This document shows positions 1 through 64,000 of a stretch of 64,000 bases of DNA, piece after piece. The stretch is from Amycolatopsis australiensis. Lineage in GTDB: Bacteria; Actinomycetota; Actinomycetes; Mycobacteriales; Pseudonocardiaceae. The translations under genes and the position numbers were made by a program. Every line of letters starts with the position of its first letter. The stretch's first letter is position 1. The DNA is taken from positions 1,488,001 to 1,552,000 of the forward strand of contig NZ_FPJG01000006.1 in NCBI RefSeq assembly GCF_900119165.1, given 5' to 3'. Below the pieces are notes generated by a model. The model searched no databases. It had not been told where the DNA came from and saw nothing but the letters and a program-made list of their open reading frames with translations.

Positions 1-99
1 GGACCATCCCCCGGGCGGCCGGTCCGGGGCCGGGCAGCAGGCGCATGGCGGCTGATTCTCCCGGAGCGCTCCGGGCGCCCGGCGGGGGATACTCGGCTG
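1..99. other. Left-edge non-coding stretch
   Basis: No gene can be supported here. The right end holds a GATACT hexamer (88-93) six bases before the ATG at 100, which fits a leaderless -10 box for the arginase-like gene. Confidence 0.4.
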
Positions 100-879
100 A
101 TGCCCCGGTTGATCCTCGCCCCGTCCGACTCCGGCCGCCGCGATTGGCGGATGGGCGCCGGCCCCACCGATCTGCTGCGCCACGGCGCGGACCGTCGGCT
201 GGGGGCCGAGGTCGTCACCGTGGACGGGTCCTACGACGAGGTCCAGCGGGCGGTCGCCGACGAGGTCACGCGCGCGGTCGCGGACCGTGTCGCGCCGGTC
301 GTGCTGGCCGGCAACTGCGGCGCGTCGGTCGGCGTCGTGGCCGGGTGGGCCGCGTCCGACGACCTGGCGGTGGTGTGGCTCGACGCGCACGGCGACCTGA
401 ACACTCCCGAGACGACGACCTCGGGTTTCGTCGACGGCATGGCGCTCGCCATGCTGACCGGCCGCTGCCCGGCGGCGCTCCCGGAGTTCCGCCCGGTCCC
501 CGACGAACAGGTCCTGCTGGTGGGCGCGCGCGACCTCGACCCCGCGGAGCGGGCCGTGCTGGACGAGTCCGCCATCCGCCTGCTCCCGGCCCGGGCGGCG
601 GAGGTCGCCCGCGCGGAGCTGCCCTCACGCGTGCGGCGGGTGCACCTGCACGTCGACCTGGACGTGCACGATGCCGAACGCGCCGGCCGGGCCAACGAGT
701 TCGCGGTGCCCGGCGGTCCCGACGCGGCCGAGGTCCGCGACGTCGTCGAGGCGGTCAGCGCCCGCTGGCCGGTGGTGAGCGCGACCTTCGCGGCGTACGA
801 CCCGGCGGCGGACACCGAGGGGACGATCCGCGCGGCGGCCCTGCGGCTGATCGAGCTGGTCGGCGCCAAGCTCACCTGA
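100..879 (+). CDS. Arginase/ureohydrolase-fold family protein
   Basis: 259 aa protein with the ureohydrolase core. The second metal motif is DAHGDLN (D95, H97, D99) and the third is HVDLDVHD (D186, D188, D191). The first family motif, GGDH with a metal-binding His, is replaced by AGNCG at 70-74, so one manganese site may be changed. Family members hydrolyse guanidino or related C-N bonds (arginase, agmatinase, formimidoylglutamase), but the substrate cannot be read from sequence. The ATG at 100 follows a GATACT box by six bases and has no clear Shine-Dalgarno sequence. The next gene, RtcB, lies about 90 bp downstream on the same strand. Confidence 0.75.
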   Translation: MPRLILAPSDSGRRDWRMGAGPTDLLRHGADRRLGAEVVTVDGSYDEVQRAVADEVTRAVADRVAPVVLAGNCGASVGVVAGWAASDDLAVVWLDAHGDLNTPETTTSGFVDGMALAMLTGRCPAALPEFRPVPDEQVLLVGARDLDPAERAVLDESAIRLLPARAAEVARAELPSRVRRVHLHVDLDVHDAERAGRANEFAVPGGPDAAEVRDVVEAVSARWPVVSATFAAYDPAADTEGTIRAAALRLIELVGAKLT

Positions 880-969
880 GTCATCCACAGTGGACGATCC
901 GAAAACACCTTGTCCGATCCGGCGCCGAGCGGGATCCTAAGCCCGGCAAGCAAGTCAAGGGGAGGAACC

Positions 970-2151
970 ATGTACACCGCCGTCGGCGGCGCGCGCGTCC
1001 CGATCCGGATGTGGGCTGATCCCGCTTCGGTCGAAGAGCAGGCCATGCGGCAGCTGCACAACGTCGCCAACCTGCCGTGGGTGCACGGCGTCGCCGTGAT
1101 GCCCGACGTCCACTACGGCAAGGGAGCGACCGTCGGCAGCGTCATCGCCATGCGCGACGCCGTCTCGCCCGCCGCCGTCGGGGTCGACATCGGGTGCGGG
1201 ATGAGCGCTGTCCGGACGTCGCTCACCGCGAAGGACCTGCCGGACGACCTCGGGAAGCTGCGCCGGCGCATCGAAAGCGCCGTGCCGGTCGGATTCGGGC
1301 TGCACAAGACGCCCGTCAACCCGGCCAAGGTGCACGGCGTCGGTGGCTGGGACGCCTTCTGGGACGGCTTCCGCCACCTGCACGAGGGCGTCCAGGACCT
1401 GCACGACCGGGCCGCGCGGCAGATCGGGAGCCTCGGCGGCGGGAACCACTTCATCGAGGTGTGCCTCGACCAGGCCGACGGCCGCGTGTGGCTGATGCTG
1501 CACTCCGGCTCGCGCAACATCGGCAAGGAGCTCGCCGAGCGGCACATGGCCGTCGCGCGCAAGCTGCCGCACAACGCCGACCTGCCCGACCGGGACCTCG
1601 CCGTCTTCGTCGCCGGCACGCCCGAGATGGCGGCCTACCGGCGGGACCTGTTCTGGGCGCAGGACTACGCGGCGCGCAACCGCGCCACGATGGTCGCGCT
1701 CGTCAAGCAGGCGGTCCGGGACGAGCTGCCGCACGTCACCTTCGACGACGCCATCTCCTGCCACCACAACTACGTCGCCGAGGAGACCTACGACGGCGTC
1801 GACGTGCTCGTCACCCGCAAGGGCGCGATCCGCGCCGGATCGGGTGACCTCGGGATCATCCCGGGCAGCATGGGGACCGGTTCGTACATCGTCCGCGGGC
1901 TCGGGAACGACTCGTCGTTCCGGTCGGCGTCGCACGGCGCGGGCCGCCGGATGTCGCGTACCAAGGCGAAGAAGCTGTTCAGCGCCGAGGACCTCGCGGC
2001 GCAGACGGCCGGTGTCGAGTGCCGGAAGGACTCGGGTGTCGTCGACGAGATCCCCGCGGCCTACAAGGACATCGACGCGGTGATCCAGGCGCAGACGGAC
2101 CTGGTCGAAGTGGTCGCGCACCTCAAGCAGGTGGTCTGCGTCAAGGGCTGA
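970..2151 (+). CDS. rtcB: RtcB-type RNA 3'-phosphate/5'-OH ligase
   Basis: 393 aa. RtcB joins RNA 3'-phosphate or 2',3'-cyclic phosphate ends to 5'-OH ends through a GMP-His intermediate with Mn2+. The family motifs are in order: VDIGCG (72-77, metal Cys76), LGGGNHFIEV (155-164), HSGSRN (178-183), SCHHNYV (263-269), the PGSMGTGSYIV loop (298-308) and SHGAGRRMSR (321-330), where H322 is the expected guanylylated His. I chose the ATG at 970 because AAGGGGAGG lies just upstream; an in-frame start at 910 would run through that ribosome binding site. No rtcA or archease gene is adjacent. Probable role: RNA repair or ligation in the cytoplasm. Confidence 0.93.
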   Translation: MYTAVGGARVPIRMWADPASVEEQAMRQLHNVANLPWVHGVAVMPDVHYGKGATVGSVIAMRDAVSPAAVGVDIGCGMSAVRTSLTAKDLPDDLGKLRRRIESAVPVGFGLHKTPVNPAKVHGVGGWDAFWDGFRHLHEGVQDLHDRAARQIGSLGGGNHFIEVCLDQADGRVWLMLHSGSRNIGKELAERHMAVARKLPHNADLPDRDLAVFVAGTPEMAAYRRDLFWAQDYAARNRATMVALVKQAVRDELPHVTFDDAISCHHNYVAEETYDGVDVLVTRKGAIRAGSGDLGIIPGSMGTGSYIVRGLGNDSSFRSASHGAGRRMSRTKAKKLFSAEDLAAQTAGVECRKDSGVVDEIPAAYKDIDAVIQAQTDLVEVVAHLKQVVCVKG

Positions 2152-2168
2152 GGCGGTACCTTGGCGCC

Positions 2169-2548
2169 ATGACGAGGCGGGGAACGACGGCCGCGCTGCT
2201 GGCCGCGGCCGGGCTGCTGCTGGCCGGGTGCGACCAGGTCAGCGACGCGGTCGACCAGGGCGGCCGCGCCGCGGACAAGGTGAGCGCGTGCACCGAGGCA
2301 CTGGGCTTGGCCGACCTGAACCCGCTGGTCGACCCGGCCAAGCTCAAGGCACGCGCCGAAGACAGGAGAAGCGGCTGCGCGAGCTGGCCGGGAACGTCCA
2401 GGACCAGGACGTCAAGAAGGCGCTGCTCGGCATGGCCGACTCCTACGTCGAGGTGCAGAAGGAACGCATCGAGGACGCCGGCGTCGTGGCCCAGTGGATG
2501 CAGCGCAACGTCAAGAAGCTCGACGCCCTCCGCGCGGCCTGCGGCTGA
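2169..2548 (+). pseudogene. Small lipoprotein gene with an apparent frameshift
   Basis: From the ATG at 2169 the protein opens with a lipoprotein signal peptide (MTRRGTTAALLAAAGLLLAGC; lipobox LLAGC, lipidated Cys about 21). The reading frame loses coding character near 2361-2366. From there the -1 frame continues as a convincing charged helical C-terminus (QEKRLRELAGNVQDQDVKKA) ending at 2548. One missing base around GACAGGAG would restore a protein of about 126 aa. This may be a real inactivating deletion, a sequencing error or, less likely, a programmed shift. A TACCTT box at 2157-2162 sits six bases before the ATG, the leaderless layout. Function unknown; an envelope-attached protein if translated. 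Confidence 0.6.
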
Positions 2549-2566
2549 CCGGCCGCGGCAGGCTCG

Positions 2567-3769
2567 CTAGCCGCGGCCGGTCAGCGCCGGGACCGGTTCC
2601 GGGTCCGGGCGGCGGGACCGGCGGTGCAGCAGCCCGGCGGACGCGATCACCAAGCCGCCGGCCCCCGCCGCGGCGAAGCCCCACGCCGGGCTCGAGTGGT
2701 CGATCGCGAAGCCGACCACCGGGCTGCCCAGGGCCAGGCCGAGCCGCGTCGCCGCGTCCTGCAGCCCCATCGCTTCCCCGCGGACCTGCGGCGGGGCGAT
2801 GCGGCTGACCGTTTCGGTGGTCGCCGCCAGCGTCGGCGCGCAGACCAGGTTCGTCGGGATCAGCACCAGCGTCAGCAGCCACCACGGCCGGTCGGCCAGC
2901 CCGACCGGGATCACGAGCAGCGCGAGCAGCAGCATCAGCACGCCCTGCGGCAGCGACCGCTTGACCGCGCCGTGCACGATGCCGCCGGTGATCGACGCCG
3001 CACACATCACCGCGATCACCAGCCCGGTCACGCCGATGTCGCCGTTCGAGCGCAACGCGGCCAGCGTCGCCAGCTCGGTGCCGACCAGCACGAACAGCGC
3101 GCCGCCGGCGACCAGCAGCGTCGCCATCAGCCGTCCGGTGAGCCAGCTGCGCAGCGGCGGCCGGGCGGCGACGACGCCGGGCTCCGCCGCTTCGCGGATC
3201 GGCGGGTCGACGAGCCAGATCAGCAACGCCGTCACGCCGAACAGGACACCGAGCGCGCTGAGCGTGAAGGTCGGGGACAGCGTCGTGATCGCCGCGATGC
3301 CGATCGCCGGGCCGACCATGAACGTCGCTTCGATGGAGATCGTGTCGAGCGAGTACGCCGCACGGCGCTCCTCGGCCGGGACGAGCGTGGCCAGGACCTG
3401 CCGGGCCAGCGAGCCGGCCGGCACGGACAGCATGCCGGCCGGGACGGCGACCGCGGCCAGTGCTTCGTAGGGCAGGTGGGGCGCGGCGACCCAGAACAGC
3501 GTCGTGCCGATCCCGCAGACGGCGACGACCGGACGCAGCCCGTACCGGTCGAGGCAGCGGCCGAGCACGGGCGCGCCGACGGCCATCCCGAGGGTGACGC
3601 CGGCGCCGACCAGGCCGGCGGCGCCGTAGCCGCGGCCGAGGCCGGTGACGATGTACAGCGTCATCAGCACGCCGTTCATGGTCATCGGCAGCCGCGCCAG
3701 GAACATCAGCGTCATCGTCGACGGGACGCGGGGAACGGCGAGGACCCGGCGGTAAGGCTGCAGCGGCAC
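2567..3769 (-). CDS. MFS transporter
   Basis: 400 aa membrane protein with about 12 predicted helices and MFS features: a loop with RCLDRYGLRP between helices 2 and 3 (motif A-like) and a halfway loop near residue 200. It resembles drug or metabolite exporters; the substrate is unknown. It starts at a GTG at 3769 and is divergent from the second MFS gene at 3891. The intergenic region carries a candidate TetR operator, so both transporters could answer to the TetR regulator at 5398. Its 3' end converges on the lipoprotein gene. Confidence 0.85.
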   Translation of the reverse strand: MPLQPYRRVLAVPRVPSTMTLMFLARLPMTMNGVLMTLYIVTGLGRGYGAAGLVGAGVTLGMAVGAPVLGRCLDRYGLRPVVAVCGIGTTLFWVAAPHLPYEALAAVAVPAGMLSVPAGSLARQVLATLVPAEERRAAYSLDTISIEATFMVGPAIGIAAITTLSPTFTLSALGVLFGVTALLIWLVDPPIREAAEPGVVAARPPLRSWLTGRLMATLLVAGGALFVLVGTELATLAALRSNGDIGVTGLVIAVMCAASITGGIVHGAVKRSLPQGVLMLLLALLVIPVGLADRPWWLLTLVLIPTNLVCAPTLAATTETVSRIAPPQVRGEAMGLQDAATRLGLALGSPVVGFAIDHSSPAWGFAAAGAGGLVIASAGLLHRRSRRPDPEPVPALTGRG

Positions 3770-3844
3770 GTCGTCGATGAGAACTCAAGGTGGTACGCGC
3801 GTGCAAGTTATTTCCCGGGCTACGAGGGCTGGTGCCGGAGAATT

Positions 3845-3875
3845 TTGAGAGCTACTCTCATTTGGTAGTAGATAT
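3845..3875 (+). promoter_or_regulatory. Promoter with TetR-type operator
   Basis: A perfect inverted repeat, TGAGAG-CTA-CTCTCA, occupies 3846-3860. It overlaps a -35-like TTGAGA (3845-3850) and the spacer before a -10-like TAGATA (3869-3874). This is a typical layout for repressor occlusion of the MFS-tetR promoter. The regulator is inferred from the TetR gene at the end of the same transcription unit. Confidence 0.55.
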
Positions 3876-3890
3876 CAATTGGGGGTCGCT

Positions 3891-5417
3891 ATGACCAAGC
3901 TCTACCCGCGCAGGTGGTGGGCGCTCGGGGCGCTCGCGGTGAGCCTGCTGACCGTCGGCCTGGACCTGACCGTGCTGAACGTCGCCGTCCCGACGCTCGC
4001 CGTCGACCTCGGCGCCACCACCACGCAGCTGCAGTGGTTCGGCAACGCGTACACGCTCACGCTGGCGGCGCTGTTGCTGCCGGCGGGCCTGCTGGGCGAC
4101 CGGTGCGGCCCGAAGAAACTGCTGCTCGGCGCCCTGAGCGTGTTCGGGCTGGCCTCGCTGGGGTGTGCCTGCGCCGGCTCGCCGGCCGAGCTGATCGCCG
4201 CGCGGGTCGGCCTCGGTGCCGGGGCCGCGTTCCTCATCCCGCTCTCGCTTTCGCTGCTGAACATCCTGTTCCCGCCGGAGGAGCGGGCGAAGGCGCTCAC
4301 GACGTGGGTGATGGCGACGTTCGCCGGCATCCCGCTGGGGCCGCTGCTCGGCGGCTGGCTGCTCGACCACTTCACGTGGGGCTCGGTGTTCCTGATCAAC
4401 GTCCCGCTGGCGGCGGCCGGCGTGCTCGCGGTGCTGTTCCTTGTCCCGCTCACCCCCGGATCCGGCCGGGGCGCGATCGACGTCCCGGGCATCGTGTCGT
4501 CGACGGCCGGCCTGGTCGCGCTCACGTACGGCTTCGTCAACGCCGGCGAGCACGGCTGGGCCGACCCGGTGACGGACGGCCTGATCGCGCTGGGCGTGGC
4601 GTTGCTGGCGGTGTTCTGCCGGACGCAGACGCGGGTGGCCGCGCCGCTGACCGACCTCGCGCTGTTCCGCGAGCCGCGGTTCGTCTGGGGCGCGGTGCTC
4701 GCCACGATGGCGTCGTTCGCGCTGATGGGCTTGATGTTCGTGCTGCCGCAGCTGTTCCAGGCGGTGCAGGGGGCCGACGCGCTGCAGACCGGGCTGCGCT
4801 TGCTGCCGCTGATCGGCGGGATGCTCGTGTCGGCGAAGATCGCCGAGCGGCTGGTCACCGCGGTGGGTGCGCGCCTGGTCGTCACCGGCGGGTTCCTGCT
4901 GCTCGCCGCCGGGCTGGCGTGGGGCTCGGCGACCTCGCCGTCGGACGGCTACGGCGGCACGGTCGGCTGGGAGATCGTGATCGGTCTCGGGACCGGGTGC
5001 ACGCTGCCGCCGCTGATGTCGATGGCGATGGGGGCGCTGACCGAGGGCCGGTCGGGCGCCGGCTCGGCGCTGATCCAGGTGCTGCGCCAGGTCGGCGGCA
5101 CGATCGGCGTCGCGGTGCTGGGCACGGTGCTCAACGGCGTCTACCGCGACGGCGTGGCCGTCGCGGGCCTGCCCGCGCCGGTCGCCGATGCGGTCCGGGG
5201 CAGCGCGCCGGCCGCGGTCGCCGTCGCGGCGAAGCTGCACCTGCCCGCGCTCGCGGCGTCCGCGCGGGCCGCGTTCACCGACGGCATGGCGGCCACGCTG
5301 TGGGTGTGCGCCGGGCTCGGCGTGACCGGCGCACTGCTGGCCCTGCTGTTCCTGCCCGGCCGGACGGCCGCCGGGACGCAACCGCGAGAATCGGAGCATG
5401 ACGTCGTCGCCGGGTGA
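3891..5417 (+). CDS. DHA2 (EmrB/QacA) family MFS drug exporter
   Basis: About 508 aa, 14-helix type. The N-terminus has the DHA2 signature LDLTVLNVAVPTLA, motif A as GDRCGPKK and motif C-like GIPLGPLLGGWLLD. Members export cationic drugs or antibiotics using the proton gradient. The ATG at 3891 follows GGGGG by about five bases and is preferred over the in-frame TTG at 3879. It overlaps the downstream TetR gene by 20 bp (5398-5417), a coupled transporter-regulator pair, and starts 30 bp after a perfect palindromic operator. Confidence 0.9.
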   Translation: MTKLYPRRWWALGALAVSLLTVGLDLTVLNVAVPTLAVDLGATTTQLQWFGNAYTLTLAALLLPAGLLGDRCGPKKLLLGALSVFGLASLGCACAGSPAELIAARVGLGAGAAFLIPLSLSLLNILFPPEERAKALTTWVMATFAGIPLGPLLGGWLLDHFTWGSVFLINVPLAAAGVLAVLFLVPLTPGSGRGAIDVPGIVSSTAGLVALTYGFVNAGEHGWADPVTDGLIALGVALLAVFCRTQTRVAAPLTDLALFREPRFVWGAVLATMASFALMGLMFVLPQLFQAVQGADALQTGLRLLPLIGGMLVSAKIAERLVTAVGARLVVTGGFLLLAAGLAWGSATSPSDGYGGTVGWEIVIGLGTGCTLPPLMSMAMGALTEGRSGAGSALIQVLRQVGGTIGVAVLGTVLNGVYRDGVAVAGLPAPVADAVRGSAPAAVAVAAKLHLPALAASARAAFTDGMAATLWVCAGLGVTGALLALLFLPGRTAAGTQPRESEHDVVAG

Positions 5418-5997
5418 GCCAACGGGGTTGCGGGAACGGAAGAAGGCCAGGACGCGCGCCGCGATCCAGCGGCACGCGTTGCGGCTGTTCCGGGAGCAGG
5501 GCTACGCGGCGACGACGGTGGACCAGATCGCGGCCGCGGCGGAGATCTCGCCCAGCACCTTCTTCCGGTACTTCCCGACGAAGGAGGAGACGGTCCTGTA
5601 CGACCCGTTCGACCCGGTGCTCATCGCGGCGGCGCTGGCCCAGCCGGCCGAGCTGAGCCCGACGGCCGCCCTGCGGGCGACTGTGGACGTCATGCGCGAG
5701 CAGCTCACGGGCGAGGTGGGGGAGCAGGAACGTCAGCGCCAGCAGCTGGTGTTCCAAGAGCCGGAGCTGCGCACGGCGGTGATGGACAAGTTCGCGGAGG
5801 GCATCGACCTGCTGGCCGGCCTGGCGGCGGAGCGCACGGGCCGCGCGCGCGACGACTTCGAGGTCCGCAACTGGGCGGGCGCCGTGGTGGGCGTGATCAT
5901 GGCGGCGTTCCTGGGCGCGGCGGCGGATCCGGGGGTCGACACGTTGGTGGTGCTGGATCGGGCGGTGGCGCACCTGGAGGCGGGCCTCCCGCTGTAA
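5398..5997 (+). CDS. TetR/AcrR family transcriptional regulator
   Basis: 199 aa. The N-terminal DNA-binding domain is clear (about residues 14-60): TRAAIQRHALRLFREQGY followed by the helix-turn-helix TTVDQIAAAAEISPSTFFRYF. The C-terminal half is a variable ligand-binding and dimerisation domain. It overlaps the upstream DHA2 exporter, so it is most likely that exporter's local repressor, probably acting at the palindrome at 3846-3860. Its last 60 bp, including the stop codon, occur again as a diverged copy at 6053-6112. Confidence 0.9.
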   Translation: MTSSPGEPTGLRERKKARTRAAIQRHALRLFREQGYAATTVDQIAAAAEISPSTFFRYFPTKEETVLYDPFDPVLIAAALAQPAELSPTAALRATVDVMREQLTGEVGEQERQRQQLVFQEPELRTAVMDKFAEGIDLLAGLAAERTGRARDDFEVRNWAGAVVGVIMAAFLGAAADPGVDTLVVLDRAVAHLEAGLPL

Positions 5998-6112
5998 GGC
6001 CGGGCCGCTGGTTGGCCGGTGTCGCCGGGGTGGGTGGGTCTGCGGTGGGGCCGACACGTTGGTGGTGCTGGATCGGGCCGTGACTCACCTGGAGGCGAGC
6101 CTTCCGCTGTAG
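5938..6112 (+). repeat. Duplicated 3' end of the tetR gene
   Basis: Bases 5938-5997 (the last 19 codons plus stop of the TetR gene) recur at 6053-6112 with six substitutions in 60 bases and no gaps. The copy keeps the frame and a stop codon (TAG instead of TAA). The 55 bp between the copies are unrelated to the preceding part of tetR. It looks like the remnant of a tandem duplication or of a lost paralogue. Confidence 0.8.
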
Positions 6113-6516
6113 CACCGAAACGCTTTTTCCGGAATTAAACTCGCATTCCCGCCCCGAGCTGGGGGAAATCATGTGGGTGGCGGCGCGAGCGCTGCGGAGC
6201 GACCCATCTGGAGCAGTCTCGACACGCGGTCCGACGGAGTGATGAAGCCAAACGATCACCGTTTACGCCCGCGTGAGTGACCGAACTGCTCCAAAGTGGA
6301 CGCTCGCTACCAGTGGTAACGATGAGGATCGGTCAAGATGATCTTCAGGGGGACGGGCAAGGTTTCGACGTTAATCACATGCGGGCGAGTTCGCCGCCTT
6401 CGGATCCGGCACGTAAGGGTTAGAAATCGTCCCTAACCGGTGATCGGCTGGCCGATCTCCGACACGGGGGGTATCGATTTATCCCGTCAGGTCTCCCGAG
6501 GCAGGAGGTACAGGAA
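6113..6516. promoter_or_regulatory. Gene-free upstream region of the secreted-protein gene
   Basis: No ORF is supported. Visible elements are an 11-bp palindrome TACCA-G-TGGTA (6308-6318), an inverted repeat GATCGGC-TG-GCCGATC (6442-6457), and GGGTAT at 6469-6474, which matches the -10 of stress sigma factors of the SigB/SigF group. No good GTTT-type -35 is evident. A strong AGGAGG ribosome binding site follows just before the next gene. Confidence 0.4.
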
Positions 6517-7050
6517 ATGAAAGGCAAGTTCGGGCGTTCCATCGCCCTGGTAGCCGCCGCCAGTCTGCTGGCGGTGGGGACGGCGGGGATCGCGTCGGCG
6601 AACCAGGACGGGGGCAAGGGTTCCTCCGGCACCCAGGCCCTCGCCGCGCAGGTGCTCCAGATGCGGGACGACCTCACCAAGGTCGCCTACGCGGGCGACG
6701 TCGGGGCCACGCGCGCCGACCTCGGGCGGCTGAGCCCGGTGCTCGCGGACATCGCGGCCGGAAAGCGCTACACGGTCCAGACCGACACCCAGCAGCTGGC
6801 CGGCCTCGCCAAGGGCCGCGCCGACGAGTCCAGCAGGCTGCTGGCCGACCCGACGGCGAAGCCGCGCCAGCTGCCGCCGTTGCCGCTGCCGCCGATCCCG
6901 GACCTGCCCGGCCCGCTGAAGATCGTCAGCGACCTCCTGAAGGCCCTGCTGGGCGCGGTCACCGGCATCCTGGGCGGCCTGCTCGGCTCGCTCCCCGTCC
7001 CGCCGCTGCCGGTCCCGCCGCTGCCGGTGCCGCCGGTTCCAGGGTCGTAA
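6517..7050 (+). CDS. Secreted proline-rich protein of unknown function
   Basis: 177 aa. The signal peptide is MKGKFGRSIALVAAASLLAV onward with a likely cleavage after ASA (about residue 28). The mature part has a helical section (about 35-110), a hydrophobic glycine-rich stretch (LLKALLGAVTGILGGLLG) and a C-terminus made of VPPLP repeats ending in PVPGS. AGGAGG lies seven to twelve bases before the ATG. It stands alone between a 400-bp regulatory region and a convergent esterase gene. No enzymatic motif is seen; a cell-envelope or secreted structural role is possible. Confidence 0.8.
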   Translation: MKGKFGRSIALVAAASLLAVGTAGIASANQDGGKGSSGTQALAAQVLQMRDDLTKVAYAGDVGATRADLGRLSPVLADIAAGKRYTVQTDTQQLAGLAKGRADESSRLLADPTAKPRQLPPLPLPPIPDLPGPLKIVSDLLKALLGAVTGILGGLLGSLPVPPLPVPPLPVPPVPGS

Positions 7051-7116
7051 CGGCCACGGGAAACAGGGGCCCGGAGCCCGGCCGCGGACATTCCTCCGCG
7101 CCGGGCTCCGGTTCCT

Positions 7117-8211
7117 TCAGTCCCGTTTGGACAGACCCTGCCGCAGCGCGCCCGCCGTCTCGGCCAGCGCCTCGCGGAACCGGGTGCCGACCCCGGTGAA
7201 GTTGATGAACCCGTGGATCAGGTCCTCGTGCCGGCGCAGGGCCACCTCGACCCCCGCCTCCCGCAGCTTCTCCGCGTACGCCTCGCCTTCGTCGCGCAGC
7301 GGATCGAACCCGGCCGTGACGACCAGTGCCGGCGGCAGGCCGCTCAGGTCCTCCGCGCGCAGCGGGGAGAGCCGCGGGTCGGTCAGGTCCGTGCCCTCCG
7401 GCACGTAATGGCCCTCGAACCACTTCATGTGCACGTCGGTGAGGAACAGGTCCTCGGCGAACAGGTCCTGCGACCGGTACCGCCGCGCGAAGTCCGTCGC
7501 CGGGTAGATCAGCAGCTGGAACGCCGGGACCGGCCCGCCGCGCCGCACCGCCTGCTGGGCGGTCACGGCGGCGAGGTTGCCGCCCGCGCTGTCGCCGCCG
7601 ACCGCGATGCGCGCCGGGTCGGCGCCGAGGTCGCTCGCCTTCGCCACGGCGTACTCGAACGCCGCGAGCGCGTCCTCCGTCGCGGCCGGGAACGGGAACT
7701 CCGGGGCCAGCCGGTACTCGACCGACAGCACCCGCACCCCGGCGTGCTTGGCGAGGAAGCGGGCGGCGTTGTCGTGGCTCGCGCGGGTGCCGATCACCCA
7801 GCCGCCGCCGTGGAAGAACACCAGCAGCGGCGACGGCTCGGGCAGCCCCACCGGCGTGTACAACGTCGCCGGCAATCCGTCCATGCCCCCAACGGAGGCG
7901 CTGCGCTCCGCTGAACTCCTCGGATCCGGCGTCGGCACGGAAACCTCACGCACCGAAACCGGCTCGATCGGCTTGCCGCTCACCAGGTGCCTGGCCTCGT
8001 CGAGCAGCGCGCGCGACTGCTCGACCGAGCCGCGGACCAGCTCGGCGCGGGCGATCTTCTGCAGCCGCAGCAGCAGCTGGGCGTCGAGCGCGAGTTCCTG
8101 GCCGTCGCGGCGCACCGGCGGCCCCGCGAGCACCCGCCGCAGCGGCGCGGGCAGCCAGAACGCGAGCTGGGACGCCGCGGCCTGGACGCGGACCGGGAGC
8201 GTGATCGCCAT
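7117..8211 (-). CDS. HSL-type alpha/beta hydrolase (esterase/lipase)
   Basis: 364 aa esterase of the hormone-sensitive-lipase family. It has HGGGW (134-138, oxyanion hole) and GDSAGG with nucleophile S208; the C-terminal acid and His are in DPLRDEG and LIHGF. It hydrolyses short- or medium-chain acyl esters; the physiological substrate is unknown. The ATG at 8211 is preceded by CAGGAGG, so I reject the upstream in-frame extension to 8463, which crosses the neighbouring promoter. It is divergent from the FMN reductase gene. Confidence 0.88.
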   Translation of the reverse strand: MAITLPVRVQAAASQLAFWLPAPLRRVLAGPPVRRDGQELALDAQLLLRLQKIARAELVRGSVEQSRALLDEARHLVSGKPIEPVSVREVSVPTPDPRSSAERSASVGGMDGLPATLYTPVGLPEPSPLLVFFHGGGWVIGTRASHDNAARFLAKHAGVRVLSVEYRLAPEFPFPAATEDALAAFEYAVAKASDLGADPARIAVGGDSAGGNLAAVTAQQAVRRGGPVPAFQLLIYPATDFARRYRSQDLFAEDLFLTDVHMKWFEGHYVPEGTDLTDPRLSPLRAEDLSGLPPALVVTAGFDPLRDEGEAYAEKLREAGVEVALRRHEDLIHGFINFTGVGTRFREALAETAGALRQGLSKRD

Positions 8212-8338
8212 CGTTGCCTCCTGAGCGTCGGTACCGCCCCGAAAGTTACTTGCGAGTAGGTAACAGGTCCAGCTGTGATGCGGGCCTCGGTCCCAAACTC
8301 TGGATATCCACTTAAGTAGAGGGGTTAGCCTGAAAGAC

Positions 8339-8911
8339 GTGACTTCAGCCAGGACGATCAACGTGCTCGGGATCGGCGGCTCGCTGCGTGAGGGCTCCCA
8401 GTCCGAACGCGCGCTGCAGATCGCGCTCGCCGGCGCGGCGGAAGTCGGTGTCCGGGTCCGCATGCTCAGCGGGCCGGAACTGGTGCTGCCGTTCTACGAC
8501 GCCGGCGAGCCGGGCCGCGACGAACGCGCGAGCACGCTCGTCGAAGCCGTGCGGCAGGCGGACGGGCTCATCGTCGTCTCGCCGGGCTACCACGGCGCGC
8601 TGTCCGGCCTGGTGAAGAACGCCCTGGACTACGTCGAGGACCTCCGTGACGACCGCCGTCCCTACCTGCACGGCCGCGCGGTCGGCCTGGCCGCCGTCGC
8701 GTACGGCTGGCAGGCGGCGGTCACGACGCTCGAACAGCTGCGCACGATCACGCACGCGCTGCGCGGCTGGGCCACCCCCCTGGGTGGTTCGATCAACTCC
8801 GCCGAGACCAAGTTCGACGAGGGTGGCGGCGCGTCGGACGAAAAGAGCGTCCGCACGCTTCGCCTGATCGGGCGGCAGGTCGCCGAATTCGCGGTGACGC
8901 ACGCCGCATGA
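8339..8911 (+). CDS. NADPH-dependent FMN reductase (flavodoxin-like fold)
   Basis: 190 aa. The N-terminal GIGGSLREGSQSERAL (about 11-26) is the FMN phosphate-binding loop of the NADPH-dependent FMN reductase family, followed by SPGYHGALSGLVKNALDYVEDL, another family hallmark. It probably reduces FMN or quinone-like acceptors with NAD(P)H. It starts at a GTG seven bases after a TAGCCT box (8326-8331) and has no Shine-Dalgarno sequence, so it is probably leaderless. The Ohr and Dps genes follow, suggesting an oxidative-stress neighbourhood. Confidence 0.88.
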   Translation: MTSARTINVLGIGGSLREGSQSERALQIALAGAAEVGVRVRMLSGPELVLPFYDAGEPGRDERASTLVEAVRQADGLIVVSPGYHGALSGLVKNALDYVEDLRDDRRPYLHGRAVGLAAVAYGWQAAVTTLEQLRTITHALRGWATPLGGSINSAETKFDEGGGASDEKSVRTLRLIGRQVAEFAVTHAA

Positions 8912-9045
8912 CGTTTCGCCCGGTGGCGCCCGGGTAAGCCAGCCACGTGACGCCTGCCATGTGGGGGCACCGTTCCGCGGGTGCGGGATGTTGTGCTCAG
9001 TGAGACGCTCGTCGGTGAGCGTCCGCGACAGAAGGCAGGCTGAGC

Positions 9046-9468
9046 ATGGGGCAGGCGATCTACACGGCGGTGGCGACGGCGCGCGGCGACGGCCGCAACG
9101 GCGAGGTGACCTCGTCGGACGGCGTCATCGACGAATCGCTGGCCATCCCGAAGGAGATGGGCGGCCCCGGCGGGGACAAGACCAACCCGGAGCAGCTCTT
9201 CGCCGCCGGCTATTCGGCCTGTTTCCACAGCGCGCTGCAGCTCGTCGCCCGGCAGGCCGAGGTACCGCTGCCCGACTCGACGGTGACCGCGGAGGTCAGC
9301 GTCCTCAAGCAGGACGTCGGCTTCGGCCTCGGCGTCGCGCTGAAGGTCTCGCTGCCGGGCCTCGACCAAGCCCAGGCCGACCGGCTGGTCGAGCAGGCCC
9401 ACCAGGTGTGCCCCTACTCGAACGCGACCCGCGGCAACATCGAGGTCGCGCTCTCCGCCACTGTCTGA
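9046..9468 (+). CDS. Organic hydroperoxide resistance protein (Ohr/OsmC family)
   Basis: 140 aa, the usual Ohr length. Both redox cysteines are present: the peroxidatic Cys in AAGYSACFHSAL and the resolving Cys in VCPYSNATRGN. Ohr reduces organic (lipid) hydroperoxides in the cytoplasm, recycled by lipoylated proteins. A short hairpin (GACGCTC/GAGCGTC, 9004-9023) lies upstream. Dps follows 46 bp downstream on the same strand, so the two are probably co-transcribed. No OhrR-type MarR repressor is next to it. Confidence 0.92.
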   Translation: MGQAIYTAVATARGDGRNGEVTSSDGVIDESLAIPKEMGGPGGDKTNPEQLFAAGYSACFHSALQLVARQAEVPLPDSTVTAEVSVLKQDVGFGLGVALKVSLPGLDQAQADRLVEQAHQVCPYSNATRGNIEVALSATV

Positions 9469-9514
9469 ACCCCCGAAGACCGTTGGAACGAGCCCGAGGA
9501 AAGGATCACCCGAG

Positions 9515-9991
9515 ATGAGCAAGTCTCCGATCAAGAGCCCGCTTTCCGAGGCCGACAAGGAGATCACCGGCAACGCCCTGCAGGCGACGCTGGTCGACCT
9601 CATCGACCTGTCCCTCATCGCCAAGCAGGCGCACTGGAACGTCGTCGGATCGAACTTCCGCAGCGCGCACCTGCAGCTGGACGAGCTGGTCAACACCGCG
9701 CGCCAGTACGTCGACGAGGTGGCCGAGCGCGCCAACGCCATCGGCGTCTCGCCGAACGGCAAGGCCAAGACCGTCGTCGAGAGCTCGGGCGCGCCGGACT
9801 ACCCGGACAACTGGCAGTCCGTGGAGTCGACCGTCGCCGCGATCGTCGACATCCTCGCGAAGCTGATCGAGCGGCTGCGGGCCCGCATCGACGAGACCGA
9901 CAAGAGCGACCTCGTCACGCAGGACCTGCTGATCGAGATCACCCGCGCGCTGGAAGAGGCGCACTGGATGTGGCAGGCCCAGCAGGCCTGA
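9515..9991 (+). CDS. dps: Dps-family DNA-binding ferroxidase
   Basis: 158 aa. The ferritin-like Dps fold is shown by LIAKQAHWNVVGSNF (ferroxidase His) and LDELVNTARQYVDEVAERA. Dps dodecamers oxidise and store iron with H2O2 and can bind DNA, protecting it during oxidative stress. It lies directly after Ohr, with a ribosome binding site AGGAAAGGA upstream. A strong intrinsic terminator follows its stop codon by about 16 bases. Confidence 0.92.
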   Translation: MSKSPIKSPLSEADKEITGNALQATLVDLIDLSLIAKQAHWNVVGSNFRSAHLQLDELVNTARQYVDEVAERANAIGVSPNGKAKTVVESSGAPDYPDNWQSVESTVAAIVDILAKLIERLRARIDETDKSDLVTQDLLIEITRALEEAHWMWQAQQA

Positions 9992-10006
9992 TCCCGTCCC
10001 GCGAAA

Positions 10007-10035
10007 GGGGCCGTTCCGCGTGGACGGCCCTTTTT
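10007..10035 (+). terminator. Rho-independent terminator after dps
   Basis: Stem GGGCCGT (10008-10014) pairs with ACGGCCC (10024-10030), loop of nine bases, followed by TTTTT. It closes the ohr-dps unit and separates it from the gadB promoter. Confidence 0.85.
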
Positions 10036-10064
10036 CGTCGGTGGTTGCCAGTACGGTCTCCGGC

Positions 10065-11453
10065 ATGGTCCTGCATCAGGGGAAAGCCGACCGCCCGGGT
10101 CGCGTCGGCGGCACGAACCCGCTCTACGGCGGCGCGAACCCGGCTTTGGCCGCGAGCCTCGTGCCGCCGCACGATCGCCTGTCCGACGACCCGCTGCCCC
10201 CGGACACGGCGCTGCAGCTGGTGCGCGACGAGCTGATGCTCGACGGCAACGCACGGCTCAACCTCGCCACGTTCGTCACGACGTGGATGGAGCCGCAGGC
10301 GCGCGAGCTGATGGCCGAGTGCGTCGACAAGAACATGATCGACAAGGACGAGTACCCGCAGACGGCCGAGCTGGAGCGGCGCTGCGTGAACATCCTCGCC
10401 GACCTGTGGCACGCGCCCGACCCGGCGGACATCATGGGCTGCTCCACGACCGGATCGTCGGAAGCGTGCATGCTCGCCGGGATGGCGCTCAAGCGGCGGT
10501 GGTCGAAGCTCGGCCGCACCGGGAAGCCGAACCTGGTGATGGGCGTGAACGTCCAGGTCTGCTGGGAGAAGTTCTGCGAGTACTGGGAGGTCGAGCCGCG
10601 GCTGGTGCCGATGGAAGGCGACCGCTACCACCTGTCGGCGGAGGAGGCCGTCGCGCGGTGTGACGAGAACACGATCGGCGTGGTCGCGATCCTCGGCTCG
10701 ACGTTCGACGGCAGCTACGAGCCGGTGGCGGAGATCGCCGCGGCGCTGGACGAACTGGCCGGGCGCACGGGCTGGGACATCCCGATGCACGTCGACGGCG
10801 CGTCGGGCGCGATGGTGGCGCCGTTCCTCGACCCGGACCTGGTGTGGGACTTCCGGCTGCCGCGGGTGGCGTCGATCAACACGTCGGGCCACAAGTACGG
10901 GCTCGTGTACCCGGGCGTCGGCTGGGTGGTCTGGCGCGACCAGGCGGCGCTGCCCGCGGAACTGGTGTTCAACGTCAACTACCTCGGTGGCGACATGCCG
11001 ACGTTCGCGCTGAACTTCTCCCGCCCGGGCGCCGAGGTGGCGGCGCAGTACTACACGTTCGTCCGGCTGGGCCGCGAAGGGTTTCGCGCGGTGCAGCAGG
11101 CTTCCCGGGACGTGGCGCTGCACTTGTCGTCCGGCATCGCCGAGCTGGGCCCGTTCTCACTGCTGACCCGCGGCGACCAGCTGCCGGTGTTCGCGTTCAC
11201 GACCCGCCCGGACGCGGGCTTCGACGTCTTCGACGTGTCCCGGCGGCTGCGGGAGCGCGGCTGGCTGGTGCCGGCGTACACGTTCCCGGAGAACCGGACG
11301 GACCTGGCGGTGCTGCGGATCGTGGTCCGCAACGGCTTCACGCACGACCTGGCGGACCTGCTGCTGGCGGACCTGCAGCGGCTGCTGCCGGATCTGGAGG
11401 AGTTCGGCGGCCACCCGAAGGACACGGCCAAGGCGACCGCCTTCCACCACTAG
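10065..11453 (+). CDS. gadB: Glutamate decarboxylase (PLP-dependent, group II)
   Basis: 462 aa, the usual GadA/B length. It converts glutamate to GABA and CO2 using a proton, an acid-stress or GABA-shunt enzyme. Features: GCSTTGSSEACMLAG (PLP phosphate region), HVDGASGAM with the PLP-stacking Asp, and INTSGHKYGLVYPG, where K277 is the Schiff-base lysine. The ATG at 10065 lies seven bases after a TACGGT box (10052-10057); the in-frame GTG at 10020 is inside the dps terminator and is rejected. No GABA antiporter gene is adjacent. Confidence 0.93.
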   Translation: MVLHQGKADRPGRVGGTNPLYGGANPALAASLVPPHDRLSDDPLPPDTALQLVRDELMLDGNARLNLATFVTTWMEPQARELMAECVDKNMIDKDEYPQTAELERRCVNILADLWHAPDPADIMGCSTTGSSEACMLAGMALKRRWSKLGRTGKPNLVMGVNVQVCWEKFCEYWEVEPRLVPMEGDRYHLSAEEAVARCDENTIGVVAILGSTFDGSYEPVAEIAAALDELAGRTGWDIPMHVDGASGAMVAPFLDPDLVWDFRLPRVASINTSGHKYGLVYPGVGWVVWRDQAALPAELVFNVNYLGGDMPTFALNFSRPGAEVAAQYYTFVRLGREGFRAVQQASRDVALHLSSGIAELGPFSLLTRGDQLPVFAFTTRPDAGFDVFDVSRRLRERGWLVPAYTFPENRTDLAVLRIVVRNGFTHDLADLLLADLQRLLPDLEEFGGHPKDTAKATAFHH

Positions 11454-11543
11454 CGGGCTGGTGCCACGGCTCGGCTCACACGACACGTGCCAGAGGTCTC
11501 TTCCCGTCGCCAGCCGGGCCTACCAGCGGGTAACGTCGGCCAC

Positions 11544-12170
11544 ATGGGTGTCGCTGCTGACGAACGCCGGGCGCTGAGCGCGCTTCTCGACGACCTCGGG
11601 CCGGATGCGCCCACGTTGTGCGAAGGCTGGACCACCCGGGACCTGGCCGCGCACCTCGTCGTGCGGGAACACCGGCTCGATGCCGCGCCCGGGATTCTCG
11701 TGCCCGCCCTCGCCCGCTACACCCAGAAGGTCCAGGACCGCTACGCCGCCAAGCCGTGGGCCGGCCTGGTCGAGCAGGTCCGGAACGGGCCGTCGAAGTT
11801 CTGGCCCACCGCGCTCGGCCCGCTCGACGAGCTGACCAACACCGCCGAGTTCCTCGTCCACCACGAGGACGTCCGGCGCGCACAACCCGGCTGGCAGCCG
11901 CGGCCCGCCGATGCCACGCGGGACGCCGCCGCCTGGAATTCGGCTCGGCAGGCCGCCAAGCTCAACCTCCGGAAGTCTCCCGTCGGTGTCACCCTGCGCA
12001 CCGGGGATGGCCGCGAAGCCGCCGTCAAGACCGGGCCCGACCCCGTCACCGTCGTCGGCGAGCCCGTCGACCTGCTGCTCTTCGTGTTCGGCCGCGACGC
12101 CGTCGACCTCCGCTTCGAAGGCGACGCGGCCGCCGTCACGAAACTCCGGGCCGTGAACCGCGGACTCTGA
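11544..12170 (+). CDS. DinB-like/maleylpyruvate-isomerase-type protein (TIGR03085-like)
   Basis: 208 aa. The opening (ERRALSALLDDLGPDAPTLC followed by EGWTTRDLAAHLVVREHRLD) and the motif EFLVHHEDVRRAQPGW are typical of the actinobacterial mycothiol-dependent DinB-like superfamily, whose members bind a metal through three His and use mycothiol as cofactor. The exact reaction is unknown. The ATG at 11544 follows a TAACGT box by seven bases, which decides against the longer in-frame start at 11487. Its 3' end overlaps the convergent membrane-protein gene by 35 bp. Confidence 0.8.
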   Translation: MGVAADERRALSALLDDLGPDAPTLCEGWTTRDLAAHLVVREHRLDAAPGILVPALARYTQKVQDRYAAKPWAGLVEQVRNGPSKFWPTALGPLDELTNTAEFLVHHEDVRRAQPGWQPRPADATRDAAAWNSARQAAKLNLRKSPVGVTLRTGDGREAAVKTGPDPVTVVGEPVDLLLFVFGRDAVDLRFEGDAAAVTKLRAVNRGL

Positions 12171-12828
12171 GCGAAACCCACCGCCCCACCGGCAGCGCCA
12201 CCACGATCGCCGCCAGCGCCAGGTGCACGGCCATGAACGCCACCGCCGCCGGCACGCTCGGCGGGCCGCCGAGGAACACGATCATGTGCGACGCCCACTT
12301 CAGCTCGGTCGGCTTCGAACCCGCCGCCCAGACGTCGTTCAGCGCCCAGAACGTCAGGTCGTTCACGCCCGAGATCACCACGAGGATCGACGCGATCCCG
12401 ACCTTGAGCACGTTCGCCGTCCGGCCGCCGCCGAGGCGGTAGGCCAGCAGCCCGAACAGCACGATGAACGTCGTCACGAACAGCTCGAACTGGTAGACCG
12501 GCTGGAAGTCGCCATCGGCGGAGCGCGCGAACGCCTGCACCCGCATCACCAGCTCGGTGTCCAAATAGGACATGTAGCCGAACACCGCGAACACGATCAG
12601 CGCCGGCCCGAACCGGCCGCGCGGGAACAGCGAGACCGTCAGCACCGCGAAGACGAACGGGCACAGCTTGAACGCCCAGTCGCCGATGTTGTCCAGCGTC
12701 TGGTCCGGCGGCAGCACCACCATGATCAGCAGCGTGGTGACCACCGCCGGAACGGCGGCGACCAGCCACAGCCACTGCCGCCGCCGGTACAGGGCGGCGA
12801 CCAGGCCGGGCGATTCCAAGAGCGTCAC
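12136..12828 (-). CDS. Polytopic membrane protein, last gene of the surface-polymer operon
   Basis: 230 aa with six or seven predicted membrane segments (for example about 15-35, FVFAVLTVSLF, ALIVFAVFGYMSYL, LFVTTFIVLFGLLAY, ILVVISGVNDLTFWAL, AVHLALAAIVVALPV). I do not recognise the family. The GTG start overlaps the TGA of the carbamoyltransferase gene by four bases (GTGA), so translation is coupled and its job is probably tied to the same pathway. It may serve as a membrane assembly or transport partner for the carbamoylated product. Upstream in-frame extension would run inside the carbamoyltransferase gene. Confidence 0.75.
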   Translation of the reverse strand: MTLLESPGLVAALYRRRQWLWLVAAVPAVVTTLLIMVVLPPDQTLDNIGDWAFKLCPFVFAVLTVSLFPRGRFGPALIVFAVFGYMSYLDTELVMRVQAFARSADGDFQPVYQFELFVTTFIVLFGLLAYRLGGGRTANVLKVGIASILVVISGVNDLTFWALNDVWAAGSKPTELKWASHMIVFLGGPPSVPAAVAFMAVHLALAAIVVALPVGRWVSLRVRGSRPGVS

Positions 12829-14624
12829 AGTTCCTTCTCCACCCAGAACGGTCCGAGGGCCAGCGCGTCGACGTCGGTCTTCAGGTAGCACGCGATCGCG
12901 TCGGCCGGGCTGGCCACGATCGGCTCGTTGTTGTCGTTGAACGAGGTGTTGACGACCATCGGCACGCCCGTCAGCTTCTCGAACTCGCTGATCATCCGGT
13001 AGTACAGCGGGTTGTCCGCCCGGCTGACCGTCTGCACCCGCGCGGTGCCGTCGACGTGGGTGATCGCCGGGACCTCGGCCCGCTTGTCGGGCAGCACGTC
13101 GAACACCAGCAGCATCACCGGCGACGGGTAGTCGCTGACGAAGTACTCGCCCGCCCGCTCCACCAGGCACGACGGCGCGAACGGCCGGAACGCCTCGCGG
13201 TGCTTGACCTTCTCGTTCATCCGCGTCTTCGACTCCGGGTCGCGCGGGTCCGCGATCAGCGACCGGTTGCCCAGCGCTCGCGGCCCGCACTCCATCCGGC
13301 CCTGCACCCAGCCGACGATCCGCCCTTCGGCCACCTTCGCCGCGGTGTGCGCCGCGATGTCGTCGACGCGCGTGTACTCGACGCCGGCGTCCTGCAACGC
13401 CAGCTCCATCTCGGCCTCGGTGTAGTCGGGGCCGGTGTAGGTGTAGCCGTCGCGCGGGCGCGGCTTGCCGTACTTGGCGACCGACACGTCCAGTGCCGCG
13501 CCGAGCGCGCAGCCGTCGTCGGCCGCCGCGGGCTGGGCGAAGAAGTCCTCGAACGGCGTTTCCAGCAGGATCCGGCCGTTCATCACGCTGTTCAGCGCGA
13601 CACCGCCGGCGACGCACAGCCGCTTCGAGCCGGTCTCGCGCTGCAGCCACCGCGCCAGGTGCAGGCCCGCTTCTTCGAGCGTCACCTGCAGCGCGTAGGC
13701 GATGTCGCGGTAGTGCTGCGGCACGGGGTTCTCCGCGGTGACGCGGGTTTTGGGCCGCGCCGGGCCGAACGTGTCGGTGAACTTCTTCGACATCACGTGC
13801 TTGCCGGTGCGGTGGTGGCCGAACCAGGACAGATCCAGCTCGAACCCGCCGTCGTCGTCGAGGTGGATGAGCTGCTTGAACGCGTCGACGTAGGTGTCCT
13901 CGCCGAACGGCGCCAGGCCCATGATCTTGCCTTCGTCGCGGGTCGGGTAGAAGCCGAGGTAGCCGGTGACGCCGGCGTACATCGCGCCGAGCGAGTGCGG
14001 GAACTTGATCCGCCGCAGGTCGACGATCCGGTTGCCGCGGCCGTGGGCGAGGTAGGTCGCCGTGCCGTCGCTGCCGATGCCGTCGAAGGTGAGCACGGCC
14101 GACTCGTCCCACGGCGAGATGAAGTAGCCGCTGGCCGCGTGCGCGCGGTGGTGGTCGACGAGGTGGGTCCGGAACTTCGTCGGCCCGGTCCAGCCGACGG
14201 CTTCCTTGACGTCCTTTTCGAGCGTGAACGACCGCTTGATGTGCGCGAGGACCGCGCCGCCGACGTGGTAGTCGTCGTGGCCCTTCCCGCCGCCGGTCAG
14301 GAAGGTGTCGACCATGCCCGCCGACTTGCCGCCTTCGTCGCCGTTGGCGTTGCGGAAGACCTCCAGCGTCCCGGGGAAGTAGCGCGCGAACACCTTGGCC
14401 GCGTGGATGCCTTCCTTCCAGCGCTGCCAGTAGTAGGCGACGTGGTCCACGTCGCCGAGGGTGATCCCGCCGCGTTCCAGGCAGAATTTGATGGCCTCGG
14501 CGGGAAAGCCGCCGTCGTGCTTCACGCGCGTGAAGCGTTCCTCCTCGGCGAAGGCGACGATCTCGCCGTCGCGCACGAGTGCCGCGGCCGAGTCGTGGAC
14601 CCGGCTGATGCCCAGTACATACAT
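12825..14624 (-). CDS. NodU/CmcH/TobZ-type O-carbamoyltransferase
   Basis: 599 aa. The N-terminal YrdC-like/Kae1-like carbamoyltransferase domain opens with GISRVHDSAAALVRDG and has the metal motif HHRAHAASGYF; the C-terminal domain has MVVNTSFNDNNEPIV. Such enzymes use carbamoyl phosphate and ATP to form carbamoyl-adenylate and transfer the carbamoyl group to a hydroxyl of a sugar, antibiotic or Nod factor. In this operon the acceptor is probably a glycosylated product made by the GT2 and ATP-grasp enzymes. It is separated from the flippase gene by 16 bp and coupled by GTGA overlap to the downstream membrane protein. Confidence 0.92.
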   Translation of the reverse strand: MYVLGISRVHDSAAALVRDGEIVAFAEEERFTRVKHDGGFPAEAIKFCLERGGITLGDVDHVAYYWQRWKEGIHAAKVFARYFPGTLEVFRNANGDEGGKSAGMVDTFLTGGGKGHDDYHVGGAVLAHIKRSFTLEKDVKEAVGWTGPTKFRTHLVDHHRAHAASGYFISPWDESAVLTFDGIGSDGTATYLAHGRGNRIVDLRRIKFPHSLGAMYAGVTGYLGFYPTRDEGKIMGLAPFGEDTYVDAFKQLIHLDDDGGFELDLSWFGHHRTGKHVMSKKFTDTFGPARPKTRVTAENPVPQHYRDIAYALQVTLEEAGLHLARWLQRETGSKRLCVAGGVALNSVMNGRILLETPFEDFFAQPAAADDGCALGAALDVSVAKYGKPRPRDGYTYTGPDYTEAEMELALQDAGVEYTRVDDIAAHTAAKVAEGRIVGWVQGRMECGPRALGNRSLIADPRDPESKTRMNEKVKHREAFRPFAPSCLVERAGEYFVSDYPSPVMLLVFDVLPDKRAEVPAITHVDGTARVQTVSRADNPLYYRMISEFEKLTGVPMVVNTSFNDNNEPIVASPADAIACYLKTDVDALALGPFWVEKEL

Positions 14625-14640
14625 GATTTCTCCCAGTGGT

Positions 14641-15888
14641 TCAGTGCCGGCGGACCAGGCGCCGCAGGACGGCCGCCTTCACCGCGAGGGCGAGGACGAG
14701 CGCGGCGAACCCGCCCACCGGCCCGAGGACGGGGACGAGCAGTGCCGCGGCGACGGCGGTGGCGGCCAGCGAGACGACGGCGGTGCCGGACGTCAGCGTC
14801 AGCACCTTGCTGTTGGTGTTTTCGATGAGGAAGCCCGCGTACAGGCCGGTCGCGTACAACGCCGTCTCGACGAGCACGAGCAAGCCGAGGACGACGTAGG
14901 CGTCTTCGGCGGTGAGCAGGGCGCGGGTCCCGGGGATGGCGAGACCCGCGCCGAGCAGGACGGCCACGGCGATCCCGGCGCGTTCGACCAGCCGCAGCAA
15001 CGCGACCGCCCGGGTCCGCCCGGCCGCCGCGCCCGTGCCGCGCATCCGCCGTGACGCGGCCGGCTGGTGCAGCTTGAGCTGGTAGTACAGCAGCGAGCAG
15101 AACGCGCTGGACACGAGCAGCGCCAGGTAGAACGGGCCGCTGTCGGTGGTCCGGCCGGACAGCGCCAGCACGGCGAACACGACCGACGTCGAGACGACGT
15201 CGAGCAGTTCGGTCAGGCCGAGCAGGACGGTGCTGCGGCCGAACGCGGGCAGCAGCCGGTGACCTGGCAGCCCGCCGCCCCGCAGCCAGGGGCGCGGCAG
15301 CAGGGCCACCGAGGCGCCGAGGATGACGAGGATCCCGCCGAGCAGCAGCGCCAGGTGCGTCTCGGGGGACCAGCGCACCGCCCACGTCACGCAGGTCACG
15401 ACGCCGACCACGATCGAGCCCGCGGTGAACGCCAGTGCGTCCAAACTGGACTTCGCACGCAGCCGGTGCAGGCCGGACACGGTCATCAGCAGCCCGCCGG
15501 AGATCGACCACGCCGCCGCCGTCAGGTACAGCGCCGCGTCCGAGCGCGGCGCCACCACCAGCGCGACGACCGTCGCGGCCAGCACCGCCAGCACCGGCAC
15601 CGCGGCGAGCCGGACGGCGAGCGCCGCGACGGCGTCCCGGGTCCGGTGCAGCCGCGGCAGGCTCTTCAACGCGGACTTCTCCGCCGCGGCCGGGACGAAG
15701 TTCAGCCAGGTCATCAGGCCGAGCGCGTTCGCGAACCGCCCGTAGTCGCGGGCACCCCACGCGGTGATCAGGACCAGCCCCATCAGCTGGACCGACAGCC
15801 GGAACACGCCCCGGCCGGCGAGCAGCCGCAGCACCACCGCCGGCCGCGGCGGGGCCACGGCCGGCGCGGCGGTGGACGGCGCGGTCAC
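14641..15888 (-). CDS. Polysaccharide flippase-like membrane protein (MOP/Wzx-like)
   Basis: 415 aa with about 12 hydrophobic segments and few charged loops. The opening RLLAGRGVFRLSVQLMGLVLITAWGARDYGRFANALGLMTWL resembles oligosaccharide flippases of the MOP superfamily (the RDYG.FA.A pattern). It would move a lipid-linked or otherwise hydrophobic product across the membrane. The GTG start overlaps the ATP-grasp stop codon by four bases (GTGA). The family call rests on topology and the N-terminal pattern only. Confidence 0.68.
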   Translation of the reverse strand: MTAPSTAAPAVAPPRPAVVLRLLAGRGVFRLSVQLMGLVLITAWGARDYGRFANALGLMTWLNFVPAAAEKSALKSLPRLHRTRDAVAALAVRLAAVPVLAVLAATVVALVVAPRSDAALYLTAAAWSISGGLLMTVSGLHRLRAKSSLDALAFTAGSIVVGVVTCVTWAVRWSPETHLALLLGGILVILGASVALLPRPWLRGGGLPGHRLLPAFGRSTVLLGLTELLDVVSTSVVFAVLALSGRTTDSGPFYLALLVSSAFCSLLYYQLKLHQPAASRRMRGTGAAAGRTRAVALLRLVERAGIAVAVLLGAGLAIPGTRALLTAEDAYVVLGLLVLVETALYATGLYAGFLIENTNSKVLTLTSGTAVVSLAATAVAAALLVPVLGPVGGFAALVLALAVKAAVLRRLVRRH

Positions 15889-17126
15889 GGCAGGGGTACC
15901 GCCATGTCCTGGTCGTGGAGCAGGAACTTCAGCGTGCCGCGGACGGCGTTCTCCGCCGCGAGCAGCTCCGGCGCCGAGCCGGCGGTGAGCACGACGTACC
16001 CCAGCTTGTGCCCGGCCTGCTCGTACGGCCGGACGAACGAGCCCTCGTCGGCGAACAGGTGCAGCCCGACCAGCCCCGGCATCGCGCGCACGTCGTCCAC
16101 CCCGTCCACACGCGACAGGTGGCCGCCGCGGTCGGACGCCAGGATGTGCACCAGCGTCGGCTTCGGCTCGTGCAGGTCCAGCCGCACCTCGTCGCCGGTG
16201 GCGGCCGCGATGCCGGCGGCGATCAGGTCGGCGCCGTGGCAGTGCGCGATCGCCTCCGCGAGCCCGTTGCCGCCCATCCGGGCGCCCATCTCGATGAGGT
16301 ACAGCCGCCCGTCGCGGCCGAGGACGGCGTCCAGGGTGAGCGGGCCGGTGCGGTAACCCAGCTCGGTGCAGATCCGGTCGAGGGCCTCGATCAGGTTCAG
16401 CTCGACGTCCGCGGGCAGCTCGGCGGGCAGTAGGTGCGACGACGTCACGAAGAATGGCGGCGGCGTGAGCGCGCGTTCGGTGACGGCGTGGAAGACGATC
16501 CGGCCGCCGACGACGAGCGCCTCGATGGTGAAGTGCGAGCCGTCGAGGTGCTCCTCCACGACCAGCCGGCCGGACGGCGAGAACGCGAGCGACTCGGTGA
16601 ACGCCGTGGTCAGCCTGCCCGGGCCCGGGCAGGACACGACACCGCGGCTGCCGGAGGAGTCGACCGGTTTGACCAGCGCCGGAAACCGCAGCTGCTGCGC
16701 CGCGTGCACCAGCTCGGGCCCGGGACGGCCGTCGACACTGCGGTAGCTCGGCAGTCCCAGGTGGTCGCACAACGCGCGGAACACGGACTTGTCCGTCGAC
16801 GCGCGGACCGCGTACTCGGGCAGCGGATCCGGCATGCCCCAGTGGCGGGTGAGCCACGCCAGTGCGGGCAGGCCGACGTCGCTCGCCGGGCACAGCACGC
16901 CGGCGAGATCACGGCGGCCGTCCAGCGCCGCCGCGATCTGCTCCGGCGCACGCACGCTGACCTGCAGGAACTCGTCGGCGTACGCCACGGCCGGCGCGGT
17001 GGGCCGGACGTCGACGCAGAGCGTGCGGAAGCCCAGCTCCCGCGCCCGCTCGTAGGTGCTGACCGAACCGTCCGCGCCCCCCAGGATCACCAGGGTTCTC
17101 GCGGGGTCCTTCTCCGAACTCGTCAC
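15885..17126 (-). CDS. ATP-grasp ligase
   Basis: 413 aa. The N-terminal Rossmann-like pre-ATP-grasp domain is followed by LCPASDVGLPAL and ASTDKSVFRALCDHLGLPSY. The ATP-grasp lobes are shown by FPALVKPVDSSGSRGV (nucleotide lysine) and LVVEEHLDGSHFTIEALV, and the metal motif by LYLIEMGARMGGNGLAEAI. The enzyme should activate a carboxylate as acyl phosphate and ligate it to an amine, so it may attach an amino acid or amino sugar in this pathway. Substrates are unknown. The GTG at 17126 overlaps the glycosyltransferase stop (GTGA). Confidence 0.88.
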   Translation of the reverse strand: MTSSEKDPARTLVILGGADGSVSTYERARELGFRTLCVDVRPTAPAVAYADEFLQVSVRAPEQIAAALDGRRDLAGVLCPASDVGLPALAWLTRHWGMPDPLPEYAVRASTDKSVFRALCDHLGLPSYRSVDGRPGPELVHAAQQLRFPALVKPVDSSGSRGVVSCPGPGRLTTAFTESLAFSPSGRLVVEEHLDGSHFTIEALVVGGRIVFHAVTERALTPPPFFVTSSHLLPAELPADVELNLIEALDRICTELGYRTGPLTLDAVLGRDGRLYLIEMGARMGGNGLAEAIAHCHGADLIAAGIAAATGDEVRLDLHEPKPTLVHILASDRGGHLSRVDGVDDVRAMPGLVGLHLFADEGSFVRPYEQAGHKLGYVVLTAGSAPELLAAENAVRGTLKFLLHDQDMAVPLP

Positions 17127-18133
17127 GCTGAAACGCCTTTCCCCAGTTGCACATCGATGAGCCGGGGACCCACGGGGTCCGCCGGGGTGAAGAGCCGGTC
17201 CTCGGCGTCGACGACGACGTTCGCCTCCCGGACGTAGAACTGCCGCGGCCGCGGCTGGCCTGCGCCGACCACGACGAGGTAGCGCACGGTCAGCGACGCC
17301 ACCAGCAGCAGCACGGCGAGCAGCGCGAACAGCAGCGTGGCCGTGACACCCGCGCCGAGCAGGCCGAACGCCGCCGCGCCACCCGCGAGCACCGCGATCC
17401 CCGCGGCGAACAGGGCCGTCGCGGACGCCGCCGTCGTTAACCGCCGGGTGAACCCGACGAACAGCTCGATGGCGTGCGAAGCCAGGAATCCGAAGCCCAC
17501 TTTGGACTCGCCGCGCTCGCGAGCCCGGTGCGCCACCTGGACACAGGCGTACCGGCTGGTCAGCCGGGGGACCGTGGCCAGGAAGTACGGCGTGCCGAGC
17601 CGCAGGTCGACGATCTTGCGGGCCAGTTCCGCGCGGACCAGCCGGAACGCCGTGGCGCCCGGCGGGATCTCGATGCGCAGCACGCGGCGGCCGAGGAAGT
17701 GGAAGGCCGCGGTGCCCCAGCGCCGCAGCCGCGGGTCCTGGCGGTTGGTCCGTACGCCGAACACGGCGTCGTTGCCCTGCTCGGCCACCGCGACCAGCTT
17801 CTCCGCCTCGGCCGCGGGGAACTGCTGGTCGGCGTCGACGTGCAGGATCCACGGCTTCGACGCGTAGCGGTAACCGGCCGAGAAAGCGGCCTCGAAACCG
17901 AAGTTCCGGGTGAAGGACAAGTACCGCACGCGCGGGTCGGTGGCCGCGAGCGCCCGGATCTTGTCGAGTGTTCCGTCGATGCTCCCGTCATCGACGTAAA
18001 ACAGCTCCAGTGAATAGTGGCCTAGTTCGTTGGTTATTTCCCGATAGGACGGTTCGACGTTCTCGACTTCGTTGAAGCACGGAATGACTACGCTGAGTCC
18101 ACTGTGCGCCGGCCCGGGAAACGGGCTGGTCAT
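17123..18133 (-). CDS. GT2 glycosyltransferase with C-terminal membrane anchor (DPM1/GtrB-like)
   Basis: 336 aa. GT-A fold: VVIPCFNEVENVEPSY, FYVDDGSIDGTLDKI, NFGFEAAFSAGYRYA and the DXD-type HVDADQQFP. Two C-terminal helices (about residues 230-285) resemble polyprenyl-phosphate glycosyltransferases such as DPM1, GtrB and ArnC, which load a sugar onto a membrane polyprenyl phosphate. It is the first gene of a five-gene coupled operon ending at 12136. It is divergent from the transferase array at 18406, with 272 bp of shared regulatory DNA between. Confidence 0.88.
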   Translation of the reverse strand: MTSPFPGPAHSGLSVVIPCFNEVENVEPSYREITNELGHYSLELFYVDDGSIDGTLDKIRALAATDPRVRYLSFTRNFGFEAAFSAGYRYASKPWILHVDADQQFPAAEAEKLVAVAEQGNDAVFGVRTNRQDPRLRRWGTAAFHFLGRRVLRIEIPPGATAFRLVRAELARKIVDLRLGTPYFLATVPRLTSRYACVQVAHRARERGESKVGFGFLASHAIELFVGFTRRLTTAASATALFAAGIAVLAGGAAAFGLLGAGVTATLLFALLAVLLLVASLTVRYLVVVGAGQPRPRQFYVREANVVVDAEDRLFTPADPVGPRLIDVQLGKGVSA

Positions 18134-18405
18134 CTGCCGCGCCGGAGGTGCGACAGCGATCTCGTGTTCGGTCGGTCACCGACAGTGCGAATACTGCTCA
18201 TGAATCCCCCAGACGGATCCGGTAAGGCTGCTTGCCGTTCTGCGGCGTGGCGGAGTTATAAGCAGACGGATCGTGGTCGGGGGACGGAATTCCTACGAAT
18301 TCCTCCGTTCAGACCCAGACCAAAGTATTAACCCATCCGGCATTCGGGGTGACCTGCCGGTGAACTTCTTCCCCTCGGCCGGTCCATGACGCAGACTCCC
18401 CGGCC
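18134..18405. promoter_or_regulatory. Divergent promoter region with an 18-bp inverted repeat
   Basis: This gene-free segment separates two divergent coupled operons. It is locally A/T-richer than its surroundings (AAAGTATTAA near 18318). It contains the perfect inverted repeat GGAATTC-CTAC-GAATTCC at 18286-18303, a good candidate for a shared operator. No regulator gene lies in either operon, so the binding protein must be encoded elsewhere. Confidence 0.5.
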
Positions 18406-19164
18406 ATGTGGAAACTGGGGGCGGGGGTTGTCTGGCGCGCCGCGTACGCCCGGGCGGTGCGCTCGGCGTTCGCGACGGTGCCGTTCTACCGCGAGCGCTG
18501 GGCGCTCGACGGCCGGGAAGACCCGGTGCTGGTGCCCGGGCGCACCGGGACGAACGGCGGCGCGGTACCCCTCGCGGAAGCGGTGCACAAGTCGGTCGAC
18601 CTCGTCCCGCTCGCCGGCGGTGCGTCGCGCGGTGAACCCGCGCGTGGACTCGGCCGGGTGCTGCGGATGGCGCGTGAGCCCGGGCCCGGCAGCCTGGTCG
18701 TCCTGCTCGGGCCGGACGGCCTGCGCCCGCCGGCCGACCTGCCGAAGGGCGTGCGCGGGTGCGTCGCCGACCCGGACGCGCCGAGCGCGCCGGTGCTGCG
18801 CGAGGTGACGGTCAGGCTGGAGCGCGGCCACCGCGTACTGGCCGTCGGCGACGACAAGGCGATCACGACGTTCACCGGGGACCACCGCGTCGAAGCCGTG
18901 CCGCACCGCGAACTCGACTCGCTGGACGGCGGCCCGTACGGCGTCCTGCACGACCCGGTGCTGGGATACCTCGGCGCGCTGGGCGGCTGCGGGCGCTGGC
19001 ACCTCGACTGGCCGCACGTCTACGCGCGGCCGACGGCCGGCGGGCTCGCGTTCACGCTGCTGCGGCAGGCGTCCCCGCGGTTCGTGGACGTCATCCCGGC
19101 CGGCGGGGTGCACGGCGAGATCGCGCCCTGCCCGCGGCACGGCACCCCGGTCGTCCTGGCATGA
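18406..19164 (+). CDS. Small PaaK-like (adenylate-forming-enzyme-related) protein
   Basis: 252 aa. The start (AAYARAVRSAFATVPFYRERW) resembles the N-terminus of phenylacetate-CoA ligase/LuxE-type enzymes. The end (HDPVLGYLGALGGCGRWHLD, then TLLRQASPRFVDVIP and CPRHGTPVVLA) resembles late parts of the same group. At 252 aa against about 400 or more, and with no P-loop-like AMP-binding motif visible, the catalytic core looks condensed or lost. It may be a carrier or scaffold rather than a ligase. Its TGA overlaps the ATG of the first transferase (ATGA), so it leads a coupled operon. The family call is tentative. Confidence 0.6.
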   Translation: MWKLGAGVVWRAAYARAVRSAFATVPFYRERWALDGREDPVLVPGRTGTNGGAVPLAEAVHKSVDLVPLAGGASRGEPARGLGRVLRMAREPGPGSLVVLLGPDGLRPPADLPKGVRGCVADPDAPSAPVLREVTVRLERGHRVLAVGDDKAITTFTGDHRVEAVPHRELDSLDGGPYGVLHDPVLGYLGALGGCGRWHLDWPHVYARPTAGGLAFTLLRQASPRFVDVIPAGGVHGEIAPCPRHGTPVVLA

Positions 19165-20192
19165 GGTTCGCGTTCCACGATCCGCGCGTCGACCCGGCAC
19201 CCGCGGGCTGGACGGCGTTCGCGCGGGCCGCGCGGCTGCACCCGGTGTGGGACTACGAGCTGATGGGCCTGGAAGCCTGGGGTGCCCGCAACCCGCAGCT
19301 GCTGGCCGTCGCCGTCGAAGGCGGCGAGATCGTCGCCGCGATGTCCGTGCTGGTCTGCCACCCGCGGCTGGCTCCCCGGTTCGCGCCCCGGCCGGGAAAG
19401 CGGTCGCTGCGGCCGTTCTGGGCCGAGGTCTGCCAGCCGTGGCTGAGCGGCTATCCGGGCATCGTGTTCGCCCCGGGCTTCCGGGACGGGCCCGCACTGA
19501 CGCGGGAGTTCGAGCGGACGCTCGGCCGCCGCCTCGGCGTGGGCCTGCTCGGCGTGGTCTACCGGGCGATCGGCGCGGACCTCGCGACCGGGCTCGAGGG
19601 CCGCGGCCGGCTCGTCAAGCGCGTGGACCCGGTGGCCGTGCTGGAGAACCGGTTCGAGTCCGAAGAGGACTGGCTGGCGACGCTGCCGAGCTCGCGGCGC
19701 TCCGGCCTGCGCCGCCGCCGTCGCCGGCTCGCCGAGGACCCGACGCTGGTGGTGCGCGGCGGACCGGGCCGCGCCGACCTCGACGGCGCCGAGCTGGCCC
19801 GGCTGATCCGGGCGCACCGCGAGCGCTACGGAAAGCTCAAGCTGGACACGCGCACGCCGCCGTCGGCCGGGTTCCTGGACCGGTTCGTCCGGCGGCCGGA
19901 CGTGCACACGCTCACCTATGCCGACACCGACGGCAGGCTGCTCGCGGTGAACACGCTGCTCGACCACCCGGACAGTCCCAGCCTGCAGCACTGGGCGGCG
20001 CTGCCGCTGAGCGAGCGTGGCCGGTCGGGACTGTACTTCGATTCCTACGTCCGGGCGGTGCGGTTCCTCGCGCGGCGCGGGGCGAAGGAGCTGACCGCGG
20101 GCCGCGGCATGATCGAGCTCAAGCAGGAACTGGGGTTCCGCGCGCGGCCGGTGTACACGGCCGCGGTGCCGAGGCCGGTGCTGGGCCGATGA
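19161..20192 (+). CDS. FemAB/CelD-like double-GNAT transferase, copy 1
   Basis: 343 aa. First of four tandem paralogues with the plan: HDPRVDPAPAGW opening, PVWDYELMGLEAW, GLLGVVYRAIG, then a basic helix [48 protein letters not shown], and an LKQELGFRARPVYTAAVPRP end. This resembles two-GNAT-fold proteins of the FemAB/CelD-BcsL type, which transfer aminoacyl or acyl groups. Cytoplasmic, no signal or membrane segment. Start and stop overlap both neighbours by four bases (ATGA). Donor and acceptor are unknown. Confidence 0.72.
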   Translation: MRFAFHDPRVDPAPAGWTAFARAARLHPVWDYELMGLEAWGARNPQLLAVAVEGGEIVAAMSVLVCHPRLAPRFAPRPGKRSLRPFWAEVCQPWLSGYPGIVFAPGFRDGPALTREFERTLGRRLGVGLLGVVYRAIGADLATGLEGRGRLVKRVDPVAVLENRFESEEDWLATLPSSRRSGLRRRRRRLAEDPTLVVRGGPGRADLDGAELARLIRAHRERYGKLKLDTRTPPSAGFLDRFVRRPDVHTLTYADTDGRLLAVNTLLDHPDSPSLQHWAALPLSERGRSGLYFDSYVRAVRFLARRGAKELTAGRGMIELKQELGFRARPVYTAAVPRPVLGR

Positions 20193-21253
20193 GCGCGCCG
20201 ACGACGACCGCGGTTTCGCAAGTGGACGTGCACGACCCCCGCGTCGACCCGCCCCCGGAGGGCTGGGCCGCGTTCCGCGCCCGGTGCCTGCCGCCGGTGT
20301 GGGACTACGAACTGCTGCGCCGCGAGGCGTGGCTCGCGAAGAACCCGCCGGTGCTCGCCGTCGTCCGGCGGGGCTCGCGGATCGCCGGCGCGCTGTCGGT
20401 GATGGTGTGCCGGAGCTGGCGGGCGGTGGACTTCGGGCCGGTCTCCCGGGGCCGGGTGCGACCGCGCTGGGCGGAGGTCTACCTGCCGCTGCTGAGCGGC
20501 TATCCGGCGTGCGTGTTCGACGAGGACTTCGCGGACCGCCGGGCGGCCGTGCGGGAGTTCGAACGCGCCCTGCGGGCGTACGTCGGGCCCGGCCTGCTCG
20601 GCGTGATCTACCGGGCGATGAACCCGGAGCTGGTGCCCGCGCTGGACGGCCGTGGCCGCCTGAGCCGCGAGATCGATCCGGCCGCCGTGCTGGTCAACCG
20701 CTACTCCACTGTGGACGAATGGACCGCCGGACTGGCCCCAGAGGTCCGGCAGTACCTGGATCCCGGCGTCGCCACCGAAGCGGCGTTCGGCCGGACCGAC
20801 CTCGACCCGCACGAACTGGCCGTGCTGCTCAACGCCCACCGGGCACGTCAGGACGAGCGGGCGTGGGCGAGCGGGCAGCGCTCGCGGATCGGCGGGCTGC
20901 ACATGGACACGCGCAGCCCGGTCGCGCCCGCGTACCTCGACGCGCTCGTCCGGCGGCCGGACGTGCTGACCCGCACCTACCGCGACGAAACCGGACGGCT
21001 GCTGGCCTTCAACACGATGCTCGACGAGGAACGCGGCTGCGCGGTCCACCACTGGGCGGCGCGGCCGAGCGCGGACGGCGGCCGGAAGGGTCTCTATGTC
21101 GACTGTTACGCCCGGTGCGTGGCCCACATGATCGCCGAAGGACGCCCGGAGCTGACGGCGGGCCGCGCGATGCTGCCGGAGAAGACCGCGCTGGGCTTCG
21201 TGACCCGGAGCCTGTTCTCGGTGGCCGTGCCCCGGCCGGTGCTGGGCCGATGA
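20189..21253 (+). CDS. FemAB/CelD-like double-GNAT transferase, copy 2 (divergent)
   Basis: 354 aa paralogue of its neighbours, with a ten-residue longer N-terminus. It shares PPVWDYELLRREAW, GLLGVIYRAMN, LDGRGRLSREIDPAAVLVNR, MDTRSP, RRPDVLTRTYRDETGRLLAFNT and the AVPRPVLGR end. The basic helix seen in copies 1, 3 and 4 is replaced by APEVRQYLDPGVATEAAFGR, so this copy may have lost substrate binding or changed its role. ATGA overlaps on both sides keep translation in step with the array. Confidence 0.72.
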   Translation: MSAPTTTAVSQVDVHDPRVDPPPEGWAAFRARCLPPVWDYELLRREAWLAKNPPVLAVVRRGSRIAGALSVMVCRSWRAVDFGPVSRGRVRPRWAEVYLPLLSGYPACVFDEDFADRRAAVREFERALRAYVGPGLLGVIYRAMNPELVPALDGRGRLSREIDPAAVLVNRYSTVDEWTAGLAPEVRQYLDPGVATEAAFGRTDLDPHELAVLLNAHRARQDERAWASGQRSRIGGLHMDTRSPVAPAYLDALVRRPDVLTRTYRDETGRLLAFNTMLDEERGCAVHHWAARPSADGGRKGLYVDCYARCVAHMIAEGRPELTAGRAMLPEKTALGFVTRSLFSVAVPRPVLGR

Positions 21254-22293
21254 CCTGGACCGTCCGGGTGCTCGACCCGCGCACCGATCCCGAGCCGGCC
21301 GGCTGGGCCGCGTTCCTCGCCGCCCAGCAGGCCCCGCTGACCTGGGACTACAGCCTGCTGTGCACGGAGTCGCGGCACTCCCGCAGCCCGTACCTGCTGA
21401 CCGTGGTCACCGACGGCGGCGAACTGGTCGCCGCCGTGCTCGCGATGGTCTGCCGGCCCGGCGGCTCGCCCGAGCCGGGCGCCGTGGACGGCGTCGCGCG
21501 GTGGACGCCGCGGTGGCTGGAGGTCCAGCACGCCTGGCTTTCGTGCTACCCGGCGTGGCTGTTCGCCGAAGCGCTCGACGCGGCCGCGCGCCGCGAGATC
21601 CTGCGCCGGTTCGAGCGGGCGGCGTGCCGGCGCACCGGGCCCGGCTGCCTCGGCGTGGTCTACCGCGCGGTCACCCCGGACACCACCGGGTTGGTTGCCG
21701 GGCGCGGCCGGCTCGTCCGGGACATCCAGCCCGCCCTGGTACTGGAAAACACCTTCACCGATCTCGACGGCTGGCTCGCGTCGCTGAGCCGGAACCGGCG
21801 CTCCAGCCTGCGCGGCCAGATCCGCAAGATCGCCGCCGACCCCGGGGTGGTCGTGCGCGAGGGGACCGCCCGCGCCGACGTCGATCCCGAGGAGCTGGCA
21901 GCGATGCTGCGTGCGCACCGCGAAGCCAAGGGGCCGGTGAAGTTCGACCAGCGCGGCCCGGTCACCACCGAGTACCTCGGCGAGCTCGTCCGCCGCCCCG
22001 ACGTCGTCACCACGACCTACCACGACGACCAGGGGCGCCTGCTGGCCTTCACGGACCTGCTCGACCACCCGGTGATGCCGTTGCACCAGCACTGGGCCGC
22101 GTTGCCGCCCGCAGCCGGGCGGCCGAAGCACCTCTATTTCGACGTCGTCGTCCGCGGGGTCCGGCACATGATCGAGCACAACCGGAAGTTCCTGTCGCTG
22201 GGCCGCGGGGTCACCGACCTCAAGGCGTCGCTCGGATTCACGCCCAGCCCGATGGTCGGCGTCGTCGTGCCGAGGCCGGTGACGCGATGGTGA
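21250..22293 (+). CDS. FemAB/CelD-like double-GNAT transferase, copy 3
   Basis: 347 aa. It has the same layout as copy 1: LDPRTDPEPAGWAAF, TWDYSLLCTES, GCLGVVYRAVT, the basic segment LSRNRRSSLRGQIRKIAADP, HREAKGPVKFDQRGP, RRPDVVTTTYHDDQGRLLAF, HQHWAALPP, LSLGRGVTDLKASLGFTPSP and VVPRPV at the end. The Arg-rich segment followed by a short helix is typical of the second GNAT domain of CelD/BioF2-type acetyltransferases. Overlaps copy 2 by ATGA and copy 4 by seven bases. Confidence 0.72.
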   Translation: MTWTVRVLDPRTDPEPAGWAAFLAAQQAPLTWDYSLLCTESRHSRSPYLLTVVTDGGELVAAVLAMVCRPGGSPEPGAVDGVARWTPRWLEVQHAWLSCYPAWLFAEALDAAARREILRRFERAACRRTGPGCLGVVYRAVTPDTTGLVAGRGRLVRDIQPALVLENTFTDLDGWLASLSRNRRSSLRGQIRKIAADPGVVVREGTARADVDPEELAAMLRAHREAKGPVKFDQRGPVTTEYLGELVRRPDVVTTTYHDDQGRLLAFTDLLDHPVMPLHQHWAALPPAAGRPKHLYFDVVVRGVRHMIEHNRKFLSLGRGVTDLKASLGFTPSPMVGVVVPRPVTRW

Positions 22294-23324
22294 TCGACGT
22301 CCTGGACCCGCGCCACGACGCGGAACCGGTGTACTGGACGGTGTTGCGCGAGCGGGCCGGGCTGCGCGCGGACTGGAGCTGGGAGGTGCTGAAGACCCAG
22401 GCCTGGGCGGCACGGACGCCGCAGCCGGTGACCGTGCTGCGGGACGGCACCGAACCGCGCGGGGTGGTCAGTGCCGCGTGGGTCACCGGCCGGACGCGGC
22501 GGCACCGGTTCGCGGGTCCGGGCCGGGGCTGGTTCGGCGGCCTCGACGTCCGGGGCCCCGGCGCGAGCGCGCAGCCTGGCTGGTGGTTCGCGGACGCGGG
22601 CGACGACGGCGGCGTCACCCAGGTGCTCGAGACGTACGTCCCGGCCATGCGCGCCGAGCTCGGGCCCGGGTTCCGCGCGATGCTGCTGCGGCAGGTCGGC
22701 GAGCCGGGCGTGCCCGCGGTCAGCGGCCGGTTCCGGCTGGTGCGGCGGACCGAGGACATCGCGGTGCTCGACGTCTCGGCGTTCGGGTCCCGCGACGACT
22801 GGATGAACTCGCTGGCCCGGAAGCGGAAGCAGAACCTGCGCAAGATCTTCCGGACCTTCGACGCCGACCCGTCGATCGCCGTCCGGTGCGTGCCGGGCAA
22901 GGAGGCCGACCCGGTCGCCGTCGCCGAGGTGCTGCGGCACAACGAGCGCAAGCACCACGACGTGCCGATCGTGCCGTTGCCCCACTTCGTCGGCTACCTG
23001 ACGGTGCTGCTGCGGCAGCCGGACGTCCGGGTGATCGAGTACCACGACACGCGCACCGGGCGGCTGGTCGCGGTCGCGACCCTGCTCGACCACCCGCGGC
23101 TGCCGATCGCCCGGCACTGGGGAGCGCTCGGGCCGCGGGACGGCGGCCGGCCGAACCTGTACTTCCACTTCTACGGCGAGGCGGTGCGCTGGGCGATCGC
23201 GAACGGACGCGAGTCGGTGGTGTTCGGCAAGAAGATGACGGAGATGAAGGCGACGCTCGGCGCGCGGCTCGTCCCGCAGTACGCGGCGGCGGTCCCGGTG
23301 CTAGCTTCGCGGCGTCCCACCTAG
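22287..23324 (+). CDS. FemAB/CelD-like double-GNAT transferase, copy 4
   Basis: 345 aa, the most divergent full-length member. It keeps LDPRHDAEPVYW, WSWEVLKTQAWAARTPQP, SLARKRKQNLRKIFRTFDADP (basic helix), RQPDVRVIEYHDTRTGRLVA, HWGALGPRDGGRPNLYFHFY and KMTEMKATLGARLVPQYAAA. The ATG at 22287 overlaps copy 3 by seven bases; a GTG at 22290 would give the four-base GTGA overlap used elsewhere and is equally possible. It ends 15 bp before the tautomerase gene. Its divergence suggests a different acceptor or donor in an ordered series. Confidence 0.72.
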   Translation: MVIDVLDPRHDAEPVYWTVLRERAGLRADWSWEVLKTQAWAARTPQPVTVLRDGTEPRGVVSAAWVTGRTRRHRFAGPGRGWFGGLDVRGPGASAQPGWWFADAGDDGGVTQVLETYVPAMRAELGPGFRAMLLRQVGEPGVPAVSGRFRLVRRTEDIAVLDVSAFGSRDDWMNSLARKRKQNLRKIFRTFDADPSIAVRCVPGKEADPVAVAEVLRHNERKHHDVPIVPLPHFVGYLTVLLRQPDVRVIEYHDTRTGRLVAVATLLDHPRLPIARHWGALGPRDGGRPNLYFHFYGEAVRWAIANGRESVVFGKKMTEMKATLGARLVPQYAAAVPVLASRRPT

Positions 23325-23339
23325 CAGCAGGAGCCCGTC

Positions 23340-23525
23340 ATGCCGATGATCAGCGTTGCCATGTTCCCCGGCCGCACGCCCGCCCAGAAGAGCGCACTGG
23401 TCCGCGAGCTGACCGACGCGTTCGTCCGCACCTGCGGCGGCAAGCCGGAGGGCGTCCAGGTGACGCTCGTCGAGGTCGGCGCCGACCACTGGGCCACCGG
23501 CGGGGTCCTGCACTCCGAGCGCTGA
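23340..23525 (+). CDS. 4-oxalocrotonate tautomerase-like protein
   Basis: 61 aa, the usual 4-OT size. The sequence begins Met-Pro, so Pro becomes the N-terminal catalytic base after Met removal. The core (ISVAMFPGRTPAQKSALVRE) and QVTLVEVGADHWATGG fit the tautomerase superfamily, which catalyses keto-enol tautomerisation. A GCAGGAG ribosome binding site precedes the ATG. It lies 15 bp after the transferase array and could be the last gene of that transcript. A long hairpin follows at once. Confidence 0.85.
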   Translation: MPMISVAMFPGRTPAQKSALVRELTDAFVRTCGGKPEGVQVTLVEVGADHWATGGVLHSER

Positions 23526-23529
23526 GCGG

Positions 23530-23571
23530 TCCGTGAATGCCACATCCACGGCTCGATGTGGCATTCACGGA
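23530..23571. terminator. Bidirectional hairpin terminator
   Basis: A perfect 17-bp stem (23530-23546 with 23555-23571, loop of eight) sits between the convergent tautomerase and peptidase genes. No long U tract follows, as is common for actinobacterial hairpin terminators. Confidence 0.75.
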
Positions 23572-23578
23572 CTTCGGG

Positions 23579-25429
23579 TCAGCGCAGGCCCAGGGCACGC
23601 AGGGCGAAGTGGACCTCGATCGCCGTCTGCTTGATCGTCTCGGCGATCACGAGCGAGCCGTGGCCCGCGTCGTAGCGGTAGAACTCGTGGTGCAGCTCGC
23701 GGCCGGCGAGGCGGTCGAGGTAGTTCTCGATCTGCCGGATCGGGCAGCGCGGGTCGTTGTCCCCGGCCAGCACGAGCACCGGCGCCTTGACCGCGTCGAC
23801 GTACGTGATCGGCGAGCACTCCCGGTACACCGCGGGCACGTCCTCCGGCGAGCCGCCGAAGAGCGCGCGGTCGAACGAGCGCAGCTGCTCCATCTCGTCC
23901 TCGTACGCGGCGACGTAGTCCGCCACCGGCACCCCGGCGATGCCCGCCGCCCACCGCGCCGGCTGGGTGCCGAGCGCGAGCAGGGACAGGTAGCCGCCCC
24001 ACGAGGCGCCGTTCACGACGCACTTCTCCGGGTCGGCGAGTCCGGTTTGGACGGCCCAGTCGTGCACCGAGGCGACGTCCTCCAGCTCGGTGAGGCCCGG
24101 GCGGCCCTCGATGGCGTCGCGCCACGCCGAGCCGTAGCCAGTCGAGCCGCGGTAGTTGACCTCGACCACGGCGAACCCGGCGTCGAGCCAGGTCGCGCGG
24201 TAGGCGGAGAAGCGGTCCTCGTCCGCGGCGTGCGGGCCGCCGTGCAGGGAGAACACCGTGGGCAGCGGGCCCTCCGGCGCTCCGGCCGGGCGCGAGACCA
24301 GCGCGTGGATCCGCCCGCCGACGCCCTCGACGAACGCGTCGGTCACCGGCTCCGACCCCGGCGCCCGCTCGCCCGGCGGTTCGAGCAGCACGGAGTCGGT
24401 GCCGTCCGGCGTCCGCGCCCGGACCGCGGCCGGCTCGGCGGCGCTGGACCACGAGTACTCGACCGTGCCGTCGGGCCGCACGCCGGCGCCGCCGATGCGG
24501 CCGGCCGGAGTGTCCACTGAGGACAGCTCGGCCGTGTCGAGGTCGTAGCGGTACAGCGAGCTGCGGCCCTGGTGGAAGTGGACGACGAGCAGCGCGCGGG
24601 CGTCCGGATACCAGCCCGCGACGACCTCGCCGGGCAGGTCGAGCTCGATTTCCGTCTCGGTGCCGGCGCGGACGTCCCAGACGAGCAGCTCCTCGCGGCC
24701 ACGGCGTTCGTGCAGCACGAGCAGCCGCTGGTCGCCGGGCAGCGGCGAGAACTCCAGCGCGCTCAGGCCCTTGCCTTCGCCGTCCCACTTCTCGGCGACG
24801 GTGGCGAACCCGTCGGCGGCGAGGACGCGCAGTGCGGGGTGGCGCGAGTCGCCGTGTTCGGAGTGCGAGATCGCGATCAGGCTCTCGTCGCGGGAGAGCG
24901 ACGCGATGCCGGCGTCGTCCGGGTGGCTGTAGAAGCGGTGCGTCTCGCCGCCGATCCGGGCGAACAGCTCGCTGCCGTCGTCGGTCGAGACGCCGACCGC
25001 GACGAGCTTCGTGCCGATCTCGAGGCCGGCGGGGTAGCCGTCGTGGACGTCCGGCACGGCCTTCTCGGGCTTGCTGCCCTCGGTGGCGGCGAACGGCTCG
25101 CGCACCCACGAGCCGAACTCGTCGCCGTCGGTGTCGTCGAACCACCAGATCCACTCGCCGTCCGGGGACGGCGTGGCGTGCAGGGTGCCGTTGGGCCGGT
25201 CGGTGACGCGGCGGTGCTCGTCCGTCGCCCGGTTCCAGGCGTAGACCTCCCAGACACCGCTGGCGTTGGAGACGTAGACGTTGGCGTCGGGGGCGTCGCG
25301 GGCCCAGTCGGGCACGGAGATGCGCGGGGCGTGGAAGCGGGCGCGCCAGCGGGCTTCGGCTTCGGCGTCGTCGAACAGCCGGTCCGGGACCACCGCGGGC
25401 GGATACTGCTTGGCTGACTGCGTGCTCAC
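23579..25429 (-). CDS. S9 family serine peptidase (prolyl oligopeptidase-like)
   Basis: 616 aa, probably cytoplasmic (no signal peptide). The N-terminal part is a beta-propeller rich in DGxW-type blades (for example TPSPDGEWIWWFDDTDGDE). The C-terminal alpha/beta-hydrolase domain has FSLHGGPH, YRGSTGYG, the nucleophile motif GASWGGY (S476), AGDNDPRC (Asp) and DAGHGSL (His). The family cleaves short peptides, often after Pro or by removing N-terminal dipeptides or acylated residues. The GTG at 25429 gives the expected family length; longer frames run into the divergent gene. Confidence 0.9.
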   Translation of the reverse strand: MSTQSAKQYPPAVVPDRLFDDAEAEARWRARFHAPRISVPDWARDAPDANVYVSNASGVWEVYAWNRATDEHRRVTDRPNGTLHATPSPDGEWIWWFDDTDGDEFGSWVREPFAATEGSKPEKAVPDVHDGYPAGLEIGTKLVAVGVSTDDGSELFARIGGETHRFYSHPDDAGIASLSRDESLIAISHSEHGDSRHPALRVLAADGFATVAEKWDGEGKGLSALEFSPLPGDQRLLVLHERRGREELLVWDVRAGTETEIELDLPGEVVAGWYPDARALLVVHFHQGRSSLYRYDLDTAELSSVDTPAGRIGGAGVRPDGTVEYSWSSAAEPAAVRARTPDGTDSVLLEPPGERAPGSEPVTDAFVEGVGGRIHALVSRPAGAPEGPLPTVFSLHGGPHAADEDRFSAYRATWLDAGFAVVEVNYRGSTGYGSAWRDAIEGRPGLTELEDVASVHDWAVQTGLADPEKCVVNGASWGGYLSLLALGTQPARWAAGIAGVPVADYVAAYEDEMEQLRSFDRALFGGSPEDVPAVYRECSPITYVDAVKAPVLVLAGDNDPRCPIRQIENYLDRLAGRELHHEFYRYDAGHGSLVIAETIKQTAIEVHFALRALGLR

Positions 25430-25468
25430 CCCTCGATCCTGCCACCTTCTGGCCGTACTGTGTGCGGG

Positions 25469-26233
25469 GTGCTGGAGGGTTACGCGCCGGGCTACGGGCG
25501 AGACGCGGTTTCGATGCTGTCCGCGCGCACGGCGGCCGAGCGGGCGACGTTCGCCCAGCCCCTGCTGCGGCCGGGCACATGGGTGGTCGACCTCGGCTGC
25601 GGCCCCGGCTCGATCACGCTCGGCCTGGCGCCGGAGTCCCGGGTGACCGGCGTCGACCGCGACCTGGGCCAGGTGGCCGCGGCCCGCGCGGCCGCCCGGC
25701 GCGCCGGAAGGTCCACAGTGGACTTCGTGGTGGCGTCGGCGTACGACCTGCCGTTCGCTTCCGGCAGCGTCGACGTGGCGTTCGCGCACGCGCTGTTCGA
25801 GCACCTGGCCCGTCCGCTGGACGCGCTGGCGGAGCTGCGCCGGGTGCTCCGCCCCGGTGGCAGGCTGGCCTTGTCCACATCGGACTGGAGCAAGGCGCGC
25901 CTGCGCCCGAAGACGGCGAACGTCGACGCGGCCCTGCGCGGCCACTACCTGTTGCGCCGCCGTGCGGGCGGCGACCCGTTCGCGGGCGGCAAGATGGCGC
26001 AGCTGTGCGCGGCGGCGGGTTTCACGGAGGTGGTCGCGCGCGCCCGCTACCGCGCGGACATGACGTACCGCGACCTGGCGCAGTACGTGGAGAGGCGGCT
26101 GGAGGCGGCGAGCGCGGAGCCGGGCCGCGACCGCGACCAGCTGGCGAGCGCGGCCCGTTCGGCCCGCGTCTGGACCCGCGGCGGCGACGGCGACTTCAGC
26201 CAGTGCTGGGTCGAGGTGACGGCGACCCGCTGA
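25469..26233 (+). CDS. Class I SAM-dependent methyltransferase
   Basis: 254 aa. Rossmann-type SAM binding is shown by VVDLGCGPGSITLGL (motif I), GVDRD (end of strand 2), SAYDLPFASGSVDVAFAHALFEH and LRRVLRPGGRLAL, the UbiE/Methyltransf_11 pattern. It transfers a methyl group to an unknown small molecule. GTG 25469 lies seven bases after a TACTGT box (25456-25461), which suggests a leaderless start; GTG 25460 overlaps that box. It is divergent from the S9 peptidase with about 39 bp between. Confidence 0.85.
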   Translation: MLEGYAPGYGRDAVSMLSARTAAERATFAQPLLRPGTWVVDLGCGPGSITLGLAPESRVTGVDRDLGQVAAARAAARRAGRSTVDFVVASAYDLPFASGSVDVAFAHALFEHLARPLDALAELRRVLRPGGRLALSTSDWSKARLRPKTANVDAALRGHYLLRRRAGGDPFAGGKMAQLCAAAGFTEVVARARYRADMTYRDLAQYVERRLEAASAEPGRDRDQLASAARSARVWTRGGDGDFSQCWVEVTATR

Positions 26234-26249
26234 AAAACGCTGAAACCAG

Positions 26250-26279
26250 AAGAGCCGGTGTCCGAAGACACCGGCTCTT
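26250..26279 (-). terminator. Hairpin terminator downstream of tRNA-Pro
   Basis: A 13-bp perfect stem with a four-base loop. On the minus strand the loop is a UUCG tetraloop closed by C-G, followed by TTCTGGTTTC. It lies six bases beyond the tRNA 3' end and also closes the convergent methyltransferase gene. Confidence 0.8.
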
Positions 26280-26284
26280 ACTCG

Positions 26285-26358
26285 TCGGGGTGGCGGGATT
26301 TGAACCCACGACCTCCTCGACCCGAACGAGGCACGCTACCAAGCTGCGCCACACCCCG
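26285..26358 (-). tRNA. tRNA-Pro (anticodon CGG)
   Basis: 74 nt on the minus strand. The acceptor CGGGGTG pairs with CACCCCG, with discriminator A. The D-arm has GCGCAGCTTGGTAGCG. The anticodon stem CCTCG/CGAGG holds the loop TTCGGGT with anticodon CGG. The T-arm is CGTGG-GTTCAAATC-CCG-like. CCA is not encoded. It lies just downstream of the metallophosphoesterase gene on the same strand and upstream of a UUCG hairpin. Confidence 0.95.
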
Positions 26359-26387
26359 AGGTACTGCTTAACGGGTCGTGGAGAAGT

Positions 26388-27368
26388 CTAGCGGACGCTG
26401 TTGCGGGCTTTTCGGGGGGCCAGCTTTCGCGACTCCGGGGGCTCGGATCCGCGCGGGACCAGCGTCAACAGGCTGGCCTCTGGCGGGCAGGCGAACCGGG
26501 CGGGCGCCCACGGCGACGTCCCCAGCCCGGCCGAGACGTGCAGCCACATGTGCGCCCCCCACCGCGACGCGCCCCGGGCCCGGCTGCGATCCAGGTCACA
26601 GTTGGTGACGATGGCGCCGTAGCCCGGCAGCCGGAGCTGGCCGCCGTGGGTGTGGCCGGCCAGGACGAGGTCGTAACCGTCCGTGGCGAACGTGTCGAGG
26701 ACCCGCGGCTCGGGCGAGTGCGTCACGCCGATGCGGACCGCGGCGCCGCTGTCGGCCGGGCCGGCGATGTCGGGGTAGCGGTCGCGGCGCAGGTGCGGGT
26801 CGTCGACGCCGGCCGCGAACACGCGCTGGCCGCCGACGTCGATCGTGCGGCGGACGTGCGTCAGGTCGGTCCAGCCGTGCTCGACGAAGGCCGCGCGCAG
26901 GTCGCGCCAGGGCAGCTGGACGCCGTGGATGCGCTTCTTCTTGCCCTGCGGCATCAGGTACCGGGCGGGGTTCTTCGGCTTGGGCGCGTAGTAGTCGTTG
27001 CTGCCGAAGACGAACAGTCCCGGCCGGTCGAGCAGCGGGCCCAGCGCCCGCAGCACGGAGGGGACGGCCTGCCGGTGCGACAGGTTGTCGCCGGTGTTGA
27101 CGACCAGGTCCGGGTTCAGCTCGTCGAGCGCCGCGACCCAGCGCTGCTTGCTGTGGTGGCCGGGCAGCATGTGCAGGTCGGAGACGTGCAGGATGGTGAA
27201 CGGCCGCGACCCGGGCGCGAGCACCGGCAGCTCGGCGGTGCGGAGGGTCCAGTGGCGCCGTTCGATGCCGACGGCGTAACCGAGGGTCGCGACGCCGAGC
27301 GCCAGCGTCCCCGCGGCGAGGCGCTTCGCGGTCGCCCCCGACGTGCTTGTGTTACTGAGCGTGCTCAC
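26388..27368 (-). CDS. Membrane-anchored metallophosphoesterase
   Basis: 326 aa. An N-terminal hydrophobic segment (about 14-34) anchors a calcineurin-like phosphoesterase domain. Metal motifs: HVSDLH, NTGDNLS, GSNDYY (in place of GNHD/E), THSPEP and GHTHGGQL. Similar proteins (YkuE-like; Rv3683 type in mycobacteria) act on phosphate esters such as UDP-linked or lipid pyrophosphate substrates; the substrate here is unknown. The GTG at 27368 lies seven bases after TATCCT on the minus strand, so it is probably leaderless. In mycobacteria its homologue adjoins ponA2; here a kinase gene and repeats intervene. Confidence 0.9.
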   Translation of the reverse strand: MSTLSNTSTSGATAKRLAAGTLALGVATLGYAVGIERRHWTLRTAELPVLAPGSRPFTILHVSDLHMLPGHHSKQRWVAALDELNPDLVVNTGDNLSHRQAVPSVLRALGPLLDRPGLFVFGSNDYYAPKPKNPARYLMPQGKKKRIHGVQLPWRDLRAAFVEHGWTDLTHVRRTIDVGGQRVFAAGVDDPHLRRDRYPDIAGPADSGAAVRIGVTHSPEPRVLDTFATDGYDLVLAGHTHGGQLRLPGYGAIVTNCDLDRSRARGASRWGAHMWLHVSAGLGTSPWAPARFACPPEASLLTLVPRGSEPPESRKLAPRKARNSVR

Positions 27369-27450
27369 AAGGTCCAGGATACGTGCTCAACAGTTGGATG
27401 ACTTCGCCGCCGTTACGGGGAACCTGCGGCTTAGCATCTGCGTCGGCCCG

Positions 27451-27710
27451 ACTGACGGTTTTCGGGGGTTCCGGGTGGCGGAGCTCCCGGTCCGCGGCGA
27501 AGCCGCGGTTGTCACACTGACGGTTTTCGGGGGTTCCGGGTGGCGGAGCTCCCGGTCCGCGGCGCAGCCGCGGTTGTCACACTGACGGTTTTCGGGGGTT
27601 CCGGGTGGCGGAGCTCCCGGTCCGCGGCGCAGCCGCGGTTGTCACACTGACGGTTTTCGGGGGTTCCGGGTGGCGGAGCCCCCGGCCCGCGGCGAAGCCG
27701 CGGTTGTCAC
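27451..27710 (+). repeat. Four tandem 65-bp repeats
   Basis: Units begin at 27451, 27516, 27581 and 27646 and are nearly identical. Each contains ACTGACGGTTTTCGGGGG, a GGTGGCGGAG segment and an inverted repeat CCGCGGC-GAA/CAG-CCGCGG that can form a hairpin. 65 is not a multiple of three, and the array lies between the divergent metallophosphoesterase and kinase genes, so it is non-coding. It ends 29 bp before the kinase start codon. Confidence 0.92.
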
Positions 27711-27739
27711 AGATCAGGCCGGGGGGCTTGGGGAGAGCG

Positions 27740-29437
27740 ATGGAGCAGTTCGGGCCGTACCGGATCGAAGGCCTGCTCGGCCGCGGCGGCATGGGCGAGG
27801 TCCACCGCGCCTACGACACCGCGCACGATCGGGTCGTCGCGCTGAAGCTGTTGTCCGATCCGTTCGGGGCGGATGAGGCGTTCCGCGCGCGGTTCCGCCG
27901 CGAGTCGCAGATCGTGGCGCGGCTGCGGGAGCCGCACGTGATCCCGATCCACGCCTACGGCGAGATCGACGGCCGTCTCTACCTCGACATGCGGCTCGTC
28001 GAGGGCCGTGACCTCAAGGAGCTGCTCGCGGACGGGCCGCTCGAGCCGGTTCGGGCCGCCGGCATCGTCGAGCAGGTCGCCGGCGCGCTCGACGCCGCGC
28101 ACGCGGATGGCCTGGTGCACCGCGACGTCAAGCCGTCCAATGTGCTCGTCACGAGCGCGGACTTCGTCTATCTCGTGGACTTCGGCATCGCGCGGTCGAT
28201 GACCGCCGAAGGGACGTCCATCACGGGCACCGGGAACGTGATCGGCACGCTCGACTACATGGCGCCGGAACGCTTCGGCGACGCCCCGATCACCGGGCTC
28301 GTCGACGTCTACGCGCTCGCCTGCGTGTTCTTCGAATGCCTGACCGGGCGGCGCCCGTTCCCGGCCGAGGGTGCGGCCGCGCAGATGGGCGCACACCTGA
28401 CGGCGCCGCCGCCGGTGCCGTCCCGTGAACGGCCCGGGCTGCCACCGGCGCTGGACGCGGTTGTGGCGCGCGGGATGGCGAAGAACCCGGCCGAGCGCTA
28501 CCCGACGGCGGGCGCGTTCGCCGAGGCCGTCCGGGCCGCGTTGACGGCGCCGGTGCCGCCGGTCCCGACGTGGCAGAAGACGCTCCCGGGCCCGGTGACC
28601 CCGCCGCGAGCGATCCCGATCCCGGCGGCGCCGTACGCGGGACCGCCGACCGGGCCGTACCCCGGGCCCGCGCGGTTCACGGGGCCGTCGGGCAAGGTCG
28701 CCCCGGCGTCGCCGCCCCGCCAGACGCAGCGGAACCGGTGGATCGCGTTGTGCGTGGCGCTGGCCGGGGTCGTCGTGGTCGCGCTCCTGGTGACGTATCT
28801 GGTGACGCGGGACAAGACGGCGCAGACCGGCGGTCCCGGCCCGAGCACGCCGATGATGGAGACCAGCAGCCCGCCGACGAGTCCCGAGCCGACGAAGTCG
28901 GCGCAGCGACCGACGATAACGGCCCCGAAGCCGGTACACGACACGAGGCTGTATGACGCGATCCCGGCGGCGTACAAGGGAAACGCGAGCTGCGGCGACG
29001 CAACCCCGGACGCGGGTGCGGAGGCGGCGGTGGAGTGCGCGGACTCGAACGTCGGCGACACCCCATCGGGCAATGTGGTGTTGAAGCAGCCGACGGGCGC
29101 CCGGTTCCTGCGTTTCCCGAACGCGGCCGCAATGGATGCGTTCTTCCAGGAGATAGTCCGAACCCAGGGCCTGACCCGAAACGACGCGCTGGGGGCGTGC
29201 CGTCCGTTGAAGGCCCCGAAGATCTGGGGAACGTACTACCGCGCGGAGACCCGCCACCCGGTCGACGGCGAGTATCTGACGTGCTTCCTGGGCGACCCGG
29301 CGATGTTGGTGTGGACGGACAAGCAGAACCTCATGGCGGGCGTGCTGAAGTCGACGAAGGCCACCAACGCCGACGAGCTGGACCAGCTCTATTACTGGTG
29401 GAACGAGCAGATCCTGTCCACCATGCCGGGCGGCTGA
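27740..29437 (+). CDS. Transmembrane Ser/Thr protein kinase (PknB/Hanks type)
   Basis: 565 aa. Kinase domain about 1-265: GRGGMGEVHRAYD (glycine loop), K36 in VVALK, HRDVKPSN with catalytic D129, DFGIARS and the activation loop to GTLDYMAPERF. A Pro/Ala-rich linker (about 270-330) leads to one membrane helix (about 334-356). The outer domain (357-565) is Ser/Thr/Pro-rich, then a folded part with several Cys, and has no PASTA repeats, so its signal is unknown. The ATG at 27740 follows GGGGAGAG. The gene is inserted between the metallophosphoesterase and the PBP, next to tandem repeats in its leader, and might phosphorylate cell-wall proteins. Confidence 0.92.
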   Translation: MEQFGPYRIEGLLGRGGMGEVHRAYDTAHDRVVALKLLSDPFGADEAFRARFRRESQIVARLREPHVIPIHAYGEIDGRLYLDMRLVEGRDLKELLADGPLEPVRAAGIVEQVAGALDAAHADGLVHRDVKPSNVLVTSADFVYLVDFGIARSMTAEGTSITGTGNVIGTLDYMAPERFGDAPITGLVDVYALACVFFECLTGRRPFPAEGAAAQMGAHLTAPPPVPSRERPGLPPALDAVVARGMAKNPAERYPTAGAFAEAVRAALTAPVPPVPTWQKTLPGPVTPPRAIPIPAAPYAGPPTGPYPGPARFTGPSGKVAPASPPRQTQRNRWIALCVALAGVVVVALLVTYLVTRDKTAQTGGPGPSTPMMETSSPPTSPEPTKSAQRPTITAPKPVHDTRLYDAIPAAYKGNASCGDATPDAGAEAAVECADSNVGDTPSGNVVLKQPTGARFLRFPNAAAMDAFFQEIVRTQGLTRNDALGACRPLKAPKIWGTYYRAETRHPVDGEYLTCFLGDPAMLVWTDKQNLMAGVLKSTKATNADELDQLYYWWNEQILSTMPGG

Positions 29438-29571
29438 ACCAGGGGAAGGTTGAGCCGGCGAGCTTGACCACTTCGTCGAGCCTGGGAACGAAGAACACAT
29501 CCGGCGGGCACAGGCGGTCCACCGCGCGCCAGTTCTTCGGCGCCGGGGCCAGCACCGCGGTGCAGCAAAAC

Positions 29572-29606
29572 GGGCGGGCCAAGTCGGTACTCGTCTTGGC
29601 CCGCCC
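29572..29606 (-). terminator. Terminator downstream of the PBP gene
   Basis: A 12-bp perfect stem GGGCGGGCCAAG/CTTGGCCCGCCC (29572-29583 with 29595-29606, loop of 11). On the minus strand it is followed by GTTTTG. It lies 15 bp after the PBP stop codon. Confidence 0.8.
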
Positions 29607-29620
29607 GGTCGATTCCAGCG

Positions 29621-31789
29621 CTAGCGGCCGCCGCCCATGTACTGCGGGTCGGGCTGGGGCAGGTCCGCCGGAGGCTGGCCGTCCATGATGTTCTTCATCG
29701 CGCCGAACCATGTCCGCGCCGGGGCCTTGCCACCGAAGATGTTGCCGCTGCCGCACACCCGGACGTTGCCCGGGCCCGCGTCGCAGATGCCGCCCTGGCC
29801 GCCGCCGAACTTGAACGTCATCGCCGCGCCCGCCAGTTGCGGTGTGCCGCCCACGAACGTTGCCGAGACGTTGCCCTGGGTCGTTCCGGTTTTGCCGATC
29901 ATCGGCCGGTCCCAGCCGACGCCGTTCGCCGCCTGGAACGACGTGCCGCCCGGCTGGTCGTCCTTGCTCATGCCGACCGCGAGCGTGTTCGCCAGCGGCT
30001 CGGGCACCGCCTGCTCGCACGGCGCTTCCTTGACCGGGATCGCCTGGCCGTTGCGGTCGGTCACGGCCGCGATCGGTGTCGGCGGGCACCAGACGCCGCC
30101 GGAGAGGATCGTCGCCGCGACGTTGCCCAGCTCCAGGCCGCTGAGCGGGCTGAAGCCCAGCGTGAACGCGCCGAAGCCCGGCCAGTTGCCCCTCGGGCCG
30201 TAGAACTCGGCCTGGCTCAGGCGCTTTTCGTCCTTGTCCGCCTTCGGGTCGACGGTCCCGCCGCCCGCGTTGCTCGCCATCGTGTCGCGCATACCCAGCC
30301 GCCGGGCCATGTCGATGCCCGGCGCCGTGCTGCCGAGCCGGTCCTCGAGCTCGACGAACGTGGTGTTCGGCGACGTCGCCAGCGCCGTCTGGATCGTCGC
30401 GCCTTCGGCGATCCGGCTGTAGTCGCCGGCGTTGCCGACGCAGTACCAGCGCGAACGCAGTGGCGGCCCGGTCGGCGGGCAGTTGTTGCCGCCACCGGAG
30501 AACACGTGCGAGACGTAGGTGTCCGGCACCTGCACCGGCGAGAAGATCCCCGCGATGCCCTTCTCCATGGCCGCGGCCGTGGTGAAGATCTTGTACGTCG
30601 ACCCCGCGCCACCGGTGTTGTAGACGCCGGTGGGCAGCGCGTACGTCGTCTGGCCGTCATCCTGGTTCTGGCCGTAGTCGCGATTCGCTGCCAGCGCGAC
30701 CACCTCGTGCCGGTTCTTGCCCGGTTTGACCAGCGACAACGTGTTCGCCACGTACTTCTGGGTCTTGTTGACCTGCGTCTCGGCGGAAACCTTCGCTTCG
30801 TGGTTCGCCTTCTCGTCCAGCGTGCTCTTGATCGTGTAGCCGCCGGTGTAGAGCTGGTCCTTGGTGAACCCGGCCTTGATCAGGTAGTCCTCGACGTACT
30901 GGCAGAAGAACCCGGACTCCGGGCCCGCGCCGATGCAGTTGGCCGCCGGCTTGGCCGGGAAGTCCGGCACCACGCCCAGCGGCTCGCCCTTGAAGCGGTC
31001 CGCGTCGGCCTTGGCCAGCTTCTTGTTGTCCACCATCCGGTCGAGGACCAGGTTGCGGCGCTGGGTGGCCTTGTCCGGGTGCTTCCACGGGTCGTTGTTG
31101 ATCGGGTTGTTCACCAGACCGGCCAGCAGCGCCGCCTGCGGCACCGTGAGCTTCTCCGGCGTCGTGTTGAAGTAGGCGTGCGCGGCGGCGCCGATCCCGT
31201 AGATCTGGCGGGAGAACTCGACGATGTTCAGGTAGCCGGCGAGGATCTGCTGCTTGGACAGCTTCGTCTCGAGCTGGATCGCGATCCGCGCTTCCTTGAG
31301 CTTGCGGGCGATCGACTGCTCCTGGGCCTTCTTCTGGCCGACCTGGTCGTTGCGGTAGACAACGTTGATCAGGTAGTTCTTCACGTACTGCTGGGTCAGC
31401 GTCGAGGCACCCTGGGTGTCGGCGCCGGTGCTGTTGCTGACGGCCGCGCGCAGCGTGCCCTGCCAGTCGACGCCGTGGTGCTCGTAGAAGCGCTTGTCCT
31501 CGACCGAGACGAGTGCCCACTTCATGGCCTCGTTGATCTGGTCCGGGGTGATCGGCAGCCGGTACTGGTCGTACAGCGTCGCGATCGGCTTGCCGGTGCT
31601 GTCGGTGACCGTCGTGACCAGCGGCGGCGGGATGTCGGCGAGGTCGGATGAAGTCTTCTCCACCGTCTCGCTCGCCTGGTTGGACATGACACCGGCGGCC
31701 CCCACCACCGGGAAGAGCATGCCGGCGACGAGCACCCCCGCGAGCAGGCAGAGGCCGATGAGCTTGAACAAACCATCCGCTTTTCGCAC
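29621..31789 (-). CDS. ponA2: Class A penicillin-binding protein (PonA2-like transglycosylase/transpeptidase)
   Basis: 722 aa bifunctional peptidoglycan synthase. The N-terminal anchor helix (about 8-30) is followed by the GT51 transglycosylase with VEDKRFYEHHGVDWQG, ASTLTQQYVKN, RKLKEARIAIQLE and GYLNIVEF. The transpeptidase has GGAGSTYKIF (nucleophile Ser and Lys), SPNTTF (SxN) and GKTGTTQ (KTGT). The C-terminus lacks a PASTA domain. I prefer the GTG at 31789: it lies seven bases after TAGCCT (minus strand) and directly precedes the anchor (VRKADGLFKLIG). An ATG at 31900 would add 37 residues. Confidence 0.92.
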   Translation of the reverse strand: MRKADGLFKLIGLCLLAGVLVAGMLFPVVGAAGVMSNQASETVEKTSSDLADIPPPLVTTVTDSTGKPIATLYDQYRLPITPDQINEAMKWALVSVEDKRFYEHHGVDWQGTLRAAVSNSTGADTQGASTLTQQYVKNYLINVVYRNDQVGQKKAQEQSIARKLKEARIAIQLETKLSKQQILAGYLNIVEFSRQIYGIGAAAHAYFNTTPEKLTVPQAALLAGLVNNPINNDPWKHPDKATQRRNLVLDRMVDNKKLAKADADRFKGEPLGVVPDFPAKPAANCIGAGPESGFFCQYVEDYLIKAGFTKDQLYTGGYTIKSTLDEKANHEAKVSAETQVNKTQKYVANTLSLVKPGKNRHEVVALAANRDYGQNQDDGQTTYALPTGVYNTGGAGSTYKIFTTAAAMEKGIAGIFSPVQVPDTYVSHVFSGGGNNCPPTGPPLRSRWYCVGNAGDYSRIAEGATIQTALATSPNTTFVELEDRLGSTAPGIDMARRLGMRDTMASNAGGGTVDPKADKDEKRLSQAEFYGPRGNWPGFGAFTLGFSPLSGLELGNVAATILSGGVWCPPTPIAAVTDRNGQAIPVKEAPCEQAVPEPLANTLAVGMSKDDQPGGTSFQAANGVGWDRPMIGKTGTTQGNVSATFVGGTPQLAGAAMTFKFGGGQGGICDAGPGNVRVCGSGNIFGGKAPARTWFGAMKNIMDGQPPADLPQPDPQYMGGGR

Positions 31790-32133
31790 GAGGGCCAGGC
31801 TACCCGGAGTGAGTCGGGCGCCGGTGACGCCGTGTCTCCGAGGGTGTGAATTCAGTGACAAAACCGACCCCCTTCGGTGACATCTGGTAACGGAAGGCAT
31901 CCTGGGTCTCGACGGGGGGAACCGAGGGCCCCTACAGTCCGTCAACGTCTCACGAAGAAAAGCCGACGGATGGATCAACGCGGGTGGGAGCTCGTCTGGT
32001 CCGAACGGCGGCACCGGCACCGGGGAGGTGCCCGGGTAACCGACGTGAGCAGAGGGAGACACGCTCGCGGGGGCAAGGGAGCGCATGCCTTTCCCCGCTG
32101 GTGCGTCGATCACCAGGGTAGGGAGCTGGGGGT
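31790..32133. promoter_or_regulatory. Divergent promoter region between ponA2 and whiB4
   Basis: 344 bp without a supported gene. The left end carries the leaderless -10 box of the PBP gene (31797-31802, TAGCCT on the minus strand). Toward the right, TAGGGA (32120-32125) and GGGAG lie just before the WhiB start. No clear Crp, IdeR or WhiB-specific site was recognised. Confidence 0.45.
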
Positions 32134-32430
32134 ATGGAAACCAACCAGTCGAGCTGGCGAATCAACGCGTCCTGCCGGGACGCCGACCCGGACGGCCTGT
32201 TCGTCCGGGGCGCGGAACAGAACCGGGCCAAAGCGGTCTGCATGGGCTGCCCGGTCCGGACCGAATGCCTCGCCGAAGCACTCGACGGCCGGATCAACTT
32301 CGGCGTGTGGGGAGGCATGACCGAACGGGAGCGGCGGGCGTTGCTGCGCCGCCGCCCCGACGTGGTGAGCTGGGCGGACCTGCTCGAAGCGGCCAAGCGG
32401 GACGCGCAGGAGCGGGTCGAGGTCGGCTGA
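32134..32430 (+). CDS. whiB4: WhiB-family iron-sulfur regulator (WhiB4-like)
   Basis: 98 aa. Four cysteines bind a [4Fe-4S] cluster: C14 and the CxxCxxxxxC group C36, C39, C45. GVWGGM (57-62) is the family G[VI]WGG turn, followed by the basic ERERRALLRRRP. WhiB proteins sense redox or NO and act on transcription through sigma factor or DNA. The position next to ponA2 and the ArsA pair equals that of mycobacterial whiB4, which supports the subtype name. A long hairpin follows its stop codon. Confidence 0.92.
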   Translation: METNQSSWRINASCRDADPDGLFVRGAEQNRAKAVCMGCPVRTECLAEALDGRINFGVWGGMTERERRALLRRRPDVVSWADLLEAAKRDAQERVEVG

Positions 32431-32444
32431 GAAGCCACAGCCGG

Positions 32445-32488
32445 TCGTGAGTGAGAAACAGGGTTAGAACACTGTTTCTCACTCACGA
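32445..32488. terminator. Bidirectional hairpin terminator
   Basis: A 17-bp perfect stem (TCGTGAGTGAGAAACAG with its complement at 32472-32488; loop of ten) lies between the convergent whiB4 and ArsA-like genes. No U tract follows. Confidence 0.75.
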
Positions 32489-32499
32489 CGGATGGACTG

Positions 32500-33609
32500 T
32501 CAACCGGCGAGCTTCGTGCCGATGTCGCGCAGGCCGTCGAGGTCGTGCACGTCGCCGGCCAGCGCGGGCACCCGGGCCAGCGCCACCTCGGGGTGCGCCC
32601 GGGTGAACCGCGCGAGCAGGCGCTCCTCGCGGGCGGCCAGGTCCACGCGGTCCGCGTGCAGCCGCAGCACGGCCTCGGCCAGGGGCGCGTTCTGCAGGGA
32701 CTCGGCCGCGGCGCGCGCCTCCGCGCCGGACAGCTTCGCGAGCACCGGGTGCGTCCGGTTCGCGATCAGCCCGGCCAGCGGCATCGACTCCGCGGACAGC
32801 CGCTCCACGAAGTAGGACGCCTCGCGCAGCGCGTCCGGCTCCGGCGCGGCCACGACCAGGAACGACGTCCCGGACGAGCGCAGCAGCTCCGCCGTCTTGC
32901 GGGCACGCTCGCGGAAGCCGCCGAACATGCTGTCGAAGGCCTGCATGAACGCCGACGCGTCGGTCAGCAGCTGGCCGCCGATGATCGTCGACACGGCCTT
33001 GGCGAACATCGAGAACCCGGCGTTGACGACCTTGCGCAGGCCCCAGCCGCCTGCCTTCGCCGGGCCGGTGAGCAGCCGGATCATCCGGCCGTCCAAAGCG
33101 GACGAGAGCCGGGTCGGCGCGTCCAGGAAGTCCAGCGCGGACCGGCTCGGCGGGGTGTCGACGACGATCAGGTCCCAGTCGCCGGTGGCCGCGAGCTGGC
33201 CCAGCTTCTCCATCGCCATGTACTCCTGCGTGCCGGAGAACGACGTGGAAATCGTCTGGTAGAAGGGGTTCTGCAGGAGCGCTTCCGCGCGTTCCGGGCC
33301 GGCGTGCACGCGCACCATGTCGTCGAAGGTGCGGCGCATGTCGAGCATCATCGCCCACAGCTCGCCCTTGGGCTCGAACCCTTCGACCTGCACCTGCTTC
33401 GGGTGGTTGCCCAGTTCGCGCAGGCCGAGCGCCTGCGCCAGCCGCCGCGCGGGGTCGATCGTCAGCACCACGGTCTGGCGGCCACGCTCGGCCGCGCGCA
33501 ACGCCAGTGCCGCCGCCGTCGTCGTCTTGCCGACGCCGCCGGAACCGCAGCAGACGATCACGCGGCTCTCCGGGTCGTCGAGCATCGCGTCGATGTCGAT
33601 GGTCGTCAC
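32500..33609 (-). CDS. ArsA/Get3-like ATPase, subunit B (Rv3680-like)
   Basis: 369 aa. Deviant Walker [16 protein letters not shown] (about 20-34), switch II-like [15 protein letters not shown], and a C-terminal helical substrate region. It has no obvious metal-binding Cys pair, so it is not an arsenite pump ATPase. Paired proteins of this kind in mycobacteria (Rv3679-Rv3680) have been likened to eukaryotic Get3 and tied to membrane-protein or metabolite tolerance. Its GTG start overlaps the stop codon of the partner ATPase by four bases, so the two are made together, probably as a hetero-oligomer. Confidence 0.9.
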
Positions 33610-34613
33610 AACCGCACCCCCTGGTCGGTCAGGGCCTCGGCCAGGTCGTACAGGGCCGCGACGTCGACGCCGTCGGTCACGTCCGGCAGCTCGAGGGTCG
33701 GCAGGTCGGCCTCGGCGAGCTGCTCGCGCGCCCGCTGCTCGGCCGCGACCCGCACGGCGTGCTCGACGGTCTCCTCGACCAGTGCTTCCAGGGTGTCCTC
33801 CGGCAGCTTGAGCCCGGCGGAAGCGAGCCCGGCGCGCACGCGGGAGGCGTCGACGCGCCCGTCCGCGGCGGCGGTCACCGAGCGGGCGGGCAGCCGCGGC
33901 GGCCGGACCCGGTTGACCAGCACCGCGCCCGGGCGCAGGTCGGCGCCGTCCAGTTCGGCGACGGCCTCGACGGTCTCGCGGACCGGCATCTCCTCCAGCA
34001 GCGTGGCCAGGTGGATCACGGTTTCGCCGGAGTGCAGCAGCCGCACCACGCCTTCGGCCTGGCCGCGGATCGGGCCGGTCTTCGCGAGGTCGGTGAGGGC
34101 CTTGGTGACGTCGAGGAACTTGACGACCCGGCCGGTCGGCGGCGAGTCGACGACGACGGCGTCGTAGGTGTGCCGCCCGTCGGACTCGGTGCGGCCGACG
34201 CACTCCTTGATCTTCCCGGTGAGCAGGACGTCACGCAGGCCCGGCGCGAGCGTGGTCGCGAACTCGATCGCGCCCATCCGCCGCAGCGTCCGGCCGGCGA
34301 AGCCGAGGTTGTAGAACATCTCGAAGTACTCGAGCAGCGCGGCTTCGACGTCGACGTGCAGCGCGCGCAGCTCCCCGCCACCCGGGACGGCGGCGATGCG
34401 CTGCTCGGCGTAGGGCAGCGGCTCGGTGTCGAAGAGCTGGGCGATGCCCTGGCGGCCCTCGACCTCGATGAGCAGCACGCGACGGCCGTCACGGGCGAGC
34501 GCGAGCCCGAGCGCGGCGGCCAGCGTCGTCTTGCCGGTCCCGCCCTTGCCGGTGACGAAGTGCAGCCGGGCACGGGCAAGCTCGTCGGTCCAGCCGGCAT
34601 GGGGAGTGGTCAC
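33606..34613 (-). CDS. ArsA/Get3-like ATPase, subunit A (Rv3679-like)
   Basis: 335 aa. It has the deviant Walker [18 protein letters not shown] (about 20-36), [10 protein letters not shown], and [16 protein letters not shown] as the Walker B/switch region. The C-terminal half contains [20 protein letters not shown]. It is the first gene of the ATPase pair and is followed with GTGA overlap by the second subunit. Cytoplasmic. The neighbouring WhiB and PBP genes match the mycobacterial arrangement, which supports orthology. Confidence 0.9.
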
Positions 34614-34634
34614 TTCTTCACCCTAAATCAGCGT

Positions 34635-34892
34635 TCAGCTGGCCAGCAGCATGACGCTGACCGCAGCCGCGACCGCCGCGACCAGCACCCAGGCGACGAG
34701 CCCCGGCAGCACGGTGAGGGTGAGCACGCCGAGCACGACCAGCAGCGTGAAGGTGATCACCCCGCCGACGGCGACCTGCCCGGAACTCTGCGTCCGGTCC
34801 CGCACCTTGGCCATCACGACGAGCACCATGGGCAGCCCGGCCGCCGCGAGCAGCACGGTCGCGATCACGCGCCACGTTTCCACGAAACGCAC
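34635..34892 (-). CDS. Small membrane protein (two or three helices)
   Basis: 85 aa from a GTG at 34892 (VRFVETWRVIATVLLAAAGL). Hydrophobic stretches lie at about 7-27, 40-60 and 62-83. No known family recognised. An in-frame extension to 35009 would add a low-complexity N-terminus encoded by the 30-bp repeats and is rejected. It lies 21 bp upstream of the ArsA-like pair on the same strand and may be transcribed with it; its job could be in membrane targeting, but that is a guess. Confidence 0.6.
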   Translation of the reverse strand: MRFVETWRVIATVLLAAAGLPMVLVVMAKVRDRTQSSGQVAVGGVITFTLLVVLGVLTLTVLPGLVAWVLVAAVAAAVSVMLLAS

Positions 34893-34905
34893 GCTAGCGG
34901 GGTCC

Positions 34906-34996
34906 CGAGCGCCCCAATGCGGCCTTGGTTGCGTCTGACGCACCGAAGGCCGCCTTGGTTGCGTCACACGCACCGAAGGCCGCCTTGGGGCGCTCG
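34906..34996. repeat. 30-bp tandem repeats enclosed by a 12-bp inverted repeat
   Basis: Two full 30-bp units (34921-34950, 34951-34980) plus a partial third are flanked by CGAGCGCCCCAA (34906-34917) and its complement TTGGGGCGCTCG (34985-34996). It lies between the small membrane-protein gene and the DUF4177 gene. It could form a long hairpin or be a short interspersed genomic repeat. Confidence 0.85.
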
Positions 34997-35083
34997 TGAA
35001 ATGGGCCACACTCCGGCGCGTCGCGGCCCGAAACCCGGCGGCCGTCCCCGGCGGCCTTGCCCGCTTGGCTACGCTCCCGGTTC

Positions 35084-35245
35084 ATGAGCGCCACCAAGTG
35101 GGAGTACGCGACCGTCCCTCTGCTGATCCACGCCACCAAGCAGATCCTCGACCAGTGGGGCGAGGACGGCTGGGAGCTGGTGACCGTGCTGCCGAACCCG
35201 AGCGGCGAGCAGCACGTCGCGTACCTCAAGCGTCCGAAGGGCTGA
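35084..35245 (+). CDS. DUF4177-type small protein
   Basis: 53 aa: MSATKWEYATVPLLIHATKQ followed by ILDQWGEDGWELVTVLPNPSG, the KWEY..VP..........LN..G..GWELV pattern of DUF4177. Function unknown. The ATG at 35084 lies eight bases after TACGCT (35070-35075) and lacks a Shine-Dalgarno sequence. The RidA gene starts five bases after its stop codon, so they form one unit. Confidence 0.8.
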   Translation: MSATKWEYATVPLLIHATKQILDQWGEDGWELVTVLPNPSGEQHVAYLKRPKG

Positions 35246-35250
35246 TCCGC

Positions 35251-35706
35251 GTGAGCTGGAGCGAACGGCTGAAGGAACTCGGCGTCGAGCTGCCCGGCGT
35301 GGCCGCTCCGCTGGCCGCCTACGTCCCCGCCGTCCAGAGCGGCAAGCACGTCTACACCTCCGGCCAGCTGCCGTTCGTCGAGGGCGTGCTCGCCGCGACC
35401 GGCAAGGTCGGTGCCGAGATCAGCCCCGAAGAGGCGAAGGGCCACGCCCGCACCGCGGCACTCAACGCGCTCGCGGCCGTGCACGCGCTGGTCGGCATTG
35501 ACAACGTCACCCGGATCGTCAAGGTTGTCGGCTTCGTGGCTTCCGCGGAGGGCTTCACCGGCCAGCCCGCGGTCGTCAACGGCGCGTCCGAGCTGCTCGG
35601 TGAGGTCTTCGGCGACGCGGGGGTCCACGCCCGCTCGGCCGTCGGCGTCGCGGAGCTGCCGATCGGCTCGCCGGTGGAGGTCGAACTCATCGTGGAGGTG
35701 CAGTGA
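35251..35706 (+). CDS. RidA (YjgF/YER057c) family protein
   Basis: 151 aa. The YTSGQLPFVEGVLAATGKVG segment, TAALNALAAVHALVG, RIVKVVGFVASAEGFTGQP and VARSAVGVAELPIGSPVEVELI-type end match the larger RidA subgroup often found in actinobacteria (Rv3678c-like). RidA hydrolyses reactive enamine/imine intermediates from PLP enzymes, but this subgroup may differ because the key Arg of canonical RidA is not obvious. The GTG start follows DUF4177 by five bases and the stop overlaps the next gene (TGATG). Confidence 0.88.
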   Translation: MSWSERLKELGVELPGVAAPLAAYVPAVQSGKHVYTSGQLPFVEGVLAATGKVGAEISPEEAKGHARTAALNALAAVHALVGIDNVTRIVKVVGFVASAEGFTGQPAVVNGASELLGEVFGDAGVHARSAVGVAELPIGSPVEVELIVEVQ

Positions 35707-36332
35707 TGGACCCGGACATCGAGCAGTCCACCCACGAGCTGCTGCTCCGGCTGGCCGGGCGGCTTCCCGACCAGCTGCTGTGGCGGTTCCGCGACTGGCT
35801 CGGCGAAGGCGCCATGGGCACGCTCGCCCGGACCCTGCCGAGGTCTTTGCTTAAGCACAGGATCGACCTGGACCAGACGGAGTACCGCCTGCTCGTAGCC
35901 GGTCTCATCCCGCACGGCGCGGACTGGCACCAGGTCAGTTCGACGCTGGGGGTAGACGACGTCAGCGAGAACCGGTACACATTCACGTCGAGTGCGCCCG
36001 AATGGGTTAACTCGGTCGACTCCGTGTCCGTTCTGATCCACGCAACGTTGCGGGGTCGCCCGGACGTCGGGGAAGTGCGGCAGAGCTGGCGACACGTCGG
36101 TGTGGTCGGGCAGGGGACCGCCAAGCGCGTCCTGCTGATCACCGCGCAGGCGGGGCTGCCGAGGTTGACCGGCGAACTGCAGCGGGTGTTGCGGGTGCTG
36201 GGCGACGAAGAGCCCAGCGTCGAGGTCATCCCGCCGCGCTTCGACCTGCCGGGGTACCACCGGGCCGCGCTGGCCGACTCAGAGCTGGTCTGCGTGGGCG
36301 CGGTGGCGGGGAACCGGCTCGTAGCCGCATAA
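35706..36332 (+). CDS. Conserved protein of unknown function, paralogue of next gene
   Basis: 208 aa, no signal peptide or membrane segment. It opens with HELLLRLAGRLPDQLLWRFRD and contains EYRLLVAGLIP, RGRPDVGEVRQSW, KRVLLITAQAGLPRLTGELQR and GYHRAALADSELV. The same order of segments recurs in the following protein, so the two are diverged tandem paralogues. The ATG shares a base with the RidA stop codon (TGATG). No enzyme motif is visible. Confidence 0.75.
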   Translation: MDPDIEQSTHELLLRLAGRLPDQLLWRFRDWLGEGAMGTLARTLPRSLLKHRIDLDQTEYRLLVAGLIPHGADWHQVSSTLGVDDVSENRYTFTSSAPEWVNSVDSVSVLIHATLRGRPDVGEVRQSWRHVGVVGQGTAKRVLLITAQAGLPRLTGELQRVLRVLGDEEPSVEVIPPRFDLPGYHRAALADSELVCVGAVAGNRLVAA

Positions 36333-36368
36333 CGCTCGCCCGCCAGCGAGCTGGGAGGGAGCAAGGCA

Positions 36369-37487
36369 ATGGTGGAGGTTCACGACGGCCCGCCCATGGA
36401 CGGGTTCTCGGTGCCCCTGCGCCTGCACAACCTGTTGCTGGCCCTGGCGGGCCGGATCGACGACAGCGCGCTCACCGAAGCGCGTGAGCTGATCGCCCGT
36501 GCGCACATCGACGAGGCGGTCGAGCTGACCACCGGCACGCTCATCGCGGGCCGGATCCCGGTCAGCTCCGCCGAGCAGCGCGAGCTGGCGCTGGTCCTCG
36601 AGATGAGCCGGTCGGACGCGACGCTGGCGAACGACCTGCTGGTCGACGAGTCCGAGCCGGTGAACACGCACCGGTTCAGCGGCGAGAACTCCCCGGAGTT
36701 CGGCATCGCCGAGGCGCTCGACCGGACGCTGCAGGTGCTGCCGGACGTCCGCTCGGTGCACGCGGTGTGGCGCAACACCCCGGCCGGCAGCGTGCCGGGC
36801 GCGCTGCCGCAGCGCGTGGTGCTCGTCGAGCTGGGGCCGGAGGGCAACCCGCCGGCCGTGGCGTTCCGCGTCGACACGGCGCTGCGCCGGGCCGGGATCC
36901 ACTCGGTCGTCGAGGTCAGCGGTCCCGGTGTCGCGCACTCGGAGTACCACCAGGCCGCTTCGGCGGCCGCGTCGCCGGCGTGGGTGACCGGGAGCTCGAC
37001 TTCGAGCGCGTCGTCGTACCGGCCGGAGCCGGCCAAGCCGTCGTCGCCGGTGACGCCGGAGCCGGTCGCGGAGTCGGGTAGCAGGCACAGCATGCGGTCG
37101 AGCGCGACCGCGTCGGCCGAGCCGGTCGCCCCGGTGGTGCCGATCGTGTCGCCGCCCGCCGCCGAGACGCCCCGCAAGGCGCGGTCCGAGACGCGCGCCG
37201 AGCGCACCGCCGACCTGACGCCGGCGGAGGTCGCGCAGCTGCGGCAGGCGCTGGCCGAAGACCCGGAGAAGGGCCGCGAGATCGCCGCGGGCAAGCCGTC
37301 GATGCACGAGGTCGTCGAGCTGCCCGCGCTCGACCTGGACGACCCGAGCCTCAGCGAGCGCGACCGGGCGCTGCTGCGCGAGCTGCACGCCGAGCTGGCC
37401 GAGCGCGAGCGGGCCGAGGCGGCGAAGATGCGGCTCAACGGTGCTTCGCGCTCCGGCGGCGACCAGCGCGGCTGGACCGCCCCCTAG
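36369..37487 (+). CDS. Conserved protein of unknown function with disordered tail
   Basis: 372 aa. The first ~200 residues parallel the preceding protein (LRLHNLLLALAGRIDDSALT, LIAGRIP, QVLPDVRSVHAVWRN, QRVVLVELGPEGNPP, HSEYHQAASAA). Residues ~205-275 are Ser/Pro/Ala-rich and probably disordered. The last ~100 residues are highly charged helix (DLTPAEVAQLRQALAEDPEK, then LLRELHAELAERERAEAAK), likely coiled coil. A GGGAGGGAGC ribosome binding site precedes the ATG. It ends the DUF4177-RidA operon, closed by a strong terminator. Could be an adaptor or scaffold. Confidence 0.75.
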   Translation: MVEVHDGPPMDGFSVPLRLHNLLLALAGRIDDSALTEARELIARAHIDEAVELTTGTLIAGRIPVSSAEQRELALVLEMSRSDATLANDLLVDESEPVNTHRFSGENSPEFGIAEALDRTLQVLPDVRSVHAVWRNTPAGSVPGALPQRVVLVELGPEGNPPAVAFRVDTALRRAGIHSVVEVSGPGVAHSEYHQAASAAASPAWVTGSSTSSASSYRPEPAKPSSPVTPEPVAESGSRHSMRSSATASAEPVAPVVPIVSPPAAETPRKARSETRAERTADLTPAEVAQLRQALAEDPEKGREIAAGKPSMHEVVELPALDLDDPSLSERDRALLRELHAELAERERAEAAKMRLNGASRSGGDQRGWTAP

Positions 37488-37500
37488 GTTCGTCACCGCG

Positions 37501-37533
37501 AAAGGCGCCACTTCCGCCGGAAGTGGCGCCTTT
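37501..37533 (+). terminator. Strong hairpin terminator
   Basis: A perfect 15-bp stem AAAGGCGCCACTTCC / GGAAGTGGCGCCTTT with a three-base loop (37516-37518), the descending arm ending in TTT. It closes the DUF4177-RidA-paralogue operon before the Nudix gene. Confidence 0.88.
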
Positions 37534-37595
37534 CCGCTGTCTGGGACGCCACAACTGCGCGACGGAACGCCGGGTGGCAGAGGTATGTTGCCCGG

Positions 37596-38414
37596 GTGGA
37601 GCAGCCAACGGAGTTTGTTTTCGACATCCCGGTCGGCGCCGGGGTGGCGACCCGCGCCAACGCCGACGGCCCGCCGGCGAAGCCGAAGAACGCGGCCACC
37701 GTGATCCTGGTCCGGGACGGCGCCGACGGTGTCGAGGTCTTCCTGCAGCACCGGGTCAAGGGCATGCCGTTCGCGGGCGGCATGACGGTCTTCCCCGGCG
37801 GTGGCGTCGACCAGCGCGACGCCGACGCGTCGGTGGCGTGGGCCGGGCCGGAGCCGTCGTGGTGGGCCTCGCGGTTCGGCTGCGACGAGGCCCTCGCCCG
37901 GGCGCTGACCTGCGCCGCCGTGCGCGAGACGTTCGAGGAGTCCGGCGTCCTGCTCGCGGGCGGCGCGGACACCGTGCTCACCGACGTCACGCCGTACGCG
38001 GCCGCCCGCCAGGCCCTGGAGACGCGCGAGGTGTCGCTGGCCGGATTCCTCGCCGACGCCGGCCTGACGCTGCGCGCCGACCTGCTGCGGCCGTGGGCGC
38101 ACTGGATCACGCCCGAGCAGGAGCCGCGCCGGTACGACACCCGCTTCTACGTCGCCAAGCTGCCGGACGGCCAGCAGGCCGACGGCGCGACGTCGGAGGC
38201 GTCGGGTTCCGGCTGGCAGCGTCCCGAGGAGGCGATCGCCGACGCGCGCGAAGGCCGCCGGATGCTCATGCCGCCGACGTGGCTCACGCTGAGCGAGCTG
38301 GCCGAGTTCGCGACGGCCGACGACATCCTGAACGCGCCGCGCGAGATCGTCCGCATCGCGCCGACGCTCGTCCGCGACAACGACCAGGTCCGCGTCGTGC
38401 TGGAGAAGCGATGA
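37596..38414 (+). CDS. Nudix hydrolase
   Basis: 272 aa. It contains FAGGMTVFPGGGVDQRD, then after an insertion CAAVRETFEESGVLL, which is the REtfEEsG core of the Nudix box; the C-terminal WAHWITPEQEPRRYDTRFYV is typical of the NUDT19/RDD-like Nudix subgroup, some members of which cleave acyl-CoA or nucleoside diphosphate derivatives. Substrate unknown. The GTG at 37596 lies six bases after TATGTT (37584-37589), so it is probably leaderless. It overlaps the metallo-beta-lactamase gene by ATGA. Confidence 0.87.
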   Translation: MEQPTEFVFDIPVGAGVATRANADGPPAKPKNAATVILVRDGADGVEVFLQHRVKGMPFAGGMTVFPGGGVDQRDADASVAWAGPEPSWWASRFGCDEALARALTCAAVRETFEESGVLLAGGADTVLTDVTPYAAARQALETREVSLAGFLADAGLTLRADLLRPWAHWITPEQEPRRYDTRFYVAKLPDGQQADGATSEASGSGWQRPEEAIADAREGRRMLMPPTWLTLSELAEFATADDILNAPREIVRIAPTLVRDNDQVRVVLEKR

Positions 38415-39181
38415 CCGCCCCCGCGTACGGCGTGCTCCGCCAGGTGTCCGAGACGGCTTCGGTGCTGCTGGAGAACAACCCGTCGTCGATGACGCTCGAA
38501 GGCACGAACAGCTGGGTGCTGCGGGCGACGCCGGAGACGCCGGCCGTCGTCGTCGACCCGGGCTACCGCGACCTCGAGCACCTGGAGCTGCTGGCCGGGG
38601 CCGGCGCGGTCGAGCTGGTCCTGCTGACGCACTTCCACCCCGACCACGCCGAGGGCGCGCCGTGGTTCGCCGAGCGCGTGGGCGCGCCGGTGCGGGCGTT
38701 CGACCCGGCGCTCTGCGTCGCTGCGTCGTCCTTTGTGGACGGTGAAGTGATTTCCGCGGGCGGCCTGTCGATCCGGGTCCTGCACACGCCGGGGCACACG
38801 GACGACTCGGTGTCGCTGGTTCTAGACGGCCAGGTGCTGACCGGCGACACCGTGCTCGGCCGCGGCACCACGGTGCTGCACGACCTCGGTGACTACCTGC
38901 GCTCGCTGCGCAAGCTGATCGAGCTGCCGGCGAGCACGCTGGGCCTGCCCGGGCACGGTCCGGAGCTGCCCGATCTGCCCGCGACCGCCCGCGAGTACCT
39001 CGCCCACCGGGAACAGCGGCTCGACCAGGTGCGTTCGGCCTTGGAGACGCTCGGGGCGGACGCCACGCCGCGCCAGGTCGTCGAGGTCGTGTACGCCGAC
39101 GTCGACCGGGCGCTGTGGGCGCCCGCCGAGCTGAGCGTGCAGGCGCAGCTGGACTACTTGCGGTCGGAGGAGCAGGGATGA
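38411..39181 (+). CDS. Metallo-beta-lactamase-fold hydrolase (Rv3677c/LACTB2-like)
   Basis: 256 aa. THFHPDHAEG gives metal ligands H74, H76, D78, H79; HTPGHTDDS supplies another His, LTGDTVLG an Asp, and GLPGHGPE the last His. The C-terminal helix domain (about 185-256) with REQRLDQVRSALETLG is like LACTB2-type proteins, which are RNases or thioester hydrolases. True substrate unknown. Coupled by ATGA on both sides, upstream to the Nudix gene and downstream to mycoredoxin. Confidence 0.9.
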   Translation: MTAPAYGVLRQVSETASVLLENNPSSMTLEGTNSWVLRATPETPAVVVDPGYRDLEHLELLAGAGAVELVLLTHFHPDHAEGAPWFAERVGAPVRAFDPALCVAASSFVDGEVISAGGLSIRVLHTPGHTDDSVSLVLDGQVLTGDTVLGRGTTVLHDLGDYLRSLRKLIELPASTLGLPGHGPELPDLPATAREYLAHREQRLDQVRSALETLGADATPRQVVEVVYADVDRALWAPAELSVQAQLDYLRSEEQG

Positions 39182-39432
39182 GCAACGTCGAGGTCGAGTT
39201 CTACTGGCGGCCGGGGTGCGGGTTCTGCGCGGCGCTGGACCGGCCGCTGTCGAAGAGCGGCTTCAACATCCGGAAGATCAACATCTGGGAGGACCCGGCG
39301 GCCGCCGCGCGGGTGCGCGAGGTCGCGAACGGCAACGAGACCGTCCCGACGGTGATCGTCGGGTCGAAGGCCATGGTCAACCCCTCGTTCGCCGAGGTCG
39401 AGGCGGCGGTCAAGGCCGCGTCCGCGGACTGA
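39178..39432 (+). CDS. Mycoredoxin/glutaredoxin-like protein
   Basis: 84 aa thioredoxin-fold protein: VEFYWRPGCGFCAALDRPLS with the active-site pair C14-G-F-C17, NIWEDPAAAARVREVANGNE, TVPTVIVG (cis-Pro) and a final helix. In mycothiol-producing actinobacteria such mycoredoxins reduce mycothiol mixed disulfides. The ATG overlaps the MBL stop codon. Its 3' end overlaps the convergent esterase gene by 23 bp. Confidence 0.9.
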   Translation: MSNVEVEFYWRPGCGFCAALDRPLSKSGFNIRKINIWEDPAAAARVREVANGNETVPTVIVGSKAMVNPSFAEVEAAVKAASAD

Positions 39433-40585
39433 TCGCGTCCCACTCCGGGCTGGGCCGCTTTCCGTGCAGGAAGGCGGCCCAGACGTCCCGTAGCCCGGTT
39501 TCCTCCTCAAGGCCCTTCGGGGCGCCTTCGAGCATCGGCGCGTCCCAGACGTCATGGGTGCCGAAGAGGAACGGGATGTCGATGCAGTGGCAGGCACCGA
39601 ACCGGTTGCCGGGCGCCTGCCAGTCGAAGCGGTAGGCGAAGGCGCCGAGCTTCGTGGCCAGCGCGCTGCCGTCGAAGAAGCTGTTGGCGGCTTCGACGGC
39701 TTCCGCCGGCGCGTCGGGGACGAACGCGCGCAGCTCCTCGCGGGTCCAGCTGATCAGCGCCGGTCCCGGTGGCGCGGCCTCGACGAGGTCCGCCGCGACG
39801 AGGTCGTCGTCGGCGACGAGCTGGAACGGCGGCTCGATCGAGCCGGGCTTCCCGGGCACGGAAACCTGAGCGGCCAGCAGCCGGCCCACCGGCGCGGTCC
39901 GGATGTCGTCCCCGAGGTTGCGCTGCAGCAGCAGCGCGTTCCGGTGCGCATCGTTCCATGTGGACGGAGCCATGCCGAGCGGCGCGCTCTGCAGGGCGAT
40001 CCGCTTGACGAGCCCGTTGGCACGCGGAGACGACCACAGGGCGAGCGTCGACTGCGCACCGGCCGACTGCCCGCTGAGCATGACCTCGCCGGGATCCCCG
40101 CCGAACGCGGCGATGTTGTCCCGGACCCATTCGAGCGCGGCGAGCTGGTCGGCGATCCCGAGGTTGGGCGGAACACCGTCGAGGGCGGCGAACCCGAGAA
40201 CGCCGAGCCGGTAGTTGAGCGTCACGACGACGACGTCGGCTTCGCGGGCCAGGCGCGTGCCGGTGTACCAGACCTGCCCGCCGGAACCGCTGGAGAACCC
40301 ACCGCCGTGGATCCACACGAGCACGGGCCGGCTCCCGGCGGTCGACGGCGTGAAGACGTTGAGCGAAAGGCAGTCCTCGCTCTGCGGCAGCGGCATGGGC
40401 CCGAGGGCGTGTTCCAGCCGTGACGGCGGTTGCGGCGCCGCGGGGCCTGGTTCCAGGGCGTCGCGGACTCCGGTCCACGGCTGGGGTGGCTTCGGTGGTT
40501 CGAAGCGTTTCGCCGTGGCGTACGGAATGCCTTTGAAGGCGCCGTGGGCCCCGCGGATCCGGCCGCTGCCGGTCTCGACGATCAT
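39410..40585 (-). CDS. Type B carboxylesterase
   Basis: 391 aa. The N-terminal GRIRGAHGAFKGIPYA and EDCLSLNVFTP are family signatures. Oxyanion HGGGF lies at 93-97 and the nucleophile in SGQSAGA is S174. The catalytic His is in GACHCIDIPFLFG. It is shorter than typical family members (about 500 aa), lacking part of the C-terminal lid region. It hydrolyses carboxylic esters; substrate unknown. No signal peptide, so cytoplasmic. Convergent overlap with mycoredoxin. Confidence 0.88.
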   Translation of the reverse strand: MIVETGSGRIRGAHGAFKGIPYATAKRFEPPKPPQPWTGVRDALEPGPAAPQPPSRLEHALGPMPLPQSEDCLSLNVFTPSTAGSRPVLVWIHGGGFSSGSGGQVWYTGTRLAREADVVVVTLNYRLGVLGFAALDGVPPNLGIADQLAALEWVRDNIAAFGGDPGEVMLSGQSAGAQSTLALWSSPRANGLVKRIALQSAPLGMAPSTWNDAHRNALLLQRNLGDDIRTAPVGRLLAAQVSVPGKPGSIEPPFQLVADDDLVAADLVEAAPPGPALISWTREELRAFVPDAPAEAVEAANSFFDGSALATKLGAFAYRFDWQAPGNRFGACHCIDIPFLFGTHDVWDAPMLEGAPKGLEEETGLRDVWAAFLHGKRPSPEWDAISPRTRP

Positions 40586-40667
40586 GGTGCTCCTCGAAGG
40601 GTCGGGAGGTGCTGCCAGACCAGCTTGCGCGCTCCCCCCGAATCCGCAACGGCGACTTCAAGCTGCC

Positions 40668-41729
40668 TCAGCGGGCCAGCATCGGCATCAGGTAGTACGT
40701 CAGCTCCACCTCCCCGGGCTGGGCGGCGCGCAGGACGCACGCCCGCATTCCCGGCTGGATCGACAGCTCCACCCGCTCGCCCGCGAAGGCGTGCAGGGCG
40801 TCCAGCAGGTACCTCGCCTGGAACGACGGGGACGTCCGGCCTCCGCTGACGTCCGCCTTCAGCGTCTCCTCCGCTTCGCCCGTGTCCTGGCGGGCGCTCG
40901 CCAGGCGGACCTGGGTGTCGCCCACTTCCAGCGTCAGGACGCGGCGGTCCTCCGCGTACACCCCGACGCGGCGGACCGCTGCCGCCAACGCGTCCGCGTT
41001 CAGGGTGACCGTCGTGTCCACCGAGCGCGTGGGGATCGCGTCCGGGGACAGGAAGCCCGCGTCGAGGACCGCCGTGCCGATCAGGCCGCCTTGCCAGCTC
41101 AGGCCGAAGCGGCCCGGGCCCGCGTGCAGCCCGACGACGCCCTTCGCCTGGCGGGCGGCTTCCGTCAGCAGCGCCGCCGGTACCAGCACGTCCAGCGCGC
41201 CCGGTGACCGCAACGGCAGCCGGGCCACCGCCATCCGGTAGCGGTCCGACGCGGTCAGGGTGAGGTGCTCGCCCGCCTGCAGGCGGACGCCGGTGAACAG
41301 CGGGAGCGGGTCGTCCTTCGCCGCCGTTCCCGCGACGATCCGCAACGCCGACGCGAACGTCGTGCCGTCCACTTCGGACACGCGGGGCGGCTCGGCGTCC
41401 GGTGGCGCCGAGCCGGCGGAGAGGAGTGGCAGCGCGAAGCGGGCGTTGTCCAGCCGCAGCGCCAGGCGCGTGCCTTCGACGACCAGGCGCACCACGTCGG
41501 TGTCGAGCATCTTGAGCGTCTCGGCGAGGGGCGCCGCCGGGACGGCGACCGAGCCGTCGGTGTGGGTGGTCGCCGGGCAGCCGAACCGGACGGTGAGATC
41601 CGGATCGCTCCCGGCCACCGTCAGCCCGCCGGCGTCGGCACGCAGCCGCAGCGCGGCGCGGGCGGGCAGCAGCCGGCCAGCAGCGGAGACGGCCGCCGAG
41701 AGGCGGTGGGCAGGCGCGGTGACGTCCAT
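40668..41729 (-). CDS. DNA polymerase III beta-clamp (DnaN) paralogue
   Basis: 353 aa, about the length of DnaN. Three-domain clamp pattern: APAHRLSAAVSAAGRLLPAR at the start of domain I, GVRLQAGEHLTLTASDRYRMAVARLPL in domain II, RTSPSFQARYLLDALHAFAG in domain III, and the terminal ELTYYLMPMLAR, equivalent to the YLLMPVRL end of DnaN. It is far from the usual dnaA-dnaN-recF context and stands alone, so it is probably a second clamp rather than the replicative one. Two earlier in-frame starts exist; I prefer the ATG at 41729. Confidence 0.82.
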   Translation of the reverse strand: MDVTAPAHRLSAAVSAAGRLLPARAALRLRADAGGLTVAGSDPDLTVRFGCPATTHTDGSVAVPAAPLAETLKMLDTDVVRLVVEGTRLALRLDNARFALPLLSAGSAPPDAEPPRVSEVDGTTFASALRIVAGTAAKDDPLPLFTGVRLQAGEHLTLTASDRYRMAVARLPLRSPGALDVLVPAALLTEAARQAKGVVGLHAGPGRFGLSWQGGLIGTAVLDAGFLSPDAIPTRSVDTTVTLNADALAAAVRRVGVYAEDRRVLTLEVGDTQVRLASARQDTGEAEETLKADVSGGRTSPSFQARYLLDALHAFAGERVELSIQPGMRACVLRAAQPGEVELTYYLMPMLAR

Positions 41730-41798
41730 GCCCCGCAAGCTAGCGGCCGGCACCGACAAAACCGCGCCGCAAGCCGCTGACCAGGGGGCGTGGCAGGC

Positions 41799-43064
41799 CT
41801 ACCGGCCCGCGCCCACGAGCGAAGGCGACTCCGCCGCCGAACCCGGCGAGGCCGGCCGCACCGTTCCGCGCAGCGCCCAGACGACCGCGGCCAACACCAG
41901 GCCCGCCGCGCTCGCCGCCAGGAACGCCGCTCCGGGGCCCGCGTGCTCCACCACGTACCCGCTCACCGACTGGCCCGCCGCCAGGCCCAGCGTCACCGCC
42001 GTCAGCACCCAGCCGAACGCCTCGGCCGCCGTGCCCTCCGGTGCCACGACTTCGATCGCCGTCGAGTGGGTCGTCGATTGCGGGGTGATCAACGCCCCCG
42101 CCAGCAGCATCATCAGCGCCAGGCCCCACAGCGACGACGGCCACGCGAGCAGCGCCACCAGCGCGCCGAACCCGCCGAGCAGCGCCGGCAGCCGCAGGCC
42201 CAGCCGGCGCGGCCACGGCCGGAGGCTGTAGGCCACGCCGAACGCCACCGAGCTCAGCGACCACGCCGACAGCAGCAGGCCACCCACCGACGCGTGACCC
42301 GCCTCGGTCGCCGACGCCGGCACCGCGACCTCCACGAACCCGATCACCACGCCGAAGCCGAGCGCCGCGAGCGCCAGGGTCCGCATGCCCGGGCTCGCCA
42401 GCGCGCCCAGCAGCGAGCCGTGCGAGCCCGAAGCCGGGCCCCACGCCCGGACGGCCGGGCTCAGCGCGAACAGCACCGCGCCGACGAACTGCAGCGCGAC
42501 GCCCAGTACCAGGCCGGTGCCGGCCCACGGCGCCATCACCAGCAGCCCGGCGACGCCGGGACCGAGGATGAAGAACACCTCCATGCTGATCGCCTCGTAC
42601 GAGAAGGCCGCGTTGCGCGCGCCGCCCGGGGGCAGCAGCCGCGTCCACAACGCACGGGATGCCGAGCCGACCATCGGTTCCGACAGCCCGGTGGCGCCCG
42701 CGAACGCGACCAGCACCGCCGTCGGGGCGTGCGACTCGATCGCCGTCACCAGCGCGGTCATCGAGAGCGCCAGCAGCAGCGCGACGACCAGCAGCGGCCG
42801 CGTCGGCCCGAACCGGTCGATCAGCCTGCCCTGGATCACCGCGCCCACCGACACCCCGACGAGTGAACCGGCCGAGACGAGCCCGGCCGCGGCGAAGGAC
42901 CCGGTCTCGCGCTGGACGTAGAGCAGCGCGGAGATGCCGATCATCGCGATCGGCAGGCGAGCCAGCACCGACGCGACCGCGGGCCGGCGAGCGGCGCGGG
43001 TCGTCAGAGCGGCGCGGTAGTCGGCGAGGGACGTACGGCTTTCGTGGGAGACAGACTGGGACAC
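41799..43064 (-). CDS. MFS transporter
   Basis: 421 aa, about 12 helices; the loop QGRLIDRFGPTRPLL is motif A-like. The N-terminal half resembles the transporter at 2567-3769 (ARLPIAMIGISALLYV, SYEAISMEVFFILGPGVAGL compare with SLDTISIEATFMVGPAIGI), so both belong to the same MFS branch. Substrate unknown. The GTG start at 43064 is preceded on the minus strand by several GTACCA half-sites, a likely operator. Confidence 0.85.
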   Translation of the reverse strand: MSQSVSHESRTSLADYRAALTTRAARRPAVASVLARLPIAMIGISALLYVQRETGSFAAAGLVSAGSLVGVSVGAVIQGRLIDRFGPTRPLLVVALLLALSMTALVTAIESHAPTAVLVAFAGATGLSEPMVGSASRALWTRLLPPGGARNAAFSYEAISMEVFFILGPGVAGLLVMAPWAGTGLVLGVALQFVGAVLFALSPAVRAWGPASGSHGSLLGALASPGMRTLALAALGFGVVIGFVEVAVPASATEAGHASVGGLLLSAWSLSSVAFGVAYSLRPWPRRLGLRLPALLGGFGALVALLAWPSSLWGLALMMLLAGALITPQSTTHSTAIEVVAPEGTAAEAFGWVLTAVTLGLAAGQSVSGYVVEHAGPGAAFLAASAAGLVLAAVVWALRGTVRPASPGSAAESPSLVGAGR

Positions 43065-43066
43065 GC

Positions 43067-43104
43067 GTACCAGTATGCCGGAGAGTGGTACGTGAGTACC
43101 AGTA
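43067..43104. promoter_or_regulatory. Candidate operator for the MFS gene
   Basis: Three GTACCA/TGGTAC half-sites: GTACCA at 43068-43073, TGGTAC at 43086-43091 and GTACCA at 43096-43101. The last two form a 16-bp inverted repeat with a four-base spacer. The direct repeat GTACCAGTA occurs twice. No regulator gene is adjacent. Confidence 0.5.
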
Positions 43105-43342
43105 ATTTACGGGTCAGCTGCGTCACCAGGTCTCGATCGGATAACACTCACGATATTCTCCGTGGACTCGTGCAACGAAACGCCCGGCACGGCGTCCTTG
43201 AGAGTGAATGGCCTTGAATTCGTGGGTATGGGCCGTGATGGTTGAACAACAGCACAGAACCCAGCTCCCTCCGGCACACGGGTCGGGGCCTGGCCCGGAG
43301 GGCGGGGAGCGCGGATCGTCGGGGGATGGTCCGCGCGACAAA
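43105..43342. other. Gene-free stretch upstream of an orphan terminator
   Basis: About 240 bp with no convincing CDS; short ORFs here lack coding character. A/T-rich promoter-like sequence (ATAACACTCACGATATTCTC around 43141-43160) lies on the plus strand about 180 bp before a strong plus-strand terminator, so a small non-coding RNA is possible. Confidence 0.35.
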
Positions 43343-43390
43343 CGAAGAGCCGGTGCGCCACGTCGGGGGTGGCGCCCGGCTCTTCGTTTT
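43343..43390 (+). terminator. Strong terminator without an assigned upstream gene
   Basis: Stem CGAAGAGCCGG-GCGCCAC with one bulged T pairs with GTGGCGC-CCGGCTCTTCG (loop 43362-43368), followed by TTTT. It is oriented rightward, but no plus-strand gene ends nearby. Confidence 0.8.
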
Positions 43391-43405
43391 GGGTTCCGGG
43401 ACAGT

Positions 43406-43443
43406 CGAAGGCCTCTTCACCCGCGCGGGTGAAGAGGCCTTCG
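43406..43443 (-). terminator. 38-bp perfect palindrome downstream of crp
   Basis: CGAAGGCCTCTTCACCCG and its complement meet in CGCG to form a fully self-complementary 38-bp palindrome. It starts 12 bp beyond the crp stop codon and is the likely crp terminator. Confidence 0.75.
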
Positions 43444-43454
43444 GCGTCGGAAGC

Positions 43455-44129
43455 TCAGCGGGCCCGGCGGGCGAGCCGCTCCGGGTCCAGGATCAGCACG
43501 CTCTTGCCCTCCAGCCGCAGCCAGCCGCGGTGGGCGAAGTCGGCGAGTGCCTTGTTGACGGTCTCGCGCGACGCGCCGACGTACTGGGCGATCTCTTCCT
43601 GCGTCAGGTCGTGCGTGACTCGCAGCAGGCCCGCCTCCTGGCTGCCGAACCGCTGCGCGAGCTGCAGCAGCGCCCGCGCCACGCGGCCCGGGACGTCGGT
43701 GAAGATCAGCTCCGCGACCATGTTGTTCGTCCGGCGCAGGCGCCGCGCGACCACGCGCAGCAGCTGCTCGGCGATCTCCGGGCGGGTCGAGATCCACTGC
43801 CGCAGGGCCGGGCGGTCCATGGTGACCGCGCGGACCTCGGTGACCGTGGTCGCGCTCGACGTCCGGGGGCCGGGGTCGAAGATGGACAGCTCGCCGAACA
43901 TGTCGGACGGGCCGAAGATGCCCAGCAGGTTCTCGCGGCCGTCCGGGGACTTGCGGCCGATCTTCACCTTGCCGGACTGGATGATGTACAGCTTGTCGCC
44001 GGGCTCGCCCTCGTTGAAGATGACATGGCCGCGGGGGAACTCCACGGATTCCAAGGTCTGGGCCAGCGCCTCCGCCGCTGCCGGCTCCACACCCTGGAAA
44101 ATGCCCGCACGGGCCAGGGTTTCGTCCAC
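43455..44129 (-). CDS. crp: Crp/Fnr-family cAMP receptor protein
   Basis: 224 aa, the length of mycobacterial Crp (Rv3676) and GlxR. The cyclic-nucleotide domain has [20 protein letters not shown] and the phosphate-binding [18 protein letters not shown]. The C-terminal winged helix has [29 protein letters not shown]. It is a global regulator of carbon and respiratory genes; acs at 56290 is a classical target type. A GTGA-N6-TCAC site lies 54 bp upstream of its start codon, which suggests autoregulation. Next to the nth gene as in other actinobacteria. Confidence 0.95.
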
Positions 44130-44182
44130 CTCGGGTGCCTCCTCGTCGAGAAACGTTCACGCCCTCCCGTGTGTGGAAGAGC

Positions 44183-44196
44183 GTGACGCCGATCAC
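44183..44196. promoter_or_regulatory. Candidate Crp-binding site upstream of crp
   Basis: GTGA-CGCCGA-TCAC matches the core GTGA-N6-TCAC of the Crp/GlxR consensus exactly. It is centred about 60 bp upstream of the crp start codon. Confidence 0.6.
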
Positions 44197-44278
44197 TTGC
44201 GCGTCAGTCTAGGGCGTACTCCCGAGATCGCCCGTCGGACGCGCGCGCTCGCCGGATGATCTCGTTCGAACGTGGAGC

Positions 44279-44530
44279 CTAACTCCGCACGCGGCGCGCG
44301 CGTAGCCTGGCTGCCCGTCCGCCCAGCCTACGCAGCCGGAACAGCTCCAGCGCGCGGCCGATGCCGTGCCCGTAGAGCGCCCTGACCTCGTTGGGCTGCG
44401 CCTGCTCGAGGAACTCTTCGACCTCGTTCTCCTGCACCGCGACGTGCTTGAGCCTGCTCTCCACGCGCTCCATGAACAGCGCGAAGAACATGATGACCAG
44501 CGGGACCAGGATGACGAACCAGACAGTCAT
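44279..44530 (-). CDS. Small membrane protein (Rv3675-like)
   Basis: 83 aa: one N-terminal membrane helix (VWFVILVPLVIMFFALFM), then a charged cytoplasmic part (ERVESRLKHVAVQENEVEEF) with an Arg-rich end. Located between crp and nth as in mycobacteria. Function unknown. The ATG at 44530 directly precedes the helix; longer frames toward 44899 are antisense to nth. Confidence 0.75.
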   Translation of the reverse strand: MTVWFVILVPLVIMFFALFMERVESRLKHVAVQENEVEEFLEQAQPNEVRALYGHGIGRALELFRLRRLGGRAARLRARRVRS

Positions 44531-44678
44531 GACCGGACCCCGAAACACTCGATGAAAAGCATCTACTCCAGATCCTCGCTCATGGCGGCCGGAAAACGCG
44601 CCGAGGTGGTGCTCTGGCGTGTCGGTCGTCCACCGGTGCACTGACCGGCTCGTCCGACGGCGCCCGTAGGCTATCGGG

Positions 44679-45440
44679 GTGCCTCCTGCCACCACGAACG
44701 CCCCCCGTGCGGGCGCTGGTGAAAGCCGATTGGCTCTGGTGAGACGTGCCAGGCGGATGAAGCGTTGCTTGGACGACGTGTATCCGGGCGCCCACTGCGA
44801 GCTCGACTTCACCACGCCACTGGAACTGCTGGTCGCGGTCGTGCTGTCCGCGCAGACCACCGACGTCCGGGTGAATCTCGTCACCCCCGCGCTGTTCAAG
44901 CGCTACCGGACCGCCGCCGACTACGCGGGCGCCGACCGCGCCGAGCTGGAGGAGTACCTCCGCAGCACCGGCTTCTACCGCGCCAAGGCCAACTCCGTGA
45001 TGGGGCTCGGCGCGGCGCTGGTCGAGCGCTTCGGCGGCGAAGTGCCGAACAAGCTGGAAGACCTCGTCACGCTGCCCGGCGTCGGCCGCAAGACGGCGAA
45101 CGTCGTGCTCGGCAACGCCTTCGACATCCCGGGCATCACCGTCGACACCCACTTCGGCAGGCTGGTCCGCCGCTGGGGCTGGACGGCCGAGGAGGACCCG
45201 GTCAAGGTCGAGCACGCGGTCGGCGAGCTGATCCCGCGCAAGGACTGGACGATGCTGTCCCACCGGGTGATCTTCCACGGGCGGCGCGTCTGCCACGCCA
45301 AGAAGCCCGCCTGCGGCGCCTGCCCGCTGGCGAAGGACTGCCCCTCCTACGGCACCGGCCCCACTGGCTTCGAGGAAGCCGCGAAGCTGGTCAAGGGGGA
45401 GGAAAAGGACCACATCCTGGCCATGGCGGCGCCCCGGTGA
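44679..45440 (+). CDS. nth: Endonuclease III (DNA glycosylase/AP lyase)
   Basis: 253 aa. Helix-hairpin-helix [14 protein letters not shown] with catalytic K138, and TVDTHFGRL with D156; the [4Fe-4S] ligands C205-X6-C212-X2-C215-X5-C221 are intact. It removes oxidised pyrimidines in base-excision repair. The GTG lies six bases after TAGGCT (44667-44672), so it is probably leaderless. It is coupled by GTGA overlap to the thioredoxin-like gene and heads the nth-tlpA-nudix-marP operon. Confidence 0.95.
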
Positions 45441-46033
45441 CGAGAGTCACCAAGTGGGCGCTGGCGGCCGCCGTCCTGGCGGTGGCGCTCATCGTCGCGC
45501 TCCTGCCGCGCGGGTCGGACAGCACCGCGAAGCCGTCCGAAGACCTGGCGTCCGCCCGGTCCGCGGCGGCGCTCCAGCCGTGTCCCGCGCCCGGCCCCGG
45601 GCAGCCGGTGAAGCAGCTCGACGGGGTCACGGCGGACTGCCTCGGCGACGGCTCGAACGTCGACGTCGGACGTGCCCTCGCCGGTGCTCCGGTGCTGGTC
45701 AACGTGTGGGCGTCGTGGTGCGAGCCGTGCCGCACCGAGCTGCCCGTGCTCCAGGAGTACGCCCGGCAGCCGGGGGCCGTGCGGGTCCTCGGCGTGCAGG
45801 TGCAGAGCCCGGCGAAGGACGGCTTGAACCTCCTCGCCCAGCTCGGCGTGCACCTGCCGTCGGTGTACGACGGCGACGGGCAGAGCGGCCCCGTCCGCGC
45901 CGCGCTCAAGGTGCCGTCGTCGCTCCCGGCGTCCTACTTGGTCACCCGCGGCGGGGAGGTGCGGTTCATCGCGAACCCACGGGTCTTCGGGAACACTGAC
46001 CAGGTGCGCGCGGCAGTGGGAGAAGCTTCATGA
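45437..46033 (+). CDS. TlpA/ResA-like membrane-anchored thioredoxin
   Basis: 198 aa. N-terminal signal anchor (about 6-25, [18 protein letters not shown]), a linker, then a thioredoxin fold facing outside with [22 protein letters not shown] (WCEPC active site), [11 protein letters not shown], and [12 protein letters not shown] (cis-Pro loop). Probably reduces or handles disulfides of exported proteins or cytochrome c maturation. Extra Cys occur at LQPCPAPG and TADCLG. Overlaps nth (GTGA) and the Nudix gene (ATGA). Rv3673c-like by position. Confidence 0.9.
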
Positions 46034-46728
46034 TCGGACCGCTGGTCGACCCGGAGTCCGTCCCCGAGTGGCTCCGGCCGCTGGTCAAGGTCAGCGGCGA
46101 GGTCGACTCGAAGACGTTCACGCGGTTCAGCCCGCCCGAGGACGCCTACACGCGGCCGGCCGCCGTCCTGATCCTCTTCGGCGAGCGCGAGTCCGACGGC
46201 GAGCCGGACGTGCTGCTGCAGCGCCGCGCCGACACGCTGGGCTCGCACGCCGGCCAGGTCGCGTTCCCCGGCGGCGGCGCCGAAGCGGGCGACGACGGCC
46301 CGGTCGGCACCGCGCTGCGCGAGGCCGAAGAGGAGACCGGGGTCGTGCCGTCGGGTGTCCGGCCGGTCGCGATCCTGCCGGAGCTGTTCGTCCCGGTGTC
46401 GAAGTTCGCGGTGACGCCGGTGCTGGCGCACTGGGAGACCCCGTCGCCGGTGCACGCGGTCGACCCGGCCGAGACGGCGTCGGTGGCCCGCGTGCCGCTC
46501 GCCGACCTCGCCGACCCGGCCAACCGGTTCACGGTCCGGAAGGCCGGCGCGCCCTGGAAGGGCCCCGCCTTCGAGGTCTCGGGCCTGTTCGTCTGGGGGT
46601 TCACCGCCGGTTTGCTGTCGGTCCTGCTCGGCCTGGGAGGCTGGGAGCGCGAATGGGACTCGGGCGACGTCCGGGACCTCGACGAGGCGCTGGCCGCGTA
46701 CCAGGCGCGGCTGGCCGGGGAAAGGTGA
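46030..46728 (+). CDS. Nudix hydrolase, CoA pyrophosphatase type
   Basis: 232 aa. It has both the CoA-specific motif LLQRRADTLGSHAGQVAFPG and the Nudix box GGAEAGDDGPVGTALREAEE followed by ETGVV. Such enzymes (NudL/CoAse) cleave CoA and its derivatives to 3',5'-ADP and 4'-phosphopantetheine. Coupled by ATGA to the thioredoxin gene; the MarP gene begins within five bases of its stop codon. Corresponds by position to Rv3672c. Confidence 0.9.
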   Translation: MIGPLVDPESVPEWLRPLVKVSGEVDSKTFTRFSPPEDAYTRPAAVLILFGERESDGEPDVLLQRRADTLGSHAGQVAFPGGGAEAGDDGPVGTALREAEEETGVVPSGVRPVAILPELFVPVSKFAVTPVLAHWETPSPVHAVDPAETASVARVPLADLADPANRFTVRKAGAPWKGPAFEVSGLFVWGFTAGLLSVLLGLGGWEREWDSGDVRDLDEALAAYQARLAGER

Positions 46729-46732
46729 CGTG

Positions 46733-47917
46733 GTGAACTGGGTCGATGTGCTGGTCGTGCTGCTGGCCCTGCTGGCGGCGGTGTCCGGCGCGTACCAGGG
46801 CGTGATCATCGCGCTGCCGTCGCTGGTCGGCGTCGTGCTCGGCGCGGTCGTGGGCATCAAGCTCGCGCCGCTGGTGGTTTCGTTCTTCGACGACGCGGTG
46901 TGGAAGGTCGCCGTCGCCGTCGCGACCGTGGTGTTCCTGGTCGCCTTCGGCGAGGCCATCGGCGTGTACGTGGGCCGACGGCTGCGGCAGAAGATCAACC
47001 CGGTCAAGCTCTCCGGCATCGACAAGACGCTCGGCGCGGTCGTGCAGGCCCTGGTCGTGTTCGTGGTGGCGTGGCTGATCGCGACGCCGCTGACCACCGT
47101 GTCCGGCCTGCCGGGGCTGGCCAAGGCGATCAACAACTCCGTGGTGCTCGGCAAGGTCAACGACGCCATGCCGGAGGCCGCGCAGGGCTTCCCGAGCCAG
47201 CTGCGCAAGCTGCTCGACGCGTCCGGCTTCCCGTCCATCGTGGACCCGTTCCAGAAGGCCCCGACGGCGGACACGTCACCGCCGGACCCGGCGCTGCAGA
47301 GCAGCGGGGTCGTGCAGCAGCTGCACGGCAGCGTCGTCAAGATCCGCGGCAGCGCCAGCTCGTGTTCGCGGTCGCTGGAAGGCAGCGGGTTCGTGATCGC
47401 GCCGCAGCGGGTGCTGACGAACGCGCACGTCGTGGCCGGCACCGACACCGTCGGCATCGAGACCACGCAGGGCGACTACCCGGCGCGCGTCGTCTACTTC
47501 GACCCGGAGGTCGACATCGCGGTGCTCGCCGTGCCGCGGCTGCGGGCCCCGGCCCTGCGGTTCGCGTCGGAGACCGCTCGCGCCGGCGACAGCGCGATCG
47601 TGCTCGGCTACCCGCTCGACGGGCCGTACCGGGCGACGCCGGCCCGCGTGCGTGGCCGGATCAACCTCCGCGGCCCGGACATCTACGACGCCAACACCGT
47701 GCAGCGGGACGTCTTCACCGTCCGCGCCGAGATCCGCAGCGGCAACTCCGGCGGCCCGATGGTGACCCCGGAGGGCCAGGTCATCGGCGTCGTGTTCGGC
47801 GCGGCGGTCGAGGACCCGGAAACGGGCTTCACCCTGACGGCCGAGCAGGTACGGGCCGAGGTCGACGCGGCGCCGTCGCAGACGACGAACGTGTCCACCG
47901 GCTCCTGCGCGGCCTAA
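46733..47917 (+). CDS. marP: MarP-like membrane serine protease
   Basis: 394 aa. Four membrane helices (about 1-130; CvpA-like) precede a periplasmic chymotrypsin-like protease. Catalytic triad H232 (TNAHVV), D261 (DPEVDIAV) and S339 (SGNSGGP). C211 and C392 sit where the stabilising disulfide of Mycobacterium tuberculosis MarP is found. MarP is needed there for acid resistance and acts on the peptidoglycan hydrolase RipA. GTG 46733 is preferred because of AAAGG seven bases upstream; GTG 46730 is the alternative. Last gene of the nth operon. Confidence 0.92.
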   Translation: MNWVDVLVVLLALLAAVSGAYQGVIIALPSLVGVVLGAVVGIKLAPLVVSFFDDAVWKVAVAVATVVFLVAFGEAIGVYVGRRLRQKINPVKLSGIDKTLGAVVQALVVFVVAWLIATPLTTVSGLPGLAKAINNSVVLGKVNDAMPEAAQGFPSQLRKLLDASGFPSIVDPFQKAPTADTSPPDPALQSSGVVQQLHGSVVKIRGSASSCSRSLEGSGFVIAPQRVLTNAHVVAGTDTVGIETTQGDYPARVVYFDPEVDIAVLAVPRLRAPALRFASETARAGDSAIVLGYPLDGPYRATPARVRGRINLRGPDIYDANTVQRDVFTVRAEIRSGNSGGPMVTPEGQVIGVVFGAAVEDPETGFTLTAEQVRAEVDAAPSQTTNVSTGSCAA

Positions 47918-48795
47918 CGCCCGAACCGCAGCGCCAGCCCGTCCAGCAGCGCCCGCATCCCCGACTCGAAGATGTCGTCCAGCACGAGGTCGTAGCCGGT
48001 TTCGGCCAGCTCGCCGAGCATCCGCGCGAACGTCGGGTATCCGCTGGTCACCGCGGCCATCGCGGGGGCCTGCCGGTCCATCCAGTCGTCTTCGGAGAGC
48101 CCGGACGACGCCAGTGCGCTCTGCTCGCGCTCCAGGTGGATGGCCACTCCCTGGATGTGGCTGAAGAACACCACGTGCAGGTCGCACAGGGTCGCCGCGT
48201 CGACGCCCAGCTGCGTCAGCGCCGACAGCGCTCGTTCGCCGTGGGCCGCCAGGTTCCGCAGCGGCAGCGGCCGCGTGATCGGGGTGAGCTGGGCCAGCCA
48301 CGGGTGCCGCCGGAAGAGCGCCCAGAGGGTGCGGCCGACGAGCAGCAGCCGTTCCCGCCAGCCAGGCGGCAGCTGCGCGGGGTACGTCCCCTCGCCGTAG
48401 GCCGCGTCGGCCATGAGCAGGACGAGTTCGTCCTTGCCGGTCACGTACTTGTACGGCGCCATGGCCGCGACGCCGAGGCGGGCCGCCACGCCGCGCATCG
48501 ACACCGCGCCGAGTCCTTCGGCGTCGGCGATGTCGATCGCCGTCCGCACGATCCGGTCGCGGGTCAGCCCGCGGTGGCCGCCGCGGCGGTCCCGGCCGGC
48601 GACGACCGTGCCGGACCGCGGCTCGGCGCGCACCAGCCCTTCCTGGCCGAGCAGCGCCAGCGCCTTGGCCGCGGTCGCCATCGCGACGCCGTGGTCGGCC
48701 GCGAGCCGCCGGGTCGAGGGCACGCGAGCCCCGGCGGGCAGCTCACCGCGTGCGATCCTGCCTCGCAGCTCCTCGGCGATCGCCACGTACTTCAC
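47914..48795 (-). CDS. GntR-TetR fusion transcriptional regulator
   Basis: 293 aa with two DNA-binding modules: a GntR winged helix at 1-70 (YVAIAEELRGRIARGELPAG, then RRLAADHGVAMATAAKALAL) and, from about 75, a TetR-type helix-turn-helix (LTRDRIVRTAIDIADAEGLG, VSMRGVAARLGVAAMAPYKY) with a TetR C-terminal ligand domain. Its start is preceded by GGAGGAG. It is divergent from a flavin monooxygenase gene, which it probably represses through the inverted repeat between them. Its stop overlaps the marP stop region by four bases. Confidence 0.9.
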   Translation of the reverse strand: MKYVAIAEELRGRIARGELPAGARVPSTRRLAADHGVAMATAAKALALLGQEGLVRAEPRSGTVVAGRDRRGGHRGLTRDRIVRTAIDIADAEGLGAVSMRGVAARLGVAAMAPYKYVTGKDELVLLMADAAYGEGTYPAQLPPGWRERLLLVGRTLWALFRRHPWLAQLTPITRPLPLRNLAAHGERALSALTQLGVDAATLCDLHVVFFSHIQGVAIHLEREQSALASSGLSEDDWMDRQAPAMAAVTSGYPTFARMLGELAETGYDLVLDDIFESGMRALLDGLALRFGR

Positions 48796-48823
48796 GGCTC
48801 CTCCTGACCTAGTGCAGCTGACG

Positions 48824-48841
48824 ATCTGTACTAGCACAGAT
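48824..48841. promoter_or_regulatory. Inverted-repeat operator between regulator and monooxygenase
   Basis: ATCTGT-ACTAGC-ACAGAT is a perfect 6+6+6 inverted repeat in the 109-bp divergent promoter. The related segments CTAGTGCAG (48810-48818) and CTAGCACAG (48831-48839) form an approximate direct repeat. Likely bound by the GntR-TetR regulator. Confidence 0.5.
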
Positions 48842-48904
48842 GTCGCCGTTGAACTGCGATTACTCCAGTGTTGTGCGCAGGTAGCGTACGACTCTGGAGG
48901 CACA

Positions 48905-49993
48905 ATGCGAAACGTCCTGATCTCCGGCGCGGGGGTCGCCGGCGCCACCCTCGCCTGGTTCCTGGCCCGCGACGGCTGGGCGGTGACCGTGGTGGAGCGG
49001 GCGCCCGGTCCGCGCACCGGCGGGCAGGCGATCGACGTGCGCGGGGCCGCGCTCGACGTCGTCGGCCGGATGGACCTCGGTGACCGGATGCGCGCGGTGC
49101 GCACCCGGATGCGCGGGATGTCCGTGGTGGATGGCGACGGCCAGGAGCTGTTCCGCTCCGAGGAGCGCACCTTCAGCAGCGGACGGCTCGACAGCGCCGA
49201 CTTCGAGCTGCTGCGTGACGACGTCGTCGCGATGCTGCTCGAGGCGGCCGATGTCGAGTACGTCTTCGGTGACGCGATCACGGCGCTGACCGAAGAGGCG
49301 CAGGGCGTGCGCGTCGAGTTCGCCGGCGGCGGCTCGCGGACCTTCGACGTGGTGGTCGGCGCGGACGGGCTGCACTCGGCCGTGCGGCGGCTGGCCTTCG
49401 GGCCGGAAGAGCGGTTCGTCCGGCACCTCGGGCAGTACCTGGCGATCTTCCCGGCACCCAACTTCCTCGGGCTCGAGGACTGGCAGGTGTGGTTCCGGCA
49501 CGAGGACACCGGCGGCGCCGTCTACCCGGTCCGGGACAACACCGAACTGCGCGTCACCCTCGGCTTCGGGTCCGGGCCGCTGCCCCGGCTGACGGTCCCG
49601 GAGCAGAAACGGCTGATCACCGAACGGCTCGGCGGCGTCGGCTGGGAGGTGCCGAAGCTGCTCGAAGCGATGGCCGCCGCGGACGTCTTCTACTTCGACG
49701 CGATGGCCCAGATCCACCTCGACCGCTGGTCGGCGGGCCGGATCGCGCTGGTCGGCGACGCGGGCTACTGCGCTTCGGCGTTGTCCGGCCAGGGGACGAG
49801 CCTCGCGCTCGTCGGCGCGTACGTCCTCGCGCAGGAACTCGGCCGGGCTGAACACGAAGCGGCCTTCGCGGCCTACGAGCGTCGGATGCGGCCGTTCGTC
49901 GCGCTCAACCAGGCGCTGGCCACCGAGAACCCGCAGGGCCCGGCGGCGGAGGAGTCGGTCGAGCGGGCGAAGAACGCCATCGACCTCACTTGA
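48905..49993 (+). CDS. FAD-dependent monooxygenase (PHBH/TetX-like)
   Basis: 362 aa class A flavoprotein. The N-terminal GXGXXG motif is ISGAGVAGATLAWFLARDGW, followed by ERAPGPRTGGQAIDVRG; VVGADGLHSAVRR is the DG motif and RIALVGDAGYCASALSGQGT the GD motif that contacts FAD. Members hydroxylate aromatic compounds or inactivate tetracycline-type antibiotics. A GGAGG box precedes the ATG. Divergent from a fusion regulator, so it is probably an inducible degradation or resistance gene. Confidence 0.9.
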   Translation: MRNVLISGAGVAGATLAWFLARDGWAVTVVERAPGPRTGGQAIDVRGAALDVVGRMDLGDRMRAVRTRMRGMSVVDGDGQELFRSEERTFSSGRLDSADFELLRDDVVAMLLEAADVEYVFGDAITALTEEAQGVRVEFAGGGSRTFDVVVGADGLHSAVRRLAFGPEERFVRHLGQYLAIFPAPNFLGLEDWQVWFRHEDTGGAVYPVRDNTELRVTLGFGSGPLPRLTVPEQKRLITERLGGVGWEVPKLLEAMAAADVFYFDAMAQIHLDRWSAGRIALVGDAGYCASALSGQGTSLALVGAYVLAQELGRAEHEAAFAAYERRMRPFVALNQALATENPQGPAAEESVERAKNAIDLT

Positions 49994-50906
49994 GGAAGCC
50001 GACCAGGGCCGCCGACGTGCGGTCCGGCGCCTCGAGGTGCGGGAAGTGCCCGACGCCCGGCCAGAGCTCCGGCTCGGCGTGCGGGCCCGCCCAGCGTACC
50101 GACGACGTCGCCGTCTCGGGCAGGATGCAGGTGTCGTCGGTGCCGTGCAGCTGCAGCGTCGGCGCCGCGATCCGGGTGCCGACGGCGTCGGTGAACCGCC
50201 GGCCTTCGCCGCGGAACTGGGCGCGGAAGGCCCACCGGTAGTACTCGAGCGCGCTGTGCGCGACGCCGGGCACGAGCATCGCCCGCCGGAACGTCCCGAC
50301 GCTCTCCGTGAAGTCCGATGTGGACCGCCAGCGGCGGCCGGCCCAGCCGCCGAACAGGTCTTCGACGGCCTGTGCGTCGTTCTTCACGAGCCATTTCTCC
50401 GGCGCCATCGGCACCTGGAAGCGGAACAGGTGCCCGGCCGCGCGGCCCGGGCCGCGCCACGGGCGGGCCACCGCCGACCGCAGCGCGAGGGGGTGGGCGG
50501 CGCCGATGGCCGTCACCGACGCGACGAGCCGCGGGTGCAGCGCCGCGACCGTCCAGGCGAGCATGCCGCCCCACGCGTGGCCGACCAGGTGGGCGCGGCG
50601 CGCCCCGAGGGACTTGATCAGGCCGCCGACGTCACCGGCGAGCGTCCACGCGTCGTAGCCGCGGGGCGGCTTGTCCGAGTCGCCGTAGCCGCGCAGGTCG
50701 ACGGCGACCGCGCGGAACCCCGCGTCGGCCAGTGCGGTCAGCTGGTGGTGCCAGGTCCACCAGAACTCGGCGAACCCGTGCAGCAGCACCACGACGGGTC
50801 CTTCGCCGAGCTCGGCGACGTGCAGCCGGATGCCGTTCGCGGACACGTCGCGGTGGACCCACGGGCCGTCGAGCCGGACGCTCGACGGGTCGGGGGACGC
50901 GGGCAA
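49986..50906 (-). CDS. Alpha/beta hydrolase, epoxide-hydrolase-like (EphE position)
   Basis: 306 aa. It matches the epoxide hydrolase subgroup: LLHGFAEFWWTWHHQL (HG oxyanion), VDLRGYGDSDKPPRGYD, and GHFPHLEAP with the catalytic His. At the nucleophile elbow the sequence is VGHAWGGML: the expected nucleophile Asp is Ala, so activity is doubtful or uses another residue. The TTG start at 50906 is four bases after the holin-X-like gene stop codon; no better ATG/GTG exists. Position corresponds to Rv3670 (ephE). Its stop overlaps the convergent monooxygenase gene by eight bases. Confidence 0.82.
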   Translation of the reverse strand: MPASPDPSSVRLDGPWVHRDVSANGIRLHVAELGEGPVVVLLHGFAEFWWTWHHQLTALADAGFRAVAVDLRGYGDSDKPPRGYDAWTLAGDVGGLIKSLGARRAHLVGHAWGGMLAWTVAALHPRLVASVTAIGAAHPLALRSAVARPWRGPGRAAGHLFRFQVPMAPEKWLVKNDAQAVEDLFGGWAGRRWRSTSDFTESVGTFRRAMLVPGVAHSALEYYRWAFRAQFRGEGRRFTDAVGTRIAAPTLQLHGTDDTCILPETATSSVRWAGPHAEPELWPGVGHFPHLEAPDRTSAALVGFLK

Positions 50907-50910
50907 CGCC

Positions 50911-51405
50911 TCAGTCGCGCGTGCTGGTCAGGTCGGCGTCGGCCGCCTTGTGCGGCTTGAGCGCGGCGGCGGTCTCCTTGACGCTGGCGATCGTCCGCTC
51001 CGGCGCCCGGAACTTCTTCACCTTGCGGTAGCCGAGGAACCCGGCTGCGCCCGCGACCAGCAGCATCAGGACGAACACGATGCCGAACGCGATCCACCGG
51101 TAGCGCAGCCACTGCGCCAGGCCTTCGGCCGCGAAGAAGAACAGGAAGAACGTGCTGTACAGGAAGACCGTCAGCGCGATCAGGAAGTAGACGGCCCCCT
51201 TGAGGCCCTTCTTCACCTCGCCGACCAGCTCGGACTTCGCGAGTTCCATCTCGGCCCGGACCAGGGTCGAGATGTGCTGGGTCGCGTCGCCGACGAGCCG
51301 GCCGATCGACTGGTCGCCGGGGACGTCGGTGTCGGAGGACAGCGGGAGGTAAGGCACGGCCCCCACGCCGTCGGGGCCGGTGCGTTCGTGTTTGGGGCTG
51401 CTCAC
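50911..51405 (-). CDS. Holin-X-superfamily membrane protein (phage_holin_3_6-like)
   Basis: 164 aa. The N-terminal cytoplasmic part has SIGRLVGDATQHISTLVRAE and MELAKSELVGEVKKGLKG, followed by two membrane helices (about 70-92 and 103-124) and a basic tail. This is the actinobacterial 'putative holin-X' layout, found as a housekeeping chromosomal gene and not evidence of a prophage. Starts at GTG 51405. It is co-transcribed with the hydrolase downstream, as in the Rv3669-Rv3670 pair. Confidence 0.85.
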   Translation of the reverse strand: MSSPKHERTGPDGVGAVPYLPLSSDTDVPGDQSIGRLVGDATQHISTLVRAEMELAKSELVGEVKKGLKGAVYFLIALTVFLYSTFFLFFFAAEGLAQWLRYRWIAFGIVFVLMLLVAGAAGFLGYRKVKKFRAPERTIASVKETAAALKPHKAADADLTSTRD

Positions 51406-51447
51406 CGGGTCATCGTGCCATGTGTCCGGAAACCGGGCGCGGCGGAC

Positions 51448-52773
51448 TCACAGTGTGTCGGGGTTTGGGGGTCCAGGGGGCTTGCCCCCGGCTGGGGTCT
51501 GGGGCTCGGTCCCAGGTGACACTGTGTCGGGGTTTGGGGGTCCAGGGGGCTTGCCCCCGGCTGGGGTCTGGGGCTCGGCCCCAGCAGACACTGTGTCCGA
51601 GATTCTCGCGTGCACTTTGCTGCGACGGAGCAGCAAGGCCGCCGCCAGCAGGGACGCCGTGGCCGATGCGATCAGCACCGCCGCCTTGGCCAGCTCGCTC
51701 GCTTCCGCGGGCAACGCGAGTTCGGCGATCAGCAGGCTCACCGTGAAGCCGACCCCGCCGAGCACGGACAACGCGGTCATGTCGCGCCAGCCCGTCCCGC
51801 GCGGCTTCTCCGCCACGCGCAGCTTCACCGCGAGCAGGCTCGCCCCGAGGATGCCGATGACCTTGCCGCCGAGCAGCCCGGCCAGCACCGCCAGCGGCAA
51901 CGCCGTCGTGAACACCGCGCCGAGCGCGTCGCCGTCGACCGAGATCCCGGCCGCGAACAGCGCGAACACCGGCACGGCGACCGCCGCCGACCACGGCTGG
52001 AGGCGGTGTTCGAGCCGCAGCGCCGGCGCTTCGGCCTCACCTTCGTCGGCGCGGACACGGGTCAGCAGGCCCAGTGCGACGCCGGCGATCGTCGCGTGGA
52101 TGCCCGCCGAGTGGACCGCGACCCAGGTGACCAGCGCGAGCGGCACGTACAGCCACGGCGTCCGGACCCGCTTGTGCTGCAGGAACGCGTACAGCGCGAG
52201 CGCCACGACGGCGACGGCCGCCGCGACCAGGTCGAAGCCGGTCGTGAACAGCACGGCGATGACGACGATCGCGCCCAGGTCGTCCACCACGGCCAGCGAC
52301 AGCAGGAACACCCGGGCACTAGAGGGCAGGTTCGACGCGGTCAGCGCGAGCACGCCGAGCGCGAACGCGATGTCCGTGGCGACCGGGACGGCCCAGGCCC
52401 GCTCGATGCCCGGCGTCCCCCAGCCGACGCTCAGCGCGACGAGGGCGGGCACGACCATGCCGCCGAGCGCGGCGACGACCGGCAGCACCGCCTGCTTGAC
52501 CCGGGACAGTTCGCCGATGACGAGCTCCCGCTTGAGCTCGAGCCCGGCGACGAAGAAGAACAGCGCGAGCAGGCCGTCCTTCGCCCAGTCGCCGACTGTC
52601 AGGTTCAGGTGCAGCAAATCCGGGCCGAGCCGGAACTCGCGCAGCGCGTGGTAGCTGTCGCGCAGCGGCGAGTTCGCCCAGAGCAGGGCGACCGCGGTCG
52701 CGCCGAGCAGGATCAGCCCGCCGGTGGTCTCGGTGCGCAGGTAGCGCGCGAACTCGCTCAACGGACGGGACAT
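51448..52773 (-). CDS. nhaA: Na+/H+ antiporter NhaA with repeat-encoded C-terminal tail
   Basis: 441 aa. Core NhaA features: FFFVAGLELKRELVIGEL, PVATDIAFALGVLAL, LAVVDDLGAIVVIAVLF with the paired Asp for Na+/H+ exchange, and VLGGVGFTVSLLIAELAL. It expels Na+ in exchange for protons. The ATG at 52773 follows GGAGC. The last ~46 residues are two copies of a 23-residue Pro/Gly-rich unit (EPQTPAGGKPPGPPNPDT core) encoded by a 69-bp tandem repeat, absent from normal NhaA. Confidence 0.92.
   Translation of the reverse strand: MSRPLSEFARYLRTETTGGLILLGATAVALLWANSPLRDSYHALREFRLGPDLLHLNLTVGDWAKDGLLALFFFVAGLELKRELVIGELSRVKQAVLPVVAALGGMVVPALVALSVGWGTPGIERAWAVPVATDIAFALGVLALTASNLPSSARVFLLSLAVVDDLGAIVVIAVLFTTGFDLVAAAVAVVALALYAFLQHKRVRTPWLYVPLALVTWVAVHSAGIHATIAGVALGLLTRVRADEGEAEAPALRLEHRLQPWSAAVAVPVFALFAAGISVDGDALGAVFTTALPLAVLAGLLGGKVIGILGASLLAVKLRVAEKPRGTGWRDMTALSVLGGVGFTVSLLIAELALPAEASELAKAAVLIASATASLLAAALLLRRSKVHARISDTVSAGAEPQTPAGGKPPGPPNPDTVSPGTEPQTPAGGKPPGPPNPDTL
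51454..51591 (-). repeat. Two 69-bp tandem repeats inside the nhaA 3' end
   Basis: Units 51454-51522 and 51523-51591 differ at three positions. Each holds GGGGGCTTGCCCCC, an inverted repeat, and resembles intergenic repeats of GC-rich actinobacteria (recollection, not searched). 69 is 23 codons, so the units read in frame as the NhaA tail. Confidence 0.92.
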
Positions 52774-52963
52774 CGGGCGGCTCCTGGGGTCGCTGATCAC
52801 TGTTGCCGACCAGACTTCCCGGCGCACCTTTGCCGGTATTTTAATGCGTCTTTGTCACGGACCGTTATGGCGGTCGCCACAACGGGTGTCGGTGGTGGGT
52901 CACCAGGTGGGGTCATAGCATGCCAAACGACAACGAAGTCCCGAGACAAAGGAAGACGTAGTT

Positions 52964-54421
52964 GTGAGCACCTCCACCGAGGTCCAGCAGGACACGAGGT
53001 TCTTCGGGCACCCACGAGGGCTGGCGAACCTCTTCGGCGTCGAGATGTGGGAACGCTTCTCGTTCTACGGGATGCTGGGCATCCTGCCGATCTACCTCTA
53101 CTACAAGGCGGACCAGGGTGGCCTGGGCCTCGCGCAGGAGTCGGCGCTCGGCATCGTCGGCGCGTACGGCGGGCTGGTGTACCTGTCGGCCGTCGTCGGC
53201 GCGTGGGTGGCCGACCGGCTGCTCGGCTCGGAACGCACGTTGTTCTACAGCGCGGTGCTGATCATGATCGGCCACATCAGCTTGGCGCTGCTGCCGGGCC
53301 TGGCCGGGATCGGCGTGGGCCTGGTGTGCGTCGCGGTGGGCAGCGGCGGCCTGAAGTCCAACGCGACGGCCATCGTCGGCACGCTCTACGCCGAAGGCGA
53401 CGAGCGGCGCGACGCCGGTTTCACGATCTTCTACATGGGCGTCAACCTCGGTGCGTTCGTCGGCCCGCTGCTGACCGGGCTCGCGCAGACCGAGGTCGGC
53501 TTCCACCTGGGCTTCGGCCTCGCCGCGATCGGCATGGCGCTCGGCCTGGTCCAGTACACGCTCGGCCGCGGGAACCTCGGCGAGAAGGCCAAGGAGGTGC
53601 CGAACCCGCTGCCGGCGTCGCGGCGGCTACTGGCCGTCGGGGCCGCCGTCGTGCTGGTCGCCGTGATCCTGGCCCTGGTGCTGACCGGTGTCGTGCACCC
53701 GGGCAACCTCGCCGACGTCGTGGTCTGGGCGGTCGCCGCGATCTCGGTGGTCTACTTCCTCGTCATCCTGACCAGCCGCAAGATCACCGGCGTCGAGCGC
53801 AGCCGGGTGTTCTCGTTCATCCCCATGTTCATCGCCAGCGCCGCGTTCTTCTCGCTTTACCAGCAGCAGTTCACGGTCGTCTCGGCCTACACCGACCAGC
53901 GGCTGAACCGGGACCTGTTCGGCTGGGAGATGCCGGTGTCCTGGGTCAACTCGATCAACCCGGTGTTCATCATCGTGTTCGCGCCGATCCTCGCGGCGCT
54001 GTGGACGAAGCTGGGCGAGCGCCAGCCGTCGACGCCGATGAAGTTCGTGCTCGGCACGGTCCTGATGGGTGTCGCGTTCCTGCTGTTCCTGCCGATGGTG
54101 GGCAGCGGCAAGAACGCCAGCCCGCTCCTGGCGATGGTCGGCATCCTGTTCGTCTTCACGATCGCCGAGCTGTGCCTCTCACCGGTCGGGCTGTCGCTGT
54201 CGACGAAGCTCGCGCCGGAGGCCTTCCGGACGCAGATGGTGGCGCTGAACTTCCTCTCGATCTCCCTCGGCACGGCGATGTCCGGCAAGCTCGCCGAGTA
54301 CTACTCGGTGGACGACGAAGCGCCGTACTTCAGCACGGTCGGCGGCGTCGCCATCGGCATCGGCGTGCTGCTGTTCCTGGGCATTCCCTTCATCCGCAAG
54401 CTGATGAAGGGCGTGCACTAA
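52964..54421 (+). CDS. POT/PTR-family proton-coupled peptide transporter
   Basis: 485 aa, about 14 helices. Signatures: EMWERFSFYGMLGILPIYLY (ExxERFxYY-like) and the PTR motif region VGSGGLKSNATAIVG and FTIFYMGVNLGAFVGP. It imports di- and tripeptides (DtpT-like). GTG start at 52964 after AAAGGAAG. Its 3' end overlaps the convergent VIT-type transporter gene by four bases. Divergent from nhaA. Confidence 0.92.
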   Translation: MSTSTEVQQDTRFFGHPRGLANLFGVEMWERFSFYGMLGILPIYLYYKADQGGLGLAQESALGIVGAYGGLVYLSAVVGAWVADRLLGSERTLFYSAVLIMIGHISLALLPGLAGIGVGLVCVAVGSGGLKSNATAIVGTLYAEGDERRDAGFTIFYMGVNLGAFVGPLLTGLAQTEVGFHLGFGLAAIGMALGLVQYTLGRGNLGEKAKEVPNPLPASRRLLAVGAAVVLVAVILALVLTGVVHPGNLADVVVWAVAAISVVYFLVILTSRKITGVERSRVFSFIPMFIASAAFFSLYQQQFTVVSAYTDQRLNRDLFGWEMPVSWVNSINPVFIIVFAPILAALWTKLGERQPSTPMKFVLGTVLMGVAFLLFLPMVGSGKNASPLLAMVGILFVFTIAELCLSPVGLSLSTKLAPEAFRTQMVALNFLSISLGTAMSGKLAEYYSVDDEAPYFSTVGGVAIGIGVLLFLGIPFIRKLMKGVH

Positions 54422-55146
54422 CCGACGGTGACGCCGAAGAGCACCCCGACGTAGTACGTGACGACCATGGTGAGGGCGCCGACGCCGACGTTGCGGAGGA
54501 TCGCGCGCCCCACCTTGGCGTCGCCGAGCCGCGCGCTGACCCACCCGGTGAGCGTCAGGCCGACGACGACCGCGGCGGCGCACGCCCACACCCGCAGCGA
54601 AACGCCGGCCCAGGCGATCGACAGGATCGGCAGCAGCGCGCCGACGGAGAACGCGAGCAGCGACGCCCACGCGGCCTGCCACGGGCTGGTGAGGTTGTCC
54701 GGGTCGATGCCCAGCTCGGCTTCGGCGTGCGCCTGCAGGGCGTCCTTTTCGGTCAGTTCGCGGGCGACGCGGCTGGCCAGCTCGGGCGAAAGCCCTTTCC
54801 CCTCGTAGATCTCGGCGAGCTCGCGCTCTTCGGCCTCCGGCATCGTCTTGAGCTCCTGCTTTTCCAGCCGGAGCAAGGCCTGTTCGGTGTCGCGCTGCGT
54901 GCTCACCGAAACGTATTCCCCGCCGGCCATGGAAAACGCGCCGGCGACGAGCCCGGCGATCCCGGCGGTGAGGATGGTCGTGGCTTCGGTGGTCGCGCCG
55001 GCCACCCCGACGACGATGCCGGCGACGGACACGATCCCGTCGTTCGCCCCGAGAACCCCGGCCCGCAGCCAGTTCAGTTTCCCGCCGACACCCTGGTGCG
55101 GTTCGTGGGTGTGCTCCACGGCGTCACCGTCAATCGTTTCGGTCAC
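54418..55146 (-). CDS. VIT1/CCC1-family iron/manganese transporter
   Basis: 242 aa, five membrane helices. LRAGVLGANDGIVSVAGIVV, AFSMAGGEYVSVSTQRDTE and the Glu-rich cytoplasmic segment (KTMPEAEERELAEIYEGKG) are typical of the VIT family, which moves Fe2+ or Mn2+ out of the cytosol. GTG start at 55146. A 19-bp sequence with 16 of 19 matches to the IdeR/DtxR iron-box consensus lies 66 bp upstream, so iron regulation is likely. Confidence 0.92.
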   Translation of the reverse strand: MTETIDGDAVEHTHEPHQGVGGKLNWLRAGVLGANDGIVSVAGIVVGVAGATTEATTILTAGIAGLVAGAFSMAGGEYVSVSTQRDTEQALLRLEKQELKTMPEAEERELAEIYEGKGLSPELASRVARELTEKDALQAHAEAELGIDPDNLTSPWQAAWASLLAFSVGALLPILSIAWAGVSLRVWACAAAVVVGLTLTGWVSARLGDAKVGRAILRNVGVGALTMVVTYYVGVLFGVTVG

Positions 55147-55211
55147 CGGACCAGTGAAACACGAACCGGGAATCGTGGCGAGACCTGGGCTTTCGCTCAG
55201 GTTGGCCTAAA

Positions 55212-55230
55212 TAACTCTTGCCTTACCTAA
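55212..55230. promoter_or_regulatory. Candidate IdeR/DtxR iron box
   Basis: TAACTCTTGCCTTACCTAA; its reverse complement matches TTAGGTTAGGCTAACCTAA at 16 of 19 positions, counting W positions as matches. It lies between the VIT-type transporter (minus) and the cupin gene (plus) and could control either. Confidence 0.6.
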
Positions 55231-55275
55231 GCCGGTCCTGTGTGGACTCAGCGGTTTTGGGACATGATGGGCGGC

Positions 55276-55617
55276 ATGGAGGAGCAGGTGTGGCAGCCGC
55301 TGGTGACGGTGGAGGGCCTCCCGCTGGAAGGCGGCGAGGGCCGGTTCCGGCTGCTGGAGACGGCGTCGAGCGGTCTGGCGTACTTGATCCACTACCCGGC
55401 GGGAGTGGCGTCGCCGACGCACGCGCACGACCACGACAGCATCGTGTACGTCCTGTCCGGCCGGATACGGGGAGCGGTCGACGGCGTGGAGGCGGTGCTG
55501 GAGCCGGGTGACTCGGTGCTGCACCCGCGTGGAGTGGCCCACCACGTGGAGGCGCTGACGGACTCCATGTGGGTGGAGTTCAAGTCCCCGCTGCCGGAAC
55601 GCCCGCCGATCGCCTGA
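55276..55617 (+). CDS. Small cupin-domain protein
   Basis: 113 aa from the ATG at 55276 (in-frame alternatives at 55240 GTG and 55264/55267 ATG). The cupin motifs are THAHDHDSIVYVLSGRIRGAV (metal His) and LEPGDSVLHPRGVAHHVEAL. Single-domain cupins range from metal-dependent isomerases and dioxygenases to sensors; the function here is unknown. It may share the iron box with the divergent transporter. A hairpin terminator follows. Confidence 0.82.
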   Translation: MEEQVWQPLVTVEGLPLEGGEGRFRLLETASSGLAYLIHYPAGVASPTHAHDHDSIVYVLSGRIRGAVDGVEAVLEPGDSVLHPRGVAHHVEALTDSMWVEFKSPLPERPPIA

Positions 55618-55636
55618 CGTCGTCGCCTCGAGAAGC

Positions 55637-55677
55637 GGAAACGCCCGGCCCCGCCAAGCGCGGACCCGGGCGTTTCC
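55637..55677. terminator. Bidirectional terminator
   Basis: GGAAACGCCCGG (55637-55648) pairs with CCGGGCGTTTCC (55666-55677). It sits between the convergent cupin and AT-hook-like genes. Confidence 0.78.
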
Positions 55678-55688
55678 TGGGATGAAGC

Positions 55689-56153
55689 TCAGACGTCCAG
55701 CTCGGCGAGGGCCTGCTTGGCCTTCTCGAGCTCGGCCTCCAGCGCCGCGACCTTCGCCGCCTGCGCCTCGCGGGCCTGGTTGATCACCTCGTCGATCGGG
55801 CCGGACAGGTCGCTGTGCAGCTCCTTCGCCGCCCGCGAGACCGCCGCGGCGGGGATCTCGAGGCCCTTCGCGACCCACTTGCTGCCGTTCTTCAGCTCGG
55901 CCTGCCACTCGCCGTCGGCGGTGCCGGTGACCGTCAGGGTCAGCTCGACCGTGCGGGTCTTCTTCGCCGTCGAGGCCGTCGCGCCCTTCGGGCGGCCTCG
56001 CTTCGGCTTGGGGGCCTCCTCGGCGGCCGGCTCGGCGGAGTCGTCCGAAGGGGCCGGGGACGCGGACTCGGTGACGGCCGCCTCGGTGGTGGAGACTTCC
56101 GGAGCCGGGGCCTCGGCCGTTTCCTCGTCGTGCGTCAGGACATCCACGGTCAT
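55689..56153 (-). CDS. Actinobacterial protein with AT-hook-like motif and coiled-coil end
   Basis: 154 aa. Residues 1-45 are acidic and Ala/Pro-rich; PKPKRGRPKGA (about 48-58) is an AT-hook-type minor-groove motif. A folded beta-rich section follows (VELTLTVTGTADGEWQAELK, NGSKWVAKGLEIPAAAVSRA), and the end is a coiled-coil helix (REAQAAKVAALEAELEKAKQ). It may be a DUF6319-type protein (recollection, unchecked). Possibly nucleoid-associated. It lies downstream of acs on the same strand, but a hairpin separates them. Confidence 0.7.
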   Translation of the reverse strand: MTVDVLTHDEETAEAPAPEVSTTEAAVTESASPAPSDDSAEPAAEEAPKPKRGRPKGATASTAKKTRTVELTLTVTGTADGEWQAELKNGSKWVAKGLEIPAAAVSRAAKELHSDLSGPIDEVINQAREAQAAKVAALEAELEKAKQALAELDV

Positions 56154-56239
56154 CGTCGTGTCGTCTCCTTGCCCAGGGTGTGGTTCGCGGCACAGCGTAG
56201 AACATGCGTTCGAGCCGTGCCACTCGGGGGTGCCATGAC

Positions 56240-56272
56240 AGAGCCCTCCCGGCGTGCAGCCGGAAGGGCCCT
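56240..56272 (-). terminator. Hairpin downstream of acs
   Basis: Imperfect stem GAGCCCTCCCGGC / GCCGGAAGGGCCC with a five-base loop, 18 bp beyond the acs stop codon on the minus strand. Confidence 0.6.
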
Positions 56273-56289
56273 GGCGGAAGAACGCTAGC

Positions 56290-58272
<1,983 letters not shown>

Positions 58273-58372
58273 GGTTGCAAGGCCTCCTGTAGTGCGCCGA
58301 AACGACGGCTAGCGGCACGCTAGCGACGTTAGTCCGCCTTGTAAAAGGTTGCACCCACGTTGCCCTGTCGTT

Positions 58373-58975
58373 TCACCGAGGCAGGCGAGCGGCGGTGACT
58401 AAGCGTTCGCTCAGCCGCGCCTTCGCCGCCGGCCACTCCGGCGCCAGCATCGAGTACGTGACGGTGTCGCGCGACGAGCCGTCCGGCCGGATCCGGTGCG
58501 CCCGCAGCACACCTTCGCGAAGCGCGCCAAGCCGTTCGATGGCGCGTTGCGAGCGGAGGTTGCGGATGTCGGTCTCCCAGGCGACCCGTTGCGCGCCAAG
58601 GGTTTCGAACGCGTACTCGAGCAGCAGCAGCTTCGACTCCGTGTTCAGCCCGGTGCGCTGCCAGTCCGCGCCGATCCACGTGTGCCCGATCGACAGGATC
58701 CGGTGCTTCTCGGCGACCTGGTAGTACGACGTCGTCCCGGCGACGCGGCCGGAGGCGACGTCGAGCTGCGCGAATGGCCGCCGGTCGGGGTCGGCGATCG
58801 CCTGCTCGACGAACCGTTCCATGGCGGGCAGGTCGGCGGGCTGCCGGACACTCAGCCACGTCCAGACGCCCGGGTCGGTGCCGGCCTCGAACAGGCCCTT
58901 GGCGTGCTCGGGCGTCAGCGGCTCCAGGCGGACGTGCTCGCCGGACAGGGTCGGCTGCGTGTTCCAGTCGGTCAC
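58373..58975 (-). CDS. GNAT-family acetyltransferase (RimJ/RimL-like)
   Basis: 200 aa. Sequence pattern of the Acetyltransf_3 group: GEHVRLEPLTPEHAKGLFEA, IGHTWIGADWQRTGLNTESK (acetyl-CoA binding), LLLLEYAFETLGAQRVAWET, RNLRSQRAIERLGALREGVL. Likely N-acetylates an amino group on a small molecule or protein N-terminus. GTG 58975 is chosen because GTGAGGAC precedes it and the longer frame overlaps the promoter of the next gene. Upstream of acs on the same strand, 100 bp apart; divergent from the phosphoribosyltransferase. Confidence 0.88.
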   Translation of the reverse strand: MTDWNTQPTLSGEHVRLEPLTPEHAKGLFEAGTDPGVWTWLSVRQPADLPAMERFVEQAIADPDRRPFAQLDVASGRVAGTTSYYQVAEKHRILSIGHTWIGADWQRTGLNTESKLLLLEYAFETLGAQRVAWETDIRNLRSQRAIERLGALREGVLRAHRIRPDGSSRDTVTYSMLAPEWPAAKARLSERLVTAARLPR

Positions 58976-59087
58976 GTCCTCACCGTAGAGACGGCAATGG
59001 CTGTCCCGGATAGCCAGTTTCCGAGCATTTCCAGAGGCCACTTGGTCGTTGCCTATGCTCGGCTGACCACGACGAAGGGCGAGATCG

Positions 59088-59585
59088 ATGGCCGAAGAGC
59101 GGGAAGAGCTGAGCTGGGAGCTGTTCGGCACGGCGAGCCGTGAACTGGCTCACACCATTGCCGGAGACGGCTTCGCGCCGGACCTCATCCTGTCCATCGC
59201 CCGCGGCGGGCTGTTCGTCGCCGGCGCGCTCGGCTACGCGCTCGACGTGAAGAACCTGCACGTGATGAACGTCGAGTTCTACACCGGCGTCGACCAGCGC
59301 CTCGACCTGCCGGTGATGCTGCCGCCGGTGCCCAACGTCGTCGACCTGACGAGCAAGAAGGTGCTGATCGCCGACGACGTCGCCGACACCGGCGCGACGC
59401 TCAAGCTGGTCCGCGACTTCTGCCTCGAGCACGTCGCCGAGGTGCGCTCGGCCGTCGTCTACCAGAAGCCGCACTCGACGGTGAAGTGCGAGTACGTCTG
59501 GCGGCACACGGACAAGTGGATCAACTTCCCGTGGTCGGTGCTGCCGCCCGTGGTTTCCCGTGAAGGCCAGGTGCTCGATGCCTGA
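59088..59585 (+). CDS. Phosphoribosyltransferase-fold protein
   Basis: 165 aa. The PRPP-binding signature VLIADDVADTGATL (92-105) is intact, preceded by ILSIARGGLFVAGALGYAL (the pyrophosphate loop) and followed by KPHSTVKCEYVWRHTDKWIN FPW-type end seen in hypoxanthine- or xanthine-type and orphan phosphoribosyltransferases. The base substrate is unknown. It overlaps the next gene, a degenerate Fic protein, by eight bases, so the two are translated together. Confidence 0.9.
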   Translation: MAEEREELSWELFGTASRELAHTIAGDGFAPDLILSIARGGLFVAGALGYALDVKNLHVMNVEFYTGVDQRLDLPVMLPPVPNVVDLTSKKVLIADDVADTGATLKLVRDFCLEHVAEVRSAVVYQKPHSTVKCEYVWRHTDKWINFPWSVLPPVVSREGQVLDA

Positions 59586-60300
59586 TCCGCTAAAGCCCCT
59601 CCTCGACCTGGAAGGCGTAGCGGCGGCCGCGAAGTCCGCGCAGGACGCGGTGTTCGCGGTCCACCGCCTCCCGGCGAACCTCCGCGGCGGCGCGGCGACG
59701 GCGGCGGAAGCGTCGGTGCGGGCCGCCCGCGCGTCCGCCGGCATCGAGGGCGCGAACCCGGAGCTGCCCGCGGACGGCGCGGTCGCCGACCCGGTCCTGG
59801 CGGGCGCGCTGCGCGTGGCGGAGACGCTGGAGTCGCTGCTGCCGACGTGGCGCCGCGCGCCGATGCAGGCGTTGGCGCGCCTGCACGTCCTGGCGGCGGC
59901 GGACCTCGTCGAGGACCCGGACGCGCTGGGCCGCCCGAGCTCCGGCGGCGGCCGCCTCGAGCTGCTGGCCCAGCTGGTGACGGGAGCGACGTCGGTACCG
60001 GGCCCGGTCCTGACGGCGGTCGTGCACGGAGAGCTGCTGGCGCTCAAGCCGTTCGCCACGGCGAACGGAGTGGTGGCCCGAGCGGCCGCGCGGCTGACGA
60101 TGGTCGCGACGGGCCTGGACCCGAAGGCGCTGAGCGTGCCGGAGGTGGCGTTCTTCCGCCGGGTACCGCGGTATCTCGAAGCGGCGGAAGGCTTCGCGGG
60201 CGGGACGCCGGAGGGCGTGCGCGCGTGGCTGCTGTTCTGCTGCGAAGCATTCGAGGCGGGTGCGCGCGAGGCGAAGAGCATCTCGGACGCGGCTTCCTGA
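59578..60300 (+). CDS. Degenerate Fic-domain protein
   Basis: 240 aa. SAGIEGAN (about 53-60) resembles the inhibitory [S/T]xxxE[G/N] motif near the start of Fic proteins (S53...E57-G58). The expected catalytic loop HPFxxGNGRxxR appears as KPFATANGVVARAA (157-170): the catalytic His is Lys and the NGR Arg is lost, though the preceding HGELLAL helix and the fold pattern fit. AMPylation by the normal chemistry is unlikely. It overlaps the phosphoribosyltransferase gene by eight bases, which suggests a joint function. Some databases may call relatives 'oxidoreductase', without visible support here. Confidence 0.7.
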   Translation: MPDPLKPLLDLEGVAAAAKSAQDAVFAVHRLPANLRGGAATAAEASVRAARASAGIEGANPELPADGAVADPVLAGALRVAETLESLLPTWRRAPMQALARLHVLAAADLVEDPDALGRPSSGGGRLELLAQLVTGATSVPGPVLTAVVHGELLALKPFATANGVVARAAARLTMVATGLDPKALSVPEVAFFRRVPRYLEAAEGFAGGTPEGVRAWLLFCCEAFEAGAREAKSISDAAS

Positions 60301-60366
60301 CGCGGCGGTCCGAAATGCCGGAACGGCGGTAGTCCACGGGTCCTCGCACGTGGTCTGTTTACCGCC

Positions 60367-60828
60367 ATGAACCGGTGGCGGAAGTGCGGTGCTTTCCTGG
60401 CGGCAGTGCTCGCCGCGGCGGTGACGGTGCCGGCGGCCGCCGGGCCGGCGAACGCCGAAACCGCCATCCAGTCCTGCACCGGTACCTGGGCGGTCACCTA
60501 CGACCCGCCGATCACGAACACGCCGCGGCTCGTGACCGGTGTCCTCACCGGCACGTTCCCCGTCTGCACCGATCCCCAGGCGTTCAACGCGTCCTACACG
60601 CAGGCGTTCACGGACACCGTCTCGTGCACGACGCTGCTCAATGCGGGCTCGACGTCCCGCACGTACGTGTGGGGCAACCCGTCGGCCGCGCCGACCACGT
60701 TCACCTACAACTTCACGACCACCGCGGTCGGCGCTCAGGTCGTGGTCACGCCGAACGCCCTCGCGTGCGCCGGATCGGGCGTCGGGAGCCTCACCGGCCC
60801 GACGACGCTCACCATCTACGCGCCCTGA
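60367..60828 (+). CDS. Secreted small protein of unknown function
   Basis: 153 aa. Signal peptide of about 30 residues (MNRWRKCGAFLAAVLAAAVT onward, cleavage near ANA-ET). The mature 120 aa are Thr/Ala-rich and predicted beta, with four Cys (QSCTGTW, FPVCTD, VSCTTLL, LACAGSG), enough for two disulfides. No known enzyme motif; possibly an immunoglobulin-like or inhibitor-type secreted protein. It overlaps the convergent ArsR gene by 13 bases. Confidence 0.8.
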   Translation: MNRWRKCGAFLAAVLAAAVTVPAAAGPANAETAIQSCTGTWAVTYDPPITNTPRLVTGVLTGTFPVCTDPQAFNASYTQAFTDTVSCTTLLNAGSTSRTYVWGNPSAAPTTFTYNFTTTAVGAQVVVTPNALACAGSGVGSLTGPTTLTIYAP

Positions 60829-61145
60829 GCTGACGGCTGCTGCGCGAGGACGGCGTCGAGCAGGCCGGGGAACCGCGCCTGGATGTCGTCGCGGCGCAGC
60901 ACGATCCAGCGGCGCCTGCCTTCGACGGTCGTTGTCGTCAGGCCGGCTTCGCGCAGTACGCGCCAGTGGTGGGACAGCGTCGCCGCCGTGATGTCGAGGT
61001 CGTACTCCTCCAGCGCGCAGCTGCGCGGCTCGGTCTCCGCCGCCAGCTCGCGCACGATTTCCAGGCGCACCGGGTCGGCGAGCGCCTGCAGCACGGTCAC
61101 GATCTCGATCGCTTCGCGCGCCGGCTGGGGCAGTGTGCGGGCCAC
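60816..61145 (-). CDS. ArsR-family transcriptional regulator
   Basis: 109 aa winged helix: EIVTVLQALADPVRLEIVRE, ITAATLSHHWRVLREAGLTT and TVEGRRRWIVLRRDDI. It carries no clear metal-binding ELCV motif, so it may respond to another signal. I choose GTG 61145: GAAGGGAAGG lies just upstream, and the upstream ATG at 61193 would fall upstream of the TATACT -10 box (61178-61183, minus strand). It is divergent from an MFS gene, probably its target. Confidence 0.87.
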   Translation of the reverse strand: MARTLPQPAREAIEIVTVLQALADPVRLEIVRELAAETEPRSCALEEYDLDITAATLSHHWRVLREAGLTTTTVEGRRRWIVLRRDDIQARFPGLLDAVLAQQPSAQGA

Positions 61146-61229
61146 GGCCTTCCCTTCGACTATTTGACAACGATCTAAGTATAACTCCATCATGACCTTA
61201 TGACGATTCGACGATCATCTAATGATCGG
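61146..61229. promoter_or_regulatory. Overlapping divergent promoters of arsR and the MFS gene
   Basis: On the plus strand, TTGACA (61164-61169) and CATCAT (61188-61193) are spaced 18 bp, six bases before the MFS ATG. On the minus strand, TATACT (complement of 61178-61183) serves arsR. A perfect inverted repeat CGATCAT-CTA-ATGATCG lies at 61212-61228, just inside the MFS gene. The related ACGATCTAAG lies at 61170-61179. Confidence 0.6.
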
Positions 61230-62393
61230 GTGGGGGTCCTCCTCGTCCTCGCGGTGGGCACGTTCACCGTCGGCACCGACGGGTTCGTGCTCAACGGCCT
61301 GCTGCCCGCCATCGCCGCCGACCTGCGCGTGACGGAGTCCGTCGCGGGCCAGCTCACCACCGTCTTCGCCCTGACCTACGCGCTCGCTTCGCCGCTCATC
61401 GCCGCGTTCACCGGCGGCTGGGACCGCCGGTGGCTGCTGGCCGGCGGCATGGCGCTGTTCACCGCAGGCATGGCCGGGCAGGCGCTCGGCACGTCGTTCG
61501 CCGTCGTCGCCGGGGCCCGGCTGCTCGCGGCCGTCGGCGCGGCCGCCTTCCAGTCCACCGCCTACGTCCTCGCGGGCGCGTTGTCGTCCGACGAACGCCG
61601 CGGCCGCGCGCTGGCGACCGTCGCCGGCGGGATGAGCGTGTCGATGGTGCTCGGCGTCCCGATCGGCGTGCTCGCCGGGACCTGGCTCGGCTGGCGCGCG
61701 GTGATGTGGGGCATCGGGGTGGTCGCCGTAGTCGTCGCCGTGCTGATCCCGATCATCCCCGAGGTGCGCATGCCCGCGGTGGGGCTGCGCACGCGGCTCG
61801 CCGTCCTCGGGCGGCGGCCGGTCGTCCGGGTGCTGCTGGTGACGGTGTTCGGCACGATCGCCGCCTTCACCGTGTTCGTCTACCTGCCGGTGCTGGTCGC
61901 GCCGGTCGCGAGCGGCGCGGTGCTGTCCTGGGTCCTGGTCGGCTCCGGCGTCGGCCAGGTCGTCGGCACCACCGTCGCGGGCCGCGCCACCGACCACCTC
62001 GGTCCCGGCCGGGTCCGCGCGCTTTCCCTGGCCGGCACGGCGATCGTCCTCGCGGTACTCGACGTGGCGGTGCTGTCGCTGCCGGGCGCGCTGCTGCTCG
62101 CGCTGTGCTCGGGCGTCTTCGGTGGCATGTTGATGGTGCCGCAGCAGCACCGGCTCTTCACCGTCGCGCCGGACGTCGCGACCGTCGCATTGGGACTGAA
62201 CGGCTCGGCGATCTACGTCGGGGGCGCGCTGGGTTCGGCGCTCGGCGGCGCCGTGCTGGCCGGCGCGGGACCGGCATGGGTCGGTCCGGCCGCCGCCGTC
62301 GCCTCTCTCACGGCGCTCGCCCTCTGCGTCACGAGAGCTTTGCCGACCACTTTTCTTCGATCCGCCCGAACCGCCACACCGCCAGTGCGATGA
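61200..62393 (+). CDS. MFS transporter (DHA1-like)
   Basis: 397 aa, 12 helices. The opening GTFTVGTDGFVLNGLLPAIA and the loop DRRWLL are typical of DHA1 sugar or drug efflux proteins (AraJ/CmlR-like). The ATG at 61200 is six bases after a -10 box and fits leaderless translation; a GTG at 61230 downstream of the palindrome is the alternative. Divergent from arsR. Its 3' end overlaps the convergent NiCoT gene by 65 bp, which is unusually long. Confidence 0.85.
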   Translation: MTIRRSSNDRVGVLLVLAVGTFTVGTDGFVLNGLLPAIAADLRVTESVAGQLTTVFALTYALASPLIAAFTGGWDRRWLLAGGMALFTAGMAGQALGTSFAVVAGARLLAAVGAAAFQSTAYVLAGALSSDERRGRALATVAGGMSVSMVLGVPIGVLAGTWLGWRAVMWGIGVVAVVVAVLIPIIPEVRMPAVGLRTRLAVLGRRPVVRVLLVTVFGTIAAFTVFVYLPVLVAPVASGAVLSWVLVGSGVGQVVGTTVAGRATDHLGPGRVRALSLAGTAIVLAVLDVAVLSLPGALLLALCSGVFGGMLMVPQQHRLFTVAPDVATVALGLNGSAIYVGGALGSALGGAVLAGAGPAWVGPAAAVASLTALALCVTRALPTTFLRSARTATPPVR

Positions 62394-63414
62394 CCCAGGT
62401 CAGCACGAACAGCCCGACGATCCCGAAGCCGACGTAGTCCAGGTTCACCGACGCGATCGCGGCCAGCGGACCCGAGGTGATGTCCAGCTTCTCGGTGAGG
62501 ATGGAGACGAGCTCGATCGTGCCGATCACGAACGCGACGGCGACCGACAACGACGTCACCGTGATGTTGTAGAAGATCTTGCGGACCGGCTTCGCGAACG
62601 CCCAGCCGTAGGCGAAGTTCATGAAGCAGCCGTCCACGGTGTCGAACAGGCTCATGCCGGCGGCGAAGAGGATCGGCAGCACGAGGATCGCGTACCAGGG
62701 CAGGGCGAAGGTCGCCGCGCCGGCGGCGAGCACGAGCAGGCCGATCTCGGTCGCGGTGTCGAAGCCCAGCCCGAACAGCAGCCCGACCGGGTAGATGTGC
62801 CACGGCTTGCGCACGGCCTTCGTCGCGCCGCGAAGCAGCCGGTTCAGCGCGCCGCGGTTGTCCAGCTGGCGTTCGAGTGCGGCTTCGTCGAACTCACCGT
62901 GGCGCATCCGCCGGAACACCCGCAGGATGCCGACCAGCACGACGAGGTTCAGGATGGCGATGACGTAGAGGAACACACCGGACACCGACGTCCCGATCAG
63001 GCCGGTGGCTTCGTGCAACGCCGACGAGCCGTTCTCGACCTGCCCGGCCAGCGCGCGCACGCCCAGCGACAGCAGCAGGCACAGCGCGAAGACGATCGTC
63101 GAGTGCCCGAGCGAGAACCAGAACCCGACCGACAGCGGCCGCTTGCCGTCGGCCATCAGCTTGCGGGTGGTGTTGTCGATGGCGGCGATGTGGTCGGCGT
63201 CGAACGCGTGCCGCATGCCGAGGGTGAACGCCGTGACGCCCAGCCCGATCCCGAACACGCCGGACGTGCCCAGCGCGTAGTGCCGGGGCGCGACGAAGGC
63301 CGCCAGCACCACCCAGCCCACGACGTTGAGCAGCAGGACGAACCCGGCCATCCCGCCGATCGACACCCACTCGCGGCGCGACAGCCCGCGCCGCGAGTCC
63401 TCGGTCGTGCTCAT
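62329..63414 (-). CDS. NiCoT-family nickel/cobalt transporter (HoxN/NixA-like)
   Basis: 361 aa, eight helices. The family signature HAFDADHIAAIDN (HX4DH) is in helix 2, LGHSTIVFAL and FGLGFDTATE follow, and FAAGMSLFDTVDGCFMNFAYGWAF is the fourth motif. It imports Ni2+ or Co2+ with high affinity for urease, hydrogenase or cobalamin enzymes. ATG 63414 follows GGGAAGG by nine bases; GTG 63420 would be too close to it. No cobalamin riboswitch or clear NikR site was recognised upstream. Confidence 0.93.
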   Translation of the reverse strand: MSTTEDSRRGLSRREWVSIGGMAGFVLLLNVVGWVVLAAFVAPRHYALGTSGVFGIGLGVTAFTLGMRHAFDADHIAAIDNTTRKLMADGKRPLSVGFWFSLGHSTIVFALCLLLSLGVRALAGQVENGSSALHEATGLIGTSVSGVFLYVIAILNLVVLVGILRVFRRMRHGEFDEAALERQLDNRGALNRLLRGATKAVRKPWHIYPVGLLFGLGFDTATEIGLLVLAAGAATFALPWYAILVLPILFAAGMSLFDTVDGCFMNFAYGWAFAKPVRKIFYNITVTSLSVAVAFVIGTIELVSILTEKLDITSGPLAAIASVNLDYVGFGIVGLFVLTWVIALAVWRFGRIEEKWSAKLS

Positions 63415-63475
63415 GCCCACCCGCCTTCCCTCATCTGAGAGGTTAGGCAGGTGAACAGATGATCGGCAACGGGTT

Positions 63476-64000
63476 CTAGCTGGCGCGCACCCGCACCAGG
63501 TCCAGCGCCTTCCGGACGTGCCCCTCCGCGGTGTGCAACGCCTTCGCGGCGGTCTGGACGTCCACCCCGGAGAGCAGGTGCACCAGCGCCACCTTGAGGT
63601 CGCCCCCGGCCTCGGTCAGCGCGTCCGAGCAGTCGGCCATCGTCATGCCGGTGGCCTCCTGCAGGATCCGGATGGTCCGGCCGCGCAGCTTCGCGTTGGT
63701 GGCCCGCATGCTGACCATCAGGTTGGAGTAGGTCCGGCCCAGCTTGATCATCGTCGCGGTGGAGAACGACGTCAGGATCATCTTCTGCGCCGTGCCCGCC
63801 TTCATCCGGGTCGAGCCGGCGATCGCCTCCGGGCCGGTGTCGACGGCGATGAGCACGTCGACACCCGCGGGCTTGGCGGCCTTCGGGTTGCCGGAGACCA
63901 GGCCGGTGCGGGCGCCCTTGCGCGACGCCGCGGCCAGCGCGCCGAGGACGTACGGCGTCCTGCCCGACGCCGTCAGCCCCAGCACGAAGTCGCCGGGCTG
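63476..64000 (-). CDS. murQ: N-acetylmuramic acid 6-phosphate etherase, 3' part
   Basis: C-terminal 174 codons plus stop; the 5' part lies beyond the window. The SIS domain GLTASGRTPYVLGALAAASR, TGPEAIAGSTRMKAGTAQKM and the C-terminal UBA-like TAAKALHTAEGHVRKALDLV are typical of MurQ. It cleaves the lactyl ether of MurNAc-6-phosphate to give GlcNAc-6-phosphate, recycling peptidoglycan. The MurQ name is firm because the RMKAGTAQKM segment is specific to it. Confidence 0.93.
   Translation of the reverse strand, partial: QPGDFVLGLTASGRTPYVLGALAAASRKGARTGLVSGNPKAAKPAGVDVLIAVDTGPEAIAGSTRMKAGTAQKMILTSFSTATMIKLGRTYSNLMVSMRATNAKLRGRTIRILQEATGMTMADCSDALTEAGGDLKVALVHLLSGVDVQTAAKALHTAEGHVRKALDLVRVRAS

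What the first reader, a model, noticed from the sequence alone, without database searches (positions are those of the whole stretch)
12136..23324. Undescribed divergent surface-polymer or conjugate system
Two back-to-back, fully overlapping operons combine functions rarely seen together: polyprenyl-type GT2, ATP-grasp ligase, flippase-like protein, O-carbamoyltransferase and a seven-helix protein on one side; a shrunken PaaK-like protein and four tandem FemAB/CelD-like transferases on the other. Most junctions are GTGA or ATGA four-base overlaps. Inference: a lipid-linked glycan is built, carbamoylated, decorated by a series of acyl or aminoacyl transfers, and exported. There is no polymerase, NRPS or PKS, so it does not match a standard capsule or antibiotic cluster.
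Basis: partly seen in the sequence, partly recalled or inferred. Interest (0 to 1): 0.78.

Follow-up and report, generated by a model that had tools for sequence, protein, structure and literature searches.

The report
Conserved ten-gene sugar-decorating island
A soil actinomycete carries ten adjoining genes that are kept together across several related genera and probably build and export a small, heavily decorated, fat-anchored sugar for the cell surface; the papers searched do not describe this gene set.

Summary
Ten genes at 12136-23324 form two divergent operons around a 272-bp gap; 7 of 8 junctions overlap, one has a 16-bp gap. The host is an Amycolatopsis. The block is a unit: among 60 relatives the carbamoyltransferase ortholog and the FemAB-like proteins occur in the same 15 genomes; 14 fetched relatives share the order, and 28 of 34 named loci carry the carbamoyltransferase form, in six named genera, within differing neighbourhoods. 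A second form, mainly Actinokineospora, lacks the carbamoyltransferase, adds a sugar epimerase-like gene, and keeps the other gene kinds. Glycosyltransferase and ATP-grasp are fused in two lineages. The PaaK-like protein has the PaaK N-domain fold but lacks lid and P-loop. Best reading: a polyprenyl-phosphate-linked sugar is made, aminoacylated or acylated, carbamoylated and flipped out as a non-polymeric envelope decoration. Substrates, acceptor and flipping are inferred. New variant of a known kind.

The parts
12136..12828 (-). Membrane protein with six long helices and several short ones, no known family; relatives in both cluster forms
12825..14624 (-). O-carbamoyltransferase (Carbam_trans_N and _C), relative of GdmN, the novobiocin enzyme and TobZ; most conserved gene of the block
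14641..15888 (-). Multi-spanning membrane protein, probably a MOP/MATE-type flippase
   Evidence: no Pfam hit above cut-off; profile alignment to MOP proteins over 350 columns, 79% probability, MFS control 1.2%; smaller MOP sets gave 0.6 to 40%
15885..17126 (-). ATP-grasp carboxylate-amine ligase of L-amino-acid-ligase type (LAL_C2)
   Evidence: fused to GT2 in L086 and L076
17123..18133 (-). GT2 polyprenyl-phosphate sugar transferase of GtrB/ArnC/DPM type
18134..18405 (.). Divergent promoter region, 272 bp; blocks around TTATA and TTCAG conserved in the 25 sequences aligned
18406..19164 (+). Truncated PaaK-fold protein without P-loop or lid domain
19161..20192 (+). FemAB/GNAT-like transferase F1
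   Evidence: PF13480 above cut-off
20189..21253 (+). FemAB/GNAT-like transferase F2
   Evidence: about 50% identical to F1; no Pfam hit of its own
21250..22293 (+). FemAB/GNAT-like transferase F3
   Evidence: PF13480 above cut-off
22287..23324 (+). FemAB/GNAT-like transferase F4, the paralog with clear counterparts in both cluster forms
   Evidence: PF13480 below cut-off

Best explanation
A self-contained pathway for a short, lipid-linked, modified sugar of the cell envelope. (1) The GT2 enzyme loads a sugar onto polyprenyl phosphate at the inner face of the membrane. (2) The ATP-grasp ligase joins an amino acid or other carboxylate to an amine on that sugar or its donor. (3) The carbamoyltransferase adds a carbamoyl group. 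(4) Two to four FemAB/GNAT-like transferases add further aminoacyl or acyl groups, helped by a catalytically stripped PaaK-fold protein that acts as adaptor or binding partner. (5) The flippase-like protein moves the finished lipid-linked unit outward, and the multi-helix protein assists export or hands it to an acceptor. Shown: gene set, conservation, operon structure, families of GT2, ATP-grasp and carbamoyltransferase, the predicted PaaK fold and its losses, the GT2/ATP-grasp fusions. Inferred: every reaction's substrate, the order of steps, flipping, acceptor and location of the product.
For: GT2 matches ArnC, sll0501 (GtrB by recall) and dolichol-phosphate mannose synthase structures and carries DDGSxDxT and DADQQ. 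GT2 and ATP-grasp are one ORF in L086 (probably A. spheciospongiae) and in a Micromonosporaceae MAG, L076. In the second cluster form an epimerase/dehydratase-family gene lies directly upstream of GT2 (no NCBIfam model reached its cut-off, so its sugar is unknown); an auxiliary epimerase also belongs to a described lipid-linked sugar system (PMC11127046, abstract and part 1 of the Discussion read). The flippase-like profile aligns with MOP proteins over 350 columns. The block is inherited together in changing neighbourhoods, its tree largely follows genera, and dN/dS is below 1 for all ten genes in every comparison made (0.08 to 0.67, one paralog pair set aside).
Against: No GT-C transferase is recognised, so the final transfer is unexplained. 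The flippase assignment is moderate: smaller profile sets gave 0.6, 2.6, 20 and 40%, no Pfam family is reached and no PDB chain matches at E 5. The multi-helix protein has no fold match. The first-form cluster L067/L087 of A. spheciospongiae lacks the flippase gene. FemAB-like chemistry is untested and their profile finds no convincing PDB chain. The described three-component system uses a PRPP-type synthase that its authors say is unlike GtrB. Presence within the genus is patchy, 15 of 36.
Confidence: 0.55

Rival explanations
1. A specialised-metabolite pathway: a diffusible carbamoylated, aminoacylated sugar (aminoglycoside- or nucleoside-like) is built in the cytoplasm, and the membrane proteins export it.
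For: The carbamoyltransferase's closest solved relatives are antibiotic enzymes: GdmN, decarbamoylnovobiocin carbamoyltransferase and TobZ; LAL-type ATP-grasp enzymes make dipeptides (recalled); PaaK-family ligases such as ClxA, AjiA1 and NatL2 top the Foldseek list; presence within Amycolatopsis is patchy, 15 of 36 same-genus genomes including the own one.
Against: Among the ten genes there is no regulator, resistance gene, NRPS or PKS; GT2 is of the membrane polyprenyl type; the block is deeply conserved and its tree mostly follows genera.
Confidence: 0.2
2. A side-chain module for a known wall polymer such as arabinogalactan, or for proteins: a three-component glycosylation system with extra acylation, whose GT-C lies elsewhere in the genome or is the multi-helix protein.
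For: Polyprenyl-phosphate GT2, flippase and epimerase are parts of such systems (PMC11127046). Hosts are nearly all Pseudonocardiaceae, many with arabinogalactan walls (recalled).
Against: The multi-helix protein (230 aa) shows no GT-C match and its model has only a short stretch after its first long helix; patchy presence within one genus argues against a basic wall function.
Confidence: 0.17
3. A conventional Wzx/Wzy-type capsule locus whose initiating transferase and polymerase lie elsewhere.
For: A flippase-like gene and a glycosyltransferase are present.
Against: Only one glycosyltransferase, of the monophosphate type; no initiating phosphoglycosyltransferase or polymerase among the ten; no Wzx-family hit for the flippase-like protein.
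Confidence: 0.06
4. Two unrelated operons that only happen to lie back to back.
For: In the second cluster form the gene groups are rearranged.
Against: The divergent layout is kept in the 28 loci with the carbamoyltransferase, in six named genera, although the two Actinophytocola loci carry extra genes; proteins from both operons recur together in the rearranged form.
Confidence: 0.02

Closest known systems
Three-component lipid-linked glycosylation systems (GtrA/GtrB/GT-C; pentofuranose systems of Citrobacter, PMC11127046)
   Same: Polyprenyl-phosphate sugar synthase, probable MOP/MATE-type flippase, epimerase-like gene in the second form
   Different: No recognised GT-C; GT2 is GtrB-like whereas the Citrobacter synthase is PRPP-based and unlike GtrB; adds ATP-grasp ligase, carbamoyltransferase, FemAB-like transferases and a PaaK-fold protein
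ArnC/ArnT-type aminoarabinose lipid modification
   Same: GT2 matches ArnC structures; an amine-bearing sugar is plausible
   Different: No formyltransferase, aminotransferase, deformylase or ArnT-type family among the ten
NodU/TobZ/GdmN O-carbamoyltransferases
   Same: Both domains and the HHxxH region conserved
   Different: Substrate unknown; no PKS or NRPS gene among the ten
Exosortase/PEP-CTERM-associated polysaccharide loci with FemAB-like and AMP-ligase genes (recalled, not tested)
   Same: FemAB-like plus AMP-ligase genes beside glycan genes
   Different: No exosortase among the ten; the PaaK-like protein here is truncated; different phylum

Membership tests
Carbamoyltransferase (NodU/TobZ/GdmN) | Carbam_trans_N plus Carbam_trans_C over most of the protein | tested here: met
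   PF02543 204.4 bits, PF16861 238.8 bits, above cut-offs
Carbamoyltransferase (NodU/TobZ/GdmN) | Conserved metal/active-site His and Asp (roles recalled from TobZ) | tested here: met
   H10, D11, H154, H158, H159, H162, D181, D369, D370 invariant in 29 rows; region aligned to GdmN
GT2 polyprenyl-phosphate sugar synthase | PF00535 domain, DxD-type motif, C-terminal membrane anchor | tested here: met
   one strong hydropathy peak at 263-281, a second helix is read by eye only; acceptor use not tested
L-amino-acid ligase type ATP-grasp | ATP-grasp core plus LAL_C2 | tested here: met
   PF13535 45.6 and PF18603 58.7 bits, above cut-offs
PaaK-type adenylate-forming ligase | PaaK N-domain fold | tested here: met
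PaaK-type adenylate-forming ligase | P-loop [ST][SG]GT[TS]G and R[YF]xxGD motifs | tested here: not met
   0 of 26 rows for each; both present in the full-length L076 relative
PaaK-type adenylate-forming ligase | C-terminal lid domain | tested here: not met
   the whole 252-aa model aligns to residues 13-323 of PaaK1, whose chain has 423 residues in the model compared
FemAB/GNAT-like transferases | PF13480 or PF04339 match | tested here: met
   at E 0.01, PF13480 in 9 and PF04339 in 6 of 19 family members; F1 and F3 over the PF13480 cut-off, F2 and F4 not
FemX-type aminoacyl-tRNA transferases | Aminoacyl-tRNA as donor | not testable with these tools
   needs biochemistry; PDB hits of the profile only at E 0.4 to 0.95
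MOP/MATE flippase | Sequence-profile homology to MOP proteins | tested here: inconclusive
   35 flippase-like against 16 MOP proteins: 79%, 350 columns; against 10: 2.6%; nine-row profile against the 10: 40%, against its halves: 0.6 and 20%; MFS control 1.2%; no Pfam family reached
Three-component glycosylation system | GT-C transferase | tested here: inconclusive
   multi-helix protein: no reliable fold or family match, model only moderate; rest of genome not searched for GT-C
Wzx/Wzy capsule locus | Initiating phosphoglycosyltransferase and polymerase in the locus | tested here: not met
   none among the ten by Pfam

The most novel reading that the evidence does not exclude
A new class of envelope glycolipid assembly: an ATP-grasp ligase coupled to a polyprenyl-phosphate sugar synthase makes an aminoacylated lipid-linked sugar, and a line of FemAB-like transferases, organised by a PaaK fold that has lost its adenylation chemistry, adds further residues before export, with O-carbamoylation as an optional cap. 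It would be a non-ribosomal, non-NRPS way to build a short peptide-like or acyl chain on a lipid-linked sugar.
Probability: 0.27. Interest if true: 0.75.

Novelty: new variant of a known kind. Interest (0 to 1): 0.52.

Why it matters
If right, a group of actinomycetes that includes A. orientalis (an antibiotic producer, recalled) carries an unrecognised envelope decoration made by a compact gene set. It would link two enzyme classes (ATP-grasp ligases and polyprenyl-phosphate sugar synthases) in one step, and would give a role to a PaaK fold without its catalytic parts. The unit is small enough (ten genes) to delete or move in laboratory strains.

Tried and rejected
Chance adjacency: rejected by identical presence sets and order. 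Plasmid carriage: no match for the PaaK-like protein in the plasmid collection at E 1e-5; the other nine proteins were not tried there. Functional PaaK ligase: rejected as the simple reading because of missing P-loop and lid. Wzx family for the flippase: no hit with PF13440 or PF01943 in five cluster-bearing relatives (G003, G005, G006, G007, G011), and one hit in the own genome at about 4.41 Mb, far from the block. Mutual exclusion with Wzx-type genes: PF13440 in 6 of 15 cluster-bearing against 15 of 21 cluster-lacking same-genus genomes, only a trend and not corrected for kinship. Multi-helix protein fold: best Foldseek matches had E above 1 and are meaningless; a Pfam scan of 38 homologs gave only scattered hits in one to three members, best E 0.0026. 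FemAB-like profile against PDB chains: three hits, E 0.4-0.95, judged chance. Flippase profile tests: of 17 MOP and 10 MFS open frames picked by length and hydropathy, 16 and 8 were kept. Literature: searches found no paper with the searched combinations; one search found two, judged unrelated from title and abstract start; the library is open-licence only. Searches were seen as listings with abstract starts; of their papers only PMC11127046 was opened (abstract, start of the introduction, part 1 of 2 of the Discussion). The class survey scored only five candidates per genome and the family survey seven, so weak relatives may be missed. My gene caller dropped GT2 in 8 of 29 rows and the PaaK-like gene in L062, although tblastn finds them. 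The promoter alignment used the window and 24 of the 28 first-form loci. dN/dS uses dS compressed by extreme GC, so the near pairs weigh most; the F1 value against L034 (0.70) is a paralog comparison and is set aside.
Full report
What is there. The window lies in a 9.3-Mb genome. Protein hits named by their sources are largely Amycolatopsis, and in the tree the nearest row is A. eburnea. Gene starts and stops follow the frame-specific GC. Five minus-strand genes run 18133 to 12136 and five plus-strand genes run 18406 to 23324, divergent from a 272-bp gap. Six junctions are 4-base GTGA or ATGA overlaps, F3/F4 overlaps by 7 (or 4 with a GTG start), and flippase-like/carbamoyltransferase has a 16-base gap.

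Families. The carbamoyltransferase matches both Pfam domains and solved GdmN, novobiocin and TobZ enzymes; nine His and Asp residues of interest are invariant in 29 rows (roles recalled). GT2 matches PF00535 and ArnC-, sll0501- and dolichol-phosphate-mannose-synthase-type structures. The ATP-grasp protein has LAL_C2. F1 and F3 pass PF13480; F2 and F4 are recognised by homology. The flippase-like, PaaK-like and multi-helix proteins reach no Pfam family.

Unit of inheritance. Of 60 relatives including the own genome, 15 hold a carbamoyltransferase at 86% identity or more, the other listed matches being at 51% or less, and the same 15 hold F2 relatives. All 15 are among the 36 same-genus genomes; none of the 24 other genomes of the order has an F2 match at E 1e-3. 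The 14 other loci were fetched: all have both operons in the same order, seven with four FemAB-like genes and seven with three. A scan of public genomes with the PaaK-like alignment gave 34 loci. Twenty-eight carry the carbamoyltransferase form, in Amycolatopsis, Goodfellowiella, Saccharomonospora, Prauserella, Actinophytocola and Actinokineospora and one MAG named only as an actinomycete; the flippase is missing in one of the 28 (L067), FemAB-like number varies, and the two Actinophytocola loci have extra genes. A family-wide survey found the FemAB-like family in 39 of 297 genomes and 7 of 46 genera, both cluster forms counted together; a class-wide one in 2 of 394, the own genome being one (only five candidates scored per genome). 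A tree of three joined proteins groups its 29 rows mostly by genus, but A. marina with A. palatopharyngis, and A. antarctica (beside Prauserella), fall apart from the other Amycolatopsis.

A second form. Six of the 34 loci show no carbamoyltransferase within the stretch held. Four Actinokineospora loci (L069, L071, L072, L074), and L086 from a genome whose other contig has the length of the A. spheciospongiae contig of L067, hold PaaK-like plus F4-like genes, flippase-like plus multi-helix genes, and an epimerase/dehydratase followed by GT2 and ATP-grasp (L072 ends before ATP-grasp). L071, L072, L074 and L086 add a second short PaaK-like gene, a cysteine-rich protein and another FemAB-like gene; L069 has a second FemAB-like gene beside the first. 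In the loci held, the multi-helix and flippase-like relatives of this form are 28-33% and 33-38% identical to the window's. The Micromonosporaceae MAG L076 resembles this form but has a full-length PaaK; its multi-helix relative is at most a fragment at the locus end. L073 keeps a PaaK-like/FemAB pair and a fragment of F4. In L086 and L076 GT2 and ATP-grasp are one uninterrupted ORF with even third-position GC. The shared core is therefore GT2, ATP-grasp, flippase-like, multi-helix, PaaK-fold and FemAB-like proteins; carbamoylation belongs to the first form.

Flippase and multi-helix protein. A profile of 35 flippase-like proteins aligned to 16 MOP proteins with 79% probability and E 1.6e-5 over 350 columns; eight MFS proteins gave 1.2% and a 34-column match; 10 MOP proteins gave only 2.6%. 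A nine-row flippase profile gave 40% with those 10, and 0.6% and 20% with their halves. I call it probable, not shown. The multi-helix model has mean pLDDT 75.1 and no fold match.

Mechanism. I infer a polyprenyl-phosphate-linked sugar made by GT2, joined to an amino acid or other acid by the fused or adjoining ATP-grasp ligase, carbamoylated, extended by FemAB-like transferases, and moved outward. The absence of polymerase, initiating transferase and further glycosyltransferases among the ten suggests a short unit. The nearest described scheme is the three-component pathway (PMC11127046; abstract and part 1 of the Discussion read), with a polyprenyl-phosphate sugar synthase, a MATE flippase, a GT-C and an auxiliary epimerase. 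Here no GT-C is recognised, the synthase is of another type, and the amide, carbamoyl and acyl steps are extra.

Novelty. Each enzyme belongs to a known kind, except the multi-helix protein. Searches for papers combining these genes found none that describes it, within an open-licence library. I rate it a new variant of a known kind.

Noticed in passing
window 18134-18405: The divergent promoter region holds blocks around TTATA and TTCAG that are conserved in the 25 sequences aligned (window and 24 loci, several genera), at a gap length of 249-320 bp; possible shared promoter or regulator site.
   Followed up: partly
window 23340-23525: A 61-codon ORF just downstream of F4, present in the window and six loci with the same flanks; looks like a small tautomerase (by eye), not beside the block in other clades.
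   Followed up: no
L058:2079-3305 and L075:1741-2952: Actinophytocola clusters carry a second ATP-grasp gene after the multi-helix gene; L075 also has a second type of epimerase beside GT2.
   Followed up: no
L073:10001-11975: In Actinophytocola xinjiangensis a PaaK-like/FemAB pair with a fragment of F4 stands alone, about 5 kb from a gene that looks like an adenylation-domain (NRPS-like) gene by eye: a remnant or a borrowed pair.
   Followed up: partly
G658, G672, G686 (family survey): One FemAB-like copy in each of these three genomes is reported with one in-frame TGA; possible decay, frameshift or a match running past a gene end.
   Followed up: no
same-genus genomes G000-G035: PF13440 (Wzx-type) genes occur in 6 of 15 cluster-bearing and 15 of 21 cluster-lacking genomes, a weak hint that the block replaces another surface-glycan system.
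   Followed up: partly
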